Positions 1 through 64,000 of a stretch of DNA of 64,000 bases are shown here, one piece after another. Below the pieces are notes generated by a model, which was not told the origin of the DNA, did not search any database, and saw only the letters and a list, made by a program, of their open reading frames with translations. Within the stretch, counting starts at the first letter, position 1; every line of letters begins with the position of its first letter. The position numbers and the translations under genes are program-made. Source of the DNA: Halobacteriovorax sp. HLS (GTDB taxonomy: Bacteria > Bdellovibrionota > Bacteriovoracia > Bacteriovoracales > Bacteriovoracaceae); NCBI RefSeq assembly GCF_004006665.1, contig NZ_QOCL01000009.1, positions 124,001-188,000 of the forward strand, in the 5' to 3' direction.

Positions 1-1
1 C

Positions 2-619
2 ACAAAGTATGGCGATGTTTTTATTGATCTTCACTCAGGTCCTCCTGGGCGTTTTAATATCCCTCAAATACGCTGTGATTTAAGTAATAAAATTGTACAA
101 GACCTGGTGGACAATATCAGCGTTCCTCTCGTGGTGAATAGCTCTCTTAAGGACGGATCACTGAGAGAGGCCATTGAAAGTACTGGAAAGGCCTGTATTG
201 TTTTTGAAGGTGGAGAAGGCTTAAGGTTTGATGAAACTATTACGAAGTATGGTGTTAATTTAGTTAAGAGTACTCTTGCTCATCTTCAAATGATCAAGAC
301 GAAGAAAGAATTCAATAAAGATAAAGTGATTATCAATAAGACAAAATGGCTAAGGGCCAAAGAGGGTGGTCTTTTAATTAATAAGGCACATCATGGAAAA
401 GTTGCCAAAAAAGGTGATATCATTGGTGAACTTAGAAAAATCACGGGAGAGTTAATTACTTATATTAGAATGGATAATGATGGTGTTATTCTTGGTACTA
501 GTAAATCATCCCTGATTATGTCAGGTGATGCACTCTATAATATTGGATTTCTAAATAATGAATACCAAGAAGACGATGAAGAGTTTATGGACTACTTTGA
601 TTTTGACTCAGAAGAATAG
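2..619 (+). CDS. Succinylglutamate desuccinylase/aspartoacylase (AstE/AspA) family protein, 5' end outside window
   Basis: The frame is open from base 2, so the gene starts upstream of the window and only its C-terminal part is visible. It reads DVFIDLHSG just inside the window, the zinc-ligand His region of AstE/AspA (M14-like) amidohydrolases, and EGGEG further on, which corresponds to the catalytic Glu region. Such enzymes remove an acyl group from an amino acid or peptide amide. The tail after about codon 185 is strongly acidic (EDDEEFMDYFDFDSEE), which is unusual. A GTG at 107 is an internal codon, not the start. Relatives often sit beside RimK-type ligases, but the upstream neighbour is not visible. 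Family assignment is good; substrate is unknown. Confidence 0.8.
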   Translation, partial: TKYGDVFIDLHSGPPGRFNIPQIRCDLSNKIVQDLVDNISVPLVVNSSLKDGSLREAIESTGKACIVFEGGEGLRFDETITKYGVNLVKSTLAHLQMIKTKKEFNKDKVIINKTKWLRAKEGGLLINKAHHGKVAKKGDIIGELRKITGELITYIRMDNDGVILGTSKSSLIMSGDALYNIGFLNNEYQEDDEEFMDYFDFDSEE

Positions 620-685
620 AGGATTCTTTGTCAGTGTAAAAGTTATCTGTAAAATGAAAAGAGAATCTCTCGCTTTGGTCTGTAA

Positions 686-1306
686 ATGATTGCTCTAGTG
701 ACAGGAATCATAATAGGTTTTCTTATGTGCATTCCTATTGGTCCTATAAATGTATGGGTAATTAACACTCATTTAAAGCATAGTGCCGCTAGGGCCTTGT
801 CTATTGCTGTGGGTGGTTCTCTTATGGACTTTCTCTACTTCTTTTTTATCTTGTCTGGGCTCTCTTTTATCACCTTTGGTGAACAATTAGTATTTTGGCT
901 AAAGGTTTTTGGAATTATTTTAATATTCTGTCTAGGAATTAAAGAACTCACATCGAAGGTAACCCAAATAGAAAGAAAGACTGAAAAAGAAAGTCCCAAT
1001 GGTCTTGCCGCAGGTTTTCTTTTGGGAGTCGTTATTTACACTTCTAATCCCACTCTGGTCGTGACAATGACGGCCCTTGGAGCAACTGTAAAAAGCTTTG
1101 AACTCTTTGAAATGGGACGATTAAATATTTTCTTAGTTTCTCTTGGATTGGCAATAGGTTCAGTTCTTTGGTTCGTTTTTCTGATCAAGCTCATTGATAG
1201 ATTTCAGGAAGTAATTAGAAATAAATATTTAAATTATTTCACAAAGGTGAGTGGCGCACTAATGATTGCTTTAAGTTTATTTATGGCAAGTCAGCTTTAT
1301 ATTTAA
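686..1306 (+). CDS. LysE/RhtB-type amino-acid exporter family membrane protein
   Basis: A 206-residue inner-membrane protein with about six hydrophobic segments. The N-terminus (GFLMCIPIGPINVWVI) matches the conserved P-I-G-P motif of LysE/RhtB exporters, and a central NPTL segment precedes the second half, as in the family. Members export amino acids or related small molecules using the proton gradient. No strong ribosome-binding site precedes the ATG at 686. The gene is 66 bases downstream of the AstE/AspA-like gene and faces a TauE-family gene. It is one of three LysE-type proteins in the window. Substrate cannot be read from sequence. Confidence 0.85.
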   Translation: MIALVTGIIIGFLMCIPIGPINVWVINTHLKHSAARALSIAVGGSLMDFLYFFFILSGLSFITFGEQLVFWLKVFGIILIFCLGIKELTSKVTQIERKTEKESPNGLAAGFLLGVVIYTSNPTLVVTMTALGATVKSFELFEMGRLNIFLVSLGLAIGSVLWFVFLIKLIDRFQEVIRNKYLNYFTKVSGALMIALSLFMASQLYI

Positions 1307-1320
1307 TGAGTTGTACTTAC

Positions 1321-2094
1321 TTAAGTTGTATATAGAGTGTGAATACACTTTATAAATAGGATGAGTAGTACAAAGTTGAAAACGGGTTTTATTACGTCTT
1401 TACTTCTAGTTAAAATAAGACCGCTACCTATCCAGTTTCCTAATATACTACCAATCGCACCGATCAGTGTTACTTTCCAAGCAATACTTCCTGCGGAGGC
1501 AAAGTAAATAAATGAAGCTATATTGGATGTGAAATTCAATACTCTCGCAGTTGCGTTGGCATTTAGTGCATTCATTCTTAAGAAAAGAAAAAGGGCAATA
1601 ATTAAAAAAGTACCTGTCCCTGGACCAAAGAATCCATCATAGAATCCTATACATAAACCTGTTAAGGCTGATCTAAAAAATAATTGAAAGTTATTCAGTT
1701 TCTCACTGACTTCGTCTCTATTAAAGTTGATCTTCTTACCTAGAAATAAAAGTAGAGGAAGAACTACGATGAGGATATAGATCATATACTCACTAGAGAG
1801 AACTTTACTCGCTCTTGCACCAATAAATGCACCTGTTAAAGAGAACACTATGGCAATTGAGCCCTCTTTCCACTTTATCGCTTTATTTCGTATGAATCGT
1901 GTGATGGAGCTGAATGTGCCAATAGATGAAACACTCTTGTTGGTTCCTAGGATTAACGATTCTGGTAGACCTACTGAAATATAGAGTGGAATGGTTATAA
2001 GTCCTCCACCTCCAGCAATAGAATCAACTAGTCCCGCAAAGAATACACCAACAAAGATGATGAGGTATTGATATATTTCTAACTCGTAGAACAC
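1321..2094 (-). CDS. TauE/SafE family sulfite/organosulfur exporter-like permease
   Basis: A 257-residue protein with about eight hydrophobic helices. The N-terminal FFAGLVDSIAGGGGLITIP is the hallmark of the TauE/SafE (DUF81) family, and the second repeat begins near GFYDGFFGPGTGTF, the matching G-x-G-P motif of the inverted half. Family members move sulfite, sulfoacetate or other anions across the inner membrane. It converges with the LysE-type gene, leaving 14 bases between them. The upstream region (2095-2282) is shared with the divergent DEAD-box helicase gene. Family is secure; substrate is not. Confidence 0.88.
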   Translation of the reverse strand: MFYELEIYQYLIIFVGVFFAGLVDSIAGGGGLITIPLYISVGLPESLILGTNKSVSSIGTFSSITRFIRNKAIKWKEGSIAIVFSLTGAFIGARASKVLSSEYMIYILIVVLPLLLFLGKKINFNRDEVSEKLNNFQLFFRSALTGLCIGFYDGFFGPGTGTFLIIALFLFLRMNALNANATARVLNFTSNIASFIYFASAGSIAWKVTLIGAIGSILGNWIGSGLILTRSKDVIKPVFNFVLLILFIKCIHTLYTT

Positions 2095-2282
2095 TCATTT
2101 CTCCTGCTAAGTGTGAGTGTGACGACTCAATTGTAGCTTCTATTTATTGGTGTAGGTTCTTAAATTTACTTAATTTTTAGTAAATTACATAAATATGCTA
2201 AATAATTGTGTAATAAATTCAAATTGAGACTCAATAGGAGTATAAACTGTTATTTTTAAAAGAAAACCTATAGGGAGACCAT

Positions 2283-3743
2283 GTGACTGAAGAGAATTCA
2301 TTTTCTAATTTGAAACTTATTGATGCGTTGATGAAGTCTATTAACGAGCTAGGGTTTTCAACTCCCACTGAAATCCAAAAGAAGTCCATTCCCATTCTTT
2401 TGAAAACAACAAAAGATTTTGTTGGACAGGCCCAAACAGGCACAGGAAAGACTATTGCTTTTGCAATACCACTTCTGCAAAAGCTTGATTATACCAATAC
2501 TAATGTTCAGGCACTTATTCTTACTCCAACTAGAGAGCTTGCTCAACAAGTTGAAAGCGAAATTGTTAAACTTGCTAAGTATTTAGACTTAAAATCTCTA
2601 TGTGTTTATGGTGGAACGCCCTATGAGGCCCAAATTCGTGATATGAGAAAAGTTAAACCTCAAGTTGTTGTAGGTACGCCTGGAAGGGTAATTGACTTGA
2701 TAAAGAAAGGTGTTTTGCATTTAAATAAGGCCAATTTTCTTATTCTAGATGAAGCAGATGAAATGCTAAATATGGGATTCTTTGAAGATGTTGAACTTAT
2801 TATGACTAAGTTTAAACAAAAGCGTCAGCTGCTCATGTTTTCTGCGACTATGCCCAAACCAATTGTTAAGTTGATCAATAATAGCTTTAATGAGCCTACT
2901 GTAGTTAAAATTGAAACCCAGTCTATTAGTAATGATGATATCGAGCAAAAGTATTTTATTGTTCGTGAAAAGCATTTTAAAGAGGCCCTCTCTAGGCTTA
3001 TTGATAGTGCATCAGCAAAAGTATACGCCATTGTATTCTGTCGTACAAAGATAGAAACAAGAGAAGTTGGAGACGATTTAAAGAAGCGTGGTCATGACGT
3101 TGAAGTTTTAAATGGAGATATGGGACAACCTGAAAGGGATCTCGCCATGAATAACTTCAAGAAAAAAAGAGCGACGATTCTCGTATGCACTGATGTTGCT
3201 GCTCGTGGAATTGATATAAATAACTTAACTCATGTCTTTAATTATGGCCTTCCAAGAGATAATGAAAGTTACGTGCATAGAATAGGACGTACTGGTAGAG
3301 CTGGAATGAAAGGTGTTGCATATACTATCGTTGGTCCTAAGGCGACTTTTGACATTGAAAATCTTGAAAGACATATTAAGAAACGAATTTCTCTTGAAAA
3401 ATTGCCAAGTGTTGAAGTCTTAAAAGAGAATTTGGTGCTCAGCGAGATAGAAGCAGCAGAGCAAATTCTCTCTGCCATTCAAAGTAAAGGTGACGAGTTT
3501 AAAACTGAGGATTCTTATAAATTCTTTGAAGAAAAATTTAAAGACCTCGATCATGATCAGTTCATGAAGTTAATGTTTGTGTGGAAATTTAACAAAGAAA
3601 TTAGACGGTATAATAACCTGAGTGATATTGAGACAATTAATACGAGCTCATCATCAAGTCGAAAAGATCGTAAAAAGCCTGGTCGCTCAGAGAGAAGACC
3701 GGGGACGAAGAATAAGAAAAGTTCTTCTAGAAAGAGGTATTAA
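2283..3743 (+). CDS. DEAD-box ATP-dependent RNA helicase
   Basis: 486 residues. The start is the GTG at 2283, behind AGGGA; the ATG at 2281 is followed at once by TGA and cannot be used. Motifs in order: Q motif (GFSTPTEIQ, residues 24-32), Walker A AQTGTGKT (50-57), PTRELAQQ, DEAD (156-159), SAT, and motif VI HRIGRTGRAG from about 332. The last 35 residues are a Ser/Arg/Lys-rich tail typical of RNA-binding extensions in DeaD/RhlE-type helicases. It unwinds structured RNA, probably in ribosome assembly or mRNA turnover. The downstream unknown gene starts one base after its stop, so they are surely co-transcribed. Confidence 0.95.
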   Translation: MTEENSFSNLKLIDALMKSINELGFSTPTEIQKKSIPILLKTTKDFVGQAQTGTGKTIAFAIPLLQKLDYTNTNVQALILTPTRELAQQVESEIVKLAKYLDLKSLCVYGGTPYEAQIRDMRKVKPQVVVGTPGRVIDLIKKGVLHLNKANFLILDEADEMLNMGFFEDVELIMTKFKQKRQLLMFSATMPKPIVKLINNSFNEPTVVKIETQSISNDDIEQKYFIVREKHFKEALSRLIDSASAKVYAIVFCRTKIETREVGDDLKKRGHDVEVLNGDMGQPERDLAMNNFKKKRATILVCTDVAARGIDINNLTHVFNYGLPRDNESYVHRIGRTGRAGMKGVAYTIVGPKATFDIENLERHIKKRISLEKLPSVEVLKENLVLSEIEAAEQILSAIQSKGDEFKTEDSYKFFEEKFKDLDHDQFMKLMFVWKFNKEIRRYNNLSDIETINTSSSSSRKDRKKPGRSERRPGTKNKKSSSRKRY

Positions 3744-3744
3744 A

Positions 3745-4248
3745 ATGCAAGAAATTATTGAAGAAATTGTAGAGAAAATTGATATTGCTAGAAAAGATAA
3801 ATTAACAAGACTTTTAAATGATTGTATTAAAGTGAGTAAAGATACTCAAACGAGTACGTATGCGGATCACGATAATGTCCTATTTAAGTTAGATTTATTT
3901 TTTCCTGGATTTGAAAAGATATCTAACGATATTACTAAAGACAAGAGGCTTCCTATTGGCGTTCAAGCTTTATACACTATTTTTTGGGCATTAGGTTTAG
4001 AGATAGATCAAGAAGAGGCGTTCATACTCTATCACCTGAGAAACCAGGGAAAGTTTAGACTTAAAGAGGAAAAGCTTAAAAAAGATCTAAAAGGAATGTG
4101 GGGACAACATAAAGAGTTTGCTCTTGAAGACCAAGATTTTTCTCATGCGCTAAAGAGTATGATGAGAATGGGGATTATTGATTACCGTAAAGGAAATCTA
4201 TCTCTTAAAAAAGGTGTATTAATAACCTACAGAAGAGAGAGAAAGTAG
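3745..4248 (+). CDS. Hypothetical protein coupled to the DEAD-box helicase
   Basis: 167 residues from the ATG at 3745, preceded by AGAGG at the end of the helicase gene. A longer frame reaches back inside the helicase gene but lacks a ribosome-binding site, so this start is preferred. The protein is mixed alpha-helical with many Lys and Glu, no signal peptide and no membrane segment. I do not recognise the family. Residues near the C-terminus (MMRMGIIDYRKGNLSLKKG) look like a winged-helix wing, but this is only an impression. Its position between the helicase and chrA suggests a three- or four-gene operon running to yaeQ. Confidence 0.75.
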   Translation: MQEIIEEIVEKIDIARKDKLTRLLNDCIKVSKDTQTSTYADHDNVLFKLDLFFPGFEKISNDITKDKRLPIGVQALYTIFWALGLEIDQEEAFILYHLRNQGKFRLKEEKLKKDLKGMWGQHKEFALEDQDFSHALKSMMRMGIIDYRKGNLSLKKGVLITYRRERK

Positions 4249-4254
4249 AAACTC

Positions 4255-5355
4255 ATGAGTTCAGTAGGTAATCTAAAAGAGATTGGTTCATTATTCTTTC
4301 GTTTAGGTCTTGTCGCATTTGGCGGACCTGCTGCACATATTGCAATAGTACACAAAGAAGTCGTAGTTAAAAGAAAGTGGATGGATGAGTCACATTTTTT
4401 AGATCTAATGGGGGCCACTGCGCTTATTCCTGGCCCGAATTCAACAGAGATGGTTCTTCACTGTGGTCATCATAGAGGAGGTCTAAGAGGCCTTGTGTTG
4501 GCCGGTGTGAGCTTTATTCTTCCGGCCTGTATCTTATCTGGTTTATTGGCCTACCTTTATACTGAAGCTGTTAAAATCCCAAATTTTAGTGACTATATGA
4601 TTGGGGTTAAGCCTGTTGTTTTAATTTTAATTTTTCAAGCATTGAAGAAACTCGCTCCAAAAGCGATTAAGAACTACTCTCTAGCGTTTGTTACACTTAT
4701 CACATTTGCTCTTTGCTTTATTGGTGTGAATGAATTTATTTCTCTACTCGTTGGAGGAAGCATTGGGCTTATCCTAGGTCTTTACAAAGGAGACACTCGT
4801 GTTAAAAGTTTTCCACTTCTAAGTATTTTCTATATATTTACTAAAATTGGAGCGATTTTATTTGGCTCAGGATATGTTCTTATTACTTACTTGCAAAAAG
4901 AGCTCGTTGAAAATAGGGGATGGTTAACAAACTCTGAAATTGCGGATGCAATTGCCATAGGACAGTTTACTCCGGGACCCGTTCTTTCTACCTCAACATT
5001 TATAGGGTATTTACTTGGAAATAGTACTGGAGCTTTGGTTGCGACAGTAGGAATCTTTCTACCTTCATTTGTCTTTGTTTATTTCTTAAACCCTTATATA
5101 CCAAAACTTAGAGACTCGCTAAAATTTTCATTACTATTAGATGGTGTAAATGCTGCTTCAATGGGTCTTATGGCATTTGCTCTTTATCCTCTTGGGAGGA
5201 TTTCTTTTCTTCACCCAGGAGCATTGATCATTTTTCTTGTCACATTAATTTTAACTTGGAAAGTGCCTAAGCTTAGTACAGTATATTTAGTTAGTATCTC
5301 AATACTCTTAGGTTCAATCTTAACTTTCTTTAACATAGGACAACAATGGCCTTAG
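4255..5355 (+). CDS. chrA: Chromate transporter family (two CHR domains)
   Basis: 366 residues with two homologous CHR halves, each with an FGxxxA-type motif: GLVAFGGPAAHI near residue 20 followed by IPGPNSTEM, and ILFGSGYVLITYLQ near 200 followed by GQFTPGPVLSTS. This bidomain form is the usual ChrA layout, although many are slightly longer (about 390-400). Characterised members efflux chromate from the cytoplasm; many homologues have no proven substrate. The gene begins seven bases after the preceding unknown gene, and its 3' end overlaps the yaeQ start by ten bases. Confidence 0.9.
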   Translation: MSSVGNLKEIGSLFFRLGLVAFGGPAAHIAIVHKEVVVKRKWMDESHFLDLMGATALIPGPNSTEMVLHCGHHRGGLRGLVLAGVSFILPACILSGLLAYLYTEAVKIPNFSDYMIGVKPVVLILIFQALKKLAPKAIKNYSLAFVTLITFALCFIGVNEFISLLVGGSIGLILGLYKGDTRVKSFPLLSIFYIFTKIGAILFGSGYVLITYLQKELVENRGWLTNSEIADAIAIGQFTPGPVLSTSTFIGYLLGNSTGALVATVGIFLPSFVFVYFLNPYIPKLRDSLKFSLLLDGVNAASMGLMAFALYPLGRISFLHPGALIIFLVTLILTWKVPKLSTVYLVSISILLGSILTFFNIGQQWP

Positions 5356-5882
5356 GTGCGTCTATATTTAAAGCGAATGTTAATATCTCTAATTTGAATA
5401 CACATTTTTATGATAGTACATCGCTAACTCTTGCTAAACATCCTTCAGAAGGGGAGCTTCGAATGATGTATAGGCTATGTGCTTTCCTCTATAGCTCTAA
5501 TTTTGATATTAGTTTTACTAAAGGTTTAAGTAGTACTGAAGAACCTGAAATGTGGCATATCTCACCAACAGGGGAAATCTTAGAGTGGATAGAGCTTGGA
5601 CTTCCCGATATTAAGAGAGTTAGACAAGCATGTGGAAAATCAAGTCGAGTTAATGTTTTCACTTATCATAAGAATAAAACTGATGAATGGTTTCGAAAGT
5701 TTGAGAAAGAGTTTTTACAACTAGATAAACTAAGTATTATTCAAATCTCTGTTGATGAAGAAAATCTACTTGAGGACCTTGCTAAAAGGAACATGAGCAT
5801 AGATTGTATGATTGAAGATAATACTATGTACTTAAGTTCAGATGAAGCAAGAGTTAATGTTAGTTTTAAACAGCTTTGTTAG
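5346..5882 (+). CDS. yaeQ: YaeQ family protein
   Basis: 178 residues. The N-terminus MALGASIFKANVNISNLN and the internal blocks LTLAKHPSEGELRMMYRL, FTKGLSSTEEPEMW and WIELGLPDIKRVRQACGK match the YaeQ family almost block by block. YaeQ adopts a PD-(D/E)xK nuclease-like fold, but no catalytic role is firmly established. It was once proposed to compensate for loss of RfaH. The start overlaps the 3' end of chrA by ten bases, indicating translational coupling. Its stop overlaps a small convergent gene by four bases. Confidence 0.92.
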   Translation: MALGASIFKANVNISNLNTHFYDSTSLTLAKHPSEGELRMMYRLCAFLYSSNFDISFTKGLSSTEEPEMWHISPTGEILEWIELGLPDIKRVRQACGKSSRVNVFTYHKNKTDEWFRKFEKEFLQLDKLSIIQISVDEENLLEDLAKRNMSIDCMIEDNTMYLSSDEARVNVSFKQLC

Positions 5883-6085
5883 GAACTTTGTAGAATCTTT
5901 TCAATTCTCATTTCGAAGTCGTTAATTATTATCTCTTTTGGTTTAAACTTTTTTAAAGAGATTATCCTCTGTTTTAAAAGGCTACATTCTTTTCTAATAA
6001 TTTTCTTTTCTAGCTTCGAGTTAGACTCAATGTCTTGAATATCTTTTTCAATTGTTTCAATCAATCTTTCAATCATAGTACTCAT
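5879..6085 (-). CDS. Small predicted coiled-coil protein, unknown function
   Basis: 68 residues, almost entirely charged alpha-helix (Lys, Glu, Ile and Leu in heptad-like order), so probably a short coiled coil. No signal peptide and no recognised family. An AAAGGA ribosome-binding site lies about seven bases before the ATG. That, together with the tight fit between two genes (its stop overlaps yaeQ by four bases), supports it as real. It lies 38 bases downstream of the secreted-protein gene at 6124-6705 on the same strand and may share its transcript. Confidence 0.6.
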   Translation of the reverse strand: MSTMIERLIETIEKDIQDIESNSKLEKKIIRKECSLLKQRIISLKKFKPKEIIINDFEMRIEKILQSS

Positions 6086-6123
6086 TAATAATTTCCTTTA
6101 AGAAATTATATTTTAGGATAACC

Positions 6124-6705
6124 TCATTTGAAAGTCTTATTTGTTTCACTAACAAATGAAAGATTCTTTAGAGTTTTATTCATCGATTCAAGAGTTCCAT
6201 TTTTTATCTTCTTAGAAGCAAGGTTTAAAAAGATCCCAGAATACTCTAACTCAACATCATACATGACAAAAGTTCTCTCGCCTCTGGGATGTAATCTATA
6301 TTTTGACTTAACTCTATCAAAAAGAGGTTTACTCTTTAGGCCCGATGACTTTTCTAACTGTTTAGCCTTGTCTTTTGGAACTTGTTTTTGAGTTATGATG
6401 ATTTCGTCTTCATTCTTTACATAGCTAATTTTAGAAAAGTACTTGGAGTCAATTGTACTTTGAATATGAGTCCAAATATAGAAACTATTAGGCTCAGACT
6501 TCTCATGTCGAAGTATTTTGACTTCCTTGACGGCAGGCATATGATACTTACAAGATTCCTGGCAAGTACTTTCAACGTCAAGGATTCTTCTTACAACTTC
6601 ACGGATATTGTAATCTAAAGTTATATCCCTAGAGTGTCTGAGCTTCTTGGCAATTACATCATTCGATAAGAATACCAATAAAAATGTAAAACTTATCTTT
6701 TTCAT
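6124..6705 (-). CDS. Secreted protein of unknown function, possible START/SRPBCC-like fold
   Basis: 193 residues with a signal peptide (MKKISFTFLLVFLSNDVIA, probable cut near residue 19) and a perfect AGGAGG ribosome-binding site. The mature part reads as alternating beta-strands ending in a long C-terminal helix (LASKKIKNGTLESMNKTLK). With the N-terminal helix (REVVRRILDVES) this resembles the layout of START/SRPBCC lipid-binding domains; that is a shape-based guess. Two Cys (CQESC) near residue 50 could form a disulfide. Nothing here identifies a substrate. Confidence 0.75.
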   Translation of the reverse strand: MKKISFTFLLVFLSNDVIAKKLRHSRDITLDYNIREVVRRILDVESTCQESCKYHMPAVKEVKILRHEKSEPNSFYIWTHIQSTIDSKYFSKISYVKNEDEIIITQKQVPKDKAKQLEKSSGLKSKPLFDRVKSKYRLHPRGERTFVMYDVELEYSGIFLNLASKKIKNGTLESMNKTLKNLSFVSETNKTFK

Positions 6706-6878
6706 TACTCCTCCTCTTACTCAATAGTAGCAAATTGACATATTTATAGTGTTAGACGGTAGTAAGAGTTTTGTTAATTTTTGTCTAAATAAGACATATG
6801 AAGCTTTCAAATATTTTAGATTATAATTGTTTCAGATACTTAGATTAGTTTTATCAAGCCTCTGAGCACTTATCTCTT

Positions 6879-8297
6879 TCAAGTTCCACAAAAGGTTTGA
6901 TGTACTATCTCATCTTCTGTTGGAAGGTGAGTGTACTTGAGTAGTAATTCATCTGTTTTATAGGGAGATTGAAGAGCTTGAATTAAATCATGCATTGGAG
7001 TGAAATCACCCTCTAGAGCGTGGTCGATAATATTTTGCACTTGATGATTTCTTGCTATGATAAATGGGTTTATCGCATTCATATAGTCTTTGATTTCTTG
7101 TGATGACTTTCCTTGATCAAGTATTCTTTTAGACCACTTTGAATAGAAAGATCCTTGTTCATTAATTTTCTCTGATAGTGTTCTAAAACTATTTGTAAAA
7201 TCGAGCTGATTTTTCTCAAGATAGACGAGGTACTCATTTATTAGTTCTAAATCACTGGCTAATGGGTTTAGAATTCCTAACTTATTTCCCATGGTCTTAA
7301 TCCATACTTGATCGAAGAATCGAGAGTTTCTTTCAAGCTCCTTGCGTAGAAGCTCTACGGCAACAGACTCCTGATCATTAATAAGTGGAATAAAGCAATT
7401 CGCTAGAGAGGAGAGATTCCACTGAGCGATCTGTCCTTGATTATTGTAGGCATATCTTGAATTTCTATCAATTGAACTGAAGACTTTGTCGTGTTCAAAC
7501 TGGTCCATAAATGCGCATGGACCGTAATCGATTGTCTCACCTGTGATAGAAGTATTATCAGTATTCATTACGCCATGAATGAATCCAATACTCATCCATT
7601 TAGCAACAAGAGTGAGTTTATTTTCTGATATTGCTCTAAAAAGTTCTAGATATTTTTGGTCTTTATTTTCAAGATCAGGATAAAATCTACTAATGCAATA
7701 ATCAGCAAGCTCCTTTAGCTCACTGGTTAGCTTTCTCGATGCGAGGAACTCAAATGTTCCAACTCTAATATGGCCTTTGGCAACCCTTGTGATTACTGCC
7801 CCTGGCTGATATTGGTCTCTAAGAATTTCTTCTCCTGTTTTTACAATCGCCAGGGCCCTTGTTGTAGGAATATTTAAGGCGTACATGGCCTCGCTCAAGA
7901 TATATTCTCGTATGGCCGGACCAATTCCACAAAGGCCATCACCGCCTCTAGAATAAAAAGTTCTTCCACTACCTTTTAACTGAATATCATAATGCTCATC
8001 GTTATCATTCTTTATTTCTGCGATAAGGGTTGCTCTTCCGTCTCCTAATTGAGGTACGAAGTGGCCAAATTGATGACCAGCGTAGGCAAGAGAAATTGGT
8101 TTTGAGTTATCTAAAAGTTCTTGTCCTGAGAAAATACTTGCTAGTTTTGAATTCTCAAGGCTTGAAAGCTTTGGACTCAAGGTCTTAGCTAAAGGGTCAT
8201 TAAATTTTATTAGTGAAGGGTGGTGAAACTTTCGAAGCTGTGAATGTTCCCATAAAATATCAGGTAAGTGAGAATAGGTTGAAATAATTCTTTTCAT
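6879..8297 (-). CDS. selO: Protein adenylyltransferase SelO (YdiU family)
   Basis: 472 residues, the normal length for bacterial SelO (about 480). Typical blocks include AYAGHQFGHFVPQLGDGRA, QLKGSGRTFYSRGGDG, IREYILSEAMYALNIPTT and HGVMNTDNTSITGETIDYGP. This is the pseudokinase fold that binds ATP upside-down and transfers AMP to protein hydroxyls. It ends FCGT, so a Cys occupies the position near the C-terminus where eukaryotic SelO carries selenocysteine. No close operon partner; 181 bases separate it from the next gene on its strand. Confidence 0.95.
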   Translation of the reverse strand: MKRIISTYSHLPDILWEHSQLRKFHHPSLIKFNDPLAKTLSPKLSSLENSKLASIFSGQELLDNSKPISLAYAGHQFGHFVPQLGDGRATLIAEIKNDNDEHYDIQLKGSGRTFYSRGGDGLCGIGPAIREYILSEAMYALNIPTTRALAIVKTGEEILRDQYQPGAVITRVAKGHIRVGTFEFLASRKLTSELKELADYCISRFYPDLENKDQKYLELFRAISENKLTLVAKWMSIGFIHGVMNTDNTSITGETIDYGPCAFMDQFEHDKVFSSIDRNSRYAYNNQGQIAQWNLSSLANCFIPLINDQESVAVELLRKELERNSRFFDQVWIKTMGNKLGILNPLASDLELINEYLVYLEKNQLDFTNSFRTLSEKINEQGSFYSKWSKRILDQGKSSQEIKDYMNAINPFIIARNHQVQNIIDHALEGDFTPMHDLIQALQSPYKTDELLLKYTHLPTEDEIVHQTFCGT

Positions 8298-8490
8298 AGA
8301 GGCTCTTTAGTAAATGAATAAAGTAAATATATAAGGAATACACAGAAATGCAATGAGTTTAGATTGAACATTTTTTAAATTAAATAGCTCGGATATTATT
8401 AAATGTAAGTAAGGAATAGATATATTTATTAGTCATATTTGAGATGAATTTGTAGAATTAACTATTAATTAATTGTTCAAGGAAGAACTT

Positions 8491-9543
8491 ATGAAAATAT
8501 CTCTGGTATTGGTACTATCTCTCATTACTCTCGTTGCAAATGCTGAAACTATTAAGAGCTTTTCAGTCTCTAAATCTAATAGCAAAATTTCCGAAATTGC
8601 CACTAGTTTTGAAATTGTTGAAAATAGAGAAAAAGATTTCATCGTCTATGTTCTAGATTCGAAAACGGACAAGTTTAATCGAATGGCCCCTCTTGCTAAA
8701 TTAATTAGCGAAGATATTAATAAGGAACTTAAGAACAAGAGTCAAAAAATTCAAGGCTATCACTCTTTTGAGGAGGTTCAATCTATCGCAAAAGAGTTAG
8801 AACAATCTTTCCCTACGCTGGCTAAAATTGAGCACTATGGAACTTCTAAAAATGGACTTCCTCTTTTTGCTTTAAAAATTACTAAGGACGCAAAAAAGTC
8901 TAATAAAGTAAAAAAGAGCATGCTAACGAGTGCTACTCACGGCGATGAGCTCATTACCGTAGAAGTTCTCTTAAGTCTTAGCAGGATGTTACTAGAGTCT
9001 TATGGGAAGGATGATAGGCTAACTAGGATTGTAGATGAATCTGAAACTTATTTTATTTTTGTCGTTAATCCCGAAGGTTTTACAAGAAGATCAAGATATG
9101 CTGGAGGTATTGATCCTAATCGCCAGTATCCTTGGCCTGGAAACCCGAATAGATCTACTCCTGTAAAGAGTATTGATTCGCTCATGAAATTTTATAAAGA
9201 AAAAGATTTTAAAGGGAGTATTGATTTTCATGCTTACGGAAAAATGGTGATGTTTCCATGGGGATATACGAGAGACTTAATTAATTCTTCTGATCATGAA
9301 CATTTCAATTTATTAACCAAAGATATGGCAAAAGAAAATAGGTATAAGTCTGGTCCTATCTCTAGAGTTATCTATGTGGCAAAAGGCTCTAGTGCAGATT
9401 TCTACTATGAGCACAATGGTGGTTCAGCTATTGCTGTTGAACTAGGTAATAGAAAAGTTCCACACCATACAAAGATTGCAGCTGTTGTAGAGCAAGCAAG
9501 AGAGATGACTTGGAAATTTCTGGATAGTATTGTCGCTCTTTAA
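8491..9543 (+). CDS. Secreted M14 family zinc carboxypeptidase
   Basis: 350 residues from the ATG at 8491, which has AAGGAAG six bases upstream; a TTG 18 bases earlier is a weaker start. A signal peptide (MKISLVLVLSLITLVANA) is followed by an N-terminal region and the M14 catalytic domain. Zinc ligands are H150 and E153 (THGDE) and H247 (IDFHAYG); the general base is E317 (AIAVELGN). The segment NPEGFTRRSRYAGGIDPNRQYP holds the substrate-binding Asn-Arg. Expected to act in the periplasm or outside the cell, trimming C-terminal residues from peptides or peptidoglycan stems. A monocistronic gene by spacing. Confidence 0.9.
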   Translation: MKISLVLVLSLITLVANAETIKSFSVSKSNSKISEIATSFEIVENREKDFIVYVLDSKTDKFNRMAPLAKLISEDINKELKNKSQKIQGYHSFEEVQSIAKELEQSFPTLAKIEHYGTSKNGLPLFALKITKDAKKSNKVKKSMLTSATHGDELITVEVLLSLSRMLLESYGKDDRLTRIVDESETYFIFVVNPEGFTRRSRYAGGIDPNRQYPWPGNPNRSTPVKSIDSLMKFYKEKDFKGSIDFHAYGKMVMFPWGYTRDLINSSDHEHFNLLTKDMAKENRYKSGPISRVIYVAKGSSADFYYEHNGGSAIAVELGNRKVPHHTKIAAVVEQAREMTWKFLDSIVAL

Positions 9544-9652
9544 ATGAGGCTTTTTTTGGCACTTTATATATAGTAAAACTGTTTAAGTAATTGAAAGTAT
9601 ATAAAATTTGCTTTTATCTTGGTTCAGCTCCATGACAAGCTTATAATAACTT

Positions 9653-10648
9653 ATGAATTTTAAGACCAATATTTTATGTTTCTTATTACTTTCACTTGTC
9701 TCTATATCATGTAAGCAAGGAGCTGGTTCAATGGCCCCTTTGTCTGCTTTTGGAACAGGTGGGGGGCTTGCTAGTGAAACAATTCCAAGCTCCTCAAAAG
9801 TTAATCAATGGATAGATGATCAAGTTGTTTCATCTCCTAAAAGTTGTCCTATTTATAGTGATGGTGAAACAGATTATTCAGACCTTCCTAAGATTGCGGA
9901 TAGCTCTAGGCCTTGGGACCCTTCTTGGTCTAAAACTGCTTTAGATACATTAAATGAACCTAAGTTTAAGAGAATGTTAGATATGGAAATTAATAAGGAT
10001 GATCTTGAAAAATTAAATTGTCCTAACTTTAATGAGATGGAAGAAAAAGATAAAAAGAAATTCTATATTCTACTTATCTCTTCAATGGCCCATGCAGAAA
10101 GTGGTTTTAAAGAGAAAACCTACTTTCAAGAACCAAAGCAAAAGAGTGCCATTGATGATTCTTATGGGCTACTTCAGATTGATCCTAATAATGGTCGAAA
10201 TAGTTATGGTTGTGAAACAAAGAGCTTTAAAAAGAGTGGAAAGGTAGTTCTGGGTCGAGAAAATGATGGTGGAATGTTTGACCCTCATTTGAATATTAAA
10301 TGTGGTCTACGTATCTTAAAAGGTCAGATACTTAGTAAGTACTCTAGTAGAAGAGGTAGACTTTTTACAAGTAATACATATTGGGCTGCCCTTAGGCCTG
10401 GTAATAATGCTTGTAATAAGACGCAAAATAGATTTAAAAGTCAGGTTTCTCAAATATCAGCATGCACTAAGGATTCAGACTCATCGTCTCTTCCAGATGG
10501 AGGAACAATCGGCGAGCTTAGAAACTTTAATCTTACTGAACAGTGTGAAAAAGTTTCTGATATTTCTAGAAAATATAAGCCAATTATTGAAAATGATTTA
10601 TACGATCCATTTACAATTCCAAAAAAGAAGCACTTCTTCGAACTCTAA
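9653..10648 (+). CDS. Lipoprotein with lytic-transglycosylase (SLT)-like domain
   Basis: 331 residues. The N-terminus ends in LVSISC, giving a lipobox with C20 as the lipidated residue. The middle matches a goose-lysozyme/SLT fold: E149 in AHAESGF is the candidate catalytic Glu, followed by SYGLLQI, NIKCGLRIL and YWAAL, the usual order in lytic transglycosylases. The segment between GLLQI and NIKCG holds a Cys-containing insert. Expected to cleave the MurNAc-GlcNAc bond of peptidoglycan while anchored in a membrane. Monocistronic by spacing. A wall-cutting role in predation or growth is plausible but unproven. Confidence 0.75.
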   Translation: MNFKTNILCFLLLSLVSISCKQGAGSMAPLSAFGTGGGLASETIPSSSKVNQWIDDQVVSSPKSCPIYSDGETDYSDLPKIADSSRPWDPSWSKTALDTLNEPKFKRMLDMEINKDDLEKLNCPNFNEMEEKDKKKFYILLISSMAHAESGFKEKTYFQEPKQKSAIDDSYGLLQIDPNNGRNSYGCETKSFKKSGKVVLGRENDGGMFDPHLNIKCGLRILKGQILSKYSSRRGRLFTSNTYWAALRPGNNACNKTQNRFKSQVSQISACTKDSDSSSLPDGGTIGELRNFNLTEQCEKVSDISRKYKPIIENDLYDPFTIPKKKHFFEL

Positions 10649-10689
10649 GCTACTACAAATACGATAAAGCTTTGACACTTTTTAAGACA

Positions 10690-10719
10690 TTCTGTCAAAA
10701 CGGAGTGCTTTTGACAGAA
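10690..10719. promoter_or_regulatory. Inverted repeat with embedded -35-like TTGACA upstream of the GH3 operon
   Basis: TTCTGTCAAAA and TTTTGACAGAA are perfect 11-base arms around an eight-base centre (CGGAGTGC). No T-run follows, so it is not a standard terminator. The right arm contains TTGACA, the -35 consensus, 90 bases before the GH3 start, but no good -10 lies at 17 bases. It could be an operator for the TetR-type regulator encoded at 15049-15552; that link is speculative. Confidence 0.4.
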
Positions 10720-10808
10720 ATCCACTAAATCTGTTCATAGAACAAAAAGACACTCGAAATATCTTTGCCTATAAATAGTCCATACATTTGACTATGAGGA
10801 GCAAAGAT

Positions 10809-12341
10809 ATGAAAAATTTAAAATCAAAAATCGCGTGTATTTATTTAAGAAGTTTACATGGTATTCTTTTAGCAGATCAGAAAGAGGTTACTAACCTACA
10901 AAATACTAATTACAAAAAACTAAGAAAGTCTCTTGATGGAACTAAGGTTAGTCGAAAGTTCGGCCTAGATAATCTTGAATCCTATAAAGAATATGCAGAA
11001 CACTTTAAAGTTAGAGAGTATGATGATTTCAAACCATTTATTGATGCTCATGTTCATGGCGCAACAAATGTTCTATTTAAAAAAGATGTTCTCTATTTCG
11101 GACTAACATCGGGAACTTCAGGGAAAGATTCTAAAAAGGTTCCTTATAATAAAGAGATGATTTCTTCATTTCAAAAAGCTCAGAAATATTTAGCGGCAGT
11201 AATCTCTCACGAAGTAAAGGGATTAGATTTGTTAACAGCAAGTCGTTTATCATATGGTTCATCTCCTATTACATATGAAGAAGATGGAATGAGTTTTGGT
11301 TATATCTCAGGAATACTCACGGCAAAAACACCTGCCTCGCTAAAGAAAATGACGCATCCATCTATCGATACTCTCTCTATTGAAAATTGGGAACATAAAA
11401 TGAACGAGATTTATGAGCAAACGATCAATGTAGATCTCAAAGTTGCTTCAGGTATTCCTACATACCTAATCTCAATCTTTGAATATGTTCTTGAGAGAAC
11501 AGGGAAGAAAACAATTTCTGAAATCTGGCCAAATCTTGAAACTGTTATTTATGGAGCAACAACAATTGATCAATATAGAGATAGGCTCAATGAACTTGTT
11601 GGGAAAAGATTAAATTACTTTGGTATCTATGCTTCTACAGAGGCTCCAATTGGAATTGGAATTAATAATGCTAAAGATGAGAAACAAGTCTACACATTTC
11701 ATCCTGAATTAGTATTTACTTTTAATGAGGTCGAAACCCTTGATCAATGTGGAATAGGGGAGTTAGAAATTGGTGTTGATTACTTTGTAAATACAAGCAC
11801 GCCTAATGGCTTAATAAATTACGCGATGAAAGATATCATTAGAATTAAATCAGTTAGTCCTGTTCTTACTTTTGAAGTTTTAGGTCGGCAGGGAAGTGGA
11901 ATAAACTTGGCTGCAGAGAAAACTACAGATGAACATGTTTTGGATTCAGTTGTAGCTTTAAGTAAGAAGATTGGAACAAATGTTGATCATTACTTTCTTT
12001 CACCTTCAATAAAAAATGGTAAACATTGCTACAGTTGGACTATCTTTTCCGATGAATTAAATAATGGGGCAAGCTCAACTGAATTAGAAAGTCTTATTGA
12101 TCAAATTCTATGTGAGAATAATTTGGATTATGCTGACTGCAGAGAAGATTCAATAATCGAATCGCCTGTTGTTACAATTGCTCCATCAAATTTTATCAAA
12201 GAATATTTTGATCTTTATAAGAATAAAGGTCAGTTTAAAATGAAGACCGTCTTCGGTTCTAGTGATGATTTTCAAAGCTTTTTGAATAACTCTATTCCGA
12301 ATTTACAAAGTTATTTAGGTAGTGTGGCATGTCAGTTGTAG
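10809..12341 (+). CDS. GH3 family acyl-acid amido synthetase (adenylate-forming)
   Basis: 510 residues from the ATG at 10809, preceded by AGGAG seven bases upstream. GH3 enzymes belong to the ANL superfamily: they adenylate a carboxylic acid and transfer it to an amino acid to make an amide. The phosphate-binding motif LTSGTSGKDSKKVPYNKEM, the NYFGIYASTEAPIGI block and the C-terminal GRQGSGINLAAEK hinge region match GH3. Plant GH3s conjugate jasmonate or auxin; bacterial substrates are mostly unknown. The last 13 bases overlap the LysE-like gene, and a C45 Ntn-hydrolase follows, so acyl amide making, transport and processing may be linked. Confidence 0.88.
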   Translation: MKNLKSKIACIYLRSLHGILLADQKEVTNLQNTNYKKLRKSLDGTKVSRKFGLDNLESYKEYAEHFKVREYDDFKPFIDAHVHGATNVLFKKDVLYFGLTSGTSGKDSKKVPYNKEMISSFQKAQKYLAAVISHEVKGLDLLTASRLSYGSSPITYEEDGMSFGYISGILTAKTPASLKKMTHPSIDTLSIENWEHKMNEIYEQTINVDLKVASGIPTYLISIFEYVLERTGKKTISEIWPNLETVIYGATTIDQYRDRLNELVGKRLNYFGIYASTEAPIGIGINNAKDEKQVYTFHPELVFTFNEVETLDQCGIGELEIGVDYFVNTSTPNGLINYAMKDIIRIKSVSPVLTFEVLGRQGSGINLAAEKTTDEHVLDSVVALSKKIGTNVDHYFLSPSIKNGKHCYSWTIFSDELNNGASSTELESLIDQILCENNLDYADCREDSIIESPVVTIAPSNFIKEYFDLYKNKGQFKMKTVFGSSDDFQSFLNNSIPNLQSYLGSVACQL

Positions 12342-12931
12342 GTCAAATTCTTTGTACGGTAGCTTTAGGCATTTTGTCTACGTTACCATTAGGGCCAAGT
12401 GGATTAAGTATTGTAAAATCTTTTGCGAGTTGTGGAATACGAAGAGGGATTTACTTACTTGGCGCCCTAGGTGTTGTAGAGATATTCTATCTATGTATTT
12501 CGTTAACGCTTAGAAGTCGTGGAGTATTAGAGCTCACAAGTTCAGTCGAGATTCTATTAACTTCGATATTCGGTCTATTCTTACTTCTTTATGGAGTAAG
12601 TACATATAGAAGTAGAAAATCTGAATCAACACTTAAAAAAAGTACATTTAAGAAAATTCTTTTCATGTCTTTAATGAATCCAAGTTTAATTATTTCGTAT
12701 CTTGGTCTAATTATTTTAATGGATAAGTCATCTGGAGGATATACTGCAGCACCAAGAGTTTTACTTCTTATTAGTGTATTTCTTTTGAGTGTCTGGGGAA
12801 CTCTTACAGCTTTAGGTCTTATTGCACGCTTGAATAATGAATTTCTTAGCAATCATATGAAAAAAATAAACGCAATTATTGGTCCTGTCTTTTTTTGTGC
12901 GGGATTAACAACACTATTTTCAACTTTTTAG
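12329..12931 (+). CDS. LysE-family-like membrane exporter in GH3 operon
   Basis: 200 residues with about six hydrophobic helices. The N-terminus STLPLGPSGLSIVKSF keeps the PxGPxG signature of LysE/RhtB exporters, and SLMNPSLIISY in the middle matches the second family motif. The start overlaps the GH3 gene by 13 bases and the next gene begins 11 bases downstream, so this is the middle gene of a three-gene operon. By context it may export an acyl-amino-acid or similar product of the GH3 enzyme; the substrate is inferred only. Confidence 0.75.
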   Translation: MSVVGQILCTVALGILSTLPLGPSGLSIVKSFASCGIRRGIYLLGALGVVEIFYLCISLTLRSRGVLELTSSVEILLTSIFGLFLLLYGVSTYRSRKSESTLKKSTFKKILFMSLMNPSLIISYLGLIILMDKSSGGYTAAPRVLLLISVFLLSVWGTLTALGLIARLNNEFLSNHMKKINAIIGPVFFCAGLTTLFSTF

Positions 12932-12942
12932 AGGAGAGTTAG

Positions 12943-14958
12943 ATGAAATATATATTATTAATATTATTACTATTTACTGGCCTACAAATACAGGCGAGTG
13001 ATGATCATTCTTTGAATTCAACTTGTAAAGTACAGGCAAAAGATGGAAGTCAAACTCACTATATCTGTACAATTAAAGACAAAAAAATTCATTTCTTAGA
13101 TATAAATGGAACCATGAAAGATGTAGCCTTTTATCACGGAAAATTTCTATCCAGTGAGATTAAAGATGGTGTTATTTCTTCTGTAATGAAGCGTAAGAGA
13201 GAATCATTTGCAGCTCTTGAAAAAAAAGAAAGAGAATCATTTGAAACAATATTTAAATGTATCAAAGGAAGATATAAGAGAAGTTTAGAAGATAGTTTCT
13301 TAGAAGAGCTCGAAATGCTTGCAAAAGGAGCAGGGATTGATAAGTCGCAAGTTTTGGAAGCAACTCTAATGATTGAGATGTCCAGCTATGTAGACGCATT
13401 AGAAGTGAAAATGAAGCAAAATTCAAAGAAGGCCACTATGGAACTAATGTCCCAGTGTGGAGCTTCAATCATAGGTAAGAGTATCTTTAGCATACTTAAA
13501 AAAGTTACTAAACCACTAAGAAAGTTAAAAATGGGCTGTACTGGATTTGTTGCTGGTGAAGGGTTTACTAAAAATGGTGAATTTCTTCATGGGCGAAATT
13601 TCGATACAGGGTTTTTAGGAGTTTTTGATAAATACCCTGTCATTCTTCGTCATACACCTAAAAAAGGTATCCCTTATATTGGAATGAGTACTGCTGGTCT
13701 CCACTATAGTGGTGGGATTACTGGAATGAACGCTCGGGGAATTTCAGTGTCAACACATGAGCTTAGAACAACCAAAGTTCGTACCCTTTATAGTGCGGCG
13801 AGATCACATCATAATTTACGTCATGGTATGCGAAAGAAAGAAAAGTTTGGTGTGATAGCTCCTTATATGGCAAATATGATTGTTAAAAATACGACTTCTA
13901 TTGATCAAGCTGTAAAACTTCTAAAGAGATATGGTCACTTTGGAGCATGGACATTTCTAATTTCTGATAGCAAAACAAATGAGACTGCAAGTGTTGAGGT
14001 TTCAGGTGCGATTGTTAGAGTGGCGAAGAGAACAAAGGGGGCCATTTCTCAGGCAAATCATTTTAGACATAAAGATACAGCTAGATATAACTTTGAATAC
14101 TCTGTAAATAAGAGTCTAGAGTCTAGAGCAAGAATTTTACATGTAGATCAATCCTTAGAAAGATCTAAGGGTTCGATTGATGCTCAGTGGGGAATTGATT
14201 TACTCTCAGGTCATATTGATCATTATATGGGAATGCGAACTTTTGGAAGAACTGTTTCTAAAGTATATACATCTATGAGTCATGTTGTTGATTCCGCTTC
14301 AAATAATTTTTGGTTTTCTCTAGGAGAGAGTTTTCCAACTAATTATTCAACCTTTCTTGGTATTCATGTTGACTTTGAATCTAAGGATAGGTTCTTTTCA
14401 TTTATATCTCAGACAAGAGCGCATGAAGAGATTAGATCTCAAATGCCATTTTTTGAGGACCTGTTAAGAAACTACACTCTTGCTTATATGAATAATAGGG
14501 ACTTTTCTCAAAGTACAGAGAACCTAAAAAAGACTATTTCTTTTTTGAGTCATAATACTCAAATAGCGGGGGAAAATAATTTTTTCGATTTTCCATCTTT
14601 AATTATGAAATCAAGGCTAGGTTTAAAATTATATGAGAAGACACAAGACAAACTTCTTCTTCTAGAAATTAAGAATGATCTTCTCTCAATAAGAGAGCAG
14701 CACTTTGAAAGTTTACATACTTATGAACGTTCTCAGGTTCTAAGAGATCTCGCTATCATTGAAGACCTTGAGGGCGAAAGAGATAGGGCCGCAAAACTAT
14801 TTAATAAGTCTTTACTTGAAGTTAGCCAGCTCATTTCTACTTATCCTTCTCACCACTTTATGTGGGTGTATATTGCTGAGCTAAAAGTCTATAAAAAGCG
14901 CGGATTTACGAAATGGGATTTAAAAGGGCTAGACCTTCACTTTGCAACAGCTGAATAA
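12943..14958 (+). CDS. Secreted C45-family Ntn-hydrolase/acyltransferase (AAT-like)
   Basis: 671 residues with a signal peptide (MKYILLILLLFTGLQIQA) and a strong GAGGAGAG ribosome-binding site. C199 in KMGCTGFVAG is the likely N-terminal nucleophile after autocleavage, followed by FLHGRNFD (residues 215-221), a signature of penicillin acyltransferase-like C45 enzymes. The roughly 180 residues between the signal peptide and C199 form a long prosegment. The C-terminal 200 residues look helical and TPR-like. C45 enzymes make or break N-acyl amides, which complements the GH3 ligase two genes upstream. Being secreted, it would act in the periplasm or outside. Confidence 0.78.
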   Translation: MKYILLILLLFTGLQIQASDDHSLNSTCKVQAKDGSQTHYICTIKDKKIHFLDINGTMKDVAFYHGKFLSSEIKDGVISSVMKRKRESFAALEKKERESFETIFKCIKGRYKRSLEDSFLEELEMLAKGAGIDKSQVLEATLMIEMSSYVDALEVKMKQNSKKATMELMSQCGASIIGKSIFSILKKVTKPLRKLKMGCTGFVAGEGFTKNGEFLHGRNFDTGFLGVFDKYPVILRHTPKKGIPYIGMSTAGLHYSGGITGMNARGISVSTHELRTTKVRTLYSAARSHHNLRHGMRKKEKFGVIAPYMANMIVKNTTSIDQAVKLLKRYGHFGAWTFLISDSKTNETASVEVSGAIVRVAKRTKGAISQANHFRHKDTARYNFEYSVNKSLESRARILHVDQSLERSKGSIDAQWGIDLLSGHIDHYMGMRTFGRTVSKVYTSMSHVVDSASNNFWFSLGESFPTNYSTFLGIHVDFESKDRFFSFISQTRAHEEIRSQMPFFEDLLRNYTLAYMNNRDFSQSTENLKKTISFLSHNTQIAGENNFFDFPSLIMKSRLGLKLYEKTQDKLLLLEIKNDLLSIREQHFESLHTYERSQVLRDLAIIEDLEGERDRAAKLFNKSLLEVSQLISTYPSHHFMWVYIAELKVYKKRGFTKWDLKGLDLHFATAE

Positions 14959-14971
14959 TTCTGAATACTTA

Positions 14972-15006
14972 GGCTCAGTCTTGTACTGAGTCTTTGTTCT
15001 TTTTTC
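14972..15006 (+). terminator. Rho-independent terminator of the GH3/exporter/C45 operon
   Basis: CTCAGT and ACTGAG pair around CTTGT, and the stem extends by one G-T and one G-C pair (14972-14992). The T-rich tail TTTGTTCTTTTTT follows. It lies 14 bases after the C45 stop and separates that operon from the TetR gene. Confidence 0.8.
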
Positions 15007-15048
15007 ATAGCAATTTGTACTAAATTTGTTTTCATCATATAGATAGGC

Positions 15049-15552
15049 ATGAAAGATTTTAGTAAAAAAGAGCTCGTGTTTTTTAAAATCTGTGACAGTG
15101 TACTTTATCACGAAGTCATGAAAGGGCATTTAAAATGGTCTTTGTCAGATGTTTCTAAGCAGGCCGATGTTACACGTTCTCTAATATACTATTACCTTGG
15201 TAAGGAAAAAGTTGATATTGTTCATGAGTCTGTACTCTTTATGCTCGATCTGTTCTTCAATACTTCTGGCGAAAATAAACTCGGGGTTAGAGATCGGATG
15301 AAGAATGTGTTAATTCACATGAAAGAAATGCCTCACTTATATCTATATTATATTAGTGAAAGGTCTAAAGATACTAAGTATGGGCGACTTATCCAAGAAA
15401 CAGAAAAGAACTTAATAGTATATCTTCAAAAAGAGCTTGGGCTTAGCGAAGTTGATGTAATGAGATTACTTATGCTAAATCTTGGAGCTGTCTCTTTTCA
15501 GCTCGACCCTTCAAGGGTAGATGAGATTTACTCAATTGTTCCGGCGAATTAG
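15049..15552 (+). CDS. TetR/AcrR-like transcriptional regulator
   Basis: 167 residues, short for the family (usually 190-220). Residues 25-50 form the helix-turn-helix (WSLSDVSKQADVTRSLIYYYLG), where the TRSLIYYYLGKEK recognition helix is typical of TetR proteins. The rest is helical and would form the ligand and dimer domain. It lies behind the terminator of the GH3 operon, so it is probably transcribed separately. It may control that operon or itself. No ligand can be inferred. Confidence 0.75.
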   Translation: MKDFSKKELVFFKICDSVLYHEVMKGHLKWSLSDVSKQADVTRSLIYYYLGKEKVDIVHESVLFMLDLFFNTSGENKLGVRDRMKNVLIHMKEMPHLYLYYISERSKDTKYGRLIQETEKNLIVYLQKELGLSEVDVMRLLMLNLGAVSFQLDPSRVDEIYSIVPAN

Positions 15553-15636
15553 CCATGAAATATGTAAATGGTATGGAATCATAGATTGAAGTCTTATTCA
15601 CTTTAGGTTAGGTTGTTCCTATTCAGAGAGGTCAAA

Positions 15637-15879
15637 TTGTTAACTAATAATGATATATTAAAGAAAATTCGTGTAGCACTTTCACTTAAAGATGATGAAA
15701 TTCTTGAAATTTTAAAATTATCAGATTTTGAAATGAGTAAAAGTGAGCTATCGGCTCTTTTTAGAAGAGAGGATCATATCCATTATCGTGAATGTGGTGA
15801 TCAGGTTCTTAGAAAATTTCTTAATGGACTAATTACTAAAAAACGTGGTCCAAGACCAGAAAAGAAAGAAGTAAAGTAG
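15637..15879 (+). CDS. DUF1456 (YehS-like) single-domain protein
   Basis: 80 residues if read from the TTG at 15637, which has AGAGAGG five bases before it; the earlier TTG at 15613 has no such site. The sequence KKIRVALSLKDDEILEILK, HYRECGDQVLRKFLNGL matches the second half of E. coli YehS. That protein carries two tandem DUF1456 repeats of about 75 residues, so this one has a single repeat. Function is unknown. The stop codon lies inside the stem of a terminator hairpin. Confidence 0.78.
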   Translation: MLTNNDILKKIRVALSLKDDEILEILKLSDFEMSKSELSALFRREDHIHYRECGDQVLRKFLNGLITKKRGPRPEKKEVK

Positions 15880-15905
15880 GTCGCAAAACCTACTTTGATT
15901 CTTTT
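15873..15905. terminator. Terminator overlapping the DUF1456 stop codon
   Basis: AAAGTAGGT and ACCTACTTT form a nine-base stem with a CGCAAA loop, followed by GATTCTTTTG. The TAG stop of the DUF1456 gene is part of the left arm. It sits between converging genes, so it may also stop transcription of the yebC gene. Confidence 0.65.
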
Positions 15906-15914
15906 GTATAAAGC

Positions 15915-16646
15915 TTATAACTCAGCAAATCTCTCATCGTATTCGATATTGTGATAAACCTTTAGTACATCTTCATCCGATTCAAGAGCATCAATCATTT
16001 TCATAATCGCTTCATATGTTTCGTCATCCACTTCTTTAAAGGTCTGTGGAATCTGCTCTAGAGTAGCTTCTTCAGGCTGAACTCCTAACTCTTCTAACTT
16101 CTTAGAGATTGCTCCAAAGACTTCCATTGGACCGTTGATGCAAAAAATACCATCTTCTAGCTCTATATCTTCTGCTCCGGCATCAATCATCTCTAAAGTG
16201 AACTCGTCTTCGTCTAGGTCTCCTTGTGGGACTTCAAATACAGCTTTTCTAGTAAAAACAAATTGTAGTGAGCCTGTCGTTCCTAGTGATCCACCGGCCT
16301 TCTTGAAACAAACTCTAACGTTAGCAACAGTTCTTGTTACATTATTAGTAGAGGCCTCAACAAAAATGGCCACGCCATTTGGACCGTATCCTTCATAAGA
16401 GATTTCTTGATAACCATCATCATCTCCCCCAAGGCCTTTCTTTATTGCTCTATCAATATTGTCCTTAGGAACATTATTCTTTTTACATTTTTCTAAAGCA
16501 ATTTTTAAAAGAAAGTTGGTCGCTGGATCTTCTCCACCTGACTTAACAGCTTTAGATACTTCAAATAGTATCTTCGTATAAATTTGGCCTCTCAGCTTAT
16601 CTGCAGCGCCTTTTTTCTTTACTATATTGGCCCATTTTCTTCCCAT
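15915..16646 (-). CDS. yebC: YebC/PmpR family translation/transcription factor
   Basis: 243 residues, normal length. The N-terminus MGRKWANIVKKKGAADKLRG, then KKNNVPKDNIDRAIKKG and YEGYGPNGVAIFVEASTNN, match YebC with high similarity. Family members were described as DNA-binding regulators (PmpR). More recent work ties some of them to translation through proline-rich or otherwise difficult sequences. The MGRKWANI N-terminus resembles the YeeN/YebC-II branch rather than MAGHSKWANI of the main branch. It ends 36 bases from the DUF1456 gene and starts nine bases downstream of a YceI-like gene on the same strand. Confidence 0.93.
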   Translation of the reverse strand: MGRKWANIVKKKGAADKLRGQIYTKILFEVSKAVKSGGEDPATNFLLKIALEKCKKNNVPKDNIDRAIKKGLGGDDDGYQEISYEGYGPNGVAIFVEASTNNVTRTVANVRVCFKKAGGSLGTTGSLQFVFTRKAVFEVPQGDLDEDEFTLEMIDAGAEDIELEDGIFCINGPMEVFGAISKKLEELGVQPEEATLEQIPQTFKEVDDETYEAIMKMIDALESDEDVLKVYHNIEYDERFAEL

Positions 16647-16655
16647 ACGATCCTC

Positions 16656-17210
16656 TTACTTACACTTGTTAAATTTTGCATTTATTTGAATAGCAACGTC
16701 ATTCCATGTTTTTCCTTCATGCTTTGCAAAGCATGCTTTATTTAAAGCAGCTAGTTGCTTATTTAAAGAAAAGTCGAAAACATCTATGACACCCTTTGCT
16801 TCTAGTGAGTTCTTTTTCACAGAATAGCTTAGCGGTACATCAACACTCTTGCCATTAATATTAAAAGTCATAACGATTGACTTCTTTTTTAACTCTTTTG
16901 TCTTTCCTGTAATCTTACTTCCACCTGTCATTGTTGAGAAGAAGAATTTCGCTATTTTCTTATCTCTACCTAGGTCTTTTGTTGAAACTGAGTCCGTATC
17001 AATTGAGAAATGAGCAGATTTTAAAATACTATTAATTGATTTTTGTTTCTTGTCTGTTTTGAAAGTAACTTTCTTAAAAGTTCCACTAACTCCAACCTTT
17101 TTGGCCGTTTTGTAAGAGGTCCATTTTATAGAGACTGATTTGTTATCTAGTTGATAGCAGTTTGCTAAACTTGGAAAAGTAAAAAAAAGTAATAATAGTG
17201 ATAGTTTCAT
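16656..17210 (-). CDS. YceI-like secreted protein (divergent)
   Basis: 184 residues with a signal peptide ending near LANC. The body VKWTSYKTAKKVGVSGTF-type start, the FSIDTDSVST strand, the RDKKIAKFFF segment and the ITGKTKELKKKSIVMTFNINGK strands follow the YceI lipocalin-like barrel, which can bind a polyprenoid or other lipid. It is the most divergent of three YceI proteins in the window and has Cys at the C-terminus (KACFAKH, FNKCK). Nine bases separate it from yebC, so the two may share a transcript. Confidence 0.75.
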   Translation of the reverse strand: MKLSLLLLFFTFPSLANCYQLDNKSVSIKWTSYKTAKKVGVSGTFKKVTFKTDKKQKSINSILKSAHFSIDTDSVSTKDLGRDKKIAKFFFSTMTGGSKITGKTKELKKKSIVMTFNINGKSVDVPLSYSVKKNSLEAKGVIDVFDFSLNKQLAALNKACFAKHEGKTWNDVAIQINAKFNKCK

Positions 17211-17310
17211 TGGATTCCTTTTGGTGATAAAATTTAATGTATATTATATAAAAGGTTGAGGTCTTTGAAGACGTACTGCGTTTGTTGCAAAGAGCTAAAT
17301 TAGGATTACG

Positions 17311-17913
17311 ATGAAAGAGCTGATAATTATTTTGGAGTATATTGGAACATTTGCTTTTGCGTTCACTGGAGCGTCTGTTGCGGCAAAATCTGAGTATGAT
17401 TTCTTTGGTATGTTGTTCTTGGCATTTCTTACTGCTGTTGGTGGGGGAACCATTAGGGATATGCTTCTCGATGTTCCAGTTTTTTGGACTATTTCATCTG
17501 TGAGTCTATATATTATTTTGATTGCGACTCTGCTTACTTTATTTGCACGAAGTATATTTAATAAGATGCAGTCCACTATTTTACTCTTTGATACTATTGG
17601 ACTTGGTATTTTTGCTATACTAGGTGCTCAGAAGGCCTTAGCACTGAATACAAATATAGAGACCGCCATTATCATGGGGATAATTACAGGAGTTCTTGGT
17701 GGGATTCTTCGATCTGTCTTTAATAACGAAATTCCAATTATCTTTAAAAAAGAGGTCTATGCGACAACTGCAGCACTTTGTTCAGTTGCTTTTATTGGCC
17801 TTTCTTACTTGGAGATACCATACTATTTGAATATATCAGGGACATTGATATTTTGTATTATTTTTAGGTACTCAAGTATTCGCTTTAATATTCACTTACC
17901 CAAAGCAAAGTAG
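17311..17913 (+). CDS. Trimeric intracellular cation (TRIC) channel family protein (YicG-like)
   Basis: 200 residues with seven likely membrane helices in two inverted repeats. The first holds FAFTGASVAAKSEYDFFGM and TAVGGGTIRDMLL, the second GIITGVLGGILRSVFNNEIP; the paired GGG-T-R-D / GG-R-D-type motifs mark the UPF0126/TRIC family. Prokaryotic TRIC channels form potassium-permeable trimers. An alternative role as a small-metabolite transporter has been proposed for relatives. Its stop abuts the stop of a convergent small gene. Confidence 0.88.
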   Translation: MKELIIILEYIGTFAFAFTGASVAAKSEYDFFGMLFLAFLTAVGGGTIRDMLLDVPVFWTISSVSLYIILIATLLTLFARSIFNKMQSTILLFDTIGLGIFAILGAQKALALNTNIETAIIMGIITGVLGGILRSVFNNEIPIIFKKEVYATTAALCSVAFIGLSYLEIPYYLNISGTLIFCIIFRYSSIRFNIHLPKAK

Positions 17914-18135
17914 TTACAGCTTTATAATGGCCTCATTAACTAGGTTTTCACCAACTGGGCAACACGTATCTATCTTAAAGCGGCCATTGGCCCTATCGAA
18001 CTCTAGTGAGTTAAGTGCTTTTCCGTGCTCTGGGCATTCTACTTTTTGAAGTTCTTTCTTTGCTAGTTCAAACATCTCTTGAACCTTATCTATTACTGCT
18101 TCTTTAATATGTCCTTCATCGATTTCATTGCTCAT
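17914..18135 (-). CDS. Small cytosolic protein with Cys-His motif, unknown
   Basis: 73 residues. A Glu-rich helix (KEAVIDKVQEMFELAKKEL) leads into VECPEHGK and then IDTCCPVGENLVNEAI. The C-x2-HG and CC arrangement could bind a metal or carry a disulfide. No signal peptide. An AAGGAG ribosome-binding site precedes the ATG. I do not recognise a named family. Confidence 0.6.
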   Translation of the reverse strand: MSNEIDEGHIKEAVIDKVQEMFELAKKELQKVECPEHGKALNSLEFDRANGRFKIDTCCPVGENLVNEAIIKL

Positions 18136-18247
18136 ATATTCTCCTTGAGAAATATTCTACCTATAGAATGTTGCGATGTGCAAGGATAAGTTGCCCGCAT
18201 AGTTAATTATGGAAATTTCTTTTAAAATAATTAAATAAGGAGATTTT

Positions 18248-18583
18248 ATGAAAAAGTTTATAACAGCTCTTATGCTGATGATGAGTGTTACTAGTTTTGC
18301 TGTAAAAATGAACTGTGTCGTTGAGCATAACTCACAGGAAATATTTCAAGAATCATTTACTGTGCAAGCACAAAGTACGTTAGCCTTTTTCAAATTTGAT
18401 CAGTACACATTTATGATGACTGAAAAGAATAATGCTAAGTTTGAGCTAGAGGTTCTCGACCTCGCAACACCATCTAGAAGTTATGCGGTTTCTAAGCTTG
18501 AGAAATCAAATGATATTTTAGAATATGCCCTATGGAGTAGGGATATACTACTAGAGGTAAAGTGTAAGTTACTTAGTAAGTAA
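18248..18583 (+). CDS. Small secreted protein, unknown
   Basis: 111 residues with a clear signal peptide (MKKFITALMLMMSVTSFA) and an AAGGAGA ribosome-binding site. The mature part of about 93 residues reads as beta-strands and has two Cys, one near each end (MNCVVEH and VKCKLL), which could close a disulfide across the fold. It may be a small periplasmic beta-sandwich. No family recognised. Stands alone between two minus-strand genes. Confidence 0.7.
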   Translation: MKKFITALMLMMSVTSFAVKMNCVVEHNSQEIFQESFTVQAQSTLAFFKFDQYTFMMTEKNNAKFELEVLDLATPSRSYAVSKLEKSNDILEYALWSRDILLEVKCKLLSK

Positions 18584-18584
18584 C

Positions 18585-18881
18585 TTACTTTGCCTGAGGC
18601 TTCTTAGCTCTGTGACCGGGCTTAGCAATAATTTCTAAATAGAAAGCTTCGACTTGATCATTTAAAAGCTTGTCAATTGAAGGATTAATCTCTTGAGAAT
18701 GGATAATATTGGCATTTGATTCTTCAAGGCCGATTTTACAGTCAAAATCCCAGTAGTCTGCACCTTCAGGAAGGTCTTTCTTTCTCTCTCTTTTAATATA
18801 CTTTTTTACTTCGTATTTTATTGAGTCGGCCTGTCTTTCAGGTGTTTTGTTGTCTATTTTTAGTTTAAATATCTTTTTCAT
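18585..18881 (-). CDS. DUF6172-type small protein
   Basis: 98 residues. The pattern VKKYIKRERKKDLPEGADYWDFDCKIG, the SQEINPSIDKLL helix and the closing FYLEIIAKPGHRAKK fit a conserved family of about 100-residue proteins that I recall as DUF6172. Lys- and Arg-rich, no signal peptide. Function unknown. It converges with the secreted protein at 18248-18583, leaving one base between stops. Confidence 0.65.
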   Translation of the reverse strand: MKKIFKLKIDNKTPERQADSIKYEVKKYIKRERKKDLPEGADYWDFDCKIGLEESNANIIHSQEINPSIDKLLNDQVEAFYLEIIAKPGHRAKKPQAK

Positions 18882-18996
18882 AGCTACTTTTACAATATGT
18901 TTGAGTAAATAGATAGCTGTTTTTAAGTAGTTGTAATTATTATTAAAGTTGAATTCAGGTTTTCCGATAAATTAAATGAATTTAACAAGGAAGCTT

Positions 18997-19881
18997 ATGA
19001 AATACGTCTCTTATATTGTTTTGGCACTGCTGGTTAGCTGCTCAATATTTGTTAAAAATTCTCCTCTTAATTGGGAAGAGATCGCTTTATTAAACGGTCA
19101 TTCATATAATGAAGACAGCTTTAGTGAAAGAGCTACTCATCGAAATCCATCTCAAGTTCCAGAGGGAGAAACTGCTGAGGACAAGTGCGAAGATCAAACC
19201 CAAGAGGAACTAGATAATCTTGATGAATTTATTGTTAATTTTAACGGTAAGGTAATGGACCCAGAAGGTTATGACTTTAATCTTGAAGGGTTTCAGAATT
19301 ATTTAAACGATAGCGGTCTCACTAAATTCTTTAGTGCAAAAGAGATGATCACACCAAACCGTAAAGACGTTGCTAGCTCTTGTGGACATAAGTCTTTACT
19401 TCCTAGTAAGTGTCGATGGAAGTCGGCAGTTGCTCAAGGGCTACTTGGAGTTGAGCTTAGAAATCATATTAACAAAGGTCGTTCAGCTTCAAGAGGAATC
19501 AAAATCAGAAACTGGTGGCGTCCGTCATGTTACAATAAGAAAGTAGGTGGGGCCAAGAGTAGTGATCATATTCAAGCAAGAGGGTTTGATCTCGACTTTG
19601 CTACACCTAAGGATAGAGCAGTTGCACAAGATTACTTGTGCCAAATGTATAAAGATAAGTCTCCGATGAGTTTACAAGTTGGAATAGGCTGTCAAACCTT
19701 ACATATAGGAATAGGTTCACCAAAGCGATTAAGTAGATATCCCGAAGATGGAGCGAGATTTTGGAAATATGGCTCTTTAAACTCATGTTCTATTAAGAGA
19801 GTATCAACTGATAATTGCTGGAAGCAGGCAGAAACTGGAAAATTACATATATTTACTGAATATGGAAAAGGTATTCTTTAA
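18997..19881 (+). CDS. Lipoprotein with M15-type D,D-carboxypeptidase-like domain
   Basis: 294 residues from the ATG at 18997, which has AAGGAAG close upstream; the ATG at 18976 lacks a site. Lipobox LLVSC gives a membrane-anchored lipoprotein. The catalytic region holds KSSDHIQARGFDLDF (the SxHxxGxAxD-like motif supplying His and Asp zinc ligands) and QTLHIGIGS (the third, His, ligand). This is the M15 peptidase pattern of D-Ala-D-Ala carboxypeptidases and L,D-endopeptidases. It probably cuts peptidoglycan stem peptides. The next gene starts two bases after its stop. Confidence 0.78.
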   Translation: MKYVSYIVLALLVSCSIFVKNSPLNWEEIALLNGHSYNEDSFSERATHRNPSQVPEGETAEDKCEDQTQEELDNLDEFIVNFNGKVMDPEGYDFNLEGFQNYLNDSGLTKFFSAKEMITPNRKDVASSCGHKSLLPSKCRWKSAVAQGLLGVELRNHINKGRSASRGIKIRNWWRPSCYNKKVGGAKSSDHIQARGFDLDFATPKDRAVAQDYLCQMYKDKSPMSLQVGIGCQTLHIGIGSPKRLSRYPEDGARFWKYGSLNSCSIKRVSTDNCWKQAETGKLHIFTEYGKGIL

Positions 19882-19882
19882 A

Positions 19883-20353
19883 ATGAGACATTTGTTAGTT
19901 ATCTTGGCCTTGATTCCAAGCTTCACGTTAGCAGATACTCCTCAAGTCTATGAGCTAAAACCTTTTGAGACTGATCTATGTACAATGTTTTCTGAAGAAA
20001 CCAGAGATGGAAAGATTTCGTGGGAAGATTGCTGTATCAAGCATGATCTCGCGTATTGGGTCGGAGGAACTAAGGATGATATGAAAAGAGCGGATCTTGA
20101 AATTCGCTCGTGTGTTAAATCTAAGGGACTCTCAAAACTTTCCTATATGATGTATCTAGGAATAAAGATAGGTCATCTCTCTCCCATTAAAAATAAGTAT
20201 AAATGGGGCTGGGCCTACCCTAAGAAAGCAAAAACTTACTTTCCAATCTCACAGCAGCAAGAAGCAATCATAAAGAAACAATTAGAAACAGTTTCCACCA
20301 TTGATCAACAATTAATTAATGACTTCATAAAGTTTAGATTCCAATCTAACTAG
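19883..20353 (+). CDS. Secreted phospholipase A2-like protein
   Basis: 156 residues from the ATG at 19883, which gives a normal signal peptide (MRHLLVILALIPSFTLA). The motif DCCIKHDLAY (residues 49-58) is the PLA2 active-site helix: C50, C51, the catalytic pair H54-D55 and Y58. The preceding acidic DGKISWE stretch lies where the calcium loop would be. Prokaryotic PLA2 enzymes release a fatty acid from the sn-2 position of phospholipids. It is directly downstream of a wall peptidase gene, so the pair could act together on another cell's envelope or on self-remodelling. Enzymatic activity is inferred from the motif only. Confidence 0.7.
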   Translation: MRHLLVILALIPSFTLADTPQVYELKPFETDLCTMFSEETRDGKISWEDCCIKHDLAYWVGGTKDDMKRADLEIRSCVKSKGLSKLSYMMYLGIKIGHLSPIKNKYKWGWAYPKKAKTYFPISQQQEAIIKKQLETVSTIDQQLINDFIKFRFQSN

Positions 20354-20414
20354 CGCACAACTATTTACAGGCCCATTCGTTCTTTGCTACTATTTGTCAG
20401 AAATAGGAGTCAAA

Positions 20415-21410
20415 ATGAAAATCAAATATATAAGACTTTTAGTCTTACTCTTTCTTTGTGCCTGTGCTCTTCCTGAAAATAAAAAAGATCTTAATTCCAG
20501 TGAGCGAAAAATTGCCATTTGTAGTATTCAAGATAGAGTTCTCCCTCTTATTGGTGAAGTCGAAAAAATTGATATTGTCGGCCTAGGGAGTTTTGCAACT
20601 CGTGTAGATACAGGAGCGAAAACCACTTCTGTAAATGCTGCCGAGATAAAAGAACTAGTTAAAAATGGTGAAGACTATATTTCATTTAAAGTTATCGCTA
20701 ATAATGGTAAATCTAAAACTTTTGTAAAAAAAGTTGAAAAGATCAGTAAAATAAAAAGCGCAAATAATTCTCATAAAAGGTATTTTGTTACTCTAGACCT
20801 TTATGTAGAAGGTAAGAAAGTAAAAGCACTAGTAAACTTAAATGATAGATCAAGAATGGATTATAAACTTTTACTAGGAAGGAATATTCTTAGAGGAAGA
20901 TATAGTGTTGATTCGAGTACGAAGAATCTTATTGCCAAGAGAAAGAAATTCAAAGATGTACTTGATCAAAAAGAAAGTGATTGTAATTCCATTTTTAATC
21001 TAAAAGAGTTAGGGTCTTTAGAGAAAGTGACTCTTGATGAGTTGGTCACTTTAAAAGCTCGTATTGATACAGGTGCATCTAGAACTTCTATAAATGCCTA
21101 TGATTTGAAAGCGTTTAAAAAAGGTAAAGAAGAGTATATCTCATTTAAAATCTCAAATTCAAAGAATAAAGCGGTCTCTATCACTAAAAAGGTTGCAGCT
21201 AAGGTGCCAGTTACAAGTGCAACTTCACTTAAACCAGAAATGAGATACGTTGTTCCGTTTGAAGTCGCAATAGGAAATGATAAGCGAAATATAAATGTCT
21301 CTTTAGCGGATCGAAGAGGACTTAAGCACAAAATTTTAATTGGACGAGATTATATTAACAATGCTTATGAAGTAAATACTTCTAAAAGCTACATCTATAA
21401 GAGTAATTAA
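20415..21410 (+). CDS. Tandem RimB-like (ATP-dependent zinc protease, retropepsin-fold) lipoprotein
   Basis: 331 residues from the ATG at 20415, with AGGAG upstream. The N-terminus has a lipobox-like LFLCAC. Two homologous domains follow, each with a retropepsin-like active-site triad: RVDTGAKTTSVNA with D65, and RIDTGASRTSINA with D218. Each ends in a similar (L/I)(L)(L/I)GR(N/D) segment. The domain family (PF05618) is named ATP-dependent zinc protease, yet it has a retropepsin fold. Both Asp are kept, so one chain could form the two-Asp site a retropepsin makes by dimerising. It leads a three-gene operon with a 7TM protein and an ATP-grasp ligase. Confidence 0.85.
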   Translation: MKIKYIRLLVLLFLCACALPENKKDLNSSERKIAICSIQDRVLPLIGEVEKIDIVGLGSFATRVDTGAKTTSVNAAEIKELVKNGEDYISFKVIANNGKSKTFVKKVEKISKIKSANNSHKRYFVTLDLYVEGKKVKALVNLNDRSRMDYKLLLGRNILRGRYSVDSSTKNLIAKRKKFKDVLDQKESDCNSIFNLKELGSLEKVTLDELVTLKARIDTGASRTSINAYDLKAFKKGKEEYISFKISNSKNKAVSITKKVAAKVPVTSATSLKPEMRYVVPFEVAIGNDKRNINVSLADRRGLKHKILIGRDYINNAYEVNTSKSYIYKSN

Positions 21411-21412
21411 TT

Positions 21413-22936
21413 ATGAGCAGAACAAAAATAAAGTCTATTGGCCTTGTATTATTTTTAATTGGAATATTCTCAGTAATTTATAAAATTTACGTTTTAGATA
21501 TGCCACTTACTCCACAAGCGAACTATGATAAGTGGACTATTGAGTATTCAGTGGAGCTTACTAGGGATCGAGATAAAGTTGATGTACTAGTTCCTAAAAT
21601 TTTTACAAGGGATTATCAGCTTGTATCAAGCGATAAAGAAGTACTGAAAGAAGCCTATAGTGGAGACCTTAAAAAAGGCATCATCTTCAAGAAGAAGTAT
21701 GAGATATCTTTTAAGAAAAAGAACAAGGCGAGTGGAAAGCCTACGTCATTTGATACTTTCACTGAAGACGAAGAAGATAAAGAATCTATTACAAAAATTT
21801 ATAATATTTTAATTAAGGCCAATCCAGACAATCTTTCCTTTGCTAAGAACGTTGGACATTATATTCATGCAGAGATGGGGACTTCTAAAAAAGATGTCGG
21901 TAGCTTTGAAAAAGTTCTCTTGACTGAAACGGCCAGTTTAAAAGAGAAAGCTTTGCTTTATCACTTTTTAATGCTGAGAAAAGGTGTGAGTTCTAAGATT
22001 TTATTAGGAATCGATTTAAACTCTAAGGAACTAAGAAATGTAAATAGCTCTGTTGAGGCGTCGGTCTCTTTTGTGAACCAAGTCTATATCAATGACAAAT
22101 GGATTAGTATTGGCTTTGATCTAGAAGAAGGAATCTTTAACCCAAATCGTTTTATTATTGTTACTGATAATTTTGTAAAGTATAGATCTCTTTTTGAGCA
22201 CGACTCTATCAATGTCTCTTTCTTAGTTAAGCCTGGTACAGTTTCTGGCGTGAATGGAGTTTCTTATAATAAAGATCTAAAACAAAAGAGTGCTTTCTAC
22301 TCTTCTTTTAACCTCTATCAATTTCCGCTCGCTATGCAGAAATTTTATTTTTATATTTTAATTATACCTTTTGGGACATTGGTCTTGGCCGTATGTCGAA
22401 ATATGATTGGAATAAAAACTTTTGGTATCTTTATGCCTATACTATTAGGACTATTTCTTGCCTCTTCTTCTTTTTGGATGGGACTCTTTACTCTCTTTCT
22501 GGTAGTTCTCCTGGGACTTGTTGAGAGATATGTCTTGGATAAATTCTATCTATTAGCAGTTCCTCGTTTGTCCATTATTCTAACTTTAATTGTAGGTCTA
22601 TTTTTATTCATGGGTGTAATGAACTTTAATTTTGACCTATTTAATCCTCAGATGTTCTCCGGGGTTCCAATAGTCATTCTTGCTGTATTTGTAGAAACTC
22701 TAAGTGTACAGCTATTGGAGGAAGGTTTTAAGAAGTCTTTACCGCCAATATTAGGAACACTATTTATTGCAGTTCTAAGTTACTTTTTATACCAATTTCT
22801 CTTTGTAAAAATAGTACTTTTCACACATCCTGAATTACTTATTTCTGTGATTGGATTACTTATTCTAATTGGCTCTTATCATGGTTATAGAATCTCTGAG
22901 TTGATTAGATTTAAAAGCTTTATTGAGGATAAATAA
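21413..22936 (+). CDS. Inactive transglutaminase / 7TM fusion membrane protein
   Basis: 507 residues. An N-terminal anchor (SIGLVLFLIGIFSVIYKIYV) is followed by an extracytoplasmic region of about 270 residues with a transglutaminase-like part (LLYHFLMLRKGVSSKILLGI) that seems to lack the catalytic Cys. From about residue 310 there are seven hydrophobic helices, starting FYFYILIIPFGTLVLAV and containing IGIKTFGIFMPILLGLF. This layout matches the Transglut_i_TM plus 7TM_transglut pair described with RimK-type amidoligases. It starts two bases after the preceding stop and its stop overlaps the next start by one base (TAATG). Role: probable membrane scaffold or receptor of the peptide-tagging system. 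Confidence 0.85.
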   Translation: MSRTKIKSIGLVLFLIGIFSVIYKIYVLDMPLTPQANYDKWTIEYSVELTRDRDKVDVLVPKIFTRDYQLVSSDKEVLKEAYSGDLKKGIIFKKKYEISFKKKNKASGKPTSFDTFTEDEEDKESITKIYNILIKANPDNLSFAKNVGHYIHAEMGTSKKDVGSFEKVLLTETASLKEKALLYHFLMLRKGVSSKILLGIDLNSKELRNVNSSVEASVSFVNQVYINDKWISIGFDLEEGIFNPNRFIIVTDNFVKYRSLFEHDSINVSFLVKPGTVSGVNGVSYNKDLKQKSAFYSSFNLYQFPLAMQKFYFYILIIPFGTLVLAVCRNMIGIKTFGIFMPILLGLFLASSSFWMGLFTLFLVVLLGLVERYVLDKFYLLAVPRLSIILTLIVGLFLFMGVMNFNFDLFNPQMFSGVPIVILAVFVETLSVQLLEEGFKKSLPPILGTLFIAVLSYFLYQFLFVKIVLFTHPELLISVIGLLILIGSYHGYRISELIRFKSFIEDK

Positions 22937-23817
22937 TGTTTGGATATTTTAAAAAACTTCGAGCTGCCGGTGTACTTGGTATAAATGAAAGAGTAGGGCG
23001 CTACATTCTTCCTTTAAATGAAAGAAAGTTCTTTCCACTGGTGGACGATAAAGTTCTTACTGAAAAGAGAGCTAAAGAGTTGAATGTTCCAATGCCTAGA
23101 AATTACTTTGTAGTTTCAGAGAACTTTCATCTTAAAAGTCTTGAAAGTGAAATTCGCAAGCTAGACTCTTTCGTCATAAAACCATCGTGTGGAGCAATGG
23201 GAAATGGAATTATCCTAATCACTAAAATTGAGAAAACGGACAATTCTGTATTATGCTATAACCCAAGTGGAAAAAAGTTTACTTTAAGAGATATTTCCCA
23301 ACATATCTCAGGGATTCTATCAGGACTTTATTCATTATCTGGTAATTCTGATAAGGCCATGATTCAGGAATTAATTTTCTGTCACGACATCTTTGATAGA
23401 TTTTCATATAAAGGAATTCCAGATGTACGTGTCATAGTTCATAAAGGTGTTCCCGTGATGGCAATGACTCGATTACCAACTAAAGAAAGTGATGGTAAAG
23501 CAAACCTTCATCAAGGGGCCATAGGTTGTGGAATTGATCTTAAAACTGGAAGAGTTAATTACGGTGTTCATAAAGATGTACCTATCACTCATCATCCCGA
23601 CACAGGTGTAGATATTCAAGAGCTAGTAATTCCTTATTGGGATACAATCTTAGAGATGGCCGCAAACTGTTATAAAATGGCACACCTTGGCTATCTTGGA
23701 GCAGATATAATCTTAGATCAACAAAGAGGACCGATGCTTTTAGAAGTGAATGCAAGACCTGGACTTGCTATTCAAACAGCTAACAAGTGTGGACTACTAA
23801 ATGTTTTAGAAAAATAA
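22936..23817 (+). CDS. RimK-related ATP-grasp peptide ligase (alpha-L-glutamate ligase-like)
   Basis: 293 residues. The N-terminal FGYFKKLRAAGVLGINERVGRY, then FVIKPSCGAMGNGIILI (ATP-binding loop) and MLLEVNARPGLAIQTAN (metal-binding and catalytic end) match the rimK_rel_E_lig subgroup of ATP-grasp ligases. These add amino acids, usually glutamate, through amide bonds to a peptide or protein. Co-encoded with a retropepsin-fold protease and a 7TM protein in overlapping genes. The trio is a known but functionally unexplained gene neighbourhood. Substrate is unknown. Confidence 0.88.
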   Translation: MFGYFKKLRAAGVLGINERVGRYILPLNERKFFPLVDDKVLTEKRAKELNVPMPRNYFVVSENFHLKSLESEIRKLDSFVIKPSCGAMGNGIILITKIEKTDNSVLCYNPSGKKFTLRDISQHISGILSGLYSLSGNSDKAMIQELIFCHDIFDRFSYKGIPDVRVIVHKGVPVMAMTRLPTKESDGKANLHQGAIGCGIDLKTGRVNYGVHKDVPITHHPDTGVDIQELVIPYWDTILEMAANCYKMAHLGYLGADIILDQQRGPMLLEVNARPGLAIQTANKCGLLNVLEK

Positions 23818-23846
23818 TAAGTAAACTTTTATATACTTATTTCTTT
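23816..23846. terminator. AT-rich hairpin between converging genes
   Basis: AATAAGTA pairs with TACTTATT around an AT-rich loop, followed by TCTTTTG. The minus-strand LysR stop lies within it. The stem is nearly all A-T, so its strength is doubtful. Confidence 0.4.
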
Positions 23847-24695
23847 TGCGATTTCTATAAATTTTCTAACCTTTTGAGGTAAATTCTTTGTGGGTGAGTA
23901 AACAATGTGGACAGGAGATTTCTTTCCTTTCCACTTAGGTAAGATATGCGTGAGCATTCCACTTTCTAGGTAGCTTTTACAGTAATAATCTGGAAGGATA
24001 CTTATTCCTTGCCCGTCAAGAGCAAGCCTTAAGAGCATTGAAAAGCTATCGGATGTTATTACTGTTTTAAAACTATCAAGCATGAATTCTGAGTTTGCTA
24101 TAGTATGAATATCTCTAAAAGAAAGAAAACGATGACCTTCAAGCTCACTTAAGCTATTCGGACAACCATACTTTTTCAAATATTTATTACTAGCGACAAG
24201 TATAAGACCAACATCCGTAAGCTTATTTTGAATTAGATTTGAATCCTTTAAAGTACCAACCCTAAGAGCGAGGTCAATATTTTCTTTGGCAAGATCAAGG
24301 TATTGATTCGTTATTATACTTTGAATTTCTACCTTAGGATAAGCTTCAATATACTTTGAAATCATATCTGAGAGTATTGTCTGTGACATATCCTCTGGTG
24401 CCGTTATTCGTATTACGCCCTTTATCTCATTTGTTGCTTCACTTATATGTTGAATTTCTTGGTCCAGCCTAATGAGCAAAGGAGATATACTTATAAAAAA
24501 CTCTTCACCAGCACTAGTTAAACTTGTTTGCCTTGTGGTTCTACGGATGAGTTGAGTACCTAGCTCTAACTCGAGGGAAGCTATTGCACGACTCACTCGT
24601 GACTTTGGCATATTTAATGCCTTAGCGGCCTTAGTAAAGCTTCCTAATTCCGATACTTTACAAAATATTTTTAGTAGGTTTAAGTTTGTTGTCAT
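23829..24695 (-). CDS. LysR family transcriptional regulator
   Basis: 288 residues. N-terminal winged helix-turn-helix (LLKIFCKVSELGSFTKAAKALNMPKSRVSRAIASLE) and a periplasmic-binding-like effector domain typical of LysR (IRITAPEDMSQTILSD, LDLAKENIDLALRVGTL). It lies divergent from a YceI-pirin gene pair across 90 bases that include a TGCAAC direct repeat. LysR genes next to pirin genes are common, so control of the YceI-pirin pair is likely. Confidence 0.92.
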   Translation of the reverse strand: MTTNLNLLKIFCKVSELGSFTKAAKALNMPKSRVSRAIASLELELGTQLIRRTTRQTSLTSAGEEFFISISPLLIRLDQEIQHISEATNEIKGVIRITAPEDMSQTILSDMISKYIEAYPKVEIQSIITNQYLDLAKENIDLALRVGTLKDSNLIQNKLTDVGLILVASNKYLKKYGCPNSLSELEGHRFLSFRDIHTIANSEFMLDSFKTVITSDSFSMLLRLALDGQGISILPDYYCKSYLESGMLTHILPKWKGKKSPVHIVYSPTKNLPQKVRKFIEIAKEISI

Positions 24696-24698
24696 TTA

Positions 24699-24735
24699 TG
24701 CAACAGTATAAATTGATTGTGTCTCCTTTTGCAAC
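24699..24735. promoter_or_regulatory. TGCAAC direct repeat in LysR/YceI divergent promoter region
   Basis: TGCAAC occurs at 24699-24704 and 24730-24735, 31 bases apart, about three helical turns. TTGCAA at 24729 with CATAAT at 24750 looks like a promoter toward the YceI gene, although its 15-base spacer is short. The site may bind the LysR protein; evidence is weak. Confidence 0.35.
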
Positions 24736-24785
24736 TTTATTGTACGTATCATAATAGGCTTAATAAAAACCAAAAAGGAGAATTT

Positions 24786-25325
24786 ATGAGAGTAATTATT
24801 TTATGGACTACATTATTAATGGGATTATCCATCCAGGCCAACTCAGTTGATTTGAGTAAAAGTGACTTTACTTGGAAAGGCACAAAAATAACAGGTGAGC
24901 ACTTCGGGAAGATCTCCCTAAAAGAAGCAAAGATTGAGCGTAATAAAGATGGATCAATTCAGAGTGCTGACTTTGTGATGGATATGAACTCAATTAAAAT
25001 AACAGACTTAAGTGGAGAATGGGCCGATAAGTTTATCTCGCATATTAAGAGTTCCGATTTTTTTAATGTTGAGAAGTTTCCAGAAGCTTCATTGAAGATC
25101 CTATCTGTAAAAGGAGATACTGCGACTGCTAATATGACAATAAAAGGAAAGACAAATACTGTTAAATTTAAATTTCTAGAGAAAGGTAAGAATATTAAAG
25201 GTGTTTTAAATTTTGATAGAACAAAATTTGATATGATTTATGGGTCTGGAAATTTTTTCAAAAATCTTGGTGATAAAACAATACATGACGAAGTAAGTGT
25301 TCAGTTTAATGTAGTGACAAGGTAG
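24786..25325 (+). CDS. YceI family secreted protein next to pirin
   Basis: 179 residues from the ATG at 24786, which has AAAGGAG upstream and yields the signal peptide MRVIILWTTLLMGLSIQA; the frame's upstream extension has neither. Typical YceI strands include FTWKGTKITGEHFGKI, ADFVMDMNSIKITDLSG, FPEASLKILSV and MTIKGKTNTVKF. YceI proteins are periplasmic lipocalin-like barrels that can bind polyisoprenoids or other lipids. Seven bases separate it from pirin. Induction by the divergent LysR regulator is probable. Confidence 0.88.
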   Translation: MRVIILWTTLLMGLSIQANSVDLSKSDFTWKGTKITGEHFGKISLKEAKIERNKDGSIQSADFVMDMNSIKITDLSGEWADKFISHIKSSDFFNVEKFPEASLKILSVKGDTATANMTIKGKTNTVKFKFLEKGKNIKGVLNFDRTKFDMIYGSGNFFKNLGDKTIHDEVSVQFNVVTR

Positions 25326-25332
25326 GTAAACG

Positions 25333-26223
25333 ATGAATCCATTGCTCAAAAAAGTTAGAGTTAAGCTAAGTGAAAAACAAAAACATTGGGTGGGGAATGG
25401 ATTCTATGTAAACGGAGTCCTACGACCTACAAAAGAGTTGTATCCACTAACGAGTCCTTTTTTATTGATGGACTATGCTGCTCCAAAGCTCTTTGCCAGC
25501 TCCAGTGAGCGACGTGGTGTGGGAGAACATCCTCATAGAGGTTTTGAAACAGTTACATTTGCTTTACAGGGAGAGATTGAGCATAGAGACTCTGCAGGGG
25601 GCGGAGGTATTATAGCCCCTGGGGGTGTTCAGTGGATGACAGCTGGGAAAGGTATTATCCACGATGAATACCATTCTCCCTCTTTTTCTAAGGCCGGTGG
25701 TGTATTTGAAATGATTCAGTTATGGGTTAATCTACCGAAGGCCTACAAGCTAAGTCCTGCTAAATATCAAGGGGTGACTAGTGAAGAATTTTCTGTTTAC
25801 GAGCTAAGTAAGGGCAGTTCATTGAAAATAATTGCTGGGGATTATCATGATAGACAGGGGAAATTTAAAACTTTTTCAGCTATTGATATATTTCAAGCAA
25901 AAATTTCAAAAGGAGAGTCTCATAATATTGAGGTAAAAGAGTCTATGAATACCTTAGCTTTTATTATTTCTGGCGAAGGATTTATCGCAGAAGAGCTTGT
26001 AAAGGAGGGAGAGTTCGTTATTTTAGAAAGCAAAGGCAGTCTTCTCGAAATTAATTCAAAAAGTGATATGAATATTCTTATATTAAGTGGACAGCCTATT
26101 AAGGAGCCCTTTGTCGCCCATGGTCCATTTGTAATGAGTACTAAAGATGAAATTTATGAAGCGATTTTAGATTATCAGTCTGGAAGTATGGGGAAAATTT
26201 TAGATGGTAAAAATGAATCCTAA
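25333..26223 (+). CDS. Pirin family protein
   Basis: 296 residues with two cupin domains. The first has the pirin metal site HPHRGFETVTF and IIHDEYH, where the His and Glu residues bind Fe. Blocks DPFLLMDYAAPKLF-like and GGGGIIAPGGVQWMTAGKG are also characteristic. Some pirins act as quercetin 2,3-dioxygenases and others as redox-sensing regulators. The second cupin near residue 190-240 (NTLAFIISGEGFI) lacks an obvious metal set. Follows the YceI gene in one operon. Confidence 0.92.
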   Translation: MNPLLKKVRVKLSEKQKHWVGNGFYVNGVLRPTKELYPLTSPFLLMDYAAPKLFASSSERRGVGEHPHRGFETVTFALQGEIEHRDSAGGGGIIAPGGVQWMTAGKGIIHDEYHSPSFSKAGGVFEMIQLWVNLPKAYKLSPAKYQGVTSEEFSVYELSKGSSLKIIAGDYHDRQGKFKTFSAIDIFQAKISKGESHNIEVKESMNTLAFIISGEGFIAEELVKEGEFVILESKGSLLEINSKSDMNILILSGQPIKEPFVAHGPFVMSTKDEIYEAILDYQSGSMGKILDGKNES

Positions 26224-26263
26224 GTTCTAAGATATCGAAAATAACTTAGCAATTGGAAATAAT

Positions 26264-26548
26264 GTGATTATTATAAGACGTTATAAGAAATTAGACTGGT
26301 GGTCATTCTTAGATCAAATTGAGATCGAGTTAAGTAGGGACGCTGATGTTGAATGCTTTATTGAACTTGCTGATGAATTAAGACTTAGAATGTTAGAGTG
26401 CGTATCAGAAGGTGGTCTTTTTAAACTAAAAGCACCGGCGAAGAACTTAAAAAAAGTGTTTGATGAAAGAAAGCAAAGAGATATAGATTTCGCTAAACTC
26501 GAACAAATTGACGAGTTTAACGAAATTATTAATACTGTAATAGATTAA
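26264..26548 (+). CDS. Small hypothetical protein
   Basis: 94 residues from a GTG start at 26264; an ATG two bases earlier runs straight into TGA. Predicted mostly alpha-helical (DQIEIELSRDADVECFIELADELRLRML), acidic, no signal peptide, no Cys pairs beyond two isolated ones. A GGA lies about nine bases before the start. No family recognised. Its end overlaps the convergent DsbA-like gene by four bases. Confidence 0.6.
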   Translation: MIIIRRYKKLDWWSFLDQIEIELSRDADVECFIELADELRLRMLECVSEGGLFKLKAPAKNLKKVFDERKQRDIDFAKLEQIDEFNEIINTVID

Positions 26549-26570
26549 TAGTTCTTATTAATCTCTTGTT
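26542..26570. terminator. Bidirectional AT-rich hairpin spanning two overlapping stop codons
   Basis: AGATTAATA pairs with TATTAATCT around GTTCT. Both convergent genes end within it (26545-26548). A CTTGTTC tail follows on the plus strand. Low G+C makes it a modest terminator. Confidence 0.45.
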
Positions 26571-27198
26571 CAACTAGCTTCTTTAATTGCTCAAAGCCAA
26601 AAGTCTCTAACCCTTTCCCATTTACAAAGAACGATGGAGTTCCTCTTACTTGTAATGTTTTAGAGTCGGCAAAGTCTGTTTCAATAACCTTATCAATAGC
26701 AGGTGACTTCATATCTTCTTTTAACTTATTAATGTCGACACCAATTTTTTCAAGAATTGGAAACACTTTTTCTGGTCTTGGGTCATGATGAGATGCCCAT
26801 ACTGATTGTTGGTTAAACATCTCTTCTAGTGATTGCCAAAATAGGTTTTGCTTTCTACTTGCTTCTAGAACCTTAATTGCATGCCTTGAGTTCTTGTGAA
26901 ATGGAACATATCTAACCACAAGTTTAATCTTTCCAGGATAGAGTTTAAGCAATTGTTTTACAGAAGGATAAAATGCCTTACAGCTTTCACACTCTGGATC
27001 TAGAAACTCAACAAGGTAGACCTTAGCATCAGGTTCTCCTAAGATTGGTGAGTGGTCTCTGACAAAAATCTCTACATTGTCTAGTGCCATAAAGCTTAAT
27101 GCTTTTTTCTTATTCTCTTTAAAAACATACGTAGATATGAAAAAGAGTGCAATTATCGCTATGGCAGAGATAGAAATAGCTTTTACTTTGTTATTCAT
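26545..27198 (-). CDS. DsbA-like thioredoxin-fold oxidoreductase
   Basis: 217 residues with an N-terminal membrane anchor or signal (ISISAIAIIALFFISTYVF). The active site is CESC in FLDPECESCKAFYPS, and cis-Pro lies in RGTPSFFVNG. It belongs to the DsbA/BdbD/ScsC-like thioredoxin group that introduces disulfides into exported proteins. The gene overlaps the upstream DsbB gene by eight bases, so the two form a redox pair where DsbB reoxidises this protein. Last gene of a five-gene overlapping operon. Confidence 0.88.
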   Translation of the reverse strand: MNNKVKAISISAIAIIALFFISTYVFKENKKKALSFMALDNVEIFVRDHSPILGEPDAKVYLVEFLDPECESCKAFYPSVKQLLKLYPGKIKLVVRYVPFHKNSRHAIKVLEASRKQNLFWQSLEEMFNQQSVWASHHDPRPEKVFPILEKIGVDINKLKEDMKSPAIDKVIETDFADSKTLQVRGTPSFFVNGKGLETFGFEQLKKLVEQEINKNY

Positions 27199-27613
27199 GA
27201 TTAATAATCCTTTTATAATTCACTAATAATATTAAAATCAAACTAAATGCAATTGATGAAAGTAACGGTATACTCATGAAGCCGAACCAATCTATAAATA
27301 CAGCTGAACAACTTATTCCCTCTCTACAAGGAGAAATACTTTCAGGGATAACTCCGTAGTAGATTAAGTTGTGATACATGGAAATTAGCCAACCGATAGC
27401 GGCCAGAGGGAGAGCGTATATTCTAGCGGATAAGTCGTCAGTAACTGCGCCAATCAGAAAGATGATCACTAGAGGATACATCGCAATTCTTTGGTACCAA
27501 CAAAGTATACATGGAGGAAACTCCATAACTTCACTAAAAAATAAACTACCAAGCGTTGCTATAAAGCTCAGTATCCAGCAAGGATAGAGTAGTTTCCAGT
27601 TCTTATCTTTCAT
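27191..27613 (-). CDS. dsbB: DsbB-family disulfide bond formation membrane protein
   Basis: 140 residues with four membrane helices. The first periplasmic loop has the CxxC pair in FPPCILCWYQRIAMYP and the second loop has CREGISC, the two redox pairs of DsbB/BdbC. It takes electrons from the DsbA partner and passes them to quinone. Starts at the stop of an outer-membrane barrel gene (one-base overlap) and overlaps the DsbA-like gene by eight bases. Confidence 0.88.
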   Translation of the reverse strand: MKDKNWKLLYPCWILSFIATLGSLFFSEVMEFPPCILCWYQRIAMYPLVIIFLIGAVTDDLSARIYALPLAAIGWLISMYHNLIYYGVIPESISPCREGISCSAVFIDWFGFMSIPLLSSIAFSLILILLVNYKRIINHE

Positions 27614-28734
27614 TAAATGGCCTCTGAGAGAGCAAAGTACATTGTAAAGACTTCTTCCTTTCCGTAGGCAAAGTCTACTCTCGCGGTAATATTTTCTTTT
27701 GGTAAAATCTTGTAACGTGGACCAAATCCAATATGAGGAAGTAGTGGAGCATCACTTATTGATGAAGGTAGTGGGTTTCCAACTTTTGAAATACCCCCAA
27801 AAGCAGTTCCGAGACCAGCAAAAGAAGCTATTCCGAATCTTTCATTTAAAAAGCTTGAAAAGAAATACTTGTGTTCTGCTTCAATTCGGATCATATTTCG
27901 GCCTTCATAGACACCACCTGTATAACCTCTTTGTGAACCACCTCTTCCATAATTATAGTTATAATTTGAATTTGTTTGGCCTATCCCAATACTGGTTTCA
28001 AAAATATATGAAATCATTTGATTAGATCTTGTTTTAAGTGTTTGGTATTTACTAATGTTAAAGTTTAAAACCTCAAAGTCGGCCTCATTATTTAATGATT
28101 TTCTGTAAATATTAAACTTTGCGAGAGAGCGAATACCAGATGTTGGAGAGAAAGTATTATCTCTCGAGTCGTATTCAGAGTGAATATTTAAAGCGTTATT
28201 ACTTGTTTCTTGTTGCATTCCGTTGTCTGCTTTGAAATTAATCTCTGTACCAACGTAGCCAGCACCTACAAAAAGGTTTTTATAAACTTTTCTTGAAAAA
28301 TCAAAAAGGTATGCAAGTACATTTGAATTTGTTCTTGTGAATCTACTTACGTCCATTAAGTACATCTCTCCAATAAAGTCACCTTTAAAAGCACCGTAGC
28401 CGAATCTCCAATTATCTTCATCATAGTATAATTTCCCCCCTAAGCCTCCGGCCCAAGAGTCATTGGTCGTAAGCATTGCTAGGCCTAAGAACCTTGATGG
28501 AGGAGAGATCGTATCACTTTCATCAAGCTTGAAAAGTTTCATGGCCATTAAACTTACACCAAATTTTTGTTGAGGATTGTAAGAAGGACCTGGAACAACT
28601 AAGAAGGTTTTTTCTTTCTTTTCTTGCTCCTCTTTCGTTTCATCAGAGTTAGTCTTCTCTTCTGATGCGACAGATGTACTGAAACAAGTCGTTACGAGTA
28701 ATAGTGAGAGGAAGAGTAGTTTTGTAAGTTTCAT
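27613..28734 (-). CDS. Outer-membrane beta-barrel protein (Omp85/surface-antigen-like)
   Basis: 373 residues with a signal peptide, then a charged linker (Glu/Lys-rich, about 25 residues) and a barrel of roughly 300 residues. Segments such as NALNIHSEYDSRDNTFSPTSG and MIRIEAEHKYFF resemble the BamA/surface-antigen barrel, but no POTRA repeats precede it. Similar short Omp85-like barrels occur next to lipid or phosphatase genes. Overlaps the upstream barrel gene by four bases. Function unknown; an outer-membrane channel or lipid-handling role is guessed from fold. Confidence 0.75.
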   Translation of the reverse strand: MKLTKLLFLSLLLVTTCFSTSVASEEKTNSDETKEEQEKKEKTFLVVPGPSYNPQQKFGVSLMAMKLFKLDESDTISPPSRFLGLAMLTTNDSWAGGLGGKLYYDEDNWRFGYGAFKGDFIGEMYLMDVSRFTRTNSNVLAYLFDFSRKVYKNLFVGAGYVGTEINFKADNGMQQETSNNALNIHSEYDSRDNTFSPTSGIRSLAKFNIYRKSLNNEADFEVLNFNISKYQTLKTRSNQMISYIFETSIGIGQTNSNYNYNYGRGGSQRGYTGGVYEGRNMIRIEAEHKYFFSSFLNERFGIASFAGLGTAFGGISKVGNPLPSSISDAPLLPHIGFGPRYKILPKENITARVDFAYGKEEVFTMYFALSEAI

Positions 28735-29669
28735 TTAAACCTTTTTTCTAATGTTAGTGTTGTAAGCATTGTTTTAGTATCAGATCTTAGGTCTGAGCTA
28801 CTATAAGTTACTCTGTTATACATTGCTTTGTAAGTGAAATCGATTGAGATTATCGCAAAAGACTTTTCAAATTTCTTATACTCAAGTGATGTTCGGTAGC
28901 TACTCATGAGTACTTCATCGATATGAATATTTTGAGTTGTAGATTTCATATCATATGCGTTCACTGTTGATGCATCAAAGGCAAACTTCCAATTGAGTTG
29001 TTGATTTAGTCTAATTAGTACTTCAGCTCCATATCCTATCGAGTATGTAAAATCACTTCTAAAAACGTCATCCAGTAGAGCAAATTGTGAACTCATTTGA
29101 GAGTAGAAATCGATATGCAGGTTAGTTCTAAGTTGTATATTTTTAAATAGGTATCCAACTTCTCCTGCAATAGTTGAAGTATTTTTTCCTGAGTAAGGTC
29201 TTGCTTGCCTAGTTCTATTTCCTTCAGCATATGTATTTGTTTTAAAGATTTGATTTAAAAAGATATCAACAAATATAAGATCTTTTTCGATTGCTCTGTA
29301 CCTAAGCTCTAGTGTGGGATCAAAGAGACCATGAATAGTATTAGTCTTATATTCATTGTCAAAAATATCTTCGAAGTGAGTGCTTAGATCCTTTGTTTGG
29401 TATTTAAAAGAGAGTTGTAGCAGAAAATTATTTGTAATAGAGTATTTATAAGTTGGCTCAAGAATTAAAACTTGTTGATCAAATTCCTGTATGTCTCCCG
29501 GGGTTAGGTTTACAGACTTGTCATCGTATTCAACCTCGAACTCTTTTAAACTTGATGAAAATTTAAAGCTTGATTCTCCCTTGTGTGGGAAAAAGTATAA
29601 TTCTTGTAGTTCAGAGGAAAATGTACTTCTTATGATGAGGATAGATAATGTAAGGAGTAAGTATTTCAA
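28731..29669 (-). CDS. Predicted outer-membrane beta-barrel protein, unknown
   Basis: 312 residues with a signal peptide (MKYLLLTLSILIIRSTFSS). The remainder alternates hydrophobic and polar residues with many Tyr/Phe/Asn and ends in LTTLTLEKRFK, consistent with a barrel of about 12 strands. No named family recognised. It overlaps the PAP2 gene upstream and the Omp85-like gene downstream by four bases each, so translation is coupled. Confidence 0.68.
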   Translation of the reverse strand: MKYLLLTLSILIIRSTFSSELQELYFFPHKGESSFKFSSSLKEFEVEYDDKSVNLTPGDIQEFDQQVLILEPTYKYSITNNFLLQLSFKYQTKDLSTHFEDIFDNEYKTNTIHGLFDPTLELRYRAIEKDLIFVDIFLNQIFKTNTYAEGNRTRQARPYSGKNTSTIAGEVGYLFKNIQLRTNLHIDFYSQMSSQFALLDDVFRSDFTYSIGYGAEVLIRLNQQLNWKFAFDASTVNAYDMKSTTQNIHIDEVLMSSYRTSLEYKKFEKSFAIISIDFTYKAMYNRVTYSSSDLRSDTKTMLTTLTLEKRFK

Positions 29670-30445
29670 AACTTCATCCTCCAGTTTAGACCATAGGATT
29701 TATTAATAGGGTCAATAGTTGGAGTAATTGCCATTTTAGACTTGTATCTGTAGTTTCCATACTCATCGAAGTGGGCATTATACATTAAGTAGCTTGTTAT
29801 TGTTCCAATAACAGCTCCTCCTAGAACATCAGTAAAAGAATGTTTGTTAGCATCAATTCGTGTCCATCCAATATAAATTGAGTAAATCATAGGAAGAGAG
29901 GCGATTACTTTGTTTTTTGAAAAACTCTTAGATCTATATAACTCAAGGGACATCCATGATCCTAATGTAAAAGCATGAGTAGTGTGCCCACTAGGAAAAG
30001 ACAGATAGTTTGACTCATCCGGTCTCTGTTTTCTAAAAGCGTACTTTGCTCCAAAAGTTATTCCCTGAGATATAAGTAGTGACTCTGTTAAAACAAATGC
30101 TTTATCGAATGACTCAGAACTATTTTGATATAAGTAGTTTGAGTAAAGAGCAATGGTCATCAGTGTCGGTCCATGATTGCCGAAAAAGTATGCCCATTCG
30201 GGGACAGATAAGTCATCTTTATTATATTGAAAATCTCCTGTGTCGGAGGCACTTCTTACATAGTCAGGGTTTATGAGCCAGAGGGTGGCCATCTCAGTTG
30301 CAAAAAATAATGAAAGATACTTTACTTGAGGTGGTGATATATCAAGTTTACTTTCTCTCACATGCTCGGTGGATTTATTATTTACAATTGCAAAGCTGTT
30401 AAAGCTTAACAAGAGTATGAAAAGAGCAATTTTCATAGAGGTCAT
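29666..30445 (-). CDS. PAP2 family phosphatase
   Basis: 259 residues. The three PAP2 motifs are visible: KYAFRKQRP (Kx6RP type), FPSGHTTH, and WTRIDANKHSFTDV (x-R-x5-H-x3-D type). A signal-like N-terminus and several hydrophobic helices place the active site on the periplasmic side. Members dephosphorylate lipid phosphates such as undecaprenyl pyrophosphate, phosphatidic acid or lipid A phosphates. First gene of the overlapping operon with two barrels and the Dsb pair. AAGGA precedes the first ATG. Confidence 0.85.
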   Translation of the reverse strand: MTSMKIALFILLLSFNSFAIVNNKSTEHVRESKLDISPPQVKYLSLFFATEMATLWLINPDYVRSASDTGDFQYNKDDLSVPEWAYFFGNHGPTLMTIALYSNYLYQNSSESFDKAFVLTESLLISQGITFGAKYAFRKQRPDESNYLSFPSGHTTHAFTLGSWMSLELYRSKSFSKNKVIASLPMIYSIYIGWTRIDANKHSFTDVLGGAVIGTITSYLMYNAHFDEYGNYRYKSKMAITPTIDPINKSYGLNWRMKF

Positions 30446-30591
30446 TTTCCTTCATTAATTTTTGATTAATATAGTACAGAAAACGAGAAAAAACAAAGGG
30501 GAGCAGTGTGTTGTTTTTTTGTCTATCTATTAGATTTTGACTTATTCTATAAACCAATTTTAACTATTATAAACATTTCTTGTGAGGTTAT

Positions 30592-31362
30592 ATGAAAATT
30601 CTTATTTCTTTGATGCTATTTGTTAGTACTGCAATGGCAACAGAGGTTACTTGGTTAGGTCAAGCAGCATTTCTTATTAAAACAAATGAGGGAAAGCGGA
30701 TACTAATTGATCCTTTTATTTTTTCTAATCCAAAAACCCCTGCGTCTTTCAAAGACGAAAAGTTATACAAGAATATTGATCTCATCCTTCTGACTCATGG
30801 GCATGGAGATCATGTAGGTGACTTTAAGAAGATAATGGAGCTGTCGCCGAACTCTAAGATTTCAATGAATGCAGACATGGGAAATGTAATGCTAGCAAAT
30901 GGCCTAATCACTAAAGATAGGTATTTCCCTCTCAATAAGTCTGGGGAGATTTTACCATTTGAAGATAAGACAAAAGTTATCATGGTTAGGGCGGAACATA
31001 GCTCATCTTTAAAGATTGAAGGAAAGGTTCACTATGGAGGAGAACCTGTAGGATATGTCATTCAATTTTCTAATGGAAAATCTTTATACCATGCTGGAGA
31101 TACTGGAGTTTTTGGTGATATGAAAATGATTGGTTCTTACTATAGACCTGATCTAGCGTTGCTGCCAATTGGCGGTAATTATACAATGGGGCCTAAAGAG
31201 GCCGCTTTCGCTATTGATAACTTTATAAAGCCTAAAGTTGTAGTTCCTATGCACTATGGAACATTTCCAATTTTAAAGGGAACGCCTTCACAGTTAAAAG
31301 GTTATCTAAAGAATAAGAAAGTACTTAATGTGATCGACCCTGGTCAGAAAGTTACTCTTTAG
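30592..31362 (+). CDS. Exported UPF0173-type metallo-beta-lactamase-fold hydrolase
   Basis: 256 residues with a signal peptide (MKILISLMLFVSTAMA) followed by the MBL domain. Metal ligands lie in LLTHGHGDHVGD (HxHxDH) and YHAGDTGVF; the PMHYGTFP segment holds a later His. It resembles the YtkL/UPF0173 metal-dependent hydrolases, most of which are cytosolic, so the signal peptide is notable. Substrate unknown. It converges with two lipoprotein genes and overlaps the first by four bases. Confidence 0.85.
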   Translation: MKILISLMLFVSTAMATEVTWLGQAAFLIKTNEGKRILIDPFIFSNPKTPASFKDEKLYKNIDLILLTHGHGDHVGDFKKIMELSPNSKISMNADMGNVMLANGLITKDRYFPLNKSGEILPFEDKTKVIMVRAEHSSSLKIEGKVHYGGEPVGYVIQFSNGKSLYHAGDTGVFGDMKMIGSYYRPDLALLPIGGNYTMGPKEAAFAIDNFIKPKVVVPMHYGTFPILKGTPSQLKGYLKNKKVLNVIDPGQKVTL

Positions 31363-31559
31363 TTCCAGTTAACTACAGAGTAGCCTTTTTTATTTAAGCA
31401 CTTTATTTGTTCATCTCTATCGCCTGCTTTTTCGCAGGCGATAATATCCTTAGCAATGACCTCTTTATTTGTGATCACTTTGTGAGCGACCACTGGACCA
31501 GGCCTTACGCTAGCACATGACAAAAGAGATAGAGAAGTCAGTAGGAGGAAGTACTTCAC
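31359..31559 (-). CDS. Small lipoprotein, paralogue of the adjacent glycine-zipper lipoprotein
   Basis: 66 residues from a GTG at 31559 that overlaps the upstream stop (TAGTG). Lipobox LLSC at residues 12-15, then ASVRPGPVV and an ending KGYSVVNWN. The neighbouring upstream lipoprotein has the same start (CASTKPGPIV) and end (KGYKIYGWN) but carries a glycine-rich block of about 65 residues between them that this one lacks. So this looks like a short version of the same protein. Function unknown. Confidence 0.72.
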   Translation of the reverse strand: MKYFLLLTSLSLLSCASVRPGPVVAHKVITNKEVIAKDIIACEKAGDRDEQIKCLNKKGYSVVNWN

Positions 31560-31963
31560 TAATTCCAACCGTATATTTTGTAGCCTTTCTCAGTTAGGCA
31601 ATCAGATTGAATATTTCTCTTAACGGCTTCTCTTTGCTTTTTAGAACCAGCCGCTCCTGCTAGAGCTCCAAGTGCCGCACCATACTTAGCGCTAGTCTTT
31701 CTTTGAGATGAGTTTCCTCCGTATATGGCCGAACCTAGTGCTGAAGCGGCAGCTCCTTTTGCAGAACCTTTAACTGCTCCTGTAGCAGCGCCACCTTTTT
31801 TACCTTGTTGAGCAATAATTGTAGTTGCTTGAGAGTCACAGTAGGCCACGTCTGCCGCTATTTTTGCAGTATCAGTTATTGATGCATGTTGAACAATTGG
31901 TCCTGGTTTTGTTGATGCGCAAGATGCTAAAGCGATTAAAGCGAGAAATGTTATAGTTTTCAT
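31559..31963 (-). CDS. Glycine-zipper lipoprotein
   Basis: 134 residues. Lipobox ALASC and CASTKPGPIVQH follow the signal peptide. From about residue 53 there is a Gly/Ala-rich stretch (AATGAVKGSAKGAAASALGSA and YGAALGALAGAAGS) of the glycine-zipper type seen in outer-membrane lipoproteins such as SlyB. Cys at 42 and near the C-terminus (DCLTEKGYKIYGWN) could pair. It is translationally coupled to a shorter paralogue just downstream. May insert in or bridge the outer membrane; inferred only. Confidence 0.75.
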   Translation of the reverse strand: MKTITFLALIALASCASTKPGPIVQHASITDTAKIAADVAYCDSQATTIIAQQGKKGGAATGAVKGSAKGAAASALGSAIYGGNSSQRKTSAKYGAALGALAGAAGSKKQREAVKRNIQSDCLTEKGYKIYGWN

Positions 31964-32031
31964 AGAAACTCCGGAATTAATTATCTAATATAGGCATTAT
32001 TATACATAAAGTTTCTTAATAAGGAATATTG

Positions 32032-32490
32032 ATGAAATCAATAACGGATATTTTTTGGAATAAGTATTTAGATACTATTGGAAGTCCTCTTGGGGACGCC
32101 CATGTAGAGATTTCAATTGCCGGAAATATAGAAATCGCTGATGAGCTACTTAATCTATTCTTGCAGGGAAAGAAAACTGCAGGTAGTGGCTTGGTGAAAG
32201 ACTTTATTTTGGCCGAAGATGATTTACCTAAAGTAGGTAATTATTGGATGATTCTAGATTCTAAAGAAGTGCCTCGTTGTATCGTTAAAACGGTAAAAGT
32301 AGAGAGAAACCTTTTTAAAGATATTTCTTGTGAAATTGCTAAGGCAGAAGGTGAAGGGGATCTCTCTGTAGAGTATTGGAAGAAAGTTCATCGCAGCTTC
32401 TTTACTCCTTACCTTGAACAGTGGGGAATAACTAATCTAGATGAAGAAGAGGTCGTTACGGAGTTTTTTGAACTCGTTTATAAGGAATAA
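32032..32490 (+). CDS. ASCH domain protein
   Basis: 152 residues from the ATG at 32032, with AAGGA six bases upstream. ASCH domains are RNA-binding barrels related to PUA. Characteristic are GKKTAGSGL in the first third and the closing EGEGDLSVEYWKKVHRSFF. E. coli YqfB, a relative, acts as an N4-acetylcytidine amidohydrolase, but whether this longer protein has that activity is unknown. Starts a run of three closely packed genes ending with a LysE exporter. Confidence 0.85.
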   Translation: MKSITDIFWNKYLDTIGSPLGDAHVEISIAGNIEIADELLNLFLQGKKTAGSGLVKDFILAEDDLPKVGNYWMILDSKEVPRCIVKTVKVERNLFKDISCEIAKAEGEGDLSVEYWKKVHRSFFTPYLEQWGITNLDEEEVVTEFFELVYKE

Positions 32491-32493
32491 GTA

Positions 32494-32691
32494 ATGTTGA
32501 AAACAGTTTGGACTCTTTTGTGTGGGATCATTGGTTTAATTTATATTTTAAATCCTACAGCGGGTGTTATTGAGCTTATTCCTGATAATATTCCACTTAT
32601 AGGTAATTTAGATGAAGCCTTGGCGGTTGTTCTTGTTCTTGGTGCCTTAAGGCATTTTGGTATCGATATTACAAAAATATTTAAGAAGTAG
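32494..32691 (+). CDS. Small DUF1232-like membrane protein
   Basis: 65 residues with two hydrophobic segments. The NPTAGVIELIPDNIPLIGNLDEA block matches the DUF1232/YkvA motif (a Pro-Asp-Ile-Pro-type turn between membrane helices). Starts three bases after the ASCH stop and is followed directly by the LysE-type gene. Function unknown. Confidence 0.68.
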   Translation: MLKTVWTLLCGIIGLIYILNPTAGVIELIPDNIPLIGNLDEALAVVLVLGALRHFGIDITKIFKK

Positions 32692-32692
32692 T

Positions 32693-33337
32693 ATGAGTAG
32701 TATTTTTCTAGAAGGATTTTTTTTACAAGCGGGCTTGATACTTGCTCTAGGAGCACAAAATATTTTTGTACTTGAATCTGGTATTAAGAATCAAAATCAA
32801 TATCTTGTAGCTTTTGTCTGTTCTGTTTGCGATTTTCTTCTTATCGCAATTGGAGTTCTTGGTGCGGCCACAATCTTTGTAAAGTTCCCTTATATCAAGA
32901 TTGTCTTTGGTGCTCTAGGAGTTTGCTTCTTATTTATCTATGCTCTGCAGAAGCTGCGTCAAAGCTTTAGTGAGAATGAGTTTGAAGAATTTGAAATACA
33001 CTCTTCTTTAGATCCTAAAAAGAGTATATTACTTGCATTAGGTTTCAGCTTATTAAATCCCCATGTTTATCTCGATACAATAGTCCTAATTGGAGGCTTT
33101 TCTTCAAAGTTTAGTGAATTAAATAATAGATTGATTTTCGGTCTTGGTGCAGGGATTTTTTCTTCACTTTGGTTCTTTGGTCTGGCGTCTTTTTCACGAC
33201 TTCTCAAGCGTGCGCTGCGCACAAAAAAATCTATGAGAAAGCTTAATTTTGGTGCATCTTTGTTACTTCTTTACCTAGGTCTTACTCTTGCGTTGGACGT
33301 TTACGAATGGTGTAATGAACTGTTCATAGGCCGATAA
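32693..33337 (+). CDS. LysE/ArgO family amino-acid exporter
   Basis: 214 residues from the ATG at 32693, two bases after the preceding stop. The N-terminus LQAGLILALGAQNIFVLESG matches ArgO/LysE (GPQN/GAQN loop), and LALGFSLLNPHVYLDTIVLIG carries the second motif with NPH. ArgO and LysE export arginine and lysine. This is the closest of the window's three LysE-type proteins to the characterised exporters. Six hydrophobic helices expected. Confidence 0.9.
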   Translation: MSSIFLEGFFLQAGLILALGAQNIFVLESGIKNQNQYLVAFVCSVCDFLLIAIGVLGAATIFVKFPYIKIVFGALGVCFLFIYALQKLRQSFSENEFEEFEIHSSLDPKKSILLALGFSLLNPHVYLDTIVLIGGFSSKFSELNNRLIFGLGAGIFSSLWFFGLASFSRLLKRALRTKKSMRKLNFGASLLLLYLGLTLALDVYEWCNELFIGR

Positions 33338-33416
33338 TAATCATCTTTTTTAAAACTATTTGACTACCTCTTGAAGTGCTACATAGAATTGTGCCTAAAC
33401 CTAAGGAACAACTCGT

Positions 33417-34721
33417 ATGATTAAAAAATTACTAATTGTAGCTTTATTAAATATTTCAATAAATTCTTACGCAAGCGATACTGATCAAATTCTTTCTGAC
33501 TATATTAAAATTTTTCAATTTAAGCCGTTAAAAGCACCAAGTAACTTTAATCAAGAAGTATACGACCTTGGAAAAGAGTTATTCTTTGAAAAGCTAGTTT
33601 CAGGAAATAAGAATATAAGTTGTTCTACTTGTCATCATCCAGATTTATTCTCTGGTGATGCCTTACCGTTATCTGTGGGAGAAGGGGGAGTTGGTTTAGG
33701 TCAAGCTCGTAGGTCATCTAGATCAAGTCGAACTATCGCTAGAAATTCCCCTGCGCTTTATAACCTTGGTCATGACTCTATGAATATTCTATTTTGGGAT
33801 GGTAGAGTGAGTTATAGATCAGATTGGGATGAATTTACAACGCCAGCTGAAGTTCTCAATGGTGAGTATCCAGAGCGTGAAGATATAACAAAAGTTCTTG
33901 GTAGTGCTCTGGCCGCTCAAGCTTTGTTTCCTCCTCTATCTCATGATGAAATGAGAGGGAAAAAAGGAACTAACGATATAGCAAATGCGCCAGATAATCA
34001 AAGCAGTTGGAAAATTATTATGCAAAGGCTTCTCTCGAAGCAGAAGTATAAAGACTTGTTTAGCAAAGCATTCAAAGGGACCAGTAAGTTTAACATTGGT
34101 CACTTTGGAAATGCGCTAGCACATTTTCAAAAGCATGAGTTCTCTGCTCATGAAACACCTTGGGATAATTACTTAAATGGTGACTTAGATGCAATGAGTG
34201 AGTCTCAAAAAAGAGGTGCTCTTCTATTTATGACTGAGGCCCAGTGTACAAAGTGTCACTTAGGGGACTTGCTAGGAGGAGATCGTTTTGAGTCAATTGC
34301 ATCACCACAAATTGGCCCAGGCAAAGATATTAGAAAAAATGATGAAGGAAGATTTCTAATTACAAAGAATGAAAAAGATTTATATCAATTTAGAGTTCCG
34401 CCACTAAGAAATGTTGCTCTTACTGGTCCATACTTTCATTCTGGTGCCTATGATACTTTAGAAAAGGTCGTGGACCACTATATTGAAGGTGCTAGGTCAA
34501 TTGATAATTATGATAGTCGTTGGCTTTCGAATCTTACAAATGTATATAGTGAACAACTCTTTGTTGAGACAGATCGTTATATGAACTTTAAAAAGAAAAA
34601 TGCAGCTCATCCTCTAGTTCGTAGTGGAGTAATTACTTTATCTACTCAGGAAAGAAGAGATTTATTGAATTTTCTTAAATACTCATTAACAGATAAGAAA
34701 TTACAGCGCTTCATTAAGTGA
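33417..34721 (+). CDS. Di-heme cytochrome c peroxidase / MauG family protein
   Basis: 434 residues with a signal peptide (MIKKLLIVALLNISINSYA) and AAGGA upstream. Two c-type heme sites: CSTCH (residues 69-73) and CTKCH (277-281). The linking sequences (NSPALYNLGHDSMNILFWDGR, FRVPPLRNVALTGPYFHSGA) are typical of bacterial cytochrome c peroxidases, which reduce hydrogen peroxide in the periplasm using cytochrome c electrons. MauG-type oxidases share this fold. The 3' end overlaps the convergent photolyase gene by 21 bases. Confidence 0.92.
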   Translation: MIKKLLIVALLNISINSYASDTDQILSDYIKIFQFKPLKAPSNFNQEVYDLGKELFFEKLVSGNKNISCSTCHHPDLFSGDALPLSVGEGGVGLGQARRSSRSSRTIARNSPALYNLGHDSMNILFWDGRVSYRSDWDEFTTPAEVLNGEYPEREDITKVLGSALAAQALFPPLSHDEMRGKKGTNDIANAPDNQSSWKIIMQRLLSKQKYKDLFSKAFKGTSKFNIGHFGNALAHFQKHEFSAHETPWDNYLNGDLDAMSESQKRGALLFMTEAQCTKCHLGDLLGGDRFESIASPQIGPGKDIRKNDEGRFLITKNEKDLYQFRVPPLRNVALTGPYFHSGAYDTLEKVVDHYIEGARSIDNYDSRWLSNLTNVYSEQLFVETDRYMNFKKKNAAHPLVRSGVITLSTQERRDLLNFLKYSLTDKKLQRFIK

Positions 34722-36008
34722 TATTTTATAAATATGTATGGCCCTGTGGTAGGCCGTACTATGATCAACCATTGGAGGGGGGTAATCTTCAGAGTCAAAT
34801 TCTGGGACCCACTTTCTAATATATTTAAATTCCGGATCGAACTTCTTTTGTTGAGTGTAAGGATTAAAAACCCGAAAGTAAGGGGATGCATCACATCCTG
34901 TTCCTGCTACCCATTGCCAATTTCCATTATTAGCACTTTTATCGTAATCAAGTAGCTTTTGTGCAAAATACTTCTCACCCCATCTCCAGTCGATAAGAAG
35001 ATGCTTTACAAGAAAACTGGCCGTGATCATCCTCACTCTATTATGCATAAGACCTGTCGTATTAAGCTCTCTCATTCCTGCATCAACTATAGGATAACCA
35101 GTATTTCCATCACACCATTTCTTAAATTCGCTTCTTTTATTTAACCATTGAATTTTTTCGTATTTCTTTTTAAATGGACCTTTTTCAACATGAGGAAAGT
35201 TATAGAGAATTTGCATGAAGAAATCTCTCCAGATCAATTCACTTAACCAGGTCTTATTTGTTTCCATTGCAATTTGAATACATTTTCTAATGCTAATTGT
35301 TCCAAATCGTAAGTGAACACTTAGGTTTGATGTTCCATTGATCCCTGGTAAGTCTCTTGTTTCTTGATAGTTCAAAAGTTTCGACTTTCTTATAACTCTT
35401 TTTGGAGGACTAATCTTAGTTTCTCTATGTCCTAGATCAGAAAGATTTATAGAGCTTTTGGATTCAAAAGAGTAAAGATTACCAAGTTTTTTGACAGTAT
35501 TAATTGAAGCCATATCATTGGGGGTAATCTGTTCAAGCCACTTGTTCTTATAAGCAGTAAAGACAGTATATGGGGTTCCATCTTTTTTTATAATTTCTAA
35601 TTCTTCAAAAATACATTGATCTTTATATTGAATAAAATTTGCTCGACTAAACATCTTTTGAATTCGTTTGTCTCTTGTGATAGCGAAGCTTTCGTAGTCT
35701 TTATTAGAAAAGATATTTTCAATTTCATAATTTTTGAAAAGGTAAGAAAAAACGTTTTCAGGAGAGTCATGGAAAACTTCTAAATCACTACCGTATTTAT
35801 GTAGCTCATTTTTTAGCCGCTGTAGTGACTCTAGTATGAATTCAACCCTGGCATCCTCTTTGTCTTTTAATTTATCTAGGATTGCAGGATCAAAGATAAA
35901 GATAGGTATAACAGGGGTATTTTCGCAAAGAGCAAAGTATAAGGCCCTATTATCATTTAGTCTTAGATCCCTTCGAAACCAGAATATATTTACTTTAACT
36001 TTTTCCAT
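34701..36008 (-). CDS. phrB: Class I cyclobutane pyrimidine dimer photolyase
   Basis: 435 residues. The N-terminus VNIFWFRRDLRLNDNRAL is the antenna-binding Rossmann domain. The C-terminal FAD domain includes ELIWRDFFMQIL, GYPIVDAGMREL, MHNRVRMITASFLVKHLLIDW and NWQWVAGTGCDASPYFRVF, diagnostic for class I photolyases and related cryptochromes. It repairs UV dimers with blue light. Its start overlaps the ybgA stop (TAATG), the same pairing seen in E. coli ybgA-phrB. Confidence 0.95.
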   Translation of the reverse strand: MEKVKVNIFWFRRDLRLNDNRALYFALCENTPVIPIFIFDPAILDKLKDKEDARVEFILESLQRLKNELHKYGSDLEVFHDSPENVFSYLFKNYEIENIFSNKDYESFAITRDKRIQKMFSRANFIQYKDQCIFEELEIIKKDGTPYTVFTAYKNKWLEQITPNDMASINTVKKLGNLYSFESKSSINLSDLGHRETKISPPKRVIRKSKLLNYQETRDLPGINGTSNLSVHLRFGTISIRKCIQIAMETNKTWLSELIWRDFFMQILYNFPHVEKGPFKKKYEKIQWLNKRSEFKKWCDGNTGYPIVDAGMRELNTTGLMHNRVRMITASFLVKHLLIDWRWGEKYFAQKLLDYDKSANNGNWQWVAGTGCDASPYFRVFNPYTQQKKFDPEFKYIRKWVPEFDSEDYPPPMVDHSTAYHRAIHIYKISLNEAL

Positions 36009-36964
36009 TATGCGATACTTTGGTGAATTTTAAGTTCTTTTGGATAAGGATTAAAGTAGTAGTGATCTTGTAGGTAAGTAACATTAAATTTAGCAATAAA
36101 GAATTCAAAAAGACTCTTTGGAACGGCATGCAAATGATAATTTTTCTTATAGTCTTCAAAGAGATTTAATATATGAACTTTTTCTTCTTTAGATAAATCT
36201 CTTTTTAAATAGCCCATAATATGTTGAAGAACATTAAATCTACCTCCTTGAGTAGGAGGAGCTTCAAGGCTTTTTTGAAAGATTTTTTCGTATTGGTCAA
36301 AGTGTAACTCAATATCTTTCATGTCATTTCCTGCTGCGAGATTACCTAGCGTCTTTAAATTTGCTGGAGAGTGCTCCATCAAGATATACTTATACCTTTT
36401 ATGAAAGTCTTGGAGAGAAGCAATATCTCTATTTAAGTTCTTGAATCTGAATGAGGCAAATACTCGCTTCATGAAGTTCTCTCTTAATTGCGAATTATTC
36501 ATTCTCCCACTGTCTATATAAGGAAGATTGGGGAAGAAATCGATAACGAACTTTGCAAATAAGCCTGTATTAAAAGTCACGGGACCATCACCGCTTACTT
36601 CAACCGTTTTTACATTGTCAGTTCCACAACTAGGAGATTTTCTCATAAAGATAAAGCCATCTAATTCACTTAAGGCCATGGGCGGTGCAATTGACTTATA
36701 GGTCTCATTTGCCAAATCAGTATAATCTAGATGGCTCTTTCTTCCTCGAATTTTGATGCTATTCTTATTTTTACCTTCATAGTTGAGATATATCTCTTCT
36801 CTAGGTACTCCAAGACCCATCTCTACCTCAGGGCAAATAGGATAGAAGTCCACATACTTTCCTAACTCATTCACAATCCATGAGTCTCTAGTATGACCTT
36901 TGTTGTAACGTACATTATTGCCAAGTAGGCAGGAGCTAATTCCAATTTTTGGTTTATCTTTCAT
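36008..36964 (-). CDS. ybgA: YbgA-type protein: DUF523 (TudS-like) plus DUF1722
   Basis: 318 residues from the ATG at 36964, preceded by GGAG; a GTG 12 bases upstream is less likely. The DUF523 half holds three Cys in GISSCLLG, YPICPEVE and SPSCGTDN, the set that ligates a 4Fe-4S cluster in thiouracil desulfurase TudS. The C-terminal half (from about 190: RDIASLQDFHKRYKYILMEHSP) is DUF1722. Translationally coupled to photolyase by a one-base overlap. By analogy it may remove thiolated pyrimidines or process light-damaged bases. Confidence 0.9.
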   Translation of the reverse strand: MKDKPKIGISSCLLGNNVRYNKGHTRDSWIVNELGKYVDFYPICPEVEMGLGVPREEIYLNYEGKNKNSIKIRGRKSHLDYTDLANETYKSIAPPMALSELDGFIFMRKSPSCGTDNVKTVEVSGDGPVTFNTGLFAKFVIDFFPNLPYIDSGRMNNSQLRENFMKRVFASFRFKNLNRDIASLQDFHKRYKYILMEHSPANLKTLGNLAAGNDMKDIELHFDQYEKIFQKSLEAPPTQGGRFNVLQHIMGYLKRDLSKEEKVHILNLFEDYKKNYHLHAVPKSLFEFFIAKFNVTYLQDHYYFNPYPKELKIHQSIA

Positions 36965-37029
36965 TGAGCACTCCACCGTAGTTTATTTGATAATATAGTA
37001 TCTCTTATATATGAGAATAATATCAAGGA

Positions 37030-37872
37030 CTATCGATGGTTGCGTAATGTTTGTGTAACGCTGAATAGGCAAAGTAGGTTTGTACATAGTGAGAAGATGA
37101 CGCCTATTAAAGGGGATTTTCCTTTTAATACTCTCGCAAGCTCGAGATAATCTTTAGGAGACTTTAAGAAATCTATAAAAATTTCTTGATGCGATATTGG
37201 TGTTTTATTCCAGCTTAGATATCCAATGATAACCATGAAGGAGATAAAAGATAGAGTTATAACTAATTTTAATATTGTGTAATTACCTTTTTCATTTTCT
37301 ATTTGAATATTGCTCGTATAACAATCGAGATAGTTTCTATTGTTTATATCAACTAGAGTTGTTCTTAAAAGATCATCCTTCAGTTTATTTAGTAATGATT
37401 TCCTTTCTAATATTTTATAGATAAGAAAGTAGATGCAGCTGTAAATTAAGAGGTGTGTTGCTAGCGCTGATTTATGTTGAATATTTGAAATATATATAAA
37501 TATTGAAATAATGCTAGCTAGGCCGAATGCAATTATAAATATATTATTAACAATACTGAAATATTGGGTGTACTCTGCTCCTTTACTTAAGTTATAGAGC
37601 TTAACCTTTTGAGAAATCTTGTGAAGAAAGTGATTACTGCCTGGGCCGTACAGGTGAAATTTTTCTCCATTGAATGAGAATTCTATTAGACTTCTATACA
37701 GGGCAGACTTTCTCCTCTTAGAGTCGATACTTTCATATTTTTCAATGGCAACAATTTTACCTGTAATAACTCTTCCATATCTAGTGTAGTAGAGCTTGAG
37801 GTATAGTAGGTATAGAGAGAAGGTAAAGAAGAATGAAGCCGTAAGGCCTAGAAAGAATAGTCCGATTTCCAT
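37030..37872 (-). CDS. Membrane protein of unknown function (DUF3592-like N-terminus)
   Basis: 280 residues. An N-terminal anchor (LFFLGLTASFFFTFSLYLLYL) is followed by a beta-rich loop (VITGKIVAIEKYESI, SLIEFSFNGEKFHLYG) like DUF3592 domains. Four or more hydrophobic helices follow, with a basic ending (TQTLRNHR). Low G+C and high Ile/Tyr content. No operon partner: 65 bases to ybgA on the same strand with no overlap. Function not known. Confidence 0.65.
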   Translation of the reverse strand: MEIGLFFLGLTASFFFTFSLYLLYLKLYYTRYGRVITGKIVAIEKYESIDSKRRKSALYRSLIEFSFNGEKFHLYGPGSNHFLHKISQKVKLYNLSKGAEYTQYFSIVNNIFIIAFGLASIISIFIYISNIQHKSALATHLLIYSCIYFLIYKILERKSLLNKLKDDLLRTTLVDINNRNYLDCYTSNIQIENEKGNYTILKLVITLSFISFMVIIGYLSWNKTPISHQEIFIDFLKSPKDYLELARVLKGKSPLIGVIFSLCTNLLCLFSVTQTLRNHR

Positions 37873-37955
37873 GACTAATAATATCAGAATTTTGCATTAA
37901 TATCTGATTAATTTTGTGTTACAATTTTTTATATTTATTTTTAAAGGTGGAGTGA

Positions 37956-38450
37956 ATGTCTCAATTAAAGAATGAAATTAGCGATAGTAAGTTTAATATG
38001 TGGCGAGCATGTCTTGCAATTATTTCAATTGATGGAAGACATTCTGAGGAAGAGAAACTATGGCTTTCTGAGCGAGCTCGCATTGTTAAGTTTTCAAAAG
38101 AGCAACTTGAGACTTTGGAAAGAGAGTTGAAAAAGCCTGTCGATATAGAGAGCATACTACCTCTTATTACAGATAAGAAAGATCTCGCTTTTTTAATGCA
38201 TCAAATTCGTGTGATTGGAAATATTGATGGGCTCTATGATGAAGATGAGAAAGCTGCCTTCAAAAAAGTTGAGTCTATTGTGATGAAGGGAATAGATCTT
38301 ACTTCAATTGAAAAAGAAGTCCAAAAGATGGAAGACGAATCTTACCACGAGGATGTAGTTTATAAGTCCGGAAACTCGGCCTCTTATTTAGAGAACTGGT
38401 TCTTAGGATTTAAAAAGTGGATAAATCCTGGGGACTATAAAGAGCCTTAG
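37956..38450 (+). CDS. TerB-like (tellurite-resistance domain) protein
   Basis: 164 residues, helical. The pattern MWRACLAIISIDGRHSEEEKLWL, and again MHQIRVIGNIDGLYDEDEKAAF, is the paired acidic helix motif (D-G-x-x-x-x-E-E) of TerB domains, which bind divalent metals. The C-terminus has a conserved SYLENWFLGFKKWINPGDY tail. GGTGG precedes the ATG. The GNAT gene starts two bases downstream. Confidence 0.75.
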   Translation: MSQLKNEISDSKFNMWRACLAIISIDGRHSEEEKLWLSERARIVKFSKEQLETLERELKKPVDIESILPLITDKKDLAFLMHQIRVIGNIDGLYDEDEKAAFKKVESIVMKGIDLTSIEKEVQKMEDESYHEDVVYKSGNSASYLENWFLGFKKWINPGDYKEP

Positions 38451-38452
38451 TT

Positions 38453-38983
38453 GTGAATATTCATTTTGTTGAAGTCGACATTAGTAATAAAGCACATCTA
38501 GAAGCTTTACTCGTAAAAGAAAATGATGAAAGTATTCGACATCTCATAATTCCAAAAAATGAAAAAATTAATGAACCTATAAGAACAGAAGAACAATTGG
38601 TGCACTATTACCAAAGTTCTTCTGAATACCAGTTTTTTTATCTCATTAAAGTTGATGAAAAAATTGTGGGAGATATTTCTTTAATGATTAACCCTTCTCA
38701 TCTATTAAAGAAAGATCAGGAAAGTGGGTGGATCGGAATCGCAATTTGGGATAGGGACTTTTGGGGAAAAGATATTGCAAGCAGGGCAATGGATTTCTTA
38801 GAAGAGCTTACTAAAGATGTCGGTTTGCGTAGAATGGAGTTAGGTGTTTTTGAATTTAATATTCGAGCAAAGAAATTCTATGAAAAGTGTGGCTTTAAGC
38901 AGTTTTCTAGAATTCCAAAATTTACAAAATGGGATGACAAGTTTTGGGATGATATTAGAATGGAGAAGGTTTTAGAGGATTAG
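38453..38983 (+). CDS. GNAT family N-acetyltransferase
   Basis: 176 residues from a GTG start two bases after the TerB-like gene. Motif A of GNAT (IGIAIWDRDFWGKDIASRAMDF) and the late LGVFEFNIRAKKFYEKCGFK segment show the RimJ/RimL-type subgroup, which acetylates protein N-termini, polyamines or small molecules. Substrate unknown. Ends with a four-base overlap with the convergent hydrolase. Confidence 0.85.
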   Translation: MNIHFVEVDISNKAHLEALLVKENDESIRHLIIPKNEKINEPIRTEEQLVHYYQSSSEYQFFYLIKVDEKIVGDISLMINPSHLLKKDQESGWIGIAIWDRDFWGKDIASRAMDFLEELTKDVGLRRMELGVFEFNIRAKKFYEKCGFKQFSRIPKFTKWDDKFWDDIRMEKVLED

Positions 38984-40215
38984 TTTAAGTCGTCTATATT
39001 AAAAGAGTCTTTTAGAAAGTTTGAAAACCAAGGCAGATGTCTAAAGCCAAAGTGGCCTCCGGTTGGAAGAATAATGGTATCTTCATTTTGTTCTATATCT
39101 TCTTGTGAGTTTAAAAAGTCATTCTTGGCAATTAAGAATCTAAAATTGTCATAACCTGATTCAATGGCCCTGTTTTTCCAGTAGTATAAGTTACCTTTCT
39201 CACTTTCTATAACCCTTAGATTATCTGGAGCATATGTTTGAAAGTATTTCTTAAATGTAAAAGAATACCTCCACTCTCTATAGGAACGACTCAGCTTTCT
39301 AAAAATACGACCAGGGACAAGTTTTAGCTCAAAGATGGAGTCAAATTTAGTAACACTATTAATAAGTTCATCAAAAAAACCTCCTCTGATAACAAGTCCT
39401 TCTGCTATTTGAAGAGTTTCTTTTGAGGCATTAGAGTCATTTTCAAACTTACAAATCTTCGAATATCTAGAGTAGAGTTTGTATAGATTCAATTTCAGAG
39501 TTTCTTTATTTCTAAGAACAAGTGAGTCGAGATTCTTTAGTGTCTTAGAGAAATCTATTGGTGGAGATATAATTGTCGTATCTATGAGCTGAAGGGGATT
39601 GTTTTGCTCACTATTGAGAGCTGATACTGCTGCAGATATAAATCCTCCGTAGCTAACTCCTACTAATCTTGATTGACCATTAGAGATATTAAATTCTTGT
39701 GCTATTTGATGAGCACTTTTTAAAAGCTCAAATATTGATTTAGCTTCGTCCTCAACATTTCCAATAGGTTTTCTTAGTTTAGTTTTTATAAAATCTGTTC
39801 CCCAAGGGTTAGGAAAAATAAAGACATGATATCCAAGCTTGCCTAAGTCATGCATAAATCTCTTGGTTTGGGATATATCTAGGTTTGAAAATGCTCCAGG
39901 AATGAAATAGGCAATTGGTGCTTGTTTGTACTGACCATTCTCACTTTCTAAAAATGCGCCTTTTATCTTAAATTTTTTCTTGGCGATATTTGGTTGATAG
40001 ACTTTAAATGTATGCACTTTTCCAGGCATTTCAGAATATTTATACTTAGGTTTGTTACAGCTGCCCTGCAGTGTGGCCATATGACCATTTTTAAACGGAA
40101 AGTTATATTTACTTGTTAAGTTACTTAATTGCTCTTTCCACTCATATGCAGATGAGTTAGAGATAATTATTAAAAAAAGAATTTTACCAATCAGTAAAAA
40201 TTTACAAGAATACAT
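38980..40215 (-). CDS. Secreted alpha/beta hydrolase-fold protein
   Basis: 411 residues if read from the ATG at 40215; a TTG at 40227 in the same frame is possible and neither has a strong ribosome-binding site. The N-terminal hydrophobic segment (LLIGKILFLIIISNSSA) is signal-like. Residues in RLVGVSYGGFISA are the nucleophile elbow G-x-S-x-G with the candidate catalytic Ser, and IAYFIPGAFSN resembles the oxyanion loop. The late PTGGHFGF segment is a plausible site for the catalytic His. Lipase/esterase-like by fold; substrate unknown. Confidence 0.75.
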   Translation of the reverse strand: MYSCKFLLIGKILFLIIISNSSAYEWKEQLSNLTSKYNFPFKNGHMATLQGSCNKPKYKYSEMPGKVHTFKVYQPNIAKKKFKIKGAFLESENGQYKQAPIAYFIPGAFSNLDISQTKRFMHDLGKLGYHVFIFPNPWGTDFIKTKLRKPIGNVEDEAKSIFELLKSAHQIAQEFNISNGQSRLVGVSYGGFISAAVSALNSEQNNPLQLIDTTIISPPIDFSKTLKNLDSLVLRNKETLKLNLYKLYSRYSKICKFENDSNASKETLQIAEGLVIRGGFFDELINSVTKFDSIFELKLVPGRIFRKLSRSYREWRYSFTFKKYFQTYAPDNLRVIESEKGNLYYWKNRAIESGYDNFRFLIAKNDFLNSQEDIEQNEDTIILPTGGHFGFRHLPWFSNFLKDSFNIDDLN

Positions 40216-40255
40216 ATAGTGTAACAATACAATTTGTTTTTTAGAGAGGCAACCG

Positions 40256-41308
40256 ATGTCATATTTTTTTAGGATTTGTTTAGCTTTAGTGTTCTTGATT
40301 AATTCTAGGAGTGCTTTTAGTAGTACTGTTAGTAATTATAGTGAATTGTTAGAATACGCCTTTGATACTAAAGCAGGATATAAAACTGACGGGCTTGTTG
40401 TTATTCATAAAGGACATATTGTCGTAGAAAATTACGCAAACGGCTATAATAGAGAATCTCTTCACCTACTTTGGTCTATAAGTAAGAGCGTAACGAGTTT
40501 GCTAACAGGTATTTTAATCAAAGAGGGAAGAGTTTCTTTAGATGACAAAATATCTGAATATTATCCTGGTCTGGGTGAAGTATCTGTTAAAAACCTTCTT
40601 CAGATGAGTTCTGGTATTGCATGGAATGAGGGGTATGAGAATAATCCACTTGATAGTAATGTTATTCAAATGCTCTATACGTCTGGTCACAAAGATATGG
40701 CCAGCTACACCTCTAAAGTCAAAATTGGATCTCCTCCTAATACCACTTTCAAATATTCTTCAGGAGAAACAAATTTATTAATGGGTTTTATTAAAAATAG
40801 AATCGCCCATTCTGATAATTACGCTAATCTTCCATGGGAGAAAATATTCACACCTCTAGGCATTAGTGAAGCCGTTTGGGAGAGGGATCTAAGTGGAACA
40901 TTTGTTGGTAGTTCTTACCTCTATTTAAGACCCTTGGATCTTGCAAAGATTGGTCAGCTCTATCTACAAAATGGAAGCTTTAATGACAATGAAATTATTA
41001 GTTCCAAATGGGTTAACTTTTCACGCTCAATGGCCCCTGCTTTTGAGCAGACTTATCTAGAGGGTACAGCAAATGGGGAAAGTTACGGTGCAATGTGGTG
41101 GTTGAATCTACCTAGTCTTTCAAAGAAAACTACTCGTCCGTATCCAAGTGCTCCTAAAGACCTCTATATGGCATTAGGGCATCATGGACAAATGTTGGCG
41201 ATTATACCTTCTCTTGATCTTATTGTTGTCAGAACTGCAGAAGATAAGTCACAGGCCTTAGATAAGGACTATCTTTTTAAACTCTTAATTAATTCATTGG
41301 AAAAATAG
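40256..41308 (+). CDS. Secreted serine hydrolase, beta-lactamase/penicillin-binding-like (class C fold)
   Basis: 350 residues with a signal peptide (MSYFFRICLALVFLINSRSAFS) and AGAGG before the ATG. The SxxK motif is S74-I-S-K77 in LLWSISKSVTSLLTGIL. The YxN-equivalent is YSSGETN. A HHG segment (LGHHGQMLAI) stands in for KTG, as in EstB-type esterases. Members include D-Ala-D-Ala peptidases, esterases and beta-lactamases, so the substrate is open. The small lipoprotein gene starts directly at its stop. Confidence 0.86.
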   Translation: MSYFFRICLALVFLINSRSAFSSTVSNYSELLEYAFDTKAGYKTDGLVVIHKGHIVVENYANGYNRESLHLLWSISKSVTSLLTGILIKEGRVSLDDKISEYYPGLGEVSVKNLLQMSSGIAWNEGYENNPLDSNVIQMLYTSGHKDMASYTSKVKIGSPPNTTFKYSSGETNLLMGFIKNRIAHSDNYANLPWEKIFTPLGISEAVWERDLSGTFVGSSYLYLRPLDLAKIGQLYLQNGSFNDNEIISSKWVNFSRSMAPAFEQTYLEGTANGESYGAMWWLNLPSLSKKTTRPYPSAPKDLYMALGHHGQMLAIIPSLDLIVVRTAEDKSQALDKDYLFKLLINSLEK

Positions 41309-41593
41309 ATGAGAAAAATATTATTACTTATAACACTGGTTTTAGTTCAGTCTTGCGAGTTTCGTTATGTGGTATCGGCGAATTTTGCTAAGGAGTATTG
41401 TTCATGTTTATTCGTAGTTAAAAGAAGTGAAGATAATTGCTATGAACAATCGAAGCAATTTGTAACCCCTAACTTCAAAGTTAGAAATAGCACGAAGGAA
41501 GTCACAGCAAGTTTTCTTTTGGCAGATACTGTCGCTAGGTATGACGACTTGAAGTATGGATGTATCTTAGACAAGAGTTACTTAGACAAGTGA
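41309..41593 (+). CDS. Small Cys-containing lipoprotein, unknown
   Basis: 94 residues starting directly after the serine-hydrolase stop. Lipobox LVLVQSC with C16 lipidated. The mature part has four more Cys (EYCSCLFVV, EDNCYEQ, KYGCILD), possibly two disulfides. Mature length about 79. No family recognised. Likely co-transcribed with the serine hydrolase. Confidence 0.68.
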   Translation: MRKILLLITLVLVQSCEFRYVVSANFAKEYCSCLFVVKRSEDNCYEQSKQFVTPNFKVRNSTKEVTASFLLADTVARYDDLKYGCILDKSYLDK

Positions 41594-41705
41594 TCTACAT
41601 TTGCTCCTAAATACATTTAATTACATATATTTTATAAAAAGTGCATAATAAGTGTAACAAAAAATCGATCTAAGTAACTAAGTAATAACTAACAAGGAGC
41701 AAAGT

Positions 41706-41987
41706 ATGAAAAAAGAACTTTTATTATCAGTCGCAGTAGCAGGTCTAGTAACAGTATCAACTACAAGTAATGTAGAGGCCGCACCAAAGTGGGCAAAAAG
41801 TGGAGACACTATTGTAAAGTGTAGAGGAATTGCTAAAAAAGGTGCCAATGATTGTGGCGCAAACGGACATGACTGTGCCAATCAAGCGAAGGTTGATAAT
41901 GATCCTAAAGAGTGGGTATATGTTCCACAAGGTGTTTGCGAAAAACTAGCTGGTGGAGTTGTTTATAAGTCTAAAAAAGTAAATTAA
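41706..41987 (+). CDS. bufA: Bufferin-type metallophore precursor (BufA1-like, DUF2282)
   Basis: 93 residues with a signal peptide ending near EAA (residue 26) and a strong AAGGAG ribosome-binding site. Four Cys: C39 (KCRGIAKKG), C50 (NDCGANG), C57 (HDCANQA) and C78 (GVCEKLAGG), the DUF2282 pattern. In known bufferins, Cys residues are oxidatively modified by the BufB/BufC enzyme pair, giving a periplasmic copper-binding RiPP. The TAA overlaps the bufB ATG (TAATG). Ends GGVVYKSKKVN, a little beyond the conserved core. Confidence 0.88.
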   Translation: MKKELLLSVAVAGLVTVSTTSNVEAAPKWAKSGDTIVKCRGIAKKGANDCGANGHDCANQAKVDNDPKEWVYVPQGVCEKLAGGVVYKSKKVN

Positions 41988-42793
41988 TGTCTGACAAAAT
42001 TAGAGGTGTAGGTTTAAACCTACGCCTCGAGTTTATTGATGAGTTTTTAGATCGCTCTCCAAGTGTTGATTTTGTTGAAGTCATTGTAGACAATTATCAC
42101 TCACATGGACCTCATCATGAGAAATTATTAAAGGTAAGAGAGAACTATGAAATTTCTTTTCACTGTGTTGGGATGAATCTCGCAGGAGAGGATGATTTAA
42201 ATATCTCTTATCTAAACACTGTAAAAAAACTTATGCATAAGTTTGATCCTTTTTTGATTTCAGATCATTTATGCTTTCAAAAGAATAAGAATATTTGTTT
42301 TCATGATTTACTCCCTTTCCCACTTACAAAGGAGTATTTAGATCATGTCACTGAAAGAGTAGCAAGAGTACAAGAAGTCATTGGGAAGTCTCTTCTTATA
42401 GAGAACCTGTCATATTATGTTGAATTTAATAATAGTGAAATGAGTGAGTATGAGTTTTTAAATGAGCTTAGTCGTAGAGCAGGCTCAAAAATCCTTTTGG
42501 ATTTTAATAATATATGGGTTAATGAAAAGAACCTGGCCAAAAGTAGTAGAGAATATTTAGAAAATATAAATTGGAATCTTGTTGGAGAATGCCATTTTGC
42601 TGGGGCTGAAAAGATTGATGATCTCTATGTTGATACACATGGAACAAATATTGATAATGAGGTTTTACTTCTTGCGAGTGAGTATAGTAAAGAGCTAAAA
42701 AACACTCCTCTTGTCTATGAAAGAGATAATAATATACCGGCCCTTGATGAATTACTCGGCCAGAGAAATCGTCTTATAGAGAGTTTACAATGA
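41987..42793 (+). CDS. bufB: DUF692 multinuclear non-heme iron oxidative enzyme (BufB)
   Basis: 268 residues, within the usual 270-290 of the MNIO (DUF692) family. TIM-barrel iron-site blocks include FVEVIVDNYHSHG, ISDHLCF, LLIENLSYY, KILLDFNNIWVN and GECHFAGAE, where His, Asp, Asn and Glu ligands bind two or three irons. MNIO enzymes modify Cys residues of precursor peptides. Direct coupling to bufA and a four-base overlap with bufC identify the substrate and partner. Confidence 0.92.
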   Translation: MSDKIRGVGLNLRLEFIDEFLDRSPSVDFVEVIVDNYHSHGPHHEKLLKVRENYEISFHCVGMNLAGEDDLNISYLNTVKKLMHKFDPFLISDHLCFQKNKNICFHDLLPFPLTKEYLDHVTERVARVQEVIGKSLLIENLSYYVEFNNSEMSEYEFLNELSRRAGSKILLDFNNIWVNEKNLAKSSREYLENINWNLVGECHFAGAEKIDDLYVDTHGTNIDNEVLLLASEYSKELKNTPLVYERDNNIPALDELLGQRNRLIESLQ

Positions 42794-43269
42794 GTAAGAA
42801 TATTGAACTCAATGAATTTGCAAACTTGATTTTAAACCGATCAGCTTCTTTGGAAGATATACACATTGATAAGGCAACCAGAGAAAATCTATGGGTTTAT
42901 AGAAATAATTTTCTCATGGGACATATTAAACATTTAAAAGAAGTTTTTCCAATTAGCTGTGAAATTTTAGGAGATAGAAATTTTAATTTCTTCGTAGCTC
43001 ATTACTTAGATGAATACCCTCCCCAAAGTGAAAATCTTAATAACTATGGAGCCTCTCTAAGTATCTTTTTTGCAAATAGGGAAGAACTAAAAGAAATCAA
43101 TTATATCTCATATCTTTCTAAGCTAGAGTGGGCCGTTTTTAGTCAAGATATAAGTGAGTTAGAGCTTCCTCGCGGAGTGTACTCTTTATGGGAGGCGATT
43201 AGTAATAAAGAAGATTGTCAGCAAATTATTATAGATGAAAATGAAATAGAAAGAATTAAATTTGAATAA
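42790..43269 (+). CDS. bufC: DUF2063 partner protein (BufC)
   Basis: 159 residues, shorter than many DUF2063 proteins (about 250), because the usual C-terminal part seems missing or reduced. The N-terminal helices NLWVYRNNFLMGHIKHLKEVFP, EILGDRNFNFFVAHYL, EYPPQSENLNNYGASLSIFF and YLSKLEWAVF match the DUF2063 core that recruits precursor peptide to the MNIO enzyme. Overlaps bufB by four bases. A short BufC is worth noting. Confidence 0.85.
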   Translation: MSKNIELNEFANLILNRSASLEDIHIDKATRENLWVYRNNFLMGHIKHLKEVFPISCEILGDRNFNFFVAHYLDEYPPQSENLNNYGASLSIFFANREELKEINYISYLSKLEWAVFSQDISELELPRGVYSLWEAISNKEDCQQIIIDENEIERIKFE

Positions 43270-43279
43270 TGGAGAACAT

Positions 43280-43876
43280 ATGAAAAAACTAATATTATCA
43301 CTATTACTAGCAATTACTTTTAGCGCCCAAGCAAAGTCTGAAAAATGGATTATTGATACTGCTCATTCCAAGGTCGGCTTTGAAATTAGCCACCTTGTTA
43401 TAGCTACTGTAGAAGGAAAGTTTACGCAATTTTCTGGAGATATTTTCTTTGATGCTAGGGATAAAGGTAACGCTAAGAGCTCGTTGAAAATTAAAACATC
43501 TATCGATGCTTCGACAATTGATACGGGTAATGAAAAGAGGGATCAACACTTAAAAAGTGGAGACTTCTTTGATGTCAAAAAATTTCCAAAAGTAACCTTT
43601 GTTTCTACAAGAGTCGCTTCAAAGGATAATAGAAATTTAAAAATTGAAGGTGATCTAACGATGGCCGGTGTAACAAAGAAGGTAACTCTCGATACTACTT
43701 ATCTTGGAGCTGTTGAAGCTTATGATGTAAAGAGAATTGCTTTTAAAGCAACCACAACAATAAAAAGAGAGGATTTTGGGCTGAAGTGGAATGATGTTGT
43801 TGAGGCCGGTCCTGTAGTAGGCTCAGAAGTTACAATTGAATTAAGAATTCAAGCAAAAAGAGCTGCTGATCTCTAG
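43280..43876 (+). CDS. YceI family protein encoded with the bufferin genes
   Basis: 198 residues from the ATG at 43280, which has GGAGAA four bases upstream and gives the signal peptide MKKLILSLLLAITFSAQA. Of the three YceI proteins here, this is the most typical: AHSKVGFEISHLVIATVEGKF, SIDTGNEKRDQHLKSGDFF, ITMAG-like KIEGDLTMAGVTKK and REDFGLKWNDVVEAGP. It follows bufC by ten bases, so it is the fourth gene of that operon. It could handle lipid or quinone-type ligands linked to envelope stress. Confidence 0.88.
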   Translation: MKKLILSLLLAITFSAQAKSEKWIIDTAHSKVGFEISHLVIATVEGKFTQFSGDIFFDARDKGNAKSSLKIKTSIDASTIDTGNEKRDQHLKSGDFFDVKKFPKVTFVSTRVASKDNRNLKIEGDLTMAGVTKKVTLDTTYLGAVEAYDVKRIAFKATTTIKREDFGLKWNDVVEAGPVVGSEVTIELRIQAKRAADL

Positions 43877-43880
43877 TTTA

Positions 43881-44816
43881 TTACAGTTGGGCTAGATACT
43901 TATCTAGCTCAATGAAACTTTCCATTGGCAATAAGTTCTTTGTATTTTTAAATTGATCTTTGTTATATCTACCTGGACCTCCAAGTATCAACTTCTGAGA
44001 CTTACTAATATTATATGTAATCGTACGAATATATTCTGTCAGGTTATTAGAGTAACTTTTCTTTGCTGAATAATGAGTTCCAATAATAATAGTACTAATA
44101 TCTAATGCCTTCACTGTTTCTAATAAAGCAAGGGGAGGTAGATTAGGTCCAAGATAAATTATTTCGTGATCATATTCAAGGCATAAAAGACTTGCGAGTA
44201 GAATTCCAAATTCATGTAATTCTCCCTCCATTGTTGTTAGTGCAATTTTCTGCCTCTGCCCCGATGATGATTCATACTCACTATAGATATACTGACCAAT
44301 GTGAAACTTTATTATACTTGATAGAGCATGCTCGTGAGAAATACTCAGTCGTTCATCATAAACCATCTGACCGACTCTTTGTAATAGAGGAGATAGTACT
44401 TTAAAGACCAAATCTTTTGGACGTAGGTTTAATTTTATTTTCTTTAACTCATGAGTAATAATTTCAAGTCTATATTCTTTAAGTGCTAAAAGAAGTCCTT
44501 CTACTATTTTTTCTATCTCAGATTCTTTTAAGGTATTCAGTGCCTTTTCATTGATTATGTAAGAATGGCCTTCATATTCTTTAATGAGTGCCTCTAACTC
44601 TTTAATAGATTTATTAGCGACCTTACTAATTGAATGGCCTTGTGTTGTAAGGGCCTTTAGATAACGAAGCTTCTTGATATCTGACTTAGTATATTCTCTG
44701 TATCCAGAAGTCGACCTATTAGGTGTTACTGCTTGATAGCGGTTTTCCCAGGCCCTTAGTGTAAGGGCTGGGATTTCTGTAATTTTAGACACTTGGGATA
44801 TCGAGTATATAGACAT
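43881..44816 (-). CDS. MerR-family regulator with B12-binding domain (LitR/CarH-like)
   Basis: 311 residues. MerR helix-turn-helix (ISQVSKITEIPALTLRAWENRY, residues 5-26; NRSTSGYREY wing) followed by a helical and Rossmann B12-binding module. ELHEFG is the E-x-H-x-x-G motif whose His ligates cobalamin cobalt. In CarH a Trp nine residues before an EH pair caps adenosyl-B12; here the EH pair is present (SISHEHA) but the Trp position reads Val. This suggests altered light or ligand response. Divergent from an SDR gene across a palindromic site. Confidence 0.88.
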   Translation of the reverse strand: MSIYSISQVSKITEIPALTLRAWENRYQAVTPNRSTSGYREYTKSDIKKLRYLKALTTQGHSISKVANKSIKELEALIKEYEGHSYIINEKALNTLKESEIEKIVEGLLLALKEYRLEIITHELKKIKLNLRPKDLVFKVLSPLLQRVGQMVYDERLSISHEHALSSIIKFHIGQYIYSEYESSSGQRQKIALTTMEGELHEFGILLASLLCLEYDHEIIYLGPNLPPLALLETVKALDISTIIIGTHYSAKKSYSNNLTEYIRTITYNISKSQKLILGGPGRYNKDQFKNTKNLLPMESFIELDKYLAQL

Positions 44817-44823
44817 ACTTAAT

Positions 44824-44838
44824 TATACAACATGTATA
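44824..44838. promoter_or_regulatory. Palindromic operator candidate between the B12-MerR gene and the SDR gene
   Basis: TATACA-ACA-TGTATA is a perfect six-base inverted repeat, eight bases before the start of the regulator gene. Its half-sites resemble the T(G/A)TACA type reported for LitR-like regulators, although there the halves are further apart. Autoregulation and divergent control of the SDR-lipocalin pair are plausible. Confidence 0.55.
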
Positions 44839-44895
44839 GGGTTTGTGGAATGCTTTTAAACAATTAATCTTATATATTAGTGTAAAGGAGTTCTT

Positions 44896-45834
44896 ATGAA
44901 TATTTTAATTACTGGTGCTAGCGGTTTTGTAGGTTCAAGTTTAATCGATCAATTAACCAGACTAGGAAAATATAAGATACGAGTTCTGACAACAGGATCT
45001 AAGAGTAATTTTGATGAATCAATTGAGGTCTTTAATTGGAATGTGTCCACTGGGTATATTGAACAGGGAGCTCTAGATGGAGTTGATTCGATTATTCACC
45101 TAGCTGGTGCAGGAATCGCTGATGCCAGATGGACGCAAGAGCGTAAGAAGTTAATTTTGGACTCAAGAGTTATGGGGACACAATTACTACTCAATGAAAT
45201 AAAAGAAAATTCACTAAAGCTTAAATCCTTTGTAACAGCTTCGGCCATCGGTATTTATGGAAGTTGTGGAAGTGAAGTCTTAAATGAACTCTCAGAAAGA
45301 GGTAGTGGTTATTTAAGTGATGTATGCTCAAAATGGGAAGAATCATTACTCGCTAGCGATCTTGGTGATACTAGAAAAGTGGCCTTAAGAACAGGAATTG
45401 TTTTAGGCGATGGTGGAGCTTTGGCCAAGATGAAAATGCCCTTCTATCTAGGAGCAGGTGGGCGCCTTGGAAGTGGTAAGCAGTATATGAGTTGGATACA
45501 TATCAATGACCTTTGTCGTATGTATATTGAGGCAATTGAAAATGACGACATTGAGGGAGTCTTGAATGCAACTGCACCAACACCTGTGACTAATAGTGAG
45601 TTCACTAATATCTTTGGAAAACTTATTAAAAGGCCGACTTTTATACCTGTTCCGTCTCTTTCTTTGAAAATTTTATTTGGTGAAATGAGTGAGATTCTAC
45701 TAGAGGGACAAAATGTAGAGCCTCAGAAGTTTTTAGAAAAAGGGTTTGTCTTTAAATATCCAGATCTTGAAAGTGCACTGAAGAATGCATTAAATATAAA
45801 ATCGAAGCTCAAAGAAGTTTGGGCTGTTTTTTAG
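44896..45834 (+). CDS. TIGR01777-type NAD(P)-dependent epimerase/SDR
   Basis: 312 residues. Rossmann motif ILITGASGFVGSSL (residues 3-16), then GAGIADARWTQERKKLILDSR, ASAIGIYG, and the C-terminal FEMSEILLEGQNV-like region of the TIGR01777 group (YfcH/SULA-like), which are sugar-epimerase-related oxidoreductases of unknown substrate. AAAGGAG precedes the ATG. Genes of this type recur beside LitR/CarH regulators and photolyases. The lipocalin gene follows after six bases. Confidence 0.9.
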   Translation: MNILITGASGFVGSSLIDQLTRLGKYKIRVLTTGSKSNFDESIEVFNWNVSTGYIEQGALDGVDSIIHLAGAGIADARWTQERKKLILDSRVMGTQLLLNEIKENSLKLKSFVTASAIGIYGSCGSEVLNELSERGSGYLSDVCSKWEESLLASDLGDTRKVALRTGIVLGDGGALAKMKMPFYLGAGGRLGSGKQYMSWIHINDLCRMYIEAIENDDIEGVLNATAPTPVTNSEFTNIFGKLIKRPTFIPVPSLSLKILFGEMSEILLEGQNVEPQKFLEKGFVFKYPDLESALKNALNIKSKLKEVWAVF

Positions 45835-45840
45835 GAGTTA

Positions 45841-46368
45841 ATGATTATGAAATTTATGTTGTTGTTATTGTTATCGTTAAGTTTCAGCGTTAATGCTAAA
45901 GTTGAAACAGTTGAGAAAGTGGAGTTAGATAGATACCTAGGTAAATGGTATGAAATAGCATCTTATCCGCAATGGTTTCAAAAGGATTGCACAGCTGTTT
46001 CTGCTGAATACTCTTTAAAAAAGAGTGGGAATATTAGAGTTATAAACTCTTGTCGAAAATTTAGCCCAGATGGTGAACTTAAAATTGCTAAGGGAACAGC
46101 AAGGGTAAAGGATAAGGAAACAGGAGCGAAGCTATCAGTTCAGTTTTTCTTACCATTTATCAGAATACCTTTTCTTGAAGGAAAGTATTGGGTAATAATG
46201 CTTGATGAGCAAGACTACCAATACTCAGTTGTAAGTGACCCAAAAATGGAGACTCTATGGATTCTCTCTAGAACTAAGGTTATGGATGAATATCTTTACC
46301 AGACGATTTTAGACGAGCTAAAGTATAAGGGTTATGATCTTTCTAAATTAAAGAAAATGGTTCACTAA
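45841..46368 (+). CDS. Lipocalin family protein (Blc-like)
   Basis: 175 residues with a signal peptide and no lipobox Cys, so unlike E. coli Blc it is a free periplasmic form. Lipocalin motif: LDRYLGKWYEIASYPQWFQ (G-x-W at residues 34-36), and TLWILSRTKVMDEY near the end, the second conserved region. Such proteins bind hydrophobic ligands such as lysophospholipids. The start may be 45841 or the ATG at 45847, which has a better-spaced AGGAG. Operon partner of the SDR. Confidence 0.9.
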   Translation: MIMKFMLLLLLSLSFSVNAKVETVEKVELDRYLGKWYEIASYPQWFQKDCTAVSAEYSLKKSGNIRVINSCRKFSPDGELKIAKGTARVKDKETGAKLSVQFFLPFIRIPFLEGKYWVIMLDEQDYQYSVVSDPKMETLWILSRTKVMDEYLYQTILDELKYKGYDLSKLKKMVH

Positions 46369-46402
46369 AAAAATGGTTGAGCAAATTTTATATTTGCTCA
46401 AC
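46366..46402 (-). terminator. Terminator of the sigma/anti-sigma operon, overlapping two genes
   Basis: Read on the minus strand, GTTGAGCAAA and TTTGCTCAAC form a ten-base stem, followed by CATTTTTTT. The stop of the membrane protein gene lies in the hairpin and the T-run runs up to the lipocalin stop on the other strand. On the plus strand no T-run follows. Confidence 0.75.
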
Positions 46403-46903
46403 TCTACTTCTTAAATAATGTCCGCAAAATATTCCAATAAAAGAAGAGCTTAGCGCTCCCAAAATCCAAAATAGACTTGTCATCATAAAAATATCTGCAC
46501 CTGCTAATAGAAATACACTTAAAGAAATTAAGAGTAATGAGACAAAGTATAATCCATTTGTTTTTAGTATAAGATTTAATTCACTACGACTTATAATTAA
46601 GCCCGCAAATAACATTGATGGTCCCATGAAGATTGCACCACAAATAAGCATGCAAATGATTGCACCGAAATTATGATGGAAGTAGTGAAATACTTCGTAA
46701 TTTGAGGTAAAACTCAAGTGGTATTGAGGGCATATTAGAAGAGTTATCATTCCTACAAAAAGTTGAACCAAGAAAATCTTGAAAAAAACATTTACATGAG
46801 TTGGGTGAAGCTCTGTCATGATAGTATTTTCTAAGGTCTTAGAAAGCTCTTTAGGCGGACTCATCTGATCTTCTTTTAAAAAACTAATATAGTCTTTATT
46901 CAT
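46388..46903 (-). CDS. Membrane protein, probable anti-sigma factor
   Basis: 171 residues. A soluble N-terminus of about 38 residues (SPPKELSKTLENTIMTELHP) precedes four or five hydrophobic helices, one with NFGAIICMLICGAIFMGPS. A short cytosolic N-terminus that could bind a sigma factor and a multi-pass membrane part are typical of ECF anti-sigma proteins, though no CxxC or zinc motif is seen. It overlaps the sigma gene by eight bases, which supports the pairing. Confidence 0.62.
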   Translation of the reverse strand: MNKDYISFLKEDQMSPPKELSKTLENTIMTELHPTHVNVFFKIFLVQLFVGMITLLICPQYHLSFTSNYEVFHYFHHNFGAIICMLICGAIFMGPSMLFAGLIISRSELNLILKTNGLYFVSLLLISLSVFLLAGADIFMMTSLFWILGALSSSFIGIFCGHYLRSRVEQI

Positions 46904-47432
46904 TTGAATCTCCTGCTAGATACTTCTTTCTGAGTTTGCCTATGCCTCTAGAGATGATTTTTCTTACATTCGAGCTACTCGTATTGAGTAAAATTGAAAT
47001 CTCCTCAAACTCATTATCAGAAAAGTATCTAAGATCTATTGCTTTTTTTTCATTAGAGCTTAAAGAAGCATTTTCTAGATTTATATCGATTTTCTCAGAA
47101 CTCTCTTCCTCTAGGATGAGAAGTTCTTCTTGAAGTTCAGTCGTTTCAACCTTCTTCTTTTTGACGTAGTCTAGGAACTCATTCCTAGTTATTGTATAAA
47201 TCCATTGAAGAACTTCATATTTAGGGTCGTACTTGAATCTTACTTTGTGAAACTTCAAAAAGGTATTTTGAAAGATATCATTTATGGAGTTTGTATCGGA
47301 TAGACGCTTATATAAATAAGTATAGACTTTGGATTGATGTCTTTCATATAGAACTTGAAAAGCTTGAGACTCATCTGCTTGATAAAGTTCCATCAATTTC
47401 TTGTCATCTAAATGTGAAAATGGGTTGCCCAT
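46896..47432 (-). CDS. ECF-type RNA polymerase sigma factor
   Basis: 178 residues. Region 2 carries AFQVLYERHQSKVYTYLYKRL, DIFQNTFLKFHKVRFKYDP and LQWIYTITRNEFLDYVKKKK; region 4 has NEKKAIDLRYFSDNEFEEISILLNTSSSNVRKIISRGIGKLR, a normal recognition helix. The order matches sigma-70 family ECF factors, with an acidic linker between. Stop and start overlap with a membrane protein gene. Encoded about 2 kb from the B12-MerR regulator; shared control is possible. Confidence 0.92.
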   Translation of the reverse strand: MGNPFSHLDDKKLMELYQADESQAFQVLYERHQSKVYTYLYKRLSDTNSINDIFQNTFLKFHKVRFKYDPKYEVLQWIYTITRNEFLDYVKKKKVETTELQEELLILEEESSEKIDINLENASLSSNEKKAIDLRYFSDNEFEEISILLNTSSSNVRKIISRGIGKLRKKYLAGDSNE

Positions 47433-47602
47433 CTCCTGTCCTATTTATTGGTTGGCCATCATATATACCATACTGGATATCAATGACTTTCTCGACTAAA
47501 TGATTGAAAAGGGCTTGATGCCACTATGCGTTGTCGAGTTTTATTTATAAAATACAATAATACTCTTTGATATTGAATAATTTTATTGATGAAGTACAGC
47601 GA

Positions 47603-47621
47603 AAAGGTGCATGGCACCTTT
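47603..47621. repeat. Palindrome upstream of isocitrate dehydrogenase, REP-like
   Basis: AAAGGTGC-ATG-GCACCTTT is a perfect eight-base inverted repeat in the 249-base gap 47433-47681, 61 bases before the icd start. Palindromes of the GGTGC...GCACC kind are common as REP-type repeats in many bacteria. No second copy and no RAYT transposase is seen in the window. It could also be an operator. No other structure stands out in the gap. Confidence 0.45.
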
Positions 47622-47678
47622 ATAAAAATAACACTTTATTATATTATTCCCTTAATTTTCACACTCTTTCAAAGGTAA

Positions 47679-49898
<2,220 letters not shown>

Positions 49899-49909
49899 TT
49901 TTCGTTATG

Positions 49910-49940
49910 CAGGCCTTTCAATTTGGAAGGCCTGTAATAT
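49910..49940 (+). terminator. Hairpin after isocitrate dehydrogenase
   Basis: CAGGCCTT and AAGGCCTG pair with two more internal pairs (T-G and C-G) around an AATTT loop. The following TAATATAG is only partly T-rich. Eleven bases after the icd stop. Good stem, weak tail. Confidence 0.55.
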
Positions 49941-50018
49941 AGATAGTATCTAATTATTCTAATTCAAATTTCACAAGTGAGTTGATAGAAGTTTCTAAAT
50001 TAATTTTTAGGAGTTTTT

Positions 50019-50498
50019 ATGAAGTTACTGGCATTGATATTATTTATTTCAACAAGTTTTCAGGTGTTTGCAAATGATTTAACAAGTACTGAATCTTATG
50101 ACTTATCAACGGATCTGGATAATATCTGTGGAGATACTTGGTGCGAGGGAGACTTTAACTGGTCTGTAGATAACTTTAGCTGTGATTTAAAAAATGAGAC
50201 TTGTACAGTCGATCTTACATTGATTGAAGAGTTCTATTATGATGAATATACAACAAGAGAAGAGTTTCTTACTCAAAAGAAAAAAGTAGAGACTAAATTA
50301 AATATCGATATCGTTGAAGATTATGAATATTCTTCAATTCACTGGCAACAAACTTGTACAATTACTGATGTAAAATCAAAAGAGTCTCTCTTTGATGAAA
50401 CAAAGTATCATGTATTTTCTGATATGGTTTATTACAATGTTTTAGACTGTGTAACTGAAATTGAAGAAGCCTACTGGTCTGCGGCAGACTCTCTTTAA
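50019..50498 (+). CDS. Small acidic secreted protein, unknown
   Basis: 159 residues with a signal peptide (MKLLALILFISTSFQVFA). The mature part is very acidic (many Asp, Glu and Tyr) and has six Cys (NICGDTWCEG, FSCDLKNETCTVD, QQTCTI, LDCVTE), so three disulfides are possible. Predicted mixed beta. No family recognised. Independent by spacing. Confidence 0.68.
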   Translation: MKLLALILFISTSFQVFANDLTSTESYDLSTDLDNICGDTWCEGDFNWSVDNFSCDLKNETCTVDLTLIEEFYYDEYTTREEFLTQKKKVETKLNIDIVEDYEYSSIHWQQTCTITDVKSKESLFDETKYHVFSDMVYYNVLDCVTEIEEAYWSAADSL

Positions 50499-50556
50499 AA
50501 AATATCTGACTTTTTATCAAAATAATCATAAACTATCGCCCATCAGGAGATAGTTT

Positions 50557-51678
50557 ATGATTAAAATTACAGACAGCTTTGATAGTGGAAATATTAGAGT
50601 ATTAGATTGCTCTGACCCAAATAATATCCAATTAGAAATTAAAAAAGATCACCAATCAGACTTCTTTCAATGGTTTCACTTCCAAGTGCAAGCTACTCCT
50701 GGAACAAAGCTTAAGTTGAGAATTATGAACGCACACGAGAGTGCTTATGTCCCTGGTTGGAAAGATTATAAGGCCGTTGCAAGTTACGATAAATTAGACT
50801 GGTTTAGAGTAGAGACAACTTCATTTGATGGCAAAGAATTAGTCATAGAATTTACTCCTCAGTTCAGTAGTACTCGTTTTTGTTACTTCGCTCCTTACAG
50901 TAATGAGAGGCATTTAGATTTACTAGAAAGCTCTCAATTAGATGTTAAGTGTACTTCTTTCTCTTTAGGAGAAACTCTTGATGGAAGGGAGATGACTTTA
51001 TTAAAAGTGGGAAGCGGAGAAAAGAAGGTTTGGATGACCGCACGTCAACACCCTGGTGAGTCTATGGCAGAGTGGTTTGTTGAAGGATTTTTAGAAACCT
51101 TACTCAATGAGGCTGAGCCGATATCTCGAAAAGTACTAGAGAAGGCGAGCTTTTATATTGTGCCTAATATGAACCCTGACGGTTCATTTAGAGGACATTT
51201 ACGCACGAATGCTGCTGGCATAAACCTTAATCGTGAGTGGCAAACTCCTAGTCTAGAGAAAAGCCCAGAGGTTTTCCATGTGAGAAATATGATGGATGAT
51301 GTGGGAGTTGACCTCTTCTTAGATATTCATGGAGATGAAAATCTTCCGTACAACTTTGTTGCTGGCTGTGAGGGAAATGCGAGTTTCACTGATGAAATTG
51401 AGCGCCTTGGAAATTTATTTAGAGAAGCTTTTGTTCTTTCATCTCCAGACTTTCAAACAGAGTTTGGTTATCCTGTGAATAAGAAAGGTGAGGGGAATAT
51501 GACTGTTGCAACTAATGCTGTCAGTGATAGATTTAACTGCTTGGCCTTTACTTTAGAGATGCCCTTTAAAGATAATGCTAAATTACCATGTCCTAAATAT
51601 GGATGGTCACCACAAAGAAGTAAAATTCTTGGAAGAGATATTCTGAGACCTATTCTTACTGTACTAGAGCAAATCTAA
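50557..51678 (+). CDS. M14 family cytosolic carboxypeptidase-like protein
   Basis: 373 residues, no signal peptide. N-terminal beta-domain (residues 1-120: WFHFQVQATPGTKLKLRI) followed by the M14 catalytic domain with TARQHPGESMAEW (His and Glu zinc ligands), NPDGSFRGHLRTNAAGINLNREW and FLDIHGDEN (His ligand), and FTLEMPF (general base Glu). This two-domain architecture is that of the Nna1/CCP-like bacterial carboxypeptidases, some of which remove side-chain-linked or C-terminal glutamates from proteins. GGAG lies about seven bases before the ATG. Confidence 0.9.
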   Translation: MIKITDSFDSGNIRVLDCSDPNNIQLEIKKDHQSDFFQWFHFQVQATPGTKLKLRIMNAHESAYVPGWKDYKAVASYDKLDWFRVETTSFDGKELVIEFTPQFSSTRFCYFAPYSNERHLDLLESSQLDVKCTSFSLGETLDGREMTLLKVGSGEKKVWMTARQHPGESMAEWFVEGFLETLLNEAEPISRKVLEKASFYIVPNMNPDGSFRGHLRTNAAGINLNREWQTPSLEKSPEVFHVRNMMDDVGVDLFLDIHGDENLPYNFVAGCEGNASFTDEIERLGNLFREAFVLSSPDFQTEFGYPVNKKGEGNMTVATNAVSDRFNCLAFTLEMPFKDNAKLPCPKYGWSPQRSKILGRDILRPILTVLEQI

Positions 51679-51694
51679 GTCATTAATTTTATTG

Positions 51695-51724
51695 CTCCAC
51701 AGATATTGAATAGTTTCTGTGGAG
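51695..51724 (+). terminator. Hairpin after the M14 gene
   Basis: CTCCACAGA and TCTGTGGAG form a nine-base stem around a 12-base loop, with no T-run after it. It may be a weak terminator or an RNA-stabilising hairpin. Confidence 0.35.
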
Positions 51725-51800
51725 TGTCTAATACCACTCGTCTCCATATAAGTTTTACAAGAATTCCTTCATTTCATAATTTTCTATTTATAGTAACTCT

Positions 51801-52715
51801 ATGAAGTCTATATTTATCTATCTTTGTTTTATTACGAACACTTTCGCATTATTTCAAACCCATTGTGGGGAGAATACTTTTGAACACTCTCAGGCATATG
51901 TCATAAAAGAGCGTTCTATTACTTGTGAAAAAATTGATTATTTTCAAAGTATAATTAAAGATATTTCAAACTTCTTTGAAGAGCCTCCATTTGTTAGGCT
52001 ATTCATAGGCCTTAAATCATCTAATGCCTCTTTTGACTATGGAGAATCGATTAATATTCCTCTTCAGTTAGTCTATGCAAATCATTATGGTAGTGAGTAC
52101 TATCCTGATTCGAACCTTAGTGAATATATACTTGCTCACGAATATGGACATGCGATTTTTACAAACCTCTTGAAGAATAATGAGTTCTATAGAGAGATAT
52201 ATCTAGTAGATAAACAAGTATCAAAACTAGAATTTAAAAGAAAGATAGAAGGGAGTCTTGAAGAAGATGATCAGTTAAGACTAGCTGATTTAACTCTAAA
52301 GAAAAGAAGCTTTAATAAAGTTAGAAGACTTCTTAATGACTATAGTGAGTTCTTTTCTGATGTCGTTGCAGTTTACTATGCTAATGATAAAGAAGTTATG
52401 GTCGATGCACTTTATTCGTTTTCGATGTCAGATCAACAGTTTAGCCTTGCCATGGCAAGAAGCTTTAGTGAGAGAGAGATAGATATTGAGGACCGTCTTT
52501 ATACAGAAGAGCATGCTTCTCTTGTTCTTGTAAGACAATTTGTTGGAAAGAATTTTTGGCCAAAAACCGATGATGAGAAAACGAATAATTTAAAATTAAT
52601 ATTTAAATCAATTGAACAAGAGATTCTTTTACGATTGAGGCAAGAAGAGTTTCGTCTTAATCCTAAAATTATGAATGAAAGACTTATAAAACGAATTGAA
52701 AATCAGAATTTCTAG
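51801..52715 (+). CDS. Secreted HExxH putative zinc metallopeptidase
   Basis: 304 residues with a signal peptide (MKSIFIYLCFITNTFA). HEYGH in ILAHEYGHAIFTN gives two zinc His ligands and the catalytic Glu; a later DYSEFFSDVVAVYY holds Glu residues that could be the third ligand, as in gluzincins. The rest is helical and charged with no recognised domain. Length and order fit a small gluzincin. The stop is followed by a convergent hairpin. Target unknown. Confidence 0.72.
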   Translation: MKSIFIYLCFITNTFALFQTHCGENTFEHSQAYVIKERSITCEKIDYFQSIIKDISNFFEEPPFVRLFIGLKSSNASFDYGESINIPLQLVYANHYGSEYYPDSNLSEYILAHEYGHAIFTNLLKNNEFYREIYLVDKQVSKLEFKRKIEGSLEEDDQLRLADLTLKKRSFNKVRRLLNDYSEFFSDVVAVYYANDKEVMVDALYSFSMSDQQFSLAMARSFSEREIDIEDRLYTEEHASLVLVRQFVGKNFWPKTDDEKTNNLKLIFKSIEQEILLRLRQEEFRLNPKIMNERLIKRIENQNF

Positions 52716-52740
52716 GCCTCTTTGAGAGGCCTAGAGGCAT
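52712..52740. terminator. Bidirectional hairpin between the HExxH gene and a convergent gene
   Basis: CTAGGCCTCT and AGAGGCCTAG form a ten-base stem around TTG. Short T-rich stretches lie on both sides. The TAG of the HExxH gene lies in the left arm. Confidence 0.55.
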
Positions 52741-53249
52741 TATTTTCTAGAGATAGAAACTAGGTGTTTCTTACTTGCTGTTCTAGCTGTTGAAACTTCA
52801 AATAACTCAGTAGCGAGTCTAACAAATTTCTCTTTGCTAGAGAAGATTGTTCTCTTAGAGTTTAAGATTTCAATTTCTTCATCTGATAGGTCATTTAATG
52901 AAGTATTAAATGTGATGAATTCTACTTTTTTCCCATTAGTAACTTCTCCATCTCTTCCAACTGTTCCAGTCGGTCTGTAACTTAATACAACTTGAGCTAC
53001 ATTGATAGAAGTTGTTGTTACAACGTCACAGTTAAATTGTCTGTCTCTTGCTCTTCTTGTGTCACATCTTCTTGATGTTGTTGTCTTTGATGATACGACT
53101 TTAGCTAATTTAAAATCAAAAATTCTCATTGAATTTAAGTTAGATGATGATTCAACAGTTTTTTGAGTTTTAAAAACATCATAGTTAATTGTTCCTGCAG
53201 AAACTGCAGAAGATACTAGTAGTGTTAGTGCGATTAATAAACCTTTCAT
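52740..53249 (-). CDS. Secreted protein A of a paralogous pair flanking an HTH regulator
   Basis: 169 residues with a signal peptide (MKGLLIALTLLVSSAVSA). Basic mature protein with two Cys (SRRCDTRRARDRQFNC) and beta-rich sequence (INVAQVVLSYRPTGTV). Its C-terminal half aligns by eye with that of the secreted protein at 54263-54706: both have a KVEFITFN/TTFIKYN strand, an (E/D)xIEIL segment and an LATELFEV/LAKKYFEI ending. No family recognised. Its promoter lies in the region containing two GACAT-N10-ATGTC dyads. Confidence 0.7.
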   Translation of the reverse strand: MKGLLIALTLLVSSAVSAGTINYDVFKTQKTVESSSNLNSMRIFDFKLAKVVSSKTTTSRRCDTRRARDRQFNCDVVTTTSINVAQVVLSYRPTGTVGRDGEVTNGKKVEFITFNTSLNDLSDEEIEILNSKRTIFSSKEKFVRLATELFEVSTARTASKKHLVSISRK

Positions 53250-53330
53250 AAATTCTCCTTTTGTTTTTTTTTATCCTCGCAAAACAAAAAACAATAAGAA
53301 ATAAATTCAGTTATTCGGCCAGTTTTTGTG

Positions 53331-53390
53331 AGACATATATCCATAAATGTCTAGTTTTTGTGAAATTTGAGACATTTGCTAAAATATGTC
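53331..53390. promoter_or_regulatory. Twin operator candidates GACAT-N10-ATGTC
   Basis: AGACAT-N10-ATGTCT lies at 53331-53352 and GACAT-N10-ATGTC at 53371-53390, centres 39 bases apart. Each is preceded by AGTTTTTGTGA (53321 and 53353). Equal half-site spacing in both suggests a dimeric DNA-binding protein with two sites, most likely the HTH regulator encoded downstream. The site lies between divergent genes, so it may control both. Nothing else stands out in 53250-53478. Confidence 0.65.
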
Positions 53391-53478
53391 CAAAACAGAA
53401 AAAGTCTAAGCCCATAGAAATTCGTAAGAGCTTTAAGAAGACATTGTTTTAAGATGCATTTTGTGAAATAAGTTCTCT

Positions 53479-54282
53479 ATGCCTACACAATCACAGAGCC
53501 TAGATTCTAAAGATCTTGTTAGAGATCAATTAGTTAGTGATCTTAATGAGTACTTTTCTCATTTTAAAGATCGCTCTCTAGCTCAAAAGAGTTTAGCTAA
53601 GAAGTCTGGGGTCCATTTAAAAACTATTCAAAGATTGTGCCGTAGGGAAAATAATCCTGGTCATATAACACTGCTAAAGATTTATAAAATTTTACTTGGG
53701 CAGTCTGATTATCAAAAACTATTTTCTTTGTTACCAGATGTAGTTAGAGTTAGTTTATCAATTGATCAGGCCACAATTCCAGTTTCAACTATCGACTATA
53801 GTGAAGAGATTCGAAGAGAGTTGTTAACAGATAAAGTCTTTCTGGAAATATACTTTCTTGTAGATGCTGGAACAGTTTCTAGAGAACTCATACAATTTAA
53901 GTTTGGAGAAAATGGGCTAGAGATACTTCAAAAGATGCTTGCTCTTAATGCTCTAAGCTTTAATTCAGAAGGTATGATTGTATTGGGCTCTCAGCGAGTA
54001 CAACTGGATCCACAGATCATTAAAAGAGCTGGTCTTCTTTTATCGTCTAGTTATGCAAAACCTGTTAACAGTGAAGTGAAAGGTGAGAACTTTATAGGTC
54101 TCTATGTTGAATCTCTTCCAGAGCAGGCCTATCAGAAGTGGTTACAAATTGATAAAGAGGCATTTTTACAAAAAGCGCAAATAGCAAAAGAATTTAAGGA
54201 TAATACTAAAGGAAAGAAGGTCTTTACTTATATGGTAACAGATTCTCTAATTAAAGGTGATAATGAAAACTATAATCATTAA
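53479..54282 (+). CDS. Helix-turn-helix (XRE-like) transcriptional regulator
   Basis: 267 residues. The N-terminus contains an XRE-type HTH (SLAQKSLAKKSGVHLKTIQRL, about residues 34-54; PGHITLLKIYKIL). The remaining 190 residues form a mixed domain with VFLEIYFLVDAGTVSRELIQFKFG and SEGMIVLGSQRVQ, which resembles the C-terminal domain of TIGR02147/DUF4423-type regulators known from Bdellovibrio relatives; I am not certain of the family. Divergent from secreted protein A; the downstream secreted protein B starts inside its 3' end. Confidence 0.75.
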   Translation: MPTQSQSLDSKDLVRDQLVSDLNEYFSHFKDRSLAQKSLAKKSGVHLKTIQRLCRRENNPGHITLLKIYKILLGQSDYQKLFSLLPDVVRVSLSIDQATIPVSTIDYSEEIRRELLTDKVFLEIYFLVDAGTVSRELIQFKFGENGLEILQKMLALNALSFNSEGMIVLGSQRVQLDPQIIKRAGLLLSSSYAKPVNSEVKGENFIGLYVESLPEQAYQKWLQIDKEAFLQKAQIAKEFKDNTKGKKVFTYMVTDSLIKGDNENYNH

Positions 54283-54706
54283 TATTTTACTACTTTTTAC
54301 AATAGAATATGCAATTGCGGGGGGAGATTATGGTGGCGGCCCTAGAGTTGTTACTCTCTATAAATTGGATAGTCCGCTTGCCCTAAACGATCTAAAGTTG
54401 TCAAAGGATAAAAACTCGGTTGAGTTAACTGTTGCTTACAGAATGGTCAGAACTCATATTGACCCACTTCTCACTGAAGAGGAAAATAAGAAATTACGAC
54501 TAGGTAAGACTACATTTATTAAATATAATTACGATAAGAGCTTATTTGCTGATGATACTATTGAAATATTAGAAAAGCGTAAGAGATTTACTATATTTAA
54601 GAAAAAGTATAAGAAGCTTGCTAAGAAGTATTTTGAAATTGAAAGAATTAAGTCTGTTAATAAAGATGCATCTGATTTTAAACATTATGAAGTTAGGTTG
54701 AGATAG
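54263..54706 (+). CDS. Secreted protein B of the paralogous pair
   Basis: 147 residues from the ATG at 54263, which has AAAGG five bases upstream; a GTG six bases earlier overlaps that site. Signal peptide MKTIIINILLLFTIEYAIA, then a Gly-rich stretch (GGDYGGGPRVV). The C-terminal half (TTFIKYNYDKSLFADDTIEIL, then KYKKLAKKYFEIERI) resembles the secreted protein at 52740-53249. Overlaps the regulator gene by 20 bases, so the two are surely co-expressed. No family recognised. Confidence 0.7.
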   Translation: MKTIIINILLLFTIEYAIAGGDYGGGPRVVTLYKLDSPLALNDLKLSKDKNSVELTVAYRMVRTHIDPLLTEEENKKLRLGKTTFIKYNYDKSLFADDTIEILEKRKRFTIFKKKYKKLAKKYFEIERIKSVNKDASDFKHYEVRLR

Positions 54707-54730
54707 TTCATAAACTATCGAGGAGAGAAT

Positions 54731-55153
54731 ATGAGTGATTCGATTAAAGATATCGTCAGTTCGCAAATTATAGCTGCAATGAAGGCCAAAGATAAAGTGC
54801 GTCTCAATGCTTTAAGATATTTAAAAAAGCTCTTTATTGAAAATGATACTGCCAAAAAGGTTGTTCCAGAGATTGATATCGTGATCTCTTATACGAAGAA
54901 AGTAAAAGATTCTATTTCTTTATATCCGCAAGGAAGTTCTCAAAGAGCAGAATTAGAGGCCGAGGTCGCTGTTCTCAGCGAGTTTTTACCAAAACAATTA
55001 GAAGAAAGTGAAGTTCAGGCCATGATTGATACTTTAAAATCTTCACAAGAAAACCCTAATATGGGCTCATTAATGAAAGAGCTACAGACAAAGACTAAAG
55101 GTCAATTTGATGGTAAAAAACTGTCTCAAATGGTTCAAGCATCGTTAAAATAA
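54731..55153 (+). CDS. GatB/YqeY domain protein
   Basis: 140 residues, the normal YqeY length. Helical repeats KDIVSSQIIAAMKAKDKVRLNALRYL and ELEAEVAVLSEFLPKQL match the family, which shares the tRNA-binding tail domain of the GatB amidotransferase subunit. Function as a free-standing protein is not established. AGGAGAG precedes the ATG. It ends one base before the start of a convergent gene's stop. Confidence 0.88.
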   Translation: MSDSIKDIVSSQIIAAMKAKDKVRLNALRYLKKLFIENDTAKKVVPEIDIVISYTKKVKDSISLYPQGSSQRAELEAEVAVLSEFLPKQLEESEVQAMIDTLKSSQENPNMGSLMKELQTKTKGQFDGKKLSQMVQASLK

Positions 55154-55735
55154 CTACTTTACTGAGTCGTAGATTAGTTTAAAGTCTTTTGACTTGTTGA
55201 AGTCCTCAGGAGATATGCCCGGCATATCCTGAGGTGGCGTTGTACCAAAGTGATCTTCCCAGTAATTCCAGTTATTAGAAAAATCCATAGGCGCTACCTC
55301 AAAGTTTTTAAAGTCTATTAAAGCATTCATAAACTTGTAGATAAATTCGGAGCAGTATAGAGATTCGTCATCCCATAAGTAGAGATAGTCAAAAGGAAGT
55401 TGATAGTAATTTCTTTTATAGACTTGCCAGTGATATTTTTTAAAACGATCGATATTAACAACTGGTCTTTTAACAATAAATTTCTTGGTCATTCTTAGAA
55501 AGTCGTTAACTTTTAGATGGTGAACATTCGACAGCGATTGGGCCACATATAATTCTCTTCCATCACTAATTACAACACCAGAGTGTGAAAACCTGCTATT
55601 GGTTTCATCTTCAATTACTTGACAGCTATAGCAATCTAAATCAAGCAGAATAATATCCCCAACTTTTAATTTAGGCATAGCAGAGAGCGCATTAATTGAA
55701 AGAACGAATGATATTGTAAGAAGTAGCCTTTTCAT
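55154..55735 (-). CDS. YiiX/YebB-like permuted papain-fold hydrolase, secreted
   Basis: 193 residues with a signal peptide (MKRLLLTISFVLSINALSA). DIILLDLDCYSCQVIED, then RFSHSGVVI with the catalytic His and LYCSEFIYKF with the catalytic Cys. The His-before-Cys order marks the circularly permuted NlpC/P60 (PF05708) group. Such enzymes are thought to cut amide bonds in wall peptides or release acyl groups. Six bases from the TrmH-like gene upstream on the same strand. Confidence 0.85.
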   Translation of the reverse strand: MKRLLLTISFVLSINALSAMPKLKVGDIILLDLDCYSCQVIEDETNSRFSHSGVVISDGRELYVAQSLSNVHHLKVNDFLRMTKKFIVKRPVVNIDRFKKYHWQVYKRNYYQLPFDYLYLWDDESLYCSEFIYKFMNALIDFKNFEVAPMDFSNNWNYWEDHFGTTPPQDMPGISPEDFNKSKDFKLIYDSVK

Positions 55736-55741
55736 AAAACC

Positions 55742-56536
55742 CTAGGAATTTTCAACGAAGTGGTAGATCGCCATTGCACCACAAATTCCTACATTTAGTG
55801 AATTCTTTTTCCCGTGTAAAGTAATCTTTACAAGTTCATCGGCCCTTTTGAGAACCGGAGCGCTAAGCCCATATCTTTCATTTCCGAGAATTATTGCAGA
55901 TTTACCTTCTGGCTTAATATCTAAGAGGCTTGTAGCATTGGCCTCCGTTTCAAAAGCGTATATTGTATGACCTTGTTCTTTTAGGTATTCGAGGCACTCT
56001 AGAGTGCTTTCCCAACTCTTCCATTTTACCCACTTGTCGGTACCAAGAGCAGACTTAGCTGTCTTAGAGTTTTCTGGGGTTGGTGTGTAGCCACATAGAT
56101 GGACCATTTCTATACCAAGTGCTTCAGCTGTTCTAAATAGACTTCCAACGTTAAAAGAGCTTCTAAGGTTATCTAAAACTAAGTGGATTGGCGAAATTGC
56201 TATTTCGGCCTTATCAAACTCATCAATTGTACTAACCAGAAAATCAGAATCTCTGAGGTCTTTTTTCATGAGTCGCTCAAGAATCATTAACCAATCCTGC
56301 ATAGATTTTGGATCTTTTGGAAAATAATCTTCTAGTTTTTGTGCTAATTCAGATACTTTCGGTTCTTCATGCTTGTGAAGAGTCTTTAAGTTATCAGCTA
56401 TATACTTTAGAGCAACTGTTCTTTTCTCTGATGAATCCCAGCTATCTTCAATTTGTTTACCCGCTCGCCACATTGTGTCAACGCACTGTTTGTAGCTAAA
56501 TGATAAAAAGGCCTTATTTGGTATCTTTATTGCCAT
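55742..56536 (-). CDS. TrmH/SpoU family RNA 2'-O-methyltransferase
   Basis: 264 residues from the ATG at 56536, which has AAGAGAG upstream; a 15-codon N-terminal extension in frame has no site. The SpoU domain has motif 1 NVGSLFRTAEALGIEMVHL, motif 2 IILGNERYGLSAPVL and motif 3 NSLNVGICGAMAIYHF, the trefoil-knot SAM-binding core. It methylates ribose 2'-OH in tRNA or rRNA. The N-terminal 110 residues are helical and not typical of TrmH or RlmB, so the target cannot be named. Confidence 0.88.
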   Translation of the reverse strand: MAIKIPNKAFLSFSYKQCVDTMWRAGKQIEDSWDSSEKRTVALKYIADNLKTLHKHEEPKVSELAQKLEDYFPKDPKSMQDWLMILERLMKKDLRDSDFLVSTIDEFDKAEIAISPIHLVLDNLRSSFNVGSLFRTAEALGIEMVHLCGYTPTPENSKTAKSALGTDKWVKWKSWESTLECLEYLKEQGHTIYAFETEANATSLLDIKPEGKSAIILGNERYGLSAPVLKRADELVKITLHGKKNSLNVGICGAMAIYHFVENS

Positions 56537-56625
56537 AAATCTCTCTTGGTTTTGATAGAACTTATAGCAATATACTCTCAATTTTGCTAAATTTTCTGTT
56601 GATAAAAATCATTTGGAGCTAGTTA

Positions 56626-58329
56626 ATGACACAGAAGAAATTCCTTATTACTTCGGCACTTCCGTATGCCAATGGACCTATACATTTCGGACACATGGCC
56701 GGAGCATATCTTTCGGGCGACGTTTATAATCGTCATAGAAAACTGCAAGGTCATAAGACTTTATTTATAAGTGGAAGTGATGAGCACGGTGTGGCCATAA
56801 TGCTTAATGCTAAAAAAACTGGTGAAGATTATCAAGAATATGTGAATAAATGGCACAAAGAACATGCGGACTTATTTGTAAAGTACGGTGTAGATTTTGA
56901 CTTCTTTGGACAAACATCTGCTGATTACCATGAAAAAGAAGTTGTTGAGTGGTTTAAAGTTCTTCATGACAAAGGGTATATAGAGCCTAGAGATTCACAA
57001 CAATTATATTGTAATGATTGTAATAATCACTTACCTGATAGGTTTGTTGAAGGGCAGTGCTATAAATGTGATTACGAGCATGCAAGAGGGGATGAGTGTC
57101 CTAATTGTGGAGAATTCATTGATCCAATAAAGTTAACGAAAACTGTTTGTAAAATATGTGGATCAAATAATATTAAAGAAGTTACTGTTACACAGTATTA
57201 CATTCTTCTATCTAAGTACCATAAAGAATATAGACAGTGGTTTGCAACAAAGTCTGACTGGAGAAAAACAGTTTATCCTTATGTTGATAGCCTTACCAAA
57301 GAAAATCTTCACGATAGAGCAATTACTAGAGATATAGATTGGGGAATAGATGTTCCTCTTCCTAATACAGAAGGAAAGAAACTCTACGTTTGGTTTGATG
57401 CTCCTATTGGTTACGTTTCAAATACGAAGAAGTTTCTTGAGCAGACAAACTCTAGTGAGGACTACCTAAAAGATTGGTGGAATAACGACGATGTTGAACT
57501 AACTCACTTTATTGGTAAAGATAATATTATTTTTCATACAGTAATTTTTCCTACAATGAGTTTAGCCTCTGGAATTTGTAAGGCCGCTGATCAGGTTCCT
57601 GCAAATCAATTCTTAAATTTAGAAGGTAAGCAATTTTCTAAATCAGCTGGTCACTATGTCGATGCAGGAGTTGCAATCGGTAAGTTTGGACAAGACGCTC
57701 TGAGATACTATTTACTATCTATCCTACCTGAGACTACAGACTCAAGCTTTAGCTGGGAGCAACTACAGGCCAAGGTTAATAATGAACTCGCAAATAATAT
57801 TGGTAATTTTTTGAATCGCTGTTTAAAATTTACTCAAAAAAATTGGGCCGAAGGTATGCCTGCTAAGTACTATGAAGGCTTCTCGAGCTCTGAGTGGGCA
57901 GATAAACTAAAAGAAGATATTTTAGAGCTTCATGAGTTAGTGAATGAATACTCGATAAAGAAAGGGATTGAAAAGGTTATGAGTATCGGACAATCTGCTA
58001 ATAACTTCTTTTCGGAAAATGCTCCATGGGCGCAGATTAAAACTGATGTGGACGCCGCAGGTAAGACTTTAGCCTATTCTTCAATTTATGCTCTTTGCTT
58101 AGGAGTTGTAATGAAGCCTTTCTTACCTGAATTATCAAAGAATATACTTGTTCATTTTAATAATGTCTTAGATGAAGAAATGGAAAAGAGGATCTATGCT
58201 GCAGATTTAAGTGTACTTGATTCAATCTTTGCAAATGGTCACGTTCTTACTCAACCAGTAGAAGCATTGGTACCTAAGATCGATGATTCACTTATAAAAG
58301 AAGAGCTAGAAGCTCTGGCCAGTAAGTAG
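56626..58329 (+). CDS. metG: Methionine--tRNA ligase
   Basis: 567 residues. The HIGH motif is HFGH in YANGPIHFGHMAG and the KMSKS motif is FSKSA in GKQFSKSAGH. Four CxxC knuckles (CNDC, CYKC, CPNC, CKIC, residues about 127-180) give the two-zinc connective peptide as in E. coli MetG. The C-terminal Trbp111-like dimer domain of E. coli MetG (677 residues) is absent. Charges initiator and elongator tRNA-Met. An unknown gene follows after nine bases. Confidence 0.96.
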   Translation: MTQKKFLITSALPYANGPIHFGHMAGAYLSGDVYNRHRKLQGHKTLFISGSDEHGVAIMLNAKKTGEDYQEYVNKWHKEHADLFVKYGVDFDFFGQTSADYHEKEVVEWFKVLHDKGYIEPRDSQQLYCNDCNNHLPDRFVEGQCYKCDYEHARGDECPNCGEFIDPIKLTKTVCKICGSNNIKEVTVTQYYILLSKYHKEYRQWFATKSDWRKTVYPYVDSLTKENLHDRAITRDIDWGIDVPLPNTEGKKLYVWFDAPIGYVSNTKKFLEQTNSSEDYLKDWWNNDDVELTHFIGKDNIIFHTVIFPTMSLASGICKAADQVPANQFLNLEGKQFSKSAGHYVDAGVAIGKFGQDALRYYLLSILPETTDSSFSWEQLQAKVNNELANNIGNFLNRCLKFTQKNWAEGMPAKYYEGFSSSEWADKLKEDILELHELVNEYSIKKGIEKVMSIGQSANNFFSENAPWAQIKTDVDAAGKTLAYSSIYALCLGVVMKPFLPELSKNILVHFNNVLDEEMEKRIYAADLSVLDSIFANGHVLTQPVEALVPKIDDSLIKEELEALASK

Positions 58330-58338
58330 GAGTATAAG

Positions 58339-58869
58339 ATGGCAACAGTAGGTAATCCAAGTTTTCCAAGCACGGAATGGGCATGGCAAATTTCTAAACT
58401 TGAGGGAGAGACTGCTAAAATCATTCACCCAAGTGGATTTGCATTTGTATCTCCAGTTGTCCTCAATAGGGAAGATCGACTTGAGGGTCATGAAACTTAC
58501 TTGTATAAGTTAACTGAAAAAGACTCATTTCTATTAAGTTATACAATTGACTACTTTCAAAATAAGGCAAGAGTAAAAGGTCTTTCGCATCATGAGTCCA
58601 TGATTCTTGCGGCCAATATGGTATGTTCTTACAGGTTTAGAAAGCCACTAGGAGTTGAGATTTTTACAGATCAAAATTCTAGCGATGATGAGTGGAGAAA
58701 GTTTGGTGAGCATCTTGTTGTCTGTGATGAAAAAGAATATGAGGTCTTCGTAATAGGCCATAATAAGGGAACTCTTGTTGCTGTAGTCATGGATGAAATC
58801 CCAACCAAGGCACCTAAATTAGAACTATTAGAACTCCCTAGATCTTTTTTTAAACGTAACTTCGCATAA
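58339..58869 (+). CDS. Hypothetical cytosolic protein in metG operon
   Basis: 176 residues starting nine bases after metG, with AGGAG before the ATG. Mixed alpha/beta, no signal peptide and no membrane segment. A central SHHESMILAANMVCSYRFRK and a closing LELLELPRSFFKRNFA are the most distinctive parts. No family recognised. Its position suggests a role linked to translation, without further support. Confidence 0.7.
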   Translation: MATVGNPSFPSTEWAWQISKLEGETAKIIHPSGFAFVSPVVLNREDRLEGHETYLYKLTEKDSFLLSYTIDYFQNKARVKGLSHHESMILAANMVCSYRFRKPLGVEIFTDQNSSDDEWRKFGEHLVVCDEKEYEVFVIGHNKGTLVAVVMDEIPTKAPKLELLELPRSFFKRNFA

Positions 58870-58933
58870 TTTTAGTCACTTAGAAAGACTTAATATCTTA
58901 TGTTTTTGGTCGGTTATGCCGATATAATAGGGT

Positions 58934-61459
58934 ATGAGTTATTTAAAAATAATAATTATTTTTTCAATAGTTACGAGTTCTAATGCATTTTTTGCAAGAC
59001 TTATTACAGACCCAATTGAAAGCTGTAAAAAAGAAGAGGATCCTCTAGGGCTTGAAAAATTTAACTGTATTGAGAATTTACAGACTAATGTGAGGCTAAA
59101 AGAGTTAGATAATCTATCTGGTTCTCTTCAGGATTCAGTTGTTCAAAACTATGAAGATATAAATGCTGCGAGTATTATAAGTTCAAAAATTGTCTCTCAA
59201 ACTAATCAAACATTAAAAAACTATAAGAGAATAAAATCTGATCTTAAGGCCGATAAGACAAGCAGTAAAGAGCAAGAAATTTCTGATGGAATAAATCTAC
59301 TGGCAAATCTTGAATATAAAATTCAGCTTATCGATATGAGTTCTAGATGTGTAGGTAGGTCTAACACTCCTGAAAACTCTCGAAAATTAAAGGCCTGTAG
59401 AGATAGAAAGAATGAAAAACTAGCTCCACTTCTTATGAATAAGGCCTTACTTATTTCCGCCAATCCTCTTCTTGGAAATAAGCATATTTCTGAAATAATA
59501 TCAAAAAGAATAGATGGTATTAACACAAATTATAATAAGCAACGTAGGGCCATTCAAAATTGCCACCGAAATAATCGTAGATCTTCAAAGGGGAAAGTTT
59601 GTGATGATGCTGATGAAGTTCTGAAAAAGAAAAGAAACGAAGTTTTGAGCTTTAATAGAGAACAATACTTACCAGGACTAAAGAAGGCGATTGATAGTTC
59701 AATAGACTCTTCTATGAAATTAAACAAAAGACACTCTGAAATAAAAAATAAAATTAGACGATTTAATTCGATTGATAGAAGTGTCGAAGATATGGAAGAG
59801 CTAAGAGATGAGCTCTATCATAATCGAGACATTGCAACAGATTACTATGTCAGTGCGGCTTTCACTAAAGATAGTGCCATCAATGAGGCATCGAGGTGTC
59901 GCTTAATTGCAGAATATAATGCTAACGAGAGAAATTCACTTATAAATTCAATCGCTTTAGACCTTGCTGTTTTGGCCATTCCAATGGGAGGGCCTCTACT
60001 TATGGCAAGGGCAGTCTCTAGAGTTTCAAAGTTATCCAAAGGATTGCAAAAATTCTTTACAGCTAAAAAGATTGCGACAACAGCGAAGGTAGGCACTATT
60101 AGGTATGAGCTGACAGCGATGGGGTTTGATATAAAGAACCTTTATAATGAAAAAGATCACTGTGAAGAAGTTATTTCTAAGGCCGAAGCATTAGGACAAA
60201 TTAGTTCTGAATTAAATGATAGTTATGAAAGTTGTAAATCGACATTGAATAATATGACAATGAGTTTAGTTGCAGCAAGTATGGGTGGTGCAATGGGGAC
60301 ATTTTCTTTAGGAAAATTTCTCCCTAAACACTTACAGACAAAGAACGTTTTAAAGCTTAAGAGTGAGTCTAAACTATCTTCAGATCAAATATCAGAACTT
60401 TCGGCCTTGAAAGATGGGAATCGATTCCCACTAATTGGAAAGGCCGACTTAGAAACCTTATCTTTAACTCCAAAGAATGCGACTTTAGAAGTTGAAGTGA
60501 AAACAATGTTTTCAAGCGAGAAGAAAGTTTTCACTGTTGATGAGTTTCAAGATTTTGCCAAAAGTAATGAATTAGATTCTATAAAGATAGTAAAAATTAA
60601 TCATAACAGAGAGTTTTCTAAAAAAGAGCTTGAACTAGCAAATTCTAAAATGACAGCGAATAGCTTAGAGAGACTCGAAGAAACTCCAAACGAGAAATTA
60701 AGCTTCGTTGTTGAGTATCAATCTGGTGAGCTAGGCTCTTATTCAGGAAATTCAGCAATGATAAGAGAGCTTGCTTTACGCGATGATATTAAATCTATTA
60801 ATCACAGTTTCTCAATTCCAAGAAGTGTTGAATCGGGTCATAGAGTACCTGCATCAAGTAGAGATTCTTCTTTTAAGTTAATTGAAAATACGTTTTCCAA
60901 AGTTGGAAGTGATTCAAAGTATAGTATTTCTAAAGGTGCTGCAGGTGACCTTGAAGACCTTAATCTCTATCATGGAACTATCAAGGAGATGGAAGCATCT
61001 GTACGTGGTGGCCCAAAGAATGTCGGTAAAGGTTTTGGTGGAAGAGGGTTGTATTTAGATGTGTCTAGTGACGCTCGTATTGCTAAGGAGTATTCTATGC
61101 ACGCTCAAGCCGCAGCTCAAAATAGGCTTGGAAATATCTCTGATAATGCTGCTGAGGTTGTTAAGAATGCTGATACTACACCAGTAGTTATGACAGGAAA
61201 GTTAAACCTCGGCAAGAAGGACCTTAAAGTTGGAAAATTTACAATTGTTCGCTCTGGAGAAGTAGATCTCGAAAAAGGTATTCTTCCGGCCAACTGGGAT
61301 GAAGATCCTAGACTTGTAAAAATGATGGAAGAGAAGTTTCATATACTTGATTTAAGAGGAATGAAAAGTAACGGATTAAATTTAGATACCGATCGAATTC
61401 TTATCATTCATGAAAATGCGGGAAAAAATATTGTTAAGTGGAAAGACGGTGTAGACTAG
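58934..61459 (+). CDS. Large secreted protein with ADP-ribosyltransferase-like C-terminal domain
   Basis: 841 residues with a signal peptide (MSYLKIIIIFSIVTSSNAFF). Residues about 30-330 are long charged helices (coiled coil). Hydrophobic segments lie near 336-362 (ALDLAVLAIPMGGPLLMARA) and 441-462 (MSLVAASMGGAMGTFSLGKF). The C-terminus has LYHGT (678-682), GFGGRGLYL (700-708) and ARIAKEY (about 714-720), the H then Y pattern of ADP-ribosyltransferase folds. The third, Glu-containing motif is unclear. Ends with its stop in a terminator hairpin. Possibly a toxin-like effector; not a recognised family. Confidence 0.7.
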   Translation: MSYLKIIIIFSIVTSSNAFFARLITDPIESCKKEEDPLGLEKFNCIENLQTNVRLKELDNLSGSLQDSVVQNYEDINAASIISSKIVSQTNQTLKNYKRIKSDLKADKTSSKEQEISDGINLLANLEYKIQLIDMSSRCVGRSNTPENSRKLKACRDRKNEKLAPLLMNKALLISANPLLGNKHISEIISKRIDGINTNYNKQRRAIQNCHRNNRRSSKGKVCDDADEVLKKKRNEVLSFNREQYLPGLKKAIDSSIDSSMKLNKRHSEIKNKIRRFNSIDRSVEDMEELRDELYHNRDIATDYYVSAAFTKDSAINEASRCRLIAEYNANERNSLINSIALDLAVLAIPMGGPLLMARAVSRVSKLSKGLQKFFTAKKIATTAKVGTIRYELTAMGFDIKNLYNEKDHCEEVISKAEALGQISSELNDSYESCKSTLNNMTMSLVAASMGGAMGTFSLGKFLPKHLQTKNVLKLKSESKLSSDQISELSALKDGNRFPLIGKADLETLSLTPKNATLEVEVKTMFSSEKKVFTVDEFQDFAKSNELDSIKIVKINHNREFSKKELELANSKMTANSLERLEETPNEKLSFVVEYQSGELGSYSGNSAMIRELALRDDIKSINHSFSIPRSVESGHRVPASSRDSSFKLIENTFSKVGSDSKYSISKGAAGDLEDLNLYHGTIKEMEASVRGGPKNVGKGFGGRGLYLDVSSDARIAKEYSMHAQAAAQNRLGNISDNAAEVVKNADTTPVVMTGKLNLGKKDLKVGKFTIVRSGEVDLEKGILPANWDEDPRLVKMMEEKFHILDLRGMKSNGLNLDTDRILIIHENAGKNIVKWKDGVD

Positions 61460-61478
61460 TGTCTACACCATTATTATA
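61448..61478. terminator. Terminator with the stop codon in its loop
   Basis: GGTGTAGAC and GTCTACACC form a nine-base stem around TAGT, which includes the TAG stop of the 841-residue protein. ATTATTATAG follows. Between converging genes, so it may serve both. Confidence 0.65.
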
Positions 61479-61484
61479 GTAGAT

Positions 61485-62915
61485 TTATAATTTACTGAAG
61501 TATCCAATTAGTGTTTCTACACCCTGACCACTTCCTCCAAGTTGCTTTAAACTCGGCTTCGCTCCGCTGGTCCATCCAAATATATCTAAGTGGGCCCACT
61601 TCGTTTTTCCTACAAATTTCTCAAGAAATAGTGCCGCTGTAATTGCTCCACCTGGCCCAGAAGCCGAGTTAGATACATCACAAAACTCAGATTTAAGTGC
61701 AGCGTAGTAAGGGAGATATAGTGGCATCTTCCATACCAAGTCTCCCATTTCATTAGAAACACTTTGTAGATCATTTGCTAGTTTGTCATCATTAGAAAAT
61801 AAGCTTGCAATGTCTTGACCTAGAGCAACTTTTCCTGCTCCAGTTAGAGTTGCAACATCAATCATGATCTCAGGTTTTAACTCTAGTGCTAGATCCATTG
61901 CGTCCGCCAGTGCCAGTCTTCCTTCAGCATCGGTATTGTGAATTTCTACTTTCATACCATTTCTGGCAGTAATAATATCACTAGGTCTTGTTGCATTTTC
62001 ACTTACTGCATTCTCTGCGAGAGCCAGATATATATCTACGTTCACTTTTACTGAGCTATTCTCTAGCCAGCGAGTAAATCCAACAAGTGTAGCTGAACCA
62101 CCCATATCTTTTTTCATAAATCTCATGCCTGCCGCAGACTTCATATCTAGTCCACCTGAATCGAATGTAATTCCTTTTCCAATTAGAGCAATTGATTTTT
62201 TAGACTTTGCTTTCACGGGTCTATATTTAATGTGTACTATTCGTGGCTTGTTATTTGAAGACATCCCCACACTTAATAGAAGATTACAGTTCTCTTTTTG
62301 TAACTTCTTTTCATCGAGAATAGATACTTTAAGAGTTTTACTTTTTGAATAGAGTGCTTTTACTGCGTTTGCATAACTGACAGGATGTAGCTCGTTAGGA
62401 GGAAGATTTACAAGATGTCTGGCCTGATTAACTGCTACTGAGATTTCTTTTGCTTTTGAAACTAGTGATTTTGTAAGTACTTTTCCATCTTTGAGAAATT
62501 TTACCTTTCCAATACTTTGATCTGAAGTAAAAGAGTAGAGTGATAAATCAATACCAACTAATGCTCCCTTAATCGAGTCGTCCTCTAGATTTAAGAAGTG
62601 AATATGAACTTCTTTAGAATTATTACTTAAAAGAATATCTATTAAAGGACCCATTTCTTCTCTTGCTATAGCGTAGTCGCTTGGAGAAAGTTCCTTTTTA
62701 TTAGATTTAGATAATGGGACAGAGATTATTGGGCCAGTTGAACCCGAAAGTTGTGTTAGATTATTTTTAAGAGCGAGTTCAGCTTCCCATTTAGACAGGC
62801 TGACTGTATTGATAAATAACTTTGAGTCAGATTTTTTATAAATATAAACTTCTGTAGTGTTTTTATTTGTTTTAGAATTAGTTTTACTTAAATTATACTT
62901 CGCTTCAAAATTCAT
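61485..62915 (-). CDS. Leucyl aminopeptidase family (M17) protein
   Basis: 476 residues. The catalytic C-terminal domain carries the M17 signature NTDAEGRLALADAM and GKGITFDSGGLDMKSAAGM with the two-zinc ligands (Lys, Asp, Glu). VATLTGAGKVALG and PSDIITARNGMKVEI are further family blocks. The N-terminal domain (residues 1-150) is divergent. Cytosolic, removes N-terminal residues from peptides; some homologues also bind DNA. Single-gene unit by spacing. Confidence 0.93.
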   Translation of the reverse strand: MNFEAKYNLSKTNSKTNKNTTEVYIYKKSDSKLFINTVSLSKWEAELALKNNLTQLSGSTGPIISVPLSKSNKKELSPSDYAIAREEMGPLIDILLSNNSKEVHIHFLNLEDDSIKGALVGIDLSLYSFTSDQSIGKVKFLKDGKVLTKSLVSKAKEISVAVNQARHLVNLPPNELHPVSYANAVKALYSKSKTLKVSILDEKKLQKENCNLLLSVGMSSNNKPRIVHIKYRPVKAKSKKSIALIGKGITFDSGGLDMKSAAGMRFMKKDMGGSATLVGFTRWLENSSVKVNVDIYLALAENAVSENATRPSDIITARNGMKVEIHNTDAEGRLALADAMDLALELKPEIMIDVATLTGAGKVALGQDIASLFSNDDKLANDLQSVSNEMGDLVWKMPLYLPYYAALKSEFCDVSNSASGPGGAITAALFLEKFVGKTKWAHLDIFGWTSGAKPSLKQLGGSGQGVETLIGYFSKL

Positions 62916-62970
62916 AATATCTCCTATTTGTACTCTTATACCTAATTAAGTGAAAGGTGTTAAGGAATTG

Positions 62971-63348
62971 TTAAAGAAATCTAGATCTTTGTTCTTTTGT
63001 TGGTACTTTACAGACGCTAGACCTCTTAAAAAGTTTATTTCTATTCTTCGATATAAGACGATATGAATAATCTCTTAGAGTTTTCGGAATAACGAGCAGT
63101 AATAGAGAAATTTTCCAAGGTCCAGGTAATAGAGAGATTGCTCTGATCGCGGCCTCTGACTCTGTATAGGTTCTACCATTAAATTTTAAAATAACAGTTT
63201 CAAAGTCTAACTGGTGCGGATCTAGTTTTTGTAAAGGTGAGAAGAATAGGACTCTTTTAGAATCAAATTTTAATAAGAAATCTACAAAGAAATTACATAG
63301 GCCGCAGTGTCCATCAAAGTAAATAATAGCTCTACTATCTGAGTGCAT
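62971..63348 (-). CDS. DCC family thiol-disulfide oxidoreductase
   Basis: 125 residues from the ATG at 63348; a TTG directly before it is also in frame. The DCC motif is YFDGHCGLCNFFVDFL (D-G-x-C-x-L-C). The family (DUF393) has a thioredoxin-like fold with a CxxC pair. LQKLDPH and SEAAIRAISLLPGPW follow as in the family. Its start overlaps the methyltransferase stop by 14 bases, so the two are co-transcribed. Function not established. Confidence 0.85.
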   Translation of the reverse strand: MHSDSRAIIYFDGHCGLCNFFVDFLLKFDSKRVLFFSPLQKLDPHQLDFETVILKFNGRTYTESEAAIRAISLLPGPWKISLLLLVIPKTLRDYSYRLISKNRNKLFKRSSVCKVPTKEQRSRFL

Positions 63349-64000
63349 CAATGATCACAAATTTCTTGTTTTGATTAACTATCGTGTAATTACCAAATAT
63401 TTTATTTAATTTGACATGGTAGCCTAAGTGTCTATTTCCTATTATCCTTAATTTTCCTCCGGGCTTAAGTGCTTGGTGAGACTCTTTAAACATTTGAATA
63501 GCTATAAAATCTCCAACAGTCGTTCCTTGATGAAAAGGAGGGTTGCAAAGAATAAGGTCAAATTTTTTATGTTCATTTCCTTCTAGACAATTCGTCCAAA
63601 CAAAGTCTGCACTATCGTCAAATTGATTAGAGTAGTTCTCTTTAGCACTCTTTATGGCCATTGCAGATTCGTCGATAAAGGTAATGGAGCTTGATGGGTT
63701 TAACTGTTTGGCCTTGAGTCCAATAATGCCATTAGCACATCCAAGATCAAGAATATTTTCAAAGTCACCTTTTGGAATATTTTCTAAGAAAAAGCGTGTC
63801 CCTATATCTAATTTCTCTCTGGAGAAAAGATTACTATGATTGGTTAGAGGAACTTTCCATTGTTCAATACTTACTTTTAGTGGATACTTATTTTTGTGAA
63901 TGACACCATTAAAGTCTGCATAGATGAGTCTCGCTTTCTTTTGAGCTAACGAAGTTGTCGTTTCTCCTATGTATTTATTTAGTAAGTCAAAGTGCCCTTT
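63335..64000 (-). CDS. rlmG: RlmG-like 23S rRNA (guanine-N2) methyltransferase, 5' end outside window
   Basis: Partial: 221 residues from the window edge to the stop; the frame is open to base 64000 and the start lies beyond. LDIGTRFFLENIP, then the SAM-binding ILDLGCANGIIGLKA, FIDESAMAIKSAKENY and the NPPFHQG catalytic motif, and a C-terminus (NRHLGYHVKLNKIFGNYTIV) very close to E. coli RlmG. RlmG methylates G1835 of 23S rRNA; RsmC is the close alternative. An upstream ATG reading at 63661 is internal. Confidence 0.88.
   Translation of the reverse strand, partial: KGHFDLLNKYIGETTTSLAQKKARLIYADFNGVIHKNKYPLKVSIEQWKVPLTNHSNLFSREKLDIGTRFFLENIPKGDFENILDLGCANGIIGLKAKQLNPSSSITFIDESAMAIKSAKENYSNQFDDSADFVWTNCLEGNEHKKFDLILCNPPFHQGTTVGDFIAIQMFKESHQALKPGGKLRIIGNRHLGYHVKLNKIFGNYTIVNQNKKFVIIDALR

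Follow-up and report, generated by a model that had tools for sequence, protein, structure and literature searches.

A conserved GH3–LysE–C45 operon with a TetR-type operator in Bdellovibrionota: a candidate pathway for synthesis, export and processing of an N-acyl amino acid

Our analysis supports the view that three adjacent genes in the window (the whole stretch of 64,000 nucleotides that was analysed, from a 3.84 Mb genome assembled in 16 contigs), encoding a GH3 ligase, a LysE-type exporter and a secreted C45-family Ntn-amidase, constitute one conserved functional unit with a TetR-type operator upstream. We favor, at a probability of roughly 55%, a TetR-controlled conjugate–export–process pathway in which an N-acyl amino acid would be made, exported and then processed. 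Such a pathway would join three large bacterial families that are still mostly uncharacterised, and would give each of them a testable substrate, namely what the preceding member produces. No description of the trio was found in the literature searched. The statement in the sequence-only reading that no such bacterial system had been described therefore stands for the trio in that literature, although one bacterial member of the GH3 family, OlsH, has been described as producing an N-acyl amino acid (PMC12493201).

Organization of the locus

The coordinates of the open reading frames (Table 1) confirm the initial observation that the three genes overlap or lie 11 bases apart, and the terminator noted after the C45 gene is likewise present as a stem-loop with a T-rich tail. 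The 11-bp inverted repeat reported ahead of the first gene is exact and has no second copy in either the window or the genome, but the operator unit consists instead of two tandem 27-bp palindromes.

Table 1. Features of the operon in the window, and operator positions in Bdellovibrio UBA4095
Feature	Position	Strand	Remarks
Operator 1	10672-10698	.	TTGACACTTTTTAAGACATTCTGTCAA; exact TTGACA-N15-TGTCAA
11-bp inverted repeat	10690-10719	.	Facing inner half-sites of operators 1 and 2
Operator 2	10711-10737	.	TTGACAGAAATCCACTAAATCTGTTCA; 2 mismatches; orthologous site kept upstream of GH3 in relatives
GH3 ORF	10809-12341	+	ATG start; alternative TTG start at 10788; 510 aa
LysE ORF	12329-12931	+	200 aa; 13 nt shared with GH3 end
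C45 ORF	12943-14958	+	671 aa; 11-base gap after LysE
Predicted N-terminal nucleophile Cys199 codon	13537-13539	+	Invariant residue
Intrinsic terminator	14971-14993	+	Stem-loop with T-rich tail; closes three-gene unit
TetR-like regulator ORF	15049-15552	+	167 aa
UBA4095 operators, GH3/TetR	C10:161752/161794		
UBA4095 operators, C45	C5:6028/6069		
UBA4095 operator, LysE	C11:210719		

The encoded proteins

The GH3 product is a cytoplasmic acyl-acid amido synthetase. It matches Pfam PF03321 with 92.8 bits (E 2.9e-26; cut-off 23.6), its adenylation motifs (LTSGTSGKDSKK, YASTE, YAMKD and GQFKMKT) are intact, the ATP motifs and conserved C-terminal lysines are retained, and plant amido synthetases are the best matches to its predicted structure. 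Filing it as OlsH was dropped, as the OlsH model NF052613 returns 163.6 bits (135–183 bits for relatives), far under the curated cut-off of 620. Plasmid carriage was also dropped; plasmids gave only distant GH3 proteins at 20–26% identity.

The second product shares with the LysE/RhtB amino-acid exporters a Pfam LysE domain (PF01810) above the cut-off (E 8.6e-8; 32.3 bits versus 25.6), and its hydropathy profile shows several membrane helices. Unlike those exporters, it belongs to a fast-evolving branch tied to GH3 and C45, and its scores for all named exporter equivalogs lie far under their cut-offs.

With respect to the third product, sequence and structural model together identify a secreted, predicted autoproteolytic Ntn-amidase or acyltransferase of the C45/AAT family. 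Its scores exceed the curated cut-off of Pfam PF03417 (AAT/C45; E 7.3e-10) and that of the NCBIfam model C45_proenzyme (NF040521), and its layout comprises a signal peptide, a propeptide, an Ntn domain beginning at Cys199 and a helical C-terminal extension. The nucleophile following the propeptide and the R/N/D motif are kept, Cys199 being followed by GRNFD. In structural comparisons the model (mean pLDDT 79.5) gave Z scores of 32 to isopenicillin-N acyltransferase and 25.5 to NAAA and acid ceramidase. Most of the mature Ntn chains listed, among them those of NAAA, acid ceramidase, penicillin V acylase and bile salt hydrolase, align with the model from residue 199 onward; by sequence, the match to NAAA and acid ceramidase (C89) is weak (E 0.51). 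Isopenicillin-N acyltransferase, NAAA and acid ceramidase all act on amides between a carboxylic acid and an amine.

The C45 protein thus resembles the C45/AAT acyltransferases (isopenicillin-N acyltransferase, insect Tan) as well as NAAA and acid ceramidase in its Ntn fold and GRNxD motif and, by prediction, in a cysteine nucleophile freed by self-cleavage and in amide substrates. It differs from them in being only ~14–17% identical in structural alignments, in its Sec signal, in four further invariant cysteines (28, 42, 106 and 172), in a C-terminal helical extension (~170 residues) that closes with an invariant T-x-E, and in being fused to LysE in one genome. The T-x-E terminus (window positions 14938–14955 and orthologues) is present in 17 of 17 sequences and is preceded by F in 15. 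Free C-termini are seldom conserved in this way, and this one may extend to the active site or to a partner.

The family assignment of the TetR-like protein is weaker than those of the other three. Its match to Pfam TetR_N (PF00440; E 0.053) reaches 13.7 bits, below the cut-off of 24, and an N-terminal match to AcrR has a value of 5e-4; the helix-turn-helix core V-x-R-x-LIYYY-x-GK is invariant in relatives. No orthologue was found in the near-complete G003 genome (L037), though two operators precede GH3 there. A role of the locus in anti-phage defence was dropped, as a weak helix-turn-helix hit was all that turned up for it.

Conservation of the gene set

Of 369 Bdellovibrionota genomes, 27 carry the GH3 clade and exactly these 27 carry the C45 clade, membership being defined by profile searches at E <= 1e-160 for both (the next matches stand at 1e-68 and 1e-115). 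These carriers span 10 genera and five families; 14 belong to one genus, and the 27 are hence not independent events. GH3 and C45 share one locus in 25 of them, with differing flanks. The order GH3–LysE–C45 is retained in G004, G013, G017, G001 and G003, with TetR downstream of the trio in the first three, while in Bdellovibrio and its relatives TetR lies upstream in divergent orientation; the genes flanking the trio vary between genera. In G044 the C45 gene has been relocated behind a divergent TetR, and G051 lacks LysE at the trio locus. A mirror-tree comparison of the GH3 and C45 distance matrices gave r = 0.95. A single scan of 84,980 species yielded 10 confirmed GH3 relatives, each titled Bdellovibrio, Pseudobdellovibrionaceae, Bacteriovorax/Bacteriovoracaceae or Deltaproteobacteria. 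The sequence-only reading had named an unconserved gene order, or lost catalytic residues in GH3 and C45, as grounds for abandoning its proposal. Gene order is conserved in relatives and the motifs of both enzymes are intact there, so neither objection applies.

A shared operator

The sites upstream of GH3 have the form TTGACA-N15-TGTCAA over 27 bp, and mostly occur as two in tandem, commonly 12 or 15 bp apart. With at most one mismatch, the operator is found upstream of GH3 in 26 of the 27 genomes (46 sites), compared with an expectation of 0.1 genomes and a maximum of 2 in shuffled sequence; the remaining genome, G348, has GTGACA-N15-TGTCAC, a symmetric change. Reading TTGACA as a plain −35 box is not preferred, since every lineage conserves the paired half-site at a constant N15 spacing, and no good −10 element was seen at 16–18 bp from TTGACA in the upstream sequences compared.

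The operator also precedes genes that lie apart from the operon. In G044 a second perfect copy stands before the C45 gene, which is transcribed separately there, and in G373, where C45 lies on another contig, a one-mismatch site stands ahead of it with a spacer that scores poorly in the site model. In Bdellovibrio UBA4095 the GH3 gene (with TetR), C45 and LysE occupy three places, each with an operator (Table 1), out of eight such sites in that genome, and the dispersed LysE aligns with the operon LysE proteins of Bdellovibrio. By our estimate, sites before both C45 and LysE would arise there by chance with a probability below 1e-6. This retention of operators by dispersed genes is the strongest evidence for one shared function of the three proteins. 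Operator and co-occurrence statistics together lead us to reject chance or artefact, and a regulon defined by the operator sequence is well supported. In the window's own genome, the operon holds the only convincing site.

Outside the trio, the operator occurs 51–77 bp upstream of phaZ, the gene for an extracellular mcl-PHA depolymerase, in four Bdellovibrio genomes (kdesi, G161, G164 and G167). Across these genomes the site hardly varies, kdesi differing by one base, and the flanks differ; the kdesi product matches NF050057 above its cut-off. A phaZ (Bd3709) mutant of strain HD100 has been described, and the enzyme frees hydroxyalkanoic acids from prey PHA (PMC4834554). A two-mismatch version of the operator precedes phaZ in G182. 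Among genomes that lack the trio, a G173 homologue of phaZ, 57% identical and perhaps a paralogue, lacks the operator, and no phaZ was found in the stretches examined of G174 and G176; neither phaZ nor the icd marker was found in those of G171 and G180. The phaZ–operator link was seen only in Bdellovibrio, and not in the window's genome.

A further perfect operator, the only other one in G051 (G051:C17:66260; L088:1501-1527), lies 46 bp before an O-acyltransferase-like gene, between it and a divergent alpha/beta hydrolase gene. The best NCBIfam matches of the acyltransferase-like product are OlsF and GlsA, both below cut-off; these enzymes O-acylate N-(3-hydroxyacyl) amino acids. The phaZ and G051 sites point to N-(3-hydroxyacyl) amino acid chemistry, and neither constitutes proof, because the site model fails to separate single operator matches, these among others, from background. 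Other single matches were not accepted, being indistinguishable from background in the same model; they include the G061 C47 match and a perfect site in G017 (G017:C1:1463936; L082:1501-1527), which lies ~100 bp before a gene for a secreted YkuD-domain L,D-transpeptidase and may be due to chance.

A fusion of exporter and amidase

In G348, LysE and C45 are joined in frame as a protein of 811 residues. Residues ~1–180 correspond to a LysE domain that matches the L080 LysE at 31% identity (E 2e-14), an assignment made by the match to operon LysE proteins, the Pfam LysE model giving no score there. The last LysE membrane helix leads without interruption into the mature portion of C45 at AVAA-EAPFEC, so that C45 would sit on the exporter's outer side. 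The fused reading frame could conceivably stem from a sequencing error that deleted a stop codon.

Proposed pathway and alternatives

In the favored pathway, GH3 would activate a free carboxylic acid with ATP in the cytoplasm and couple it to an amino acid; the acid we infer is most likely a fatty acid, perhaps 3-hydroxylated and of medium chain length. The LysE-type protein would then carry the N-acyl amino acid (or a lyso-aminolipid) across the inner membrane, in a presumed outward direction. Following predicted self-cleavage at Cys199, C45 would attack the amide in the periplasm, either by hydrolysis or by acyl transfer to another acceptor. The TetR-type protein, as the putative binder of the two 27-bp palindromes, would keep the unit off until its presumed ligand, the acid or the conjugate, is bound. 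The sequence-only reading had suggested that the three proteins make, export and process an N-acyl amino acid or related signal. Amide synthesis, export and processing is supported as an inference by the LysE::C45 fusion, whereas the acid and amino acid partners, like the purpose, stay conjectural. Several points weigh the pathway down: the GH3 score below the OlsH cut-off, the fast divergence of LysE and a LysE family known for amino acids rather than lipids, the operators of G003 without a TetR orthologue, the single case of the G051 acyltransferase site, and the confinement of the phaZ link to Bdellovibrio.

As to purpose, the regulon could answer hydroxy or fatty acids derived from prey, with GH3 tagging the acid, LysE expelling it and C45 removing the tag once outside, which would let the amino acid be reclaimed. 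This reading is possible though on the unlikely side. Plant GH3 enzymes inactivate acids through conjugation, TetR control together with an exporter is typical of efflux systems, the fusion puts cleavage at the exit, and phaZ carries the same operator in Bdellovibrio; this link was not seen in the window's genome. Of a hitherto undescribed amino-acid shuttle in predatory bacteria for such acids, freed from prey for instance by the PHA depolymerase, combining cytoplasmic conjugation, LysE export and C45 deconjugation at the exit under one TetR repressor, we are rather doubtful. We are similarly hesitant about amino-lipid synthesis, in which GH3 would make an N-(3-hydroxyacyl) amino acid, LysE would flip it and periplasmic C45 would add or swap a second acyl group, giving a membrane lipid resembling ornithine lipid. 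We know of no C45 enzyme that acts as an O-acyltransferase, but the C45 fold is closest to an acyltransferase, the G051 operator precedes an OlsF/GlsA-like gene, and OlsH offers a precedent (PMC12493201). Across the 12 genomes tested, an OlsB-type acyltransferase domain is also present in 8, which counts against this reading, and an OlsB/OlsF domain is absent from the window's genome, G003, G004 and G283, which favors it; the cassette has no OlsI/OlsA-like gene.

That the product is instead secreted as a signal or surfactant that C45 would switch off, we consider improbable: the gene anatomy would be the same and known bacterial metabolites include N-acyl amino acids (PMC8433624, PMC12479983), but no receptor, density-type regulation or signalling-specific feature was found. 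Three unrelated accessory enzymes merely sharing a TetR-controlled promoter would be in keeping with the breadth of each family, yet one-to-one co-occurrence, retention of the operator after dispersal and the fusion make this very improbable. Under the favored pathway, an N-acyl amino acid or amino lipid tied to phaZ is to be expected in Bdellovibrio, apparently also in the laboratory strain HD100.

Comparison with known systems

The closest characterised bacterial GH3 enzyme, OlsH, uses ATP to join free fatty acid to the amino acid, giving N-acyl ornithine (PMC12493201). As in the OlsH/OlsI pathway of Singulisphaera acidiphila (PMC12493201), a GH3 enzyme would here make an N-acyl amino acid, and its gene shares an operon with that of a putative acyl-processing enzyme. 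The partners differ, being LysE and a secreted C45 rather than OlsI (an alpha/beta hydrolase) and OlsG, as do the TetR-type operator and the GH3 score, which at 164 bits stays below the 620 bits required for OlsH. Plant GH3 enzymes with amidohydrolases, insect Ebony and Tan, and bile acid conjugation with bile salt hydrolase offer a second parallel, in that one enzyme forms and the other cleaves an acid–amine amide. Unlike in those pairs, the two enzymes here belong to one bacterial operon and to different compartments, with an exporter between them.

Other GH3 and LysE genes

The window's genome contains a second, distant GH3 gene (G000:C16:73162-74019; 515 aa), which adjoins an ORF resembling an FG-GAP/VCBS repeat protein, with no trio partner seen in the 3.9 kb examined. 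The window itself holds a second LysE-like gene at 686–1306 (Pfam LysE 2.6e-19), directly after an ORF with a sub-cut-off match to the final part of the AstE/AspA deacylase domain, so that positions 107–1306 present another exporter adjoining an N-deacylase-like gene.
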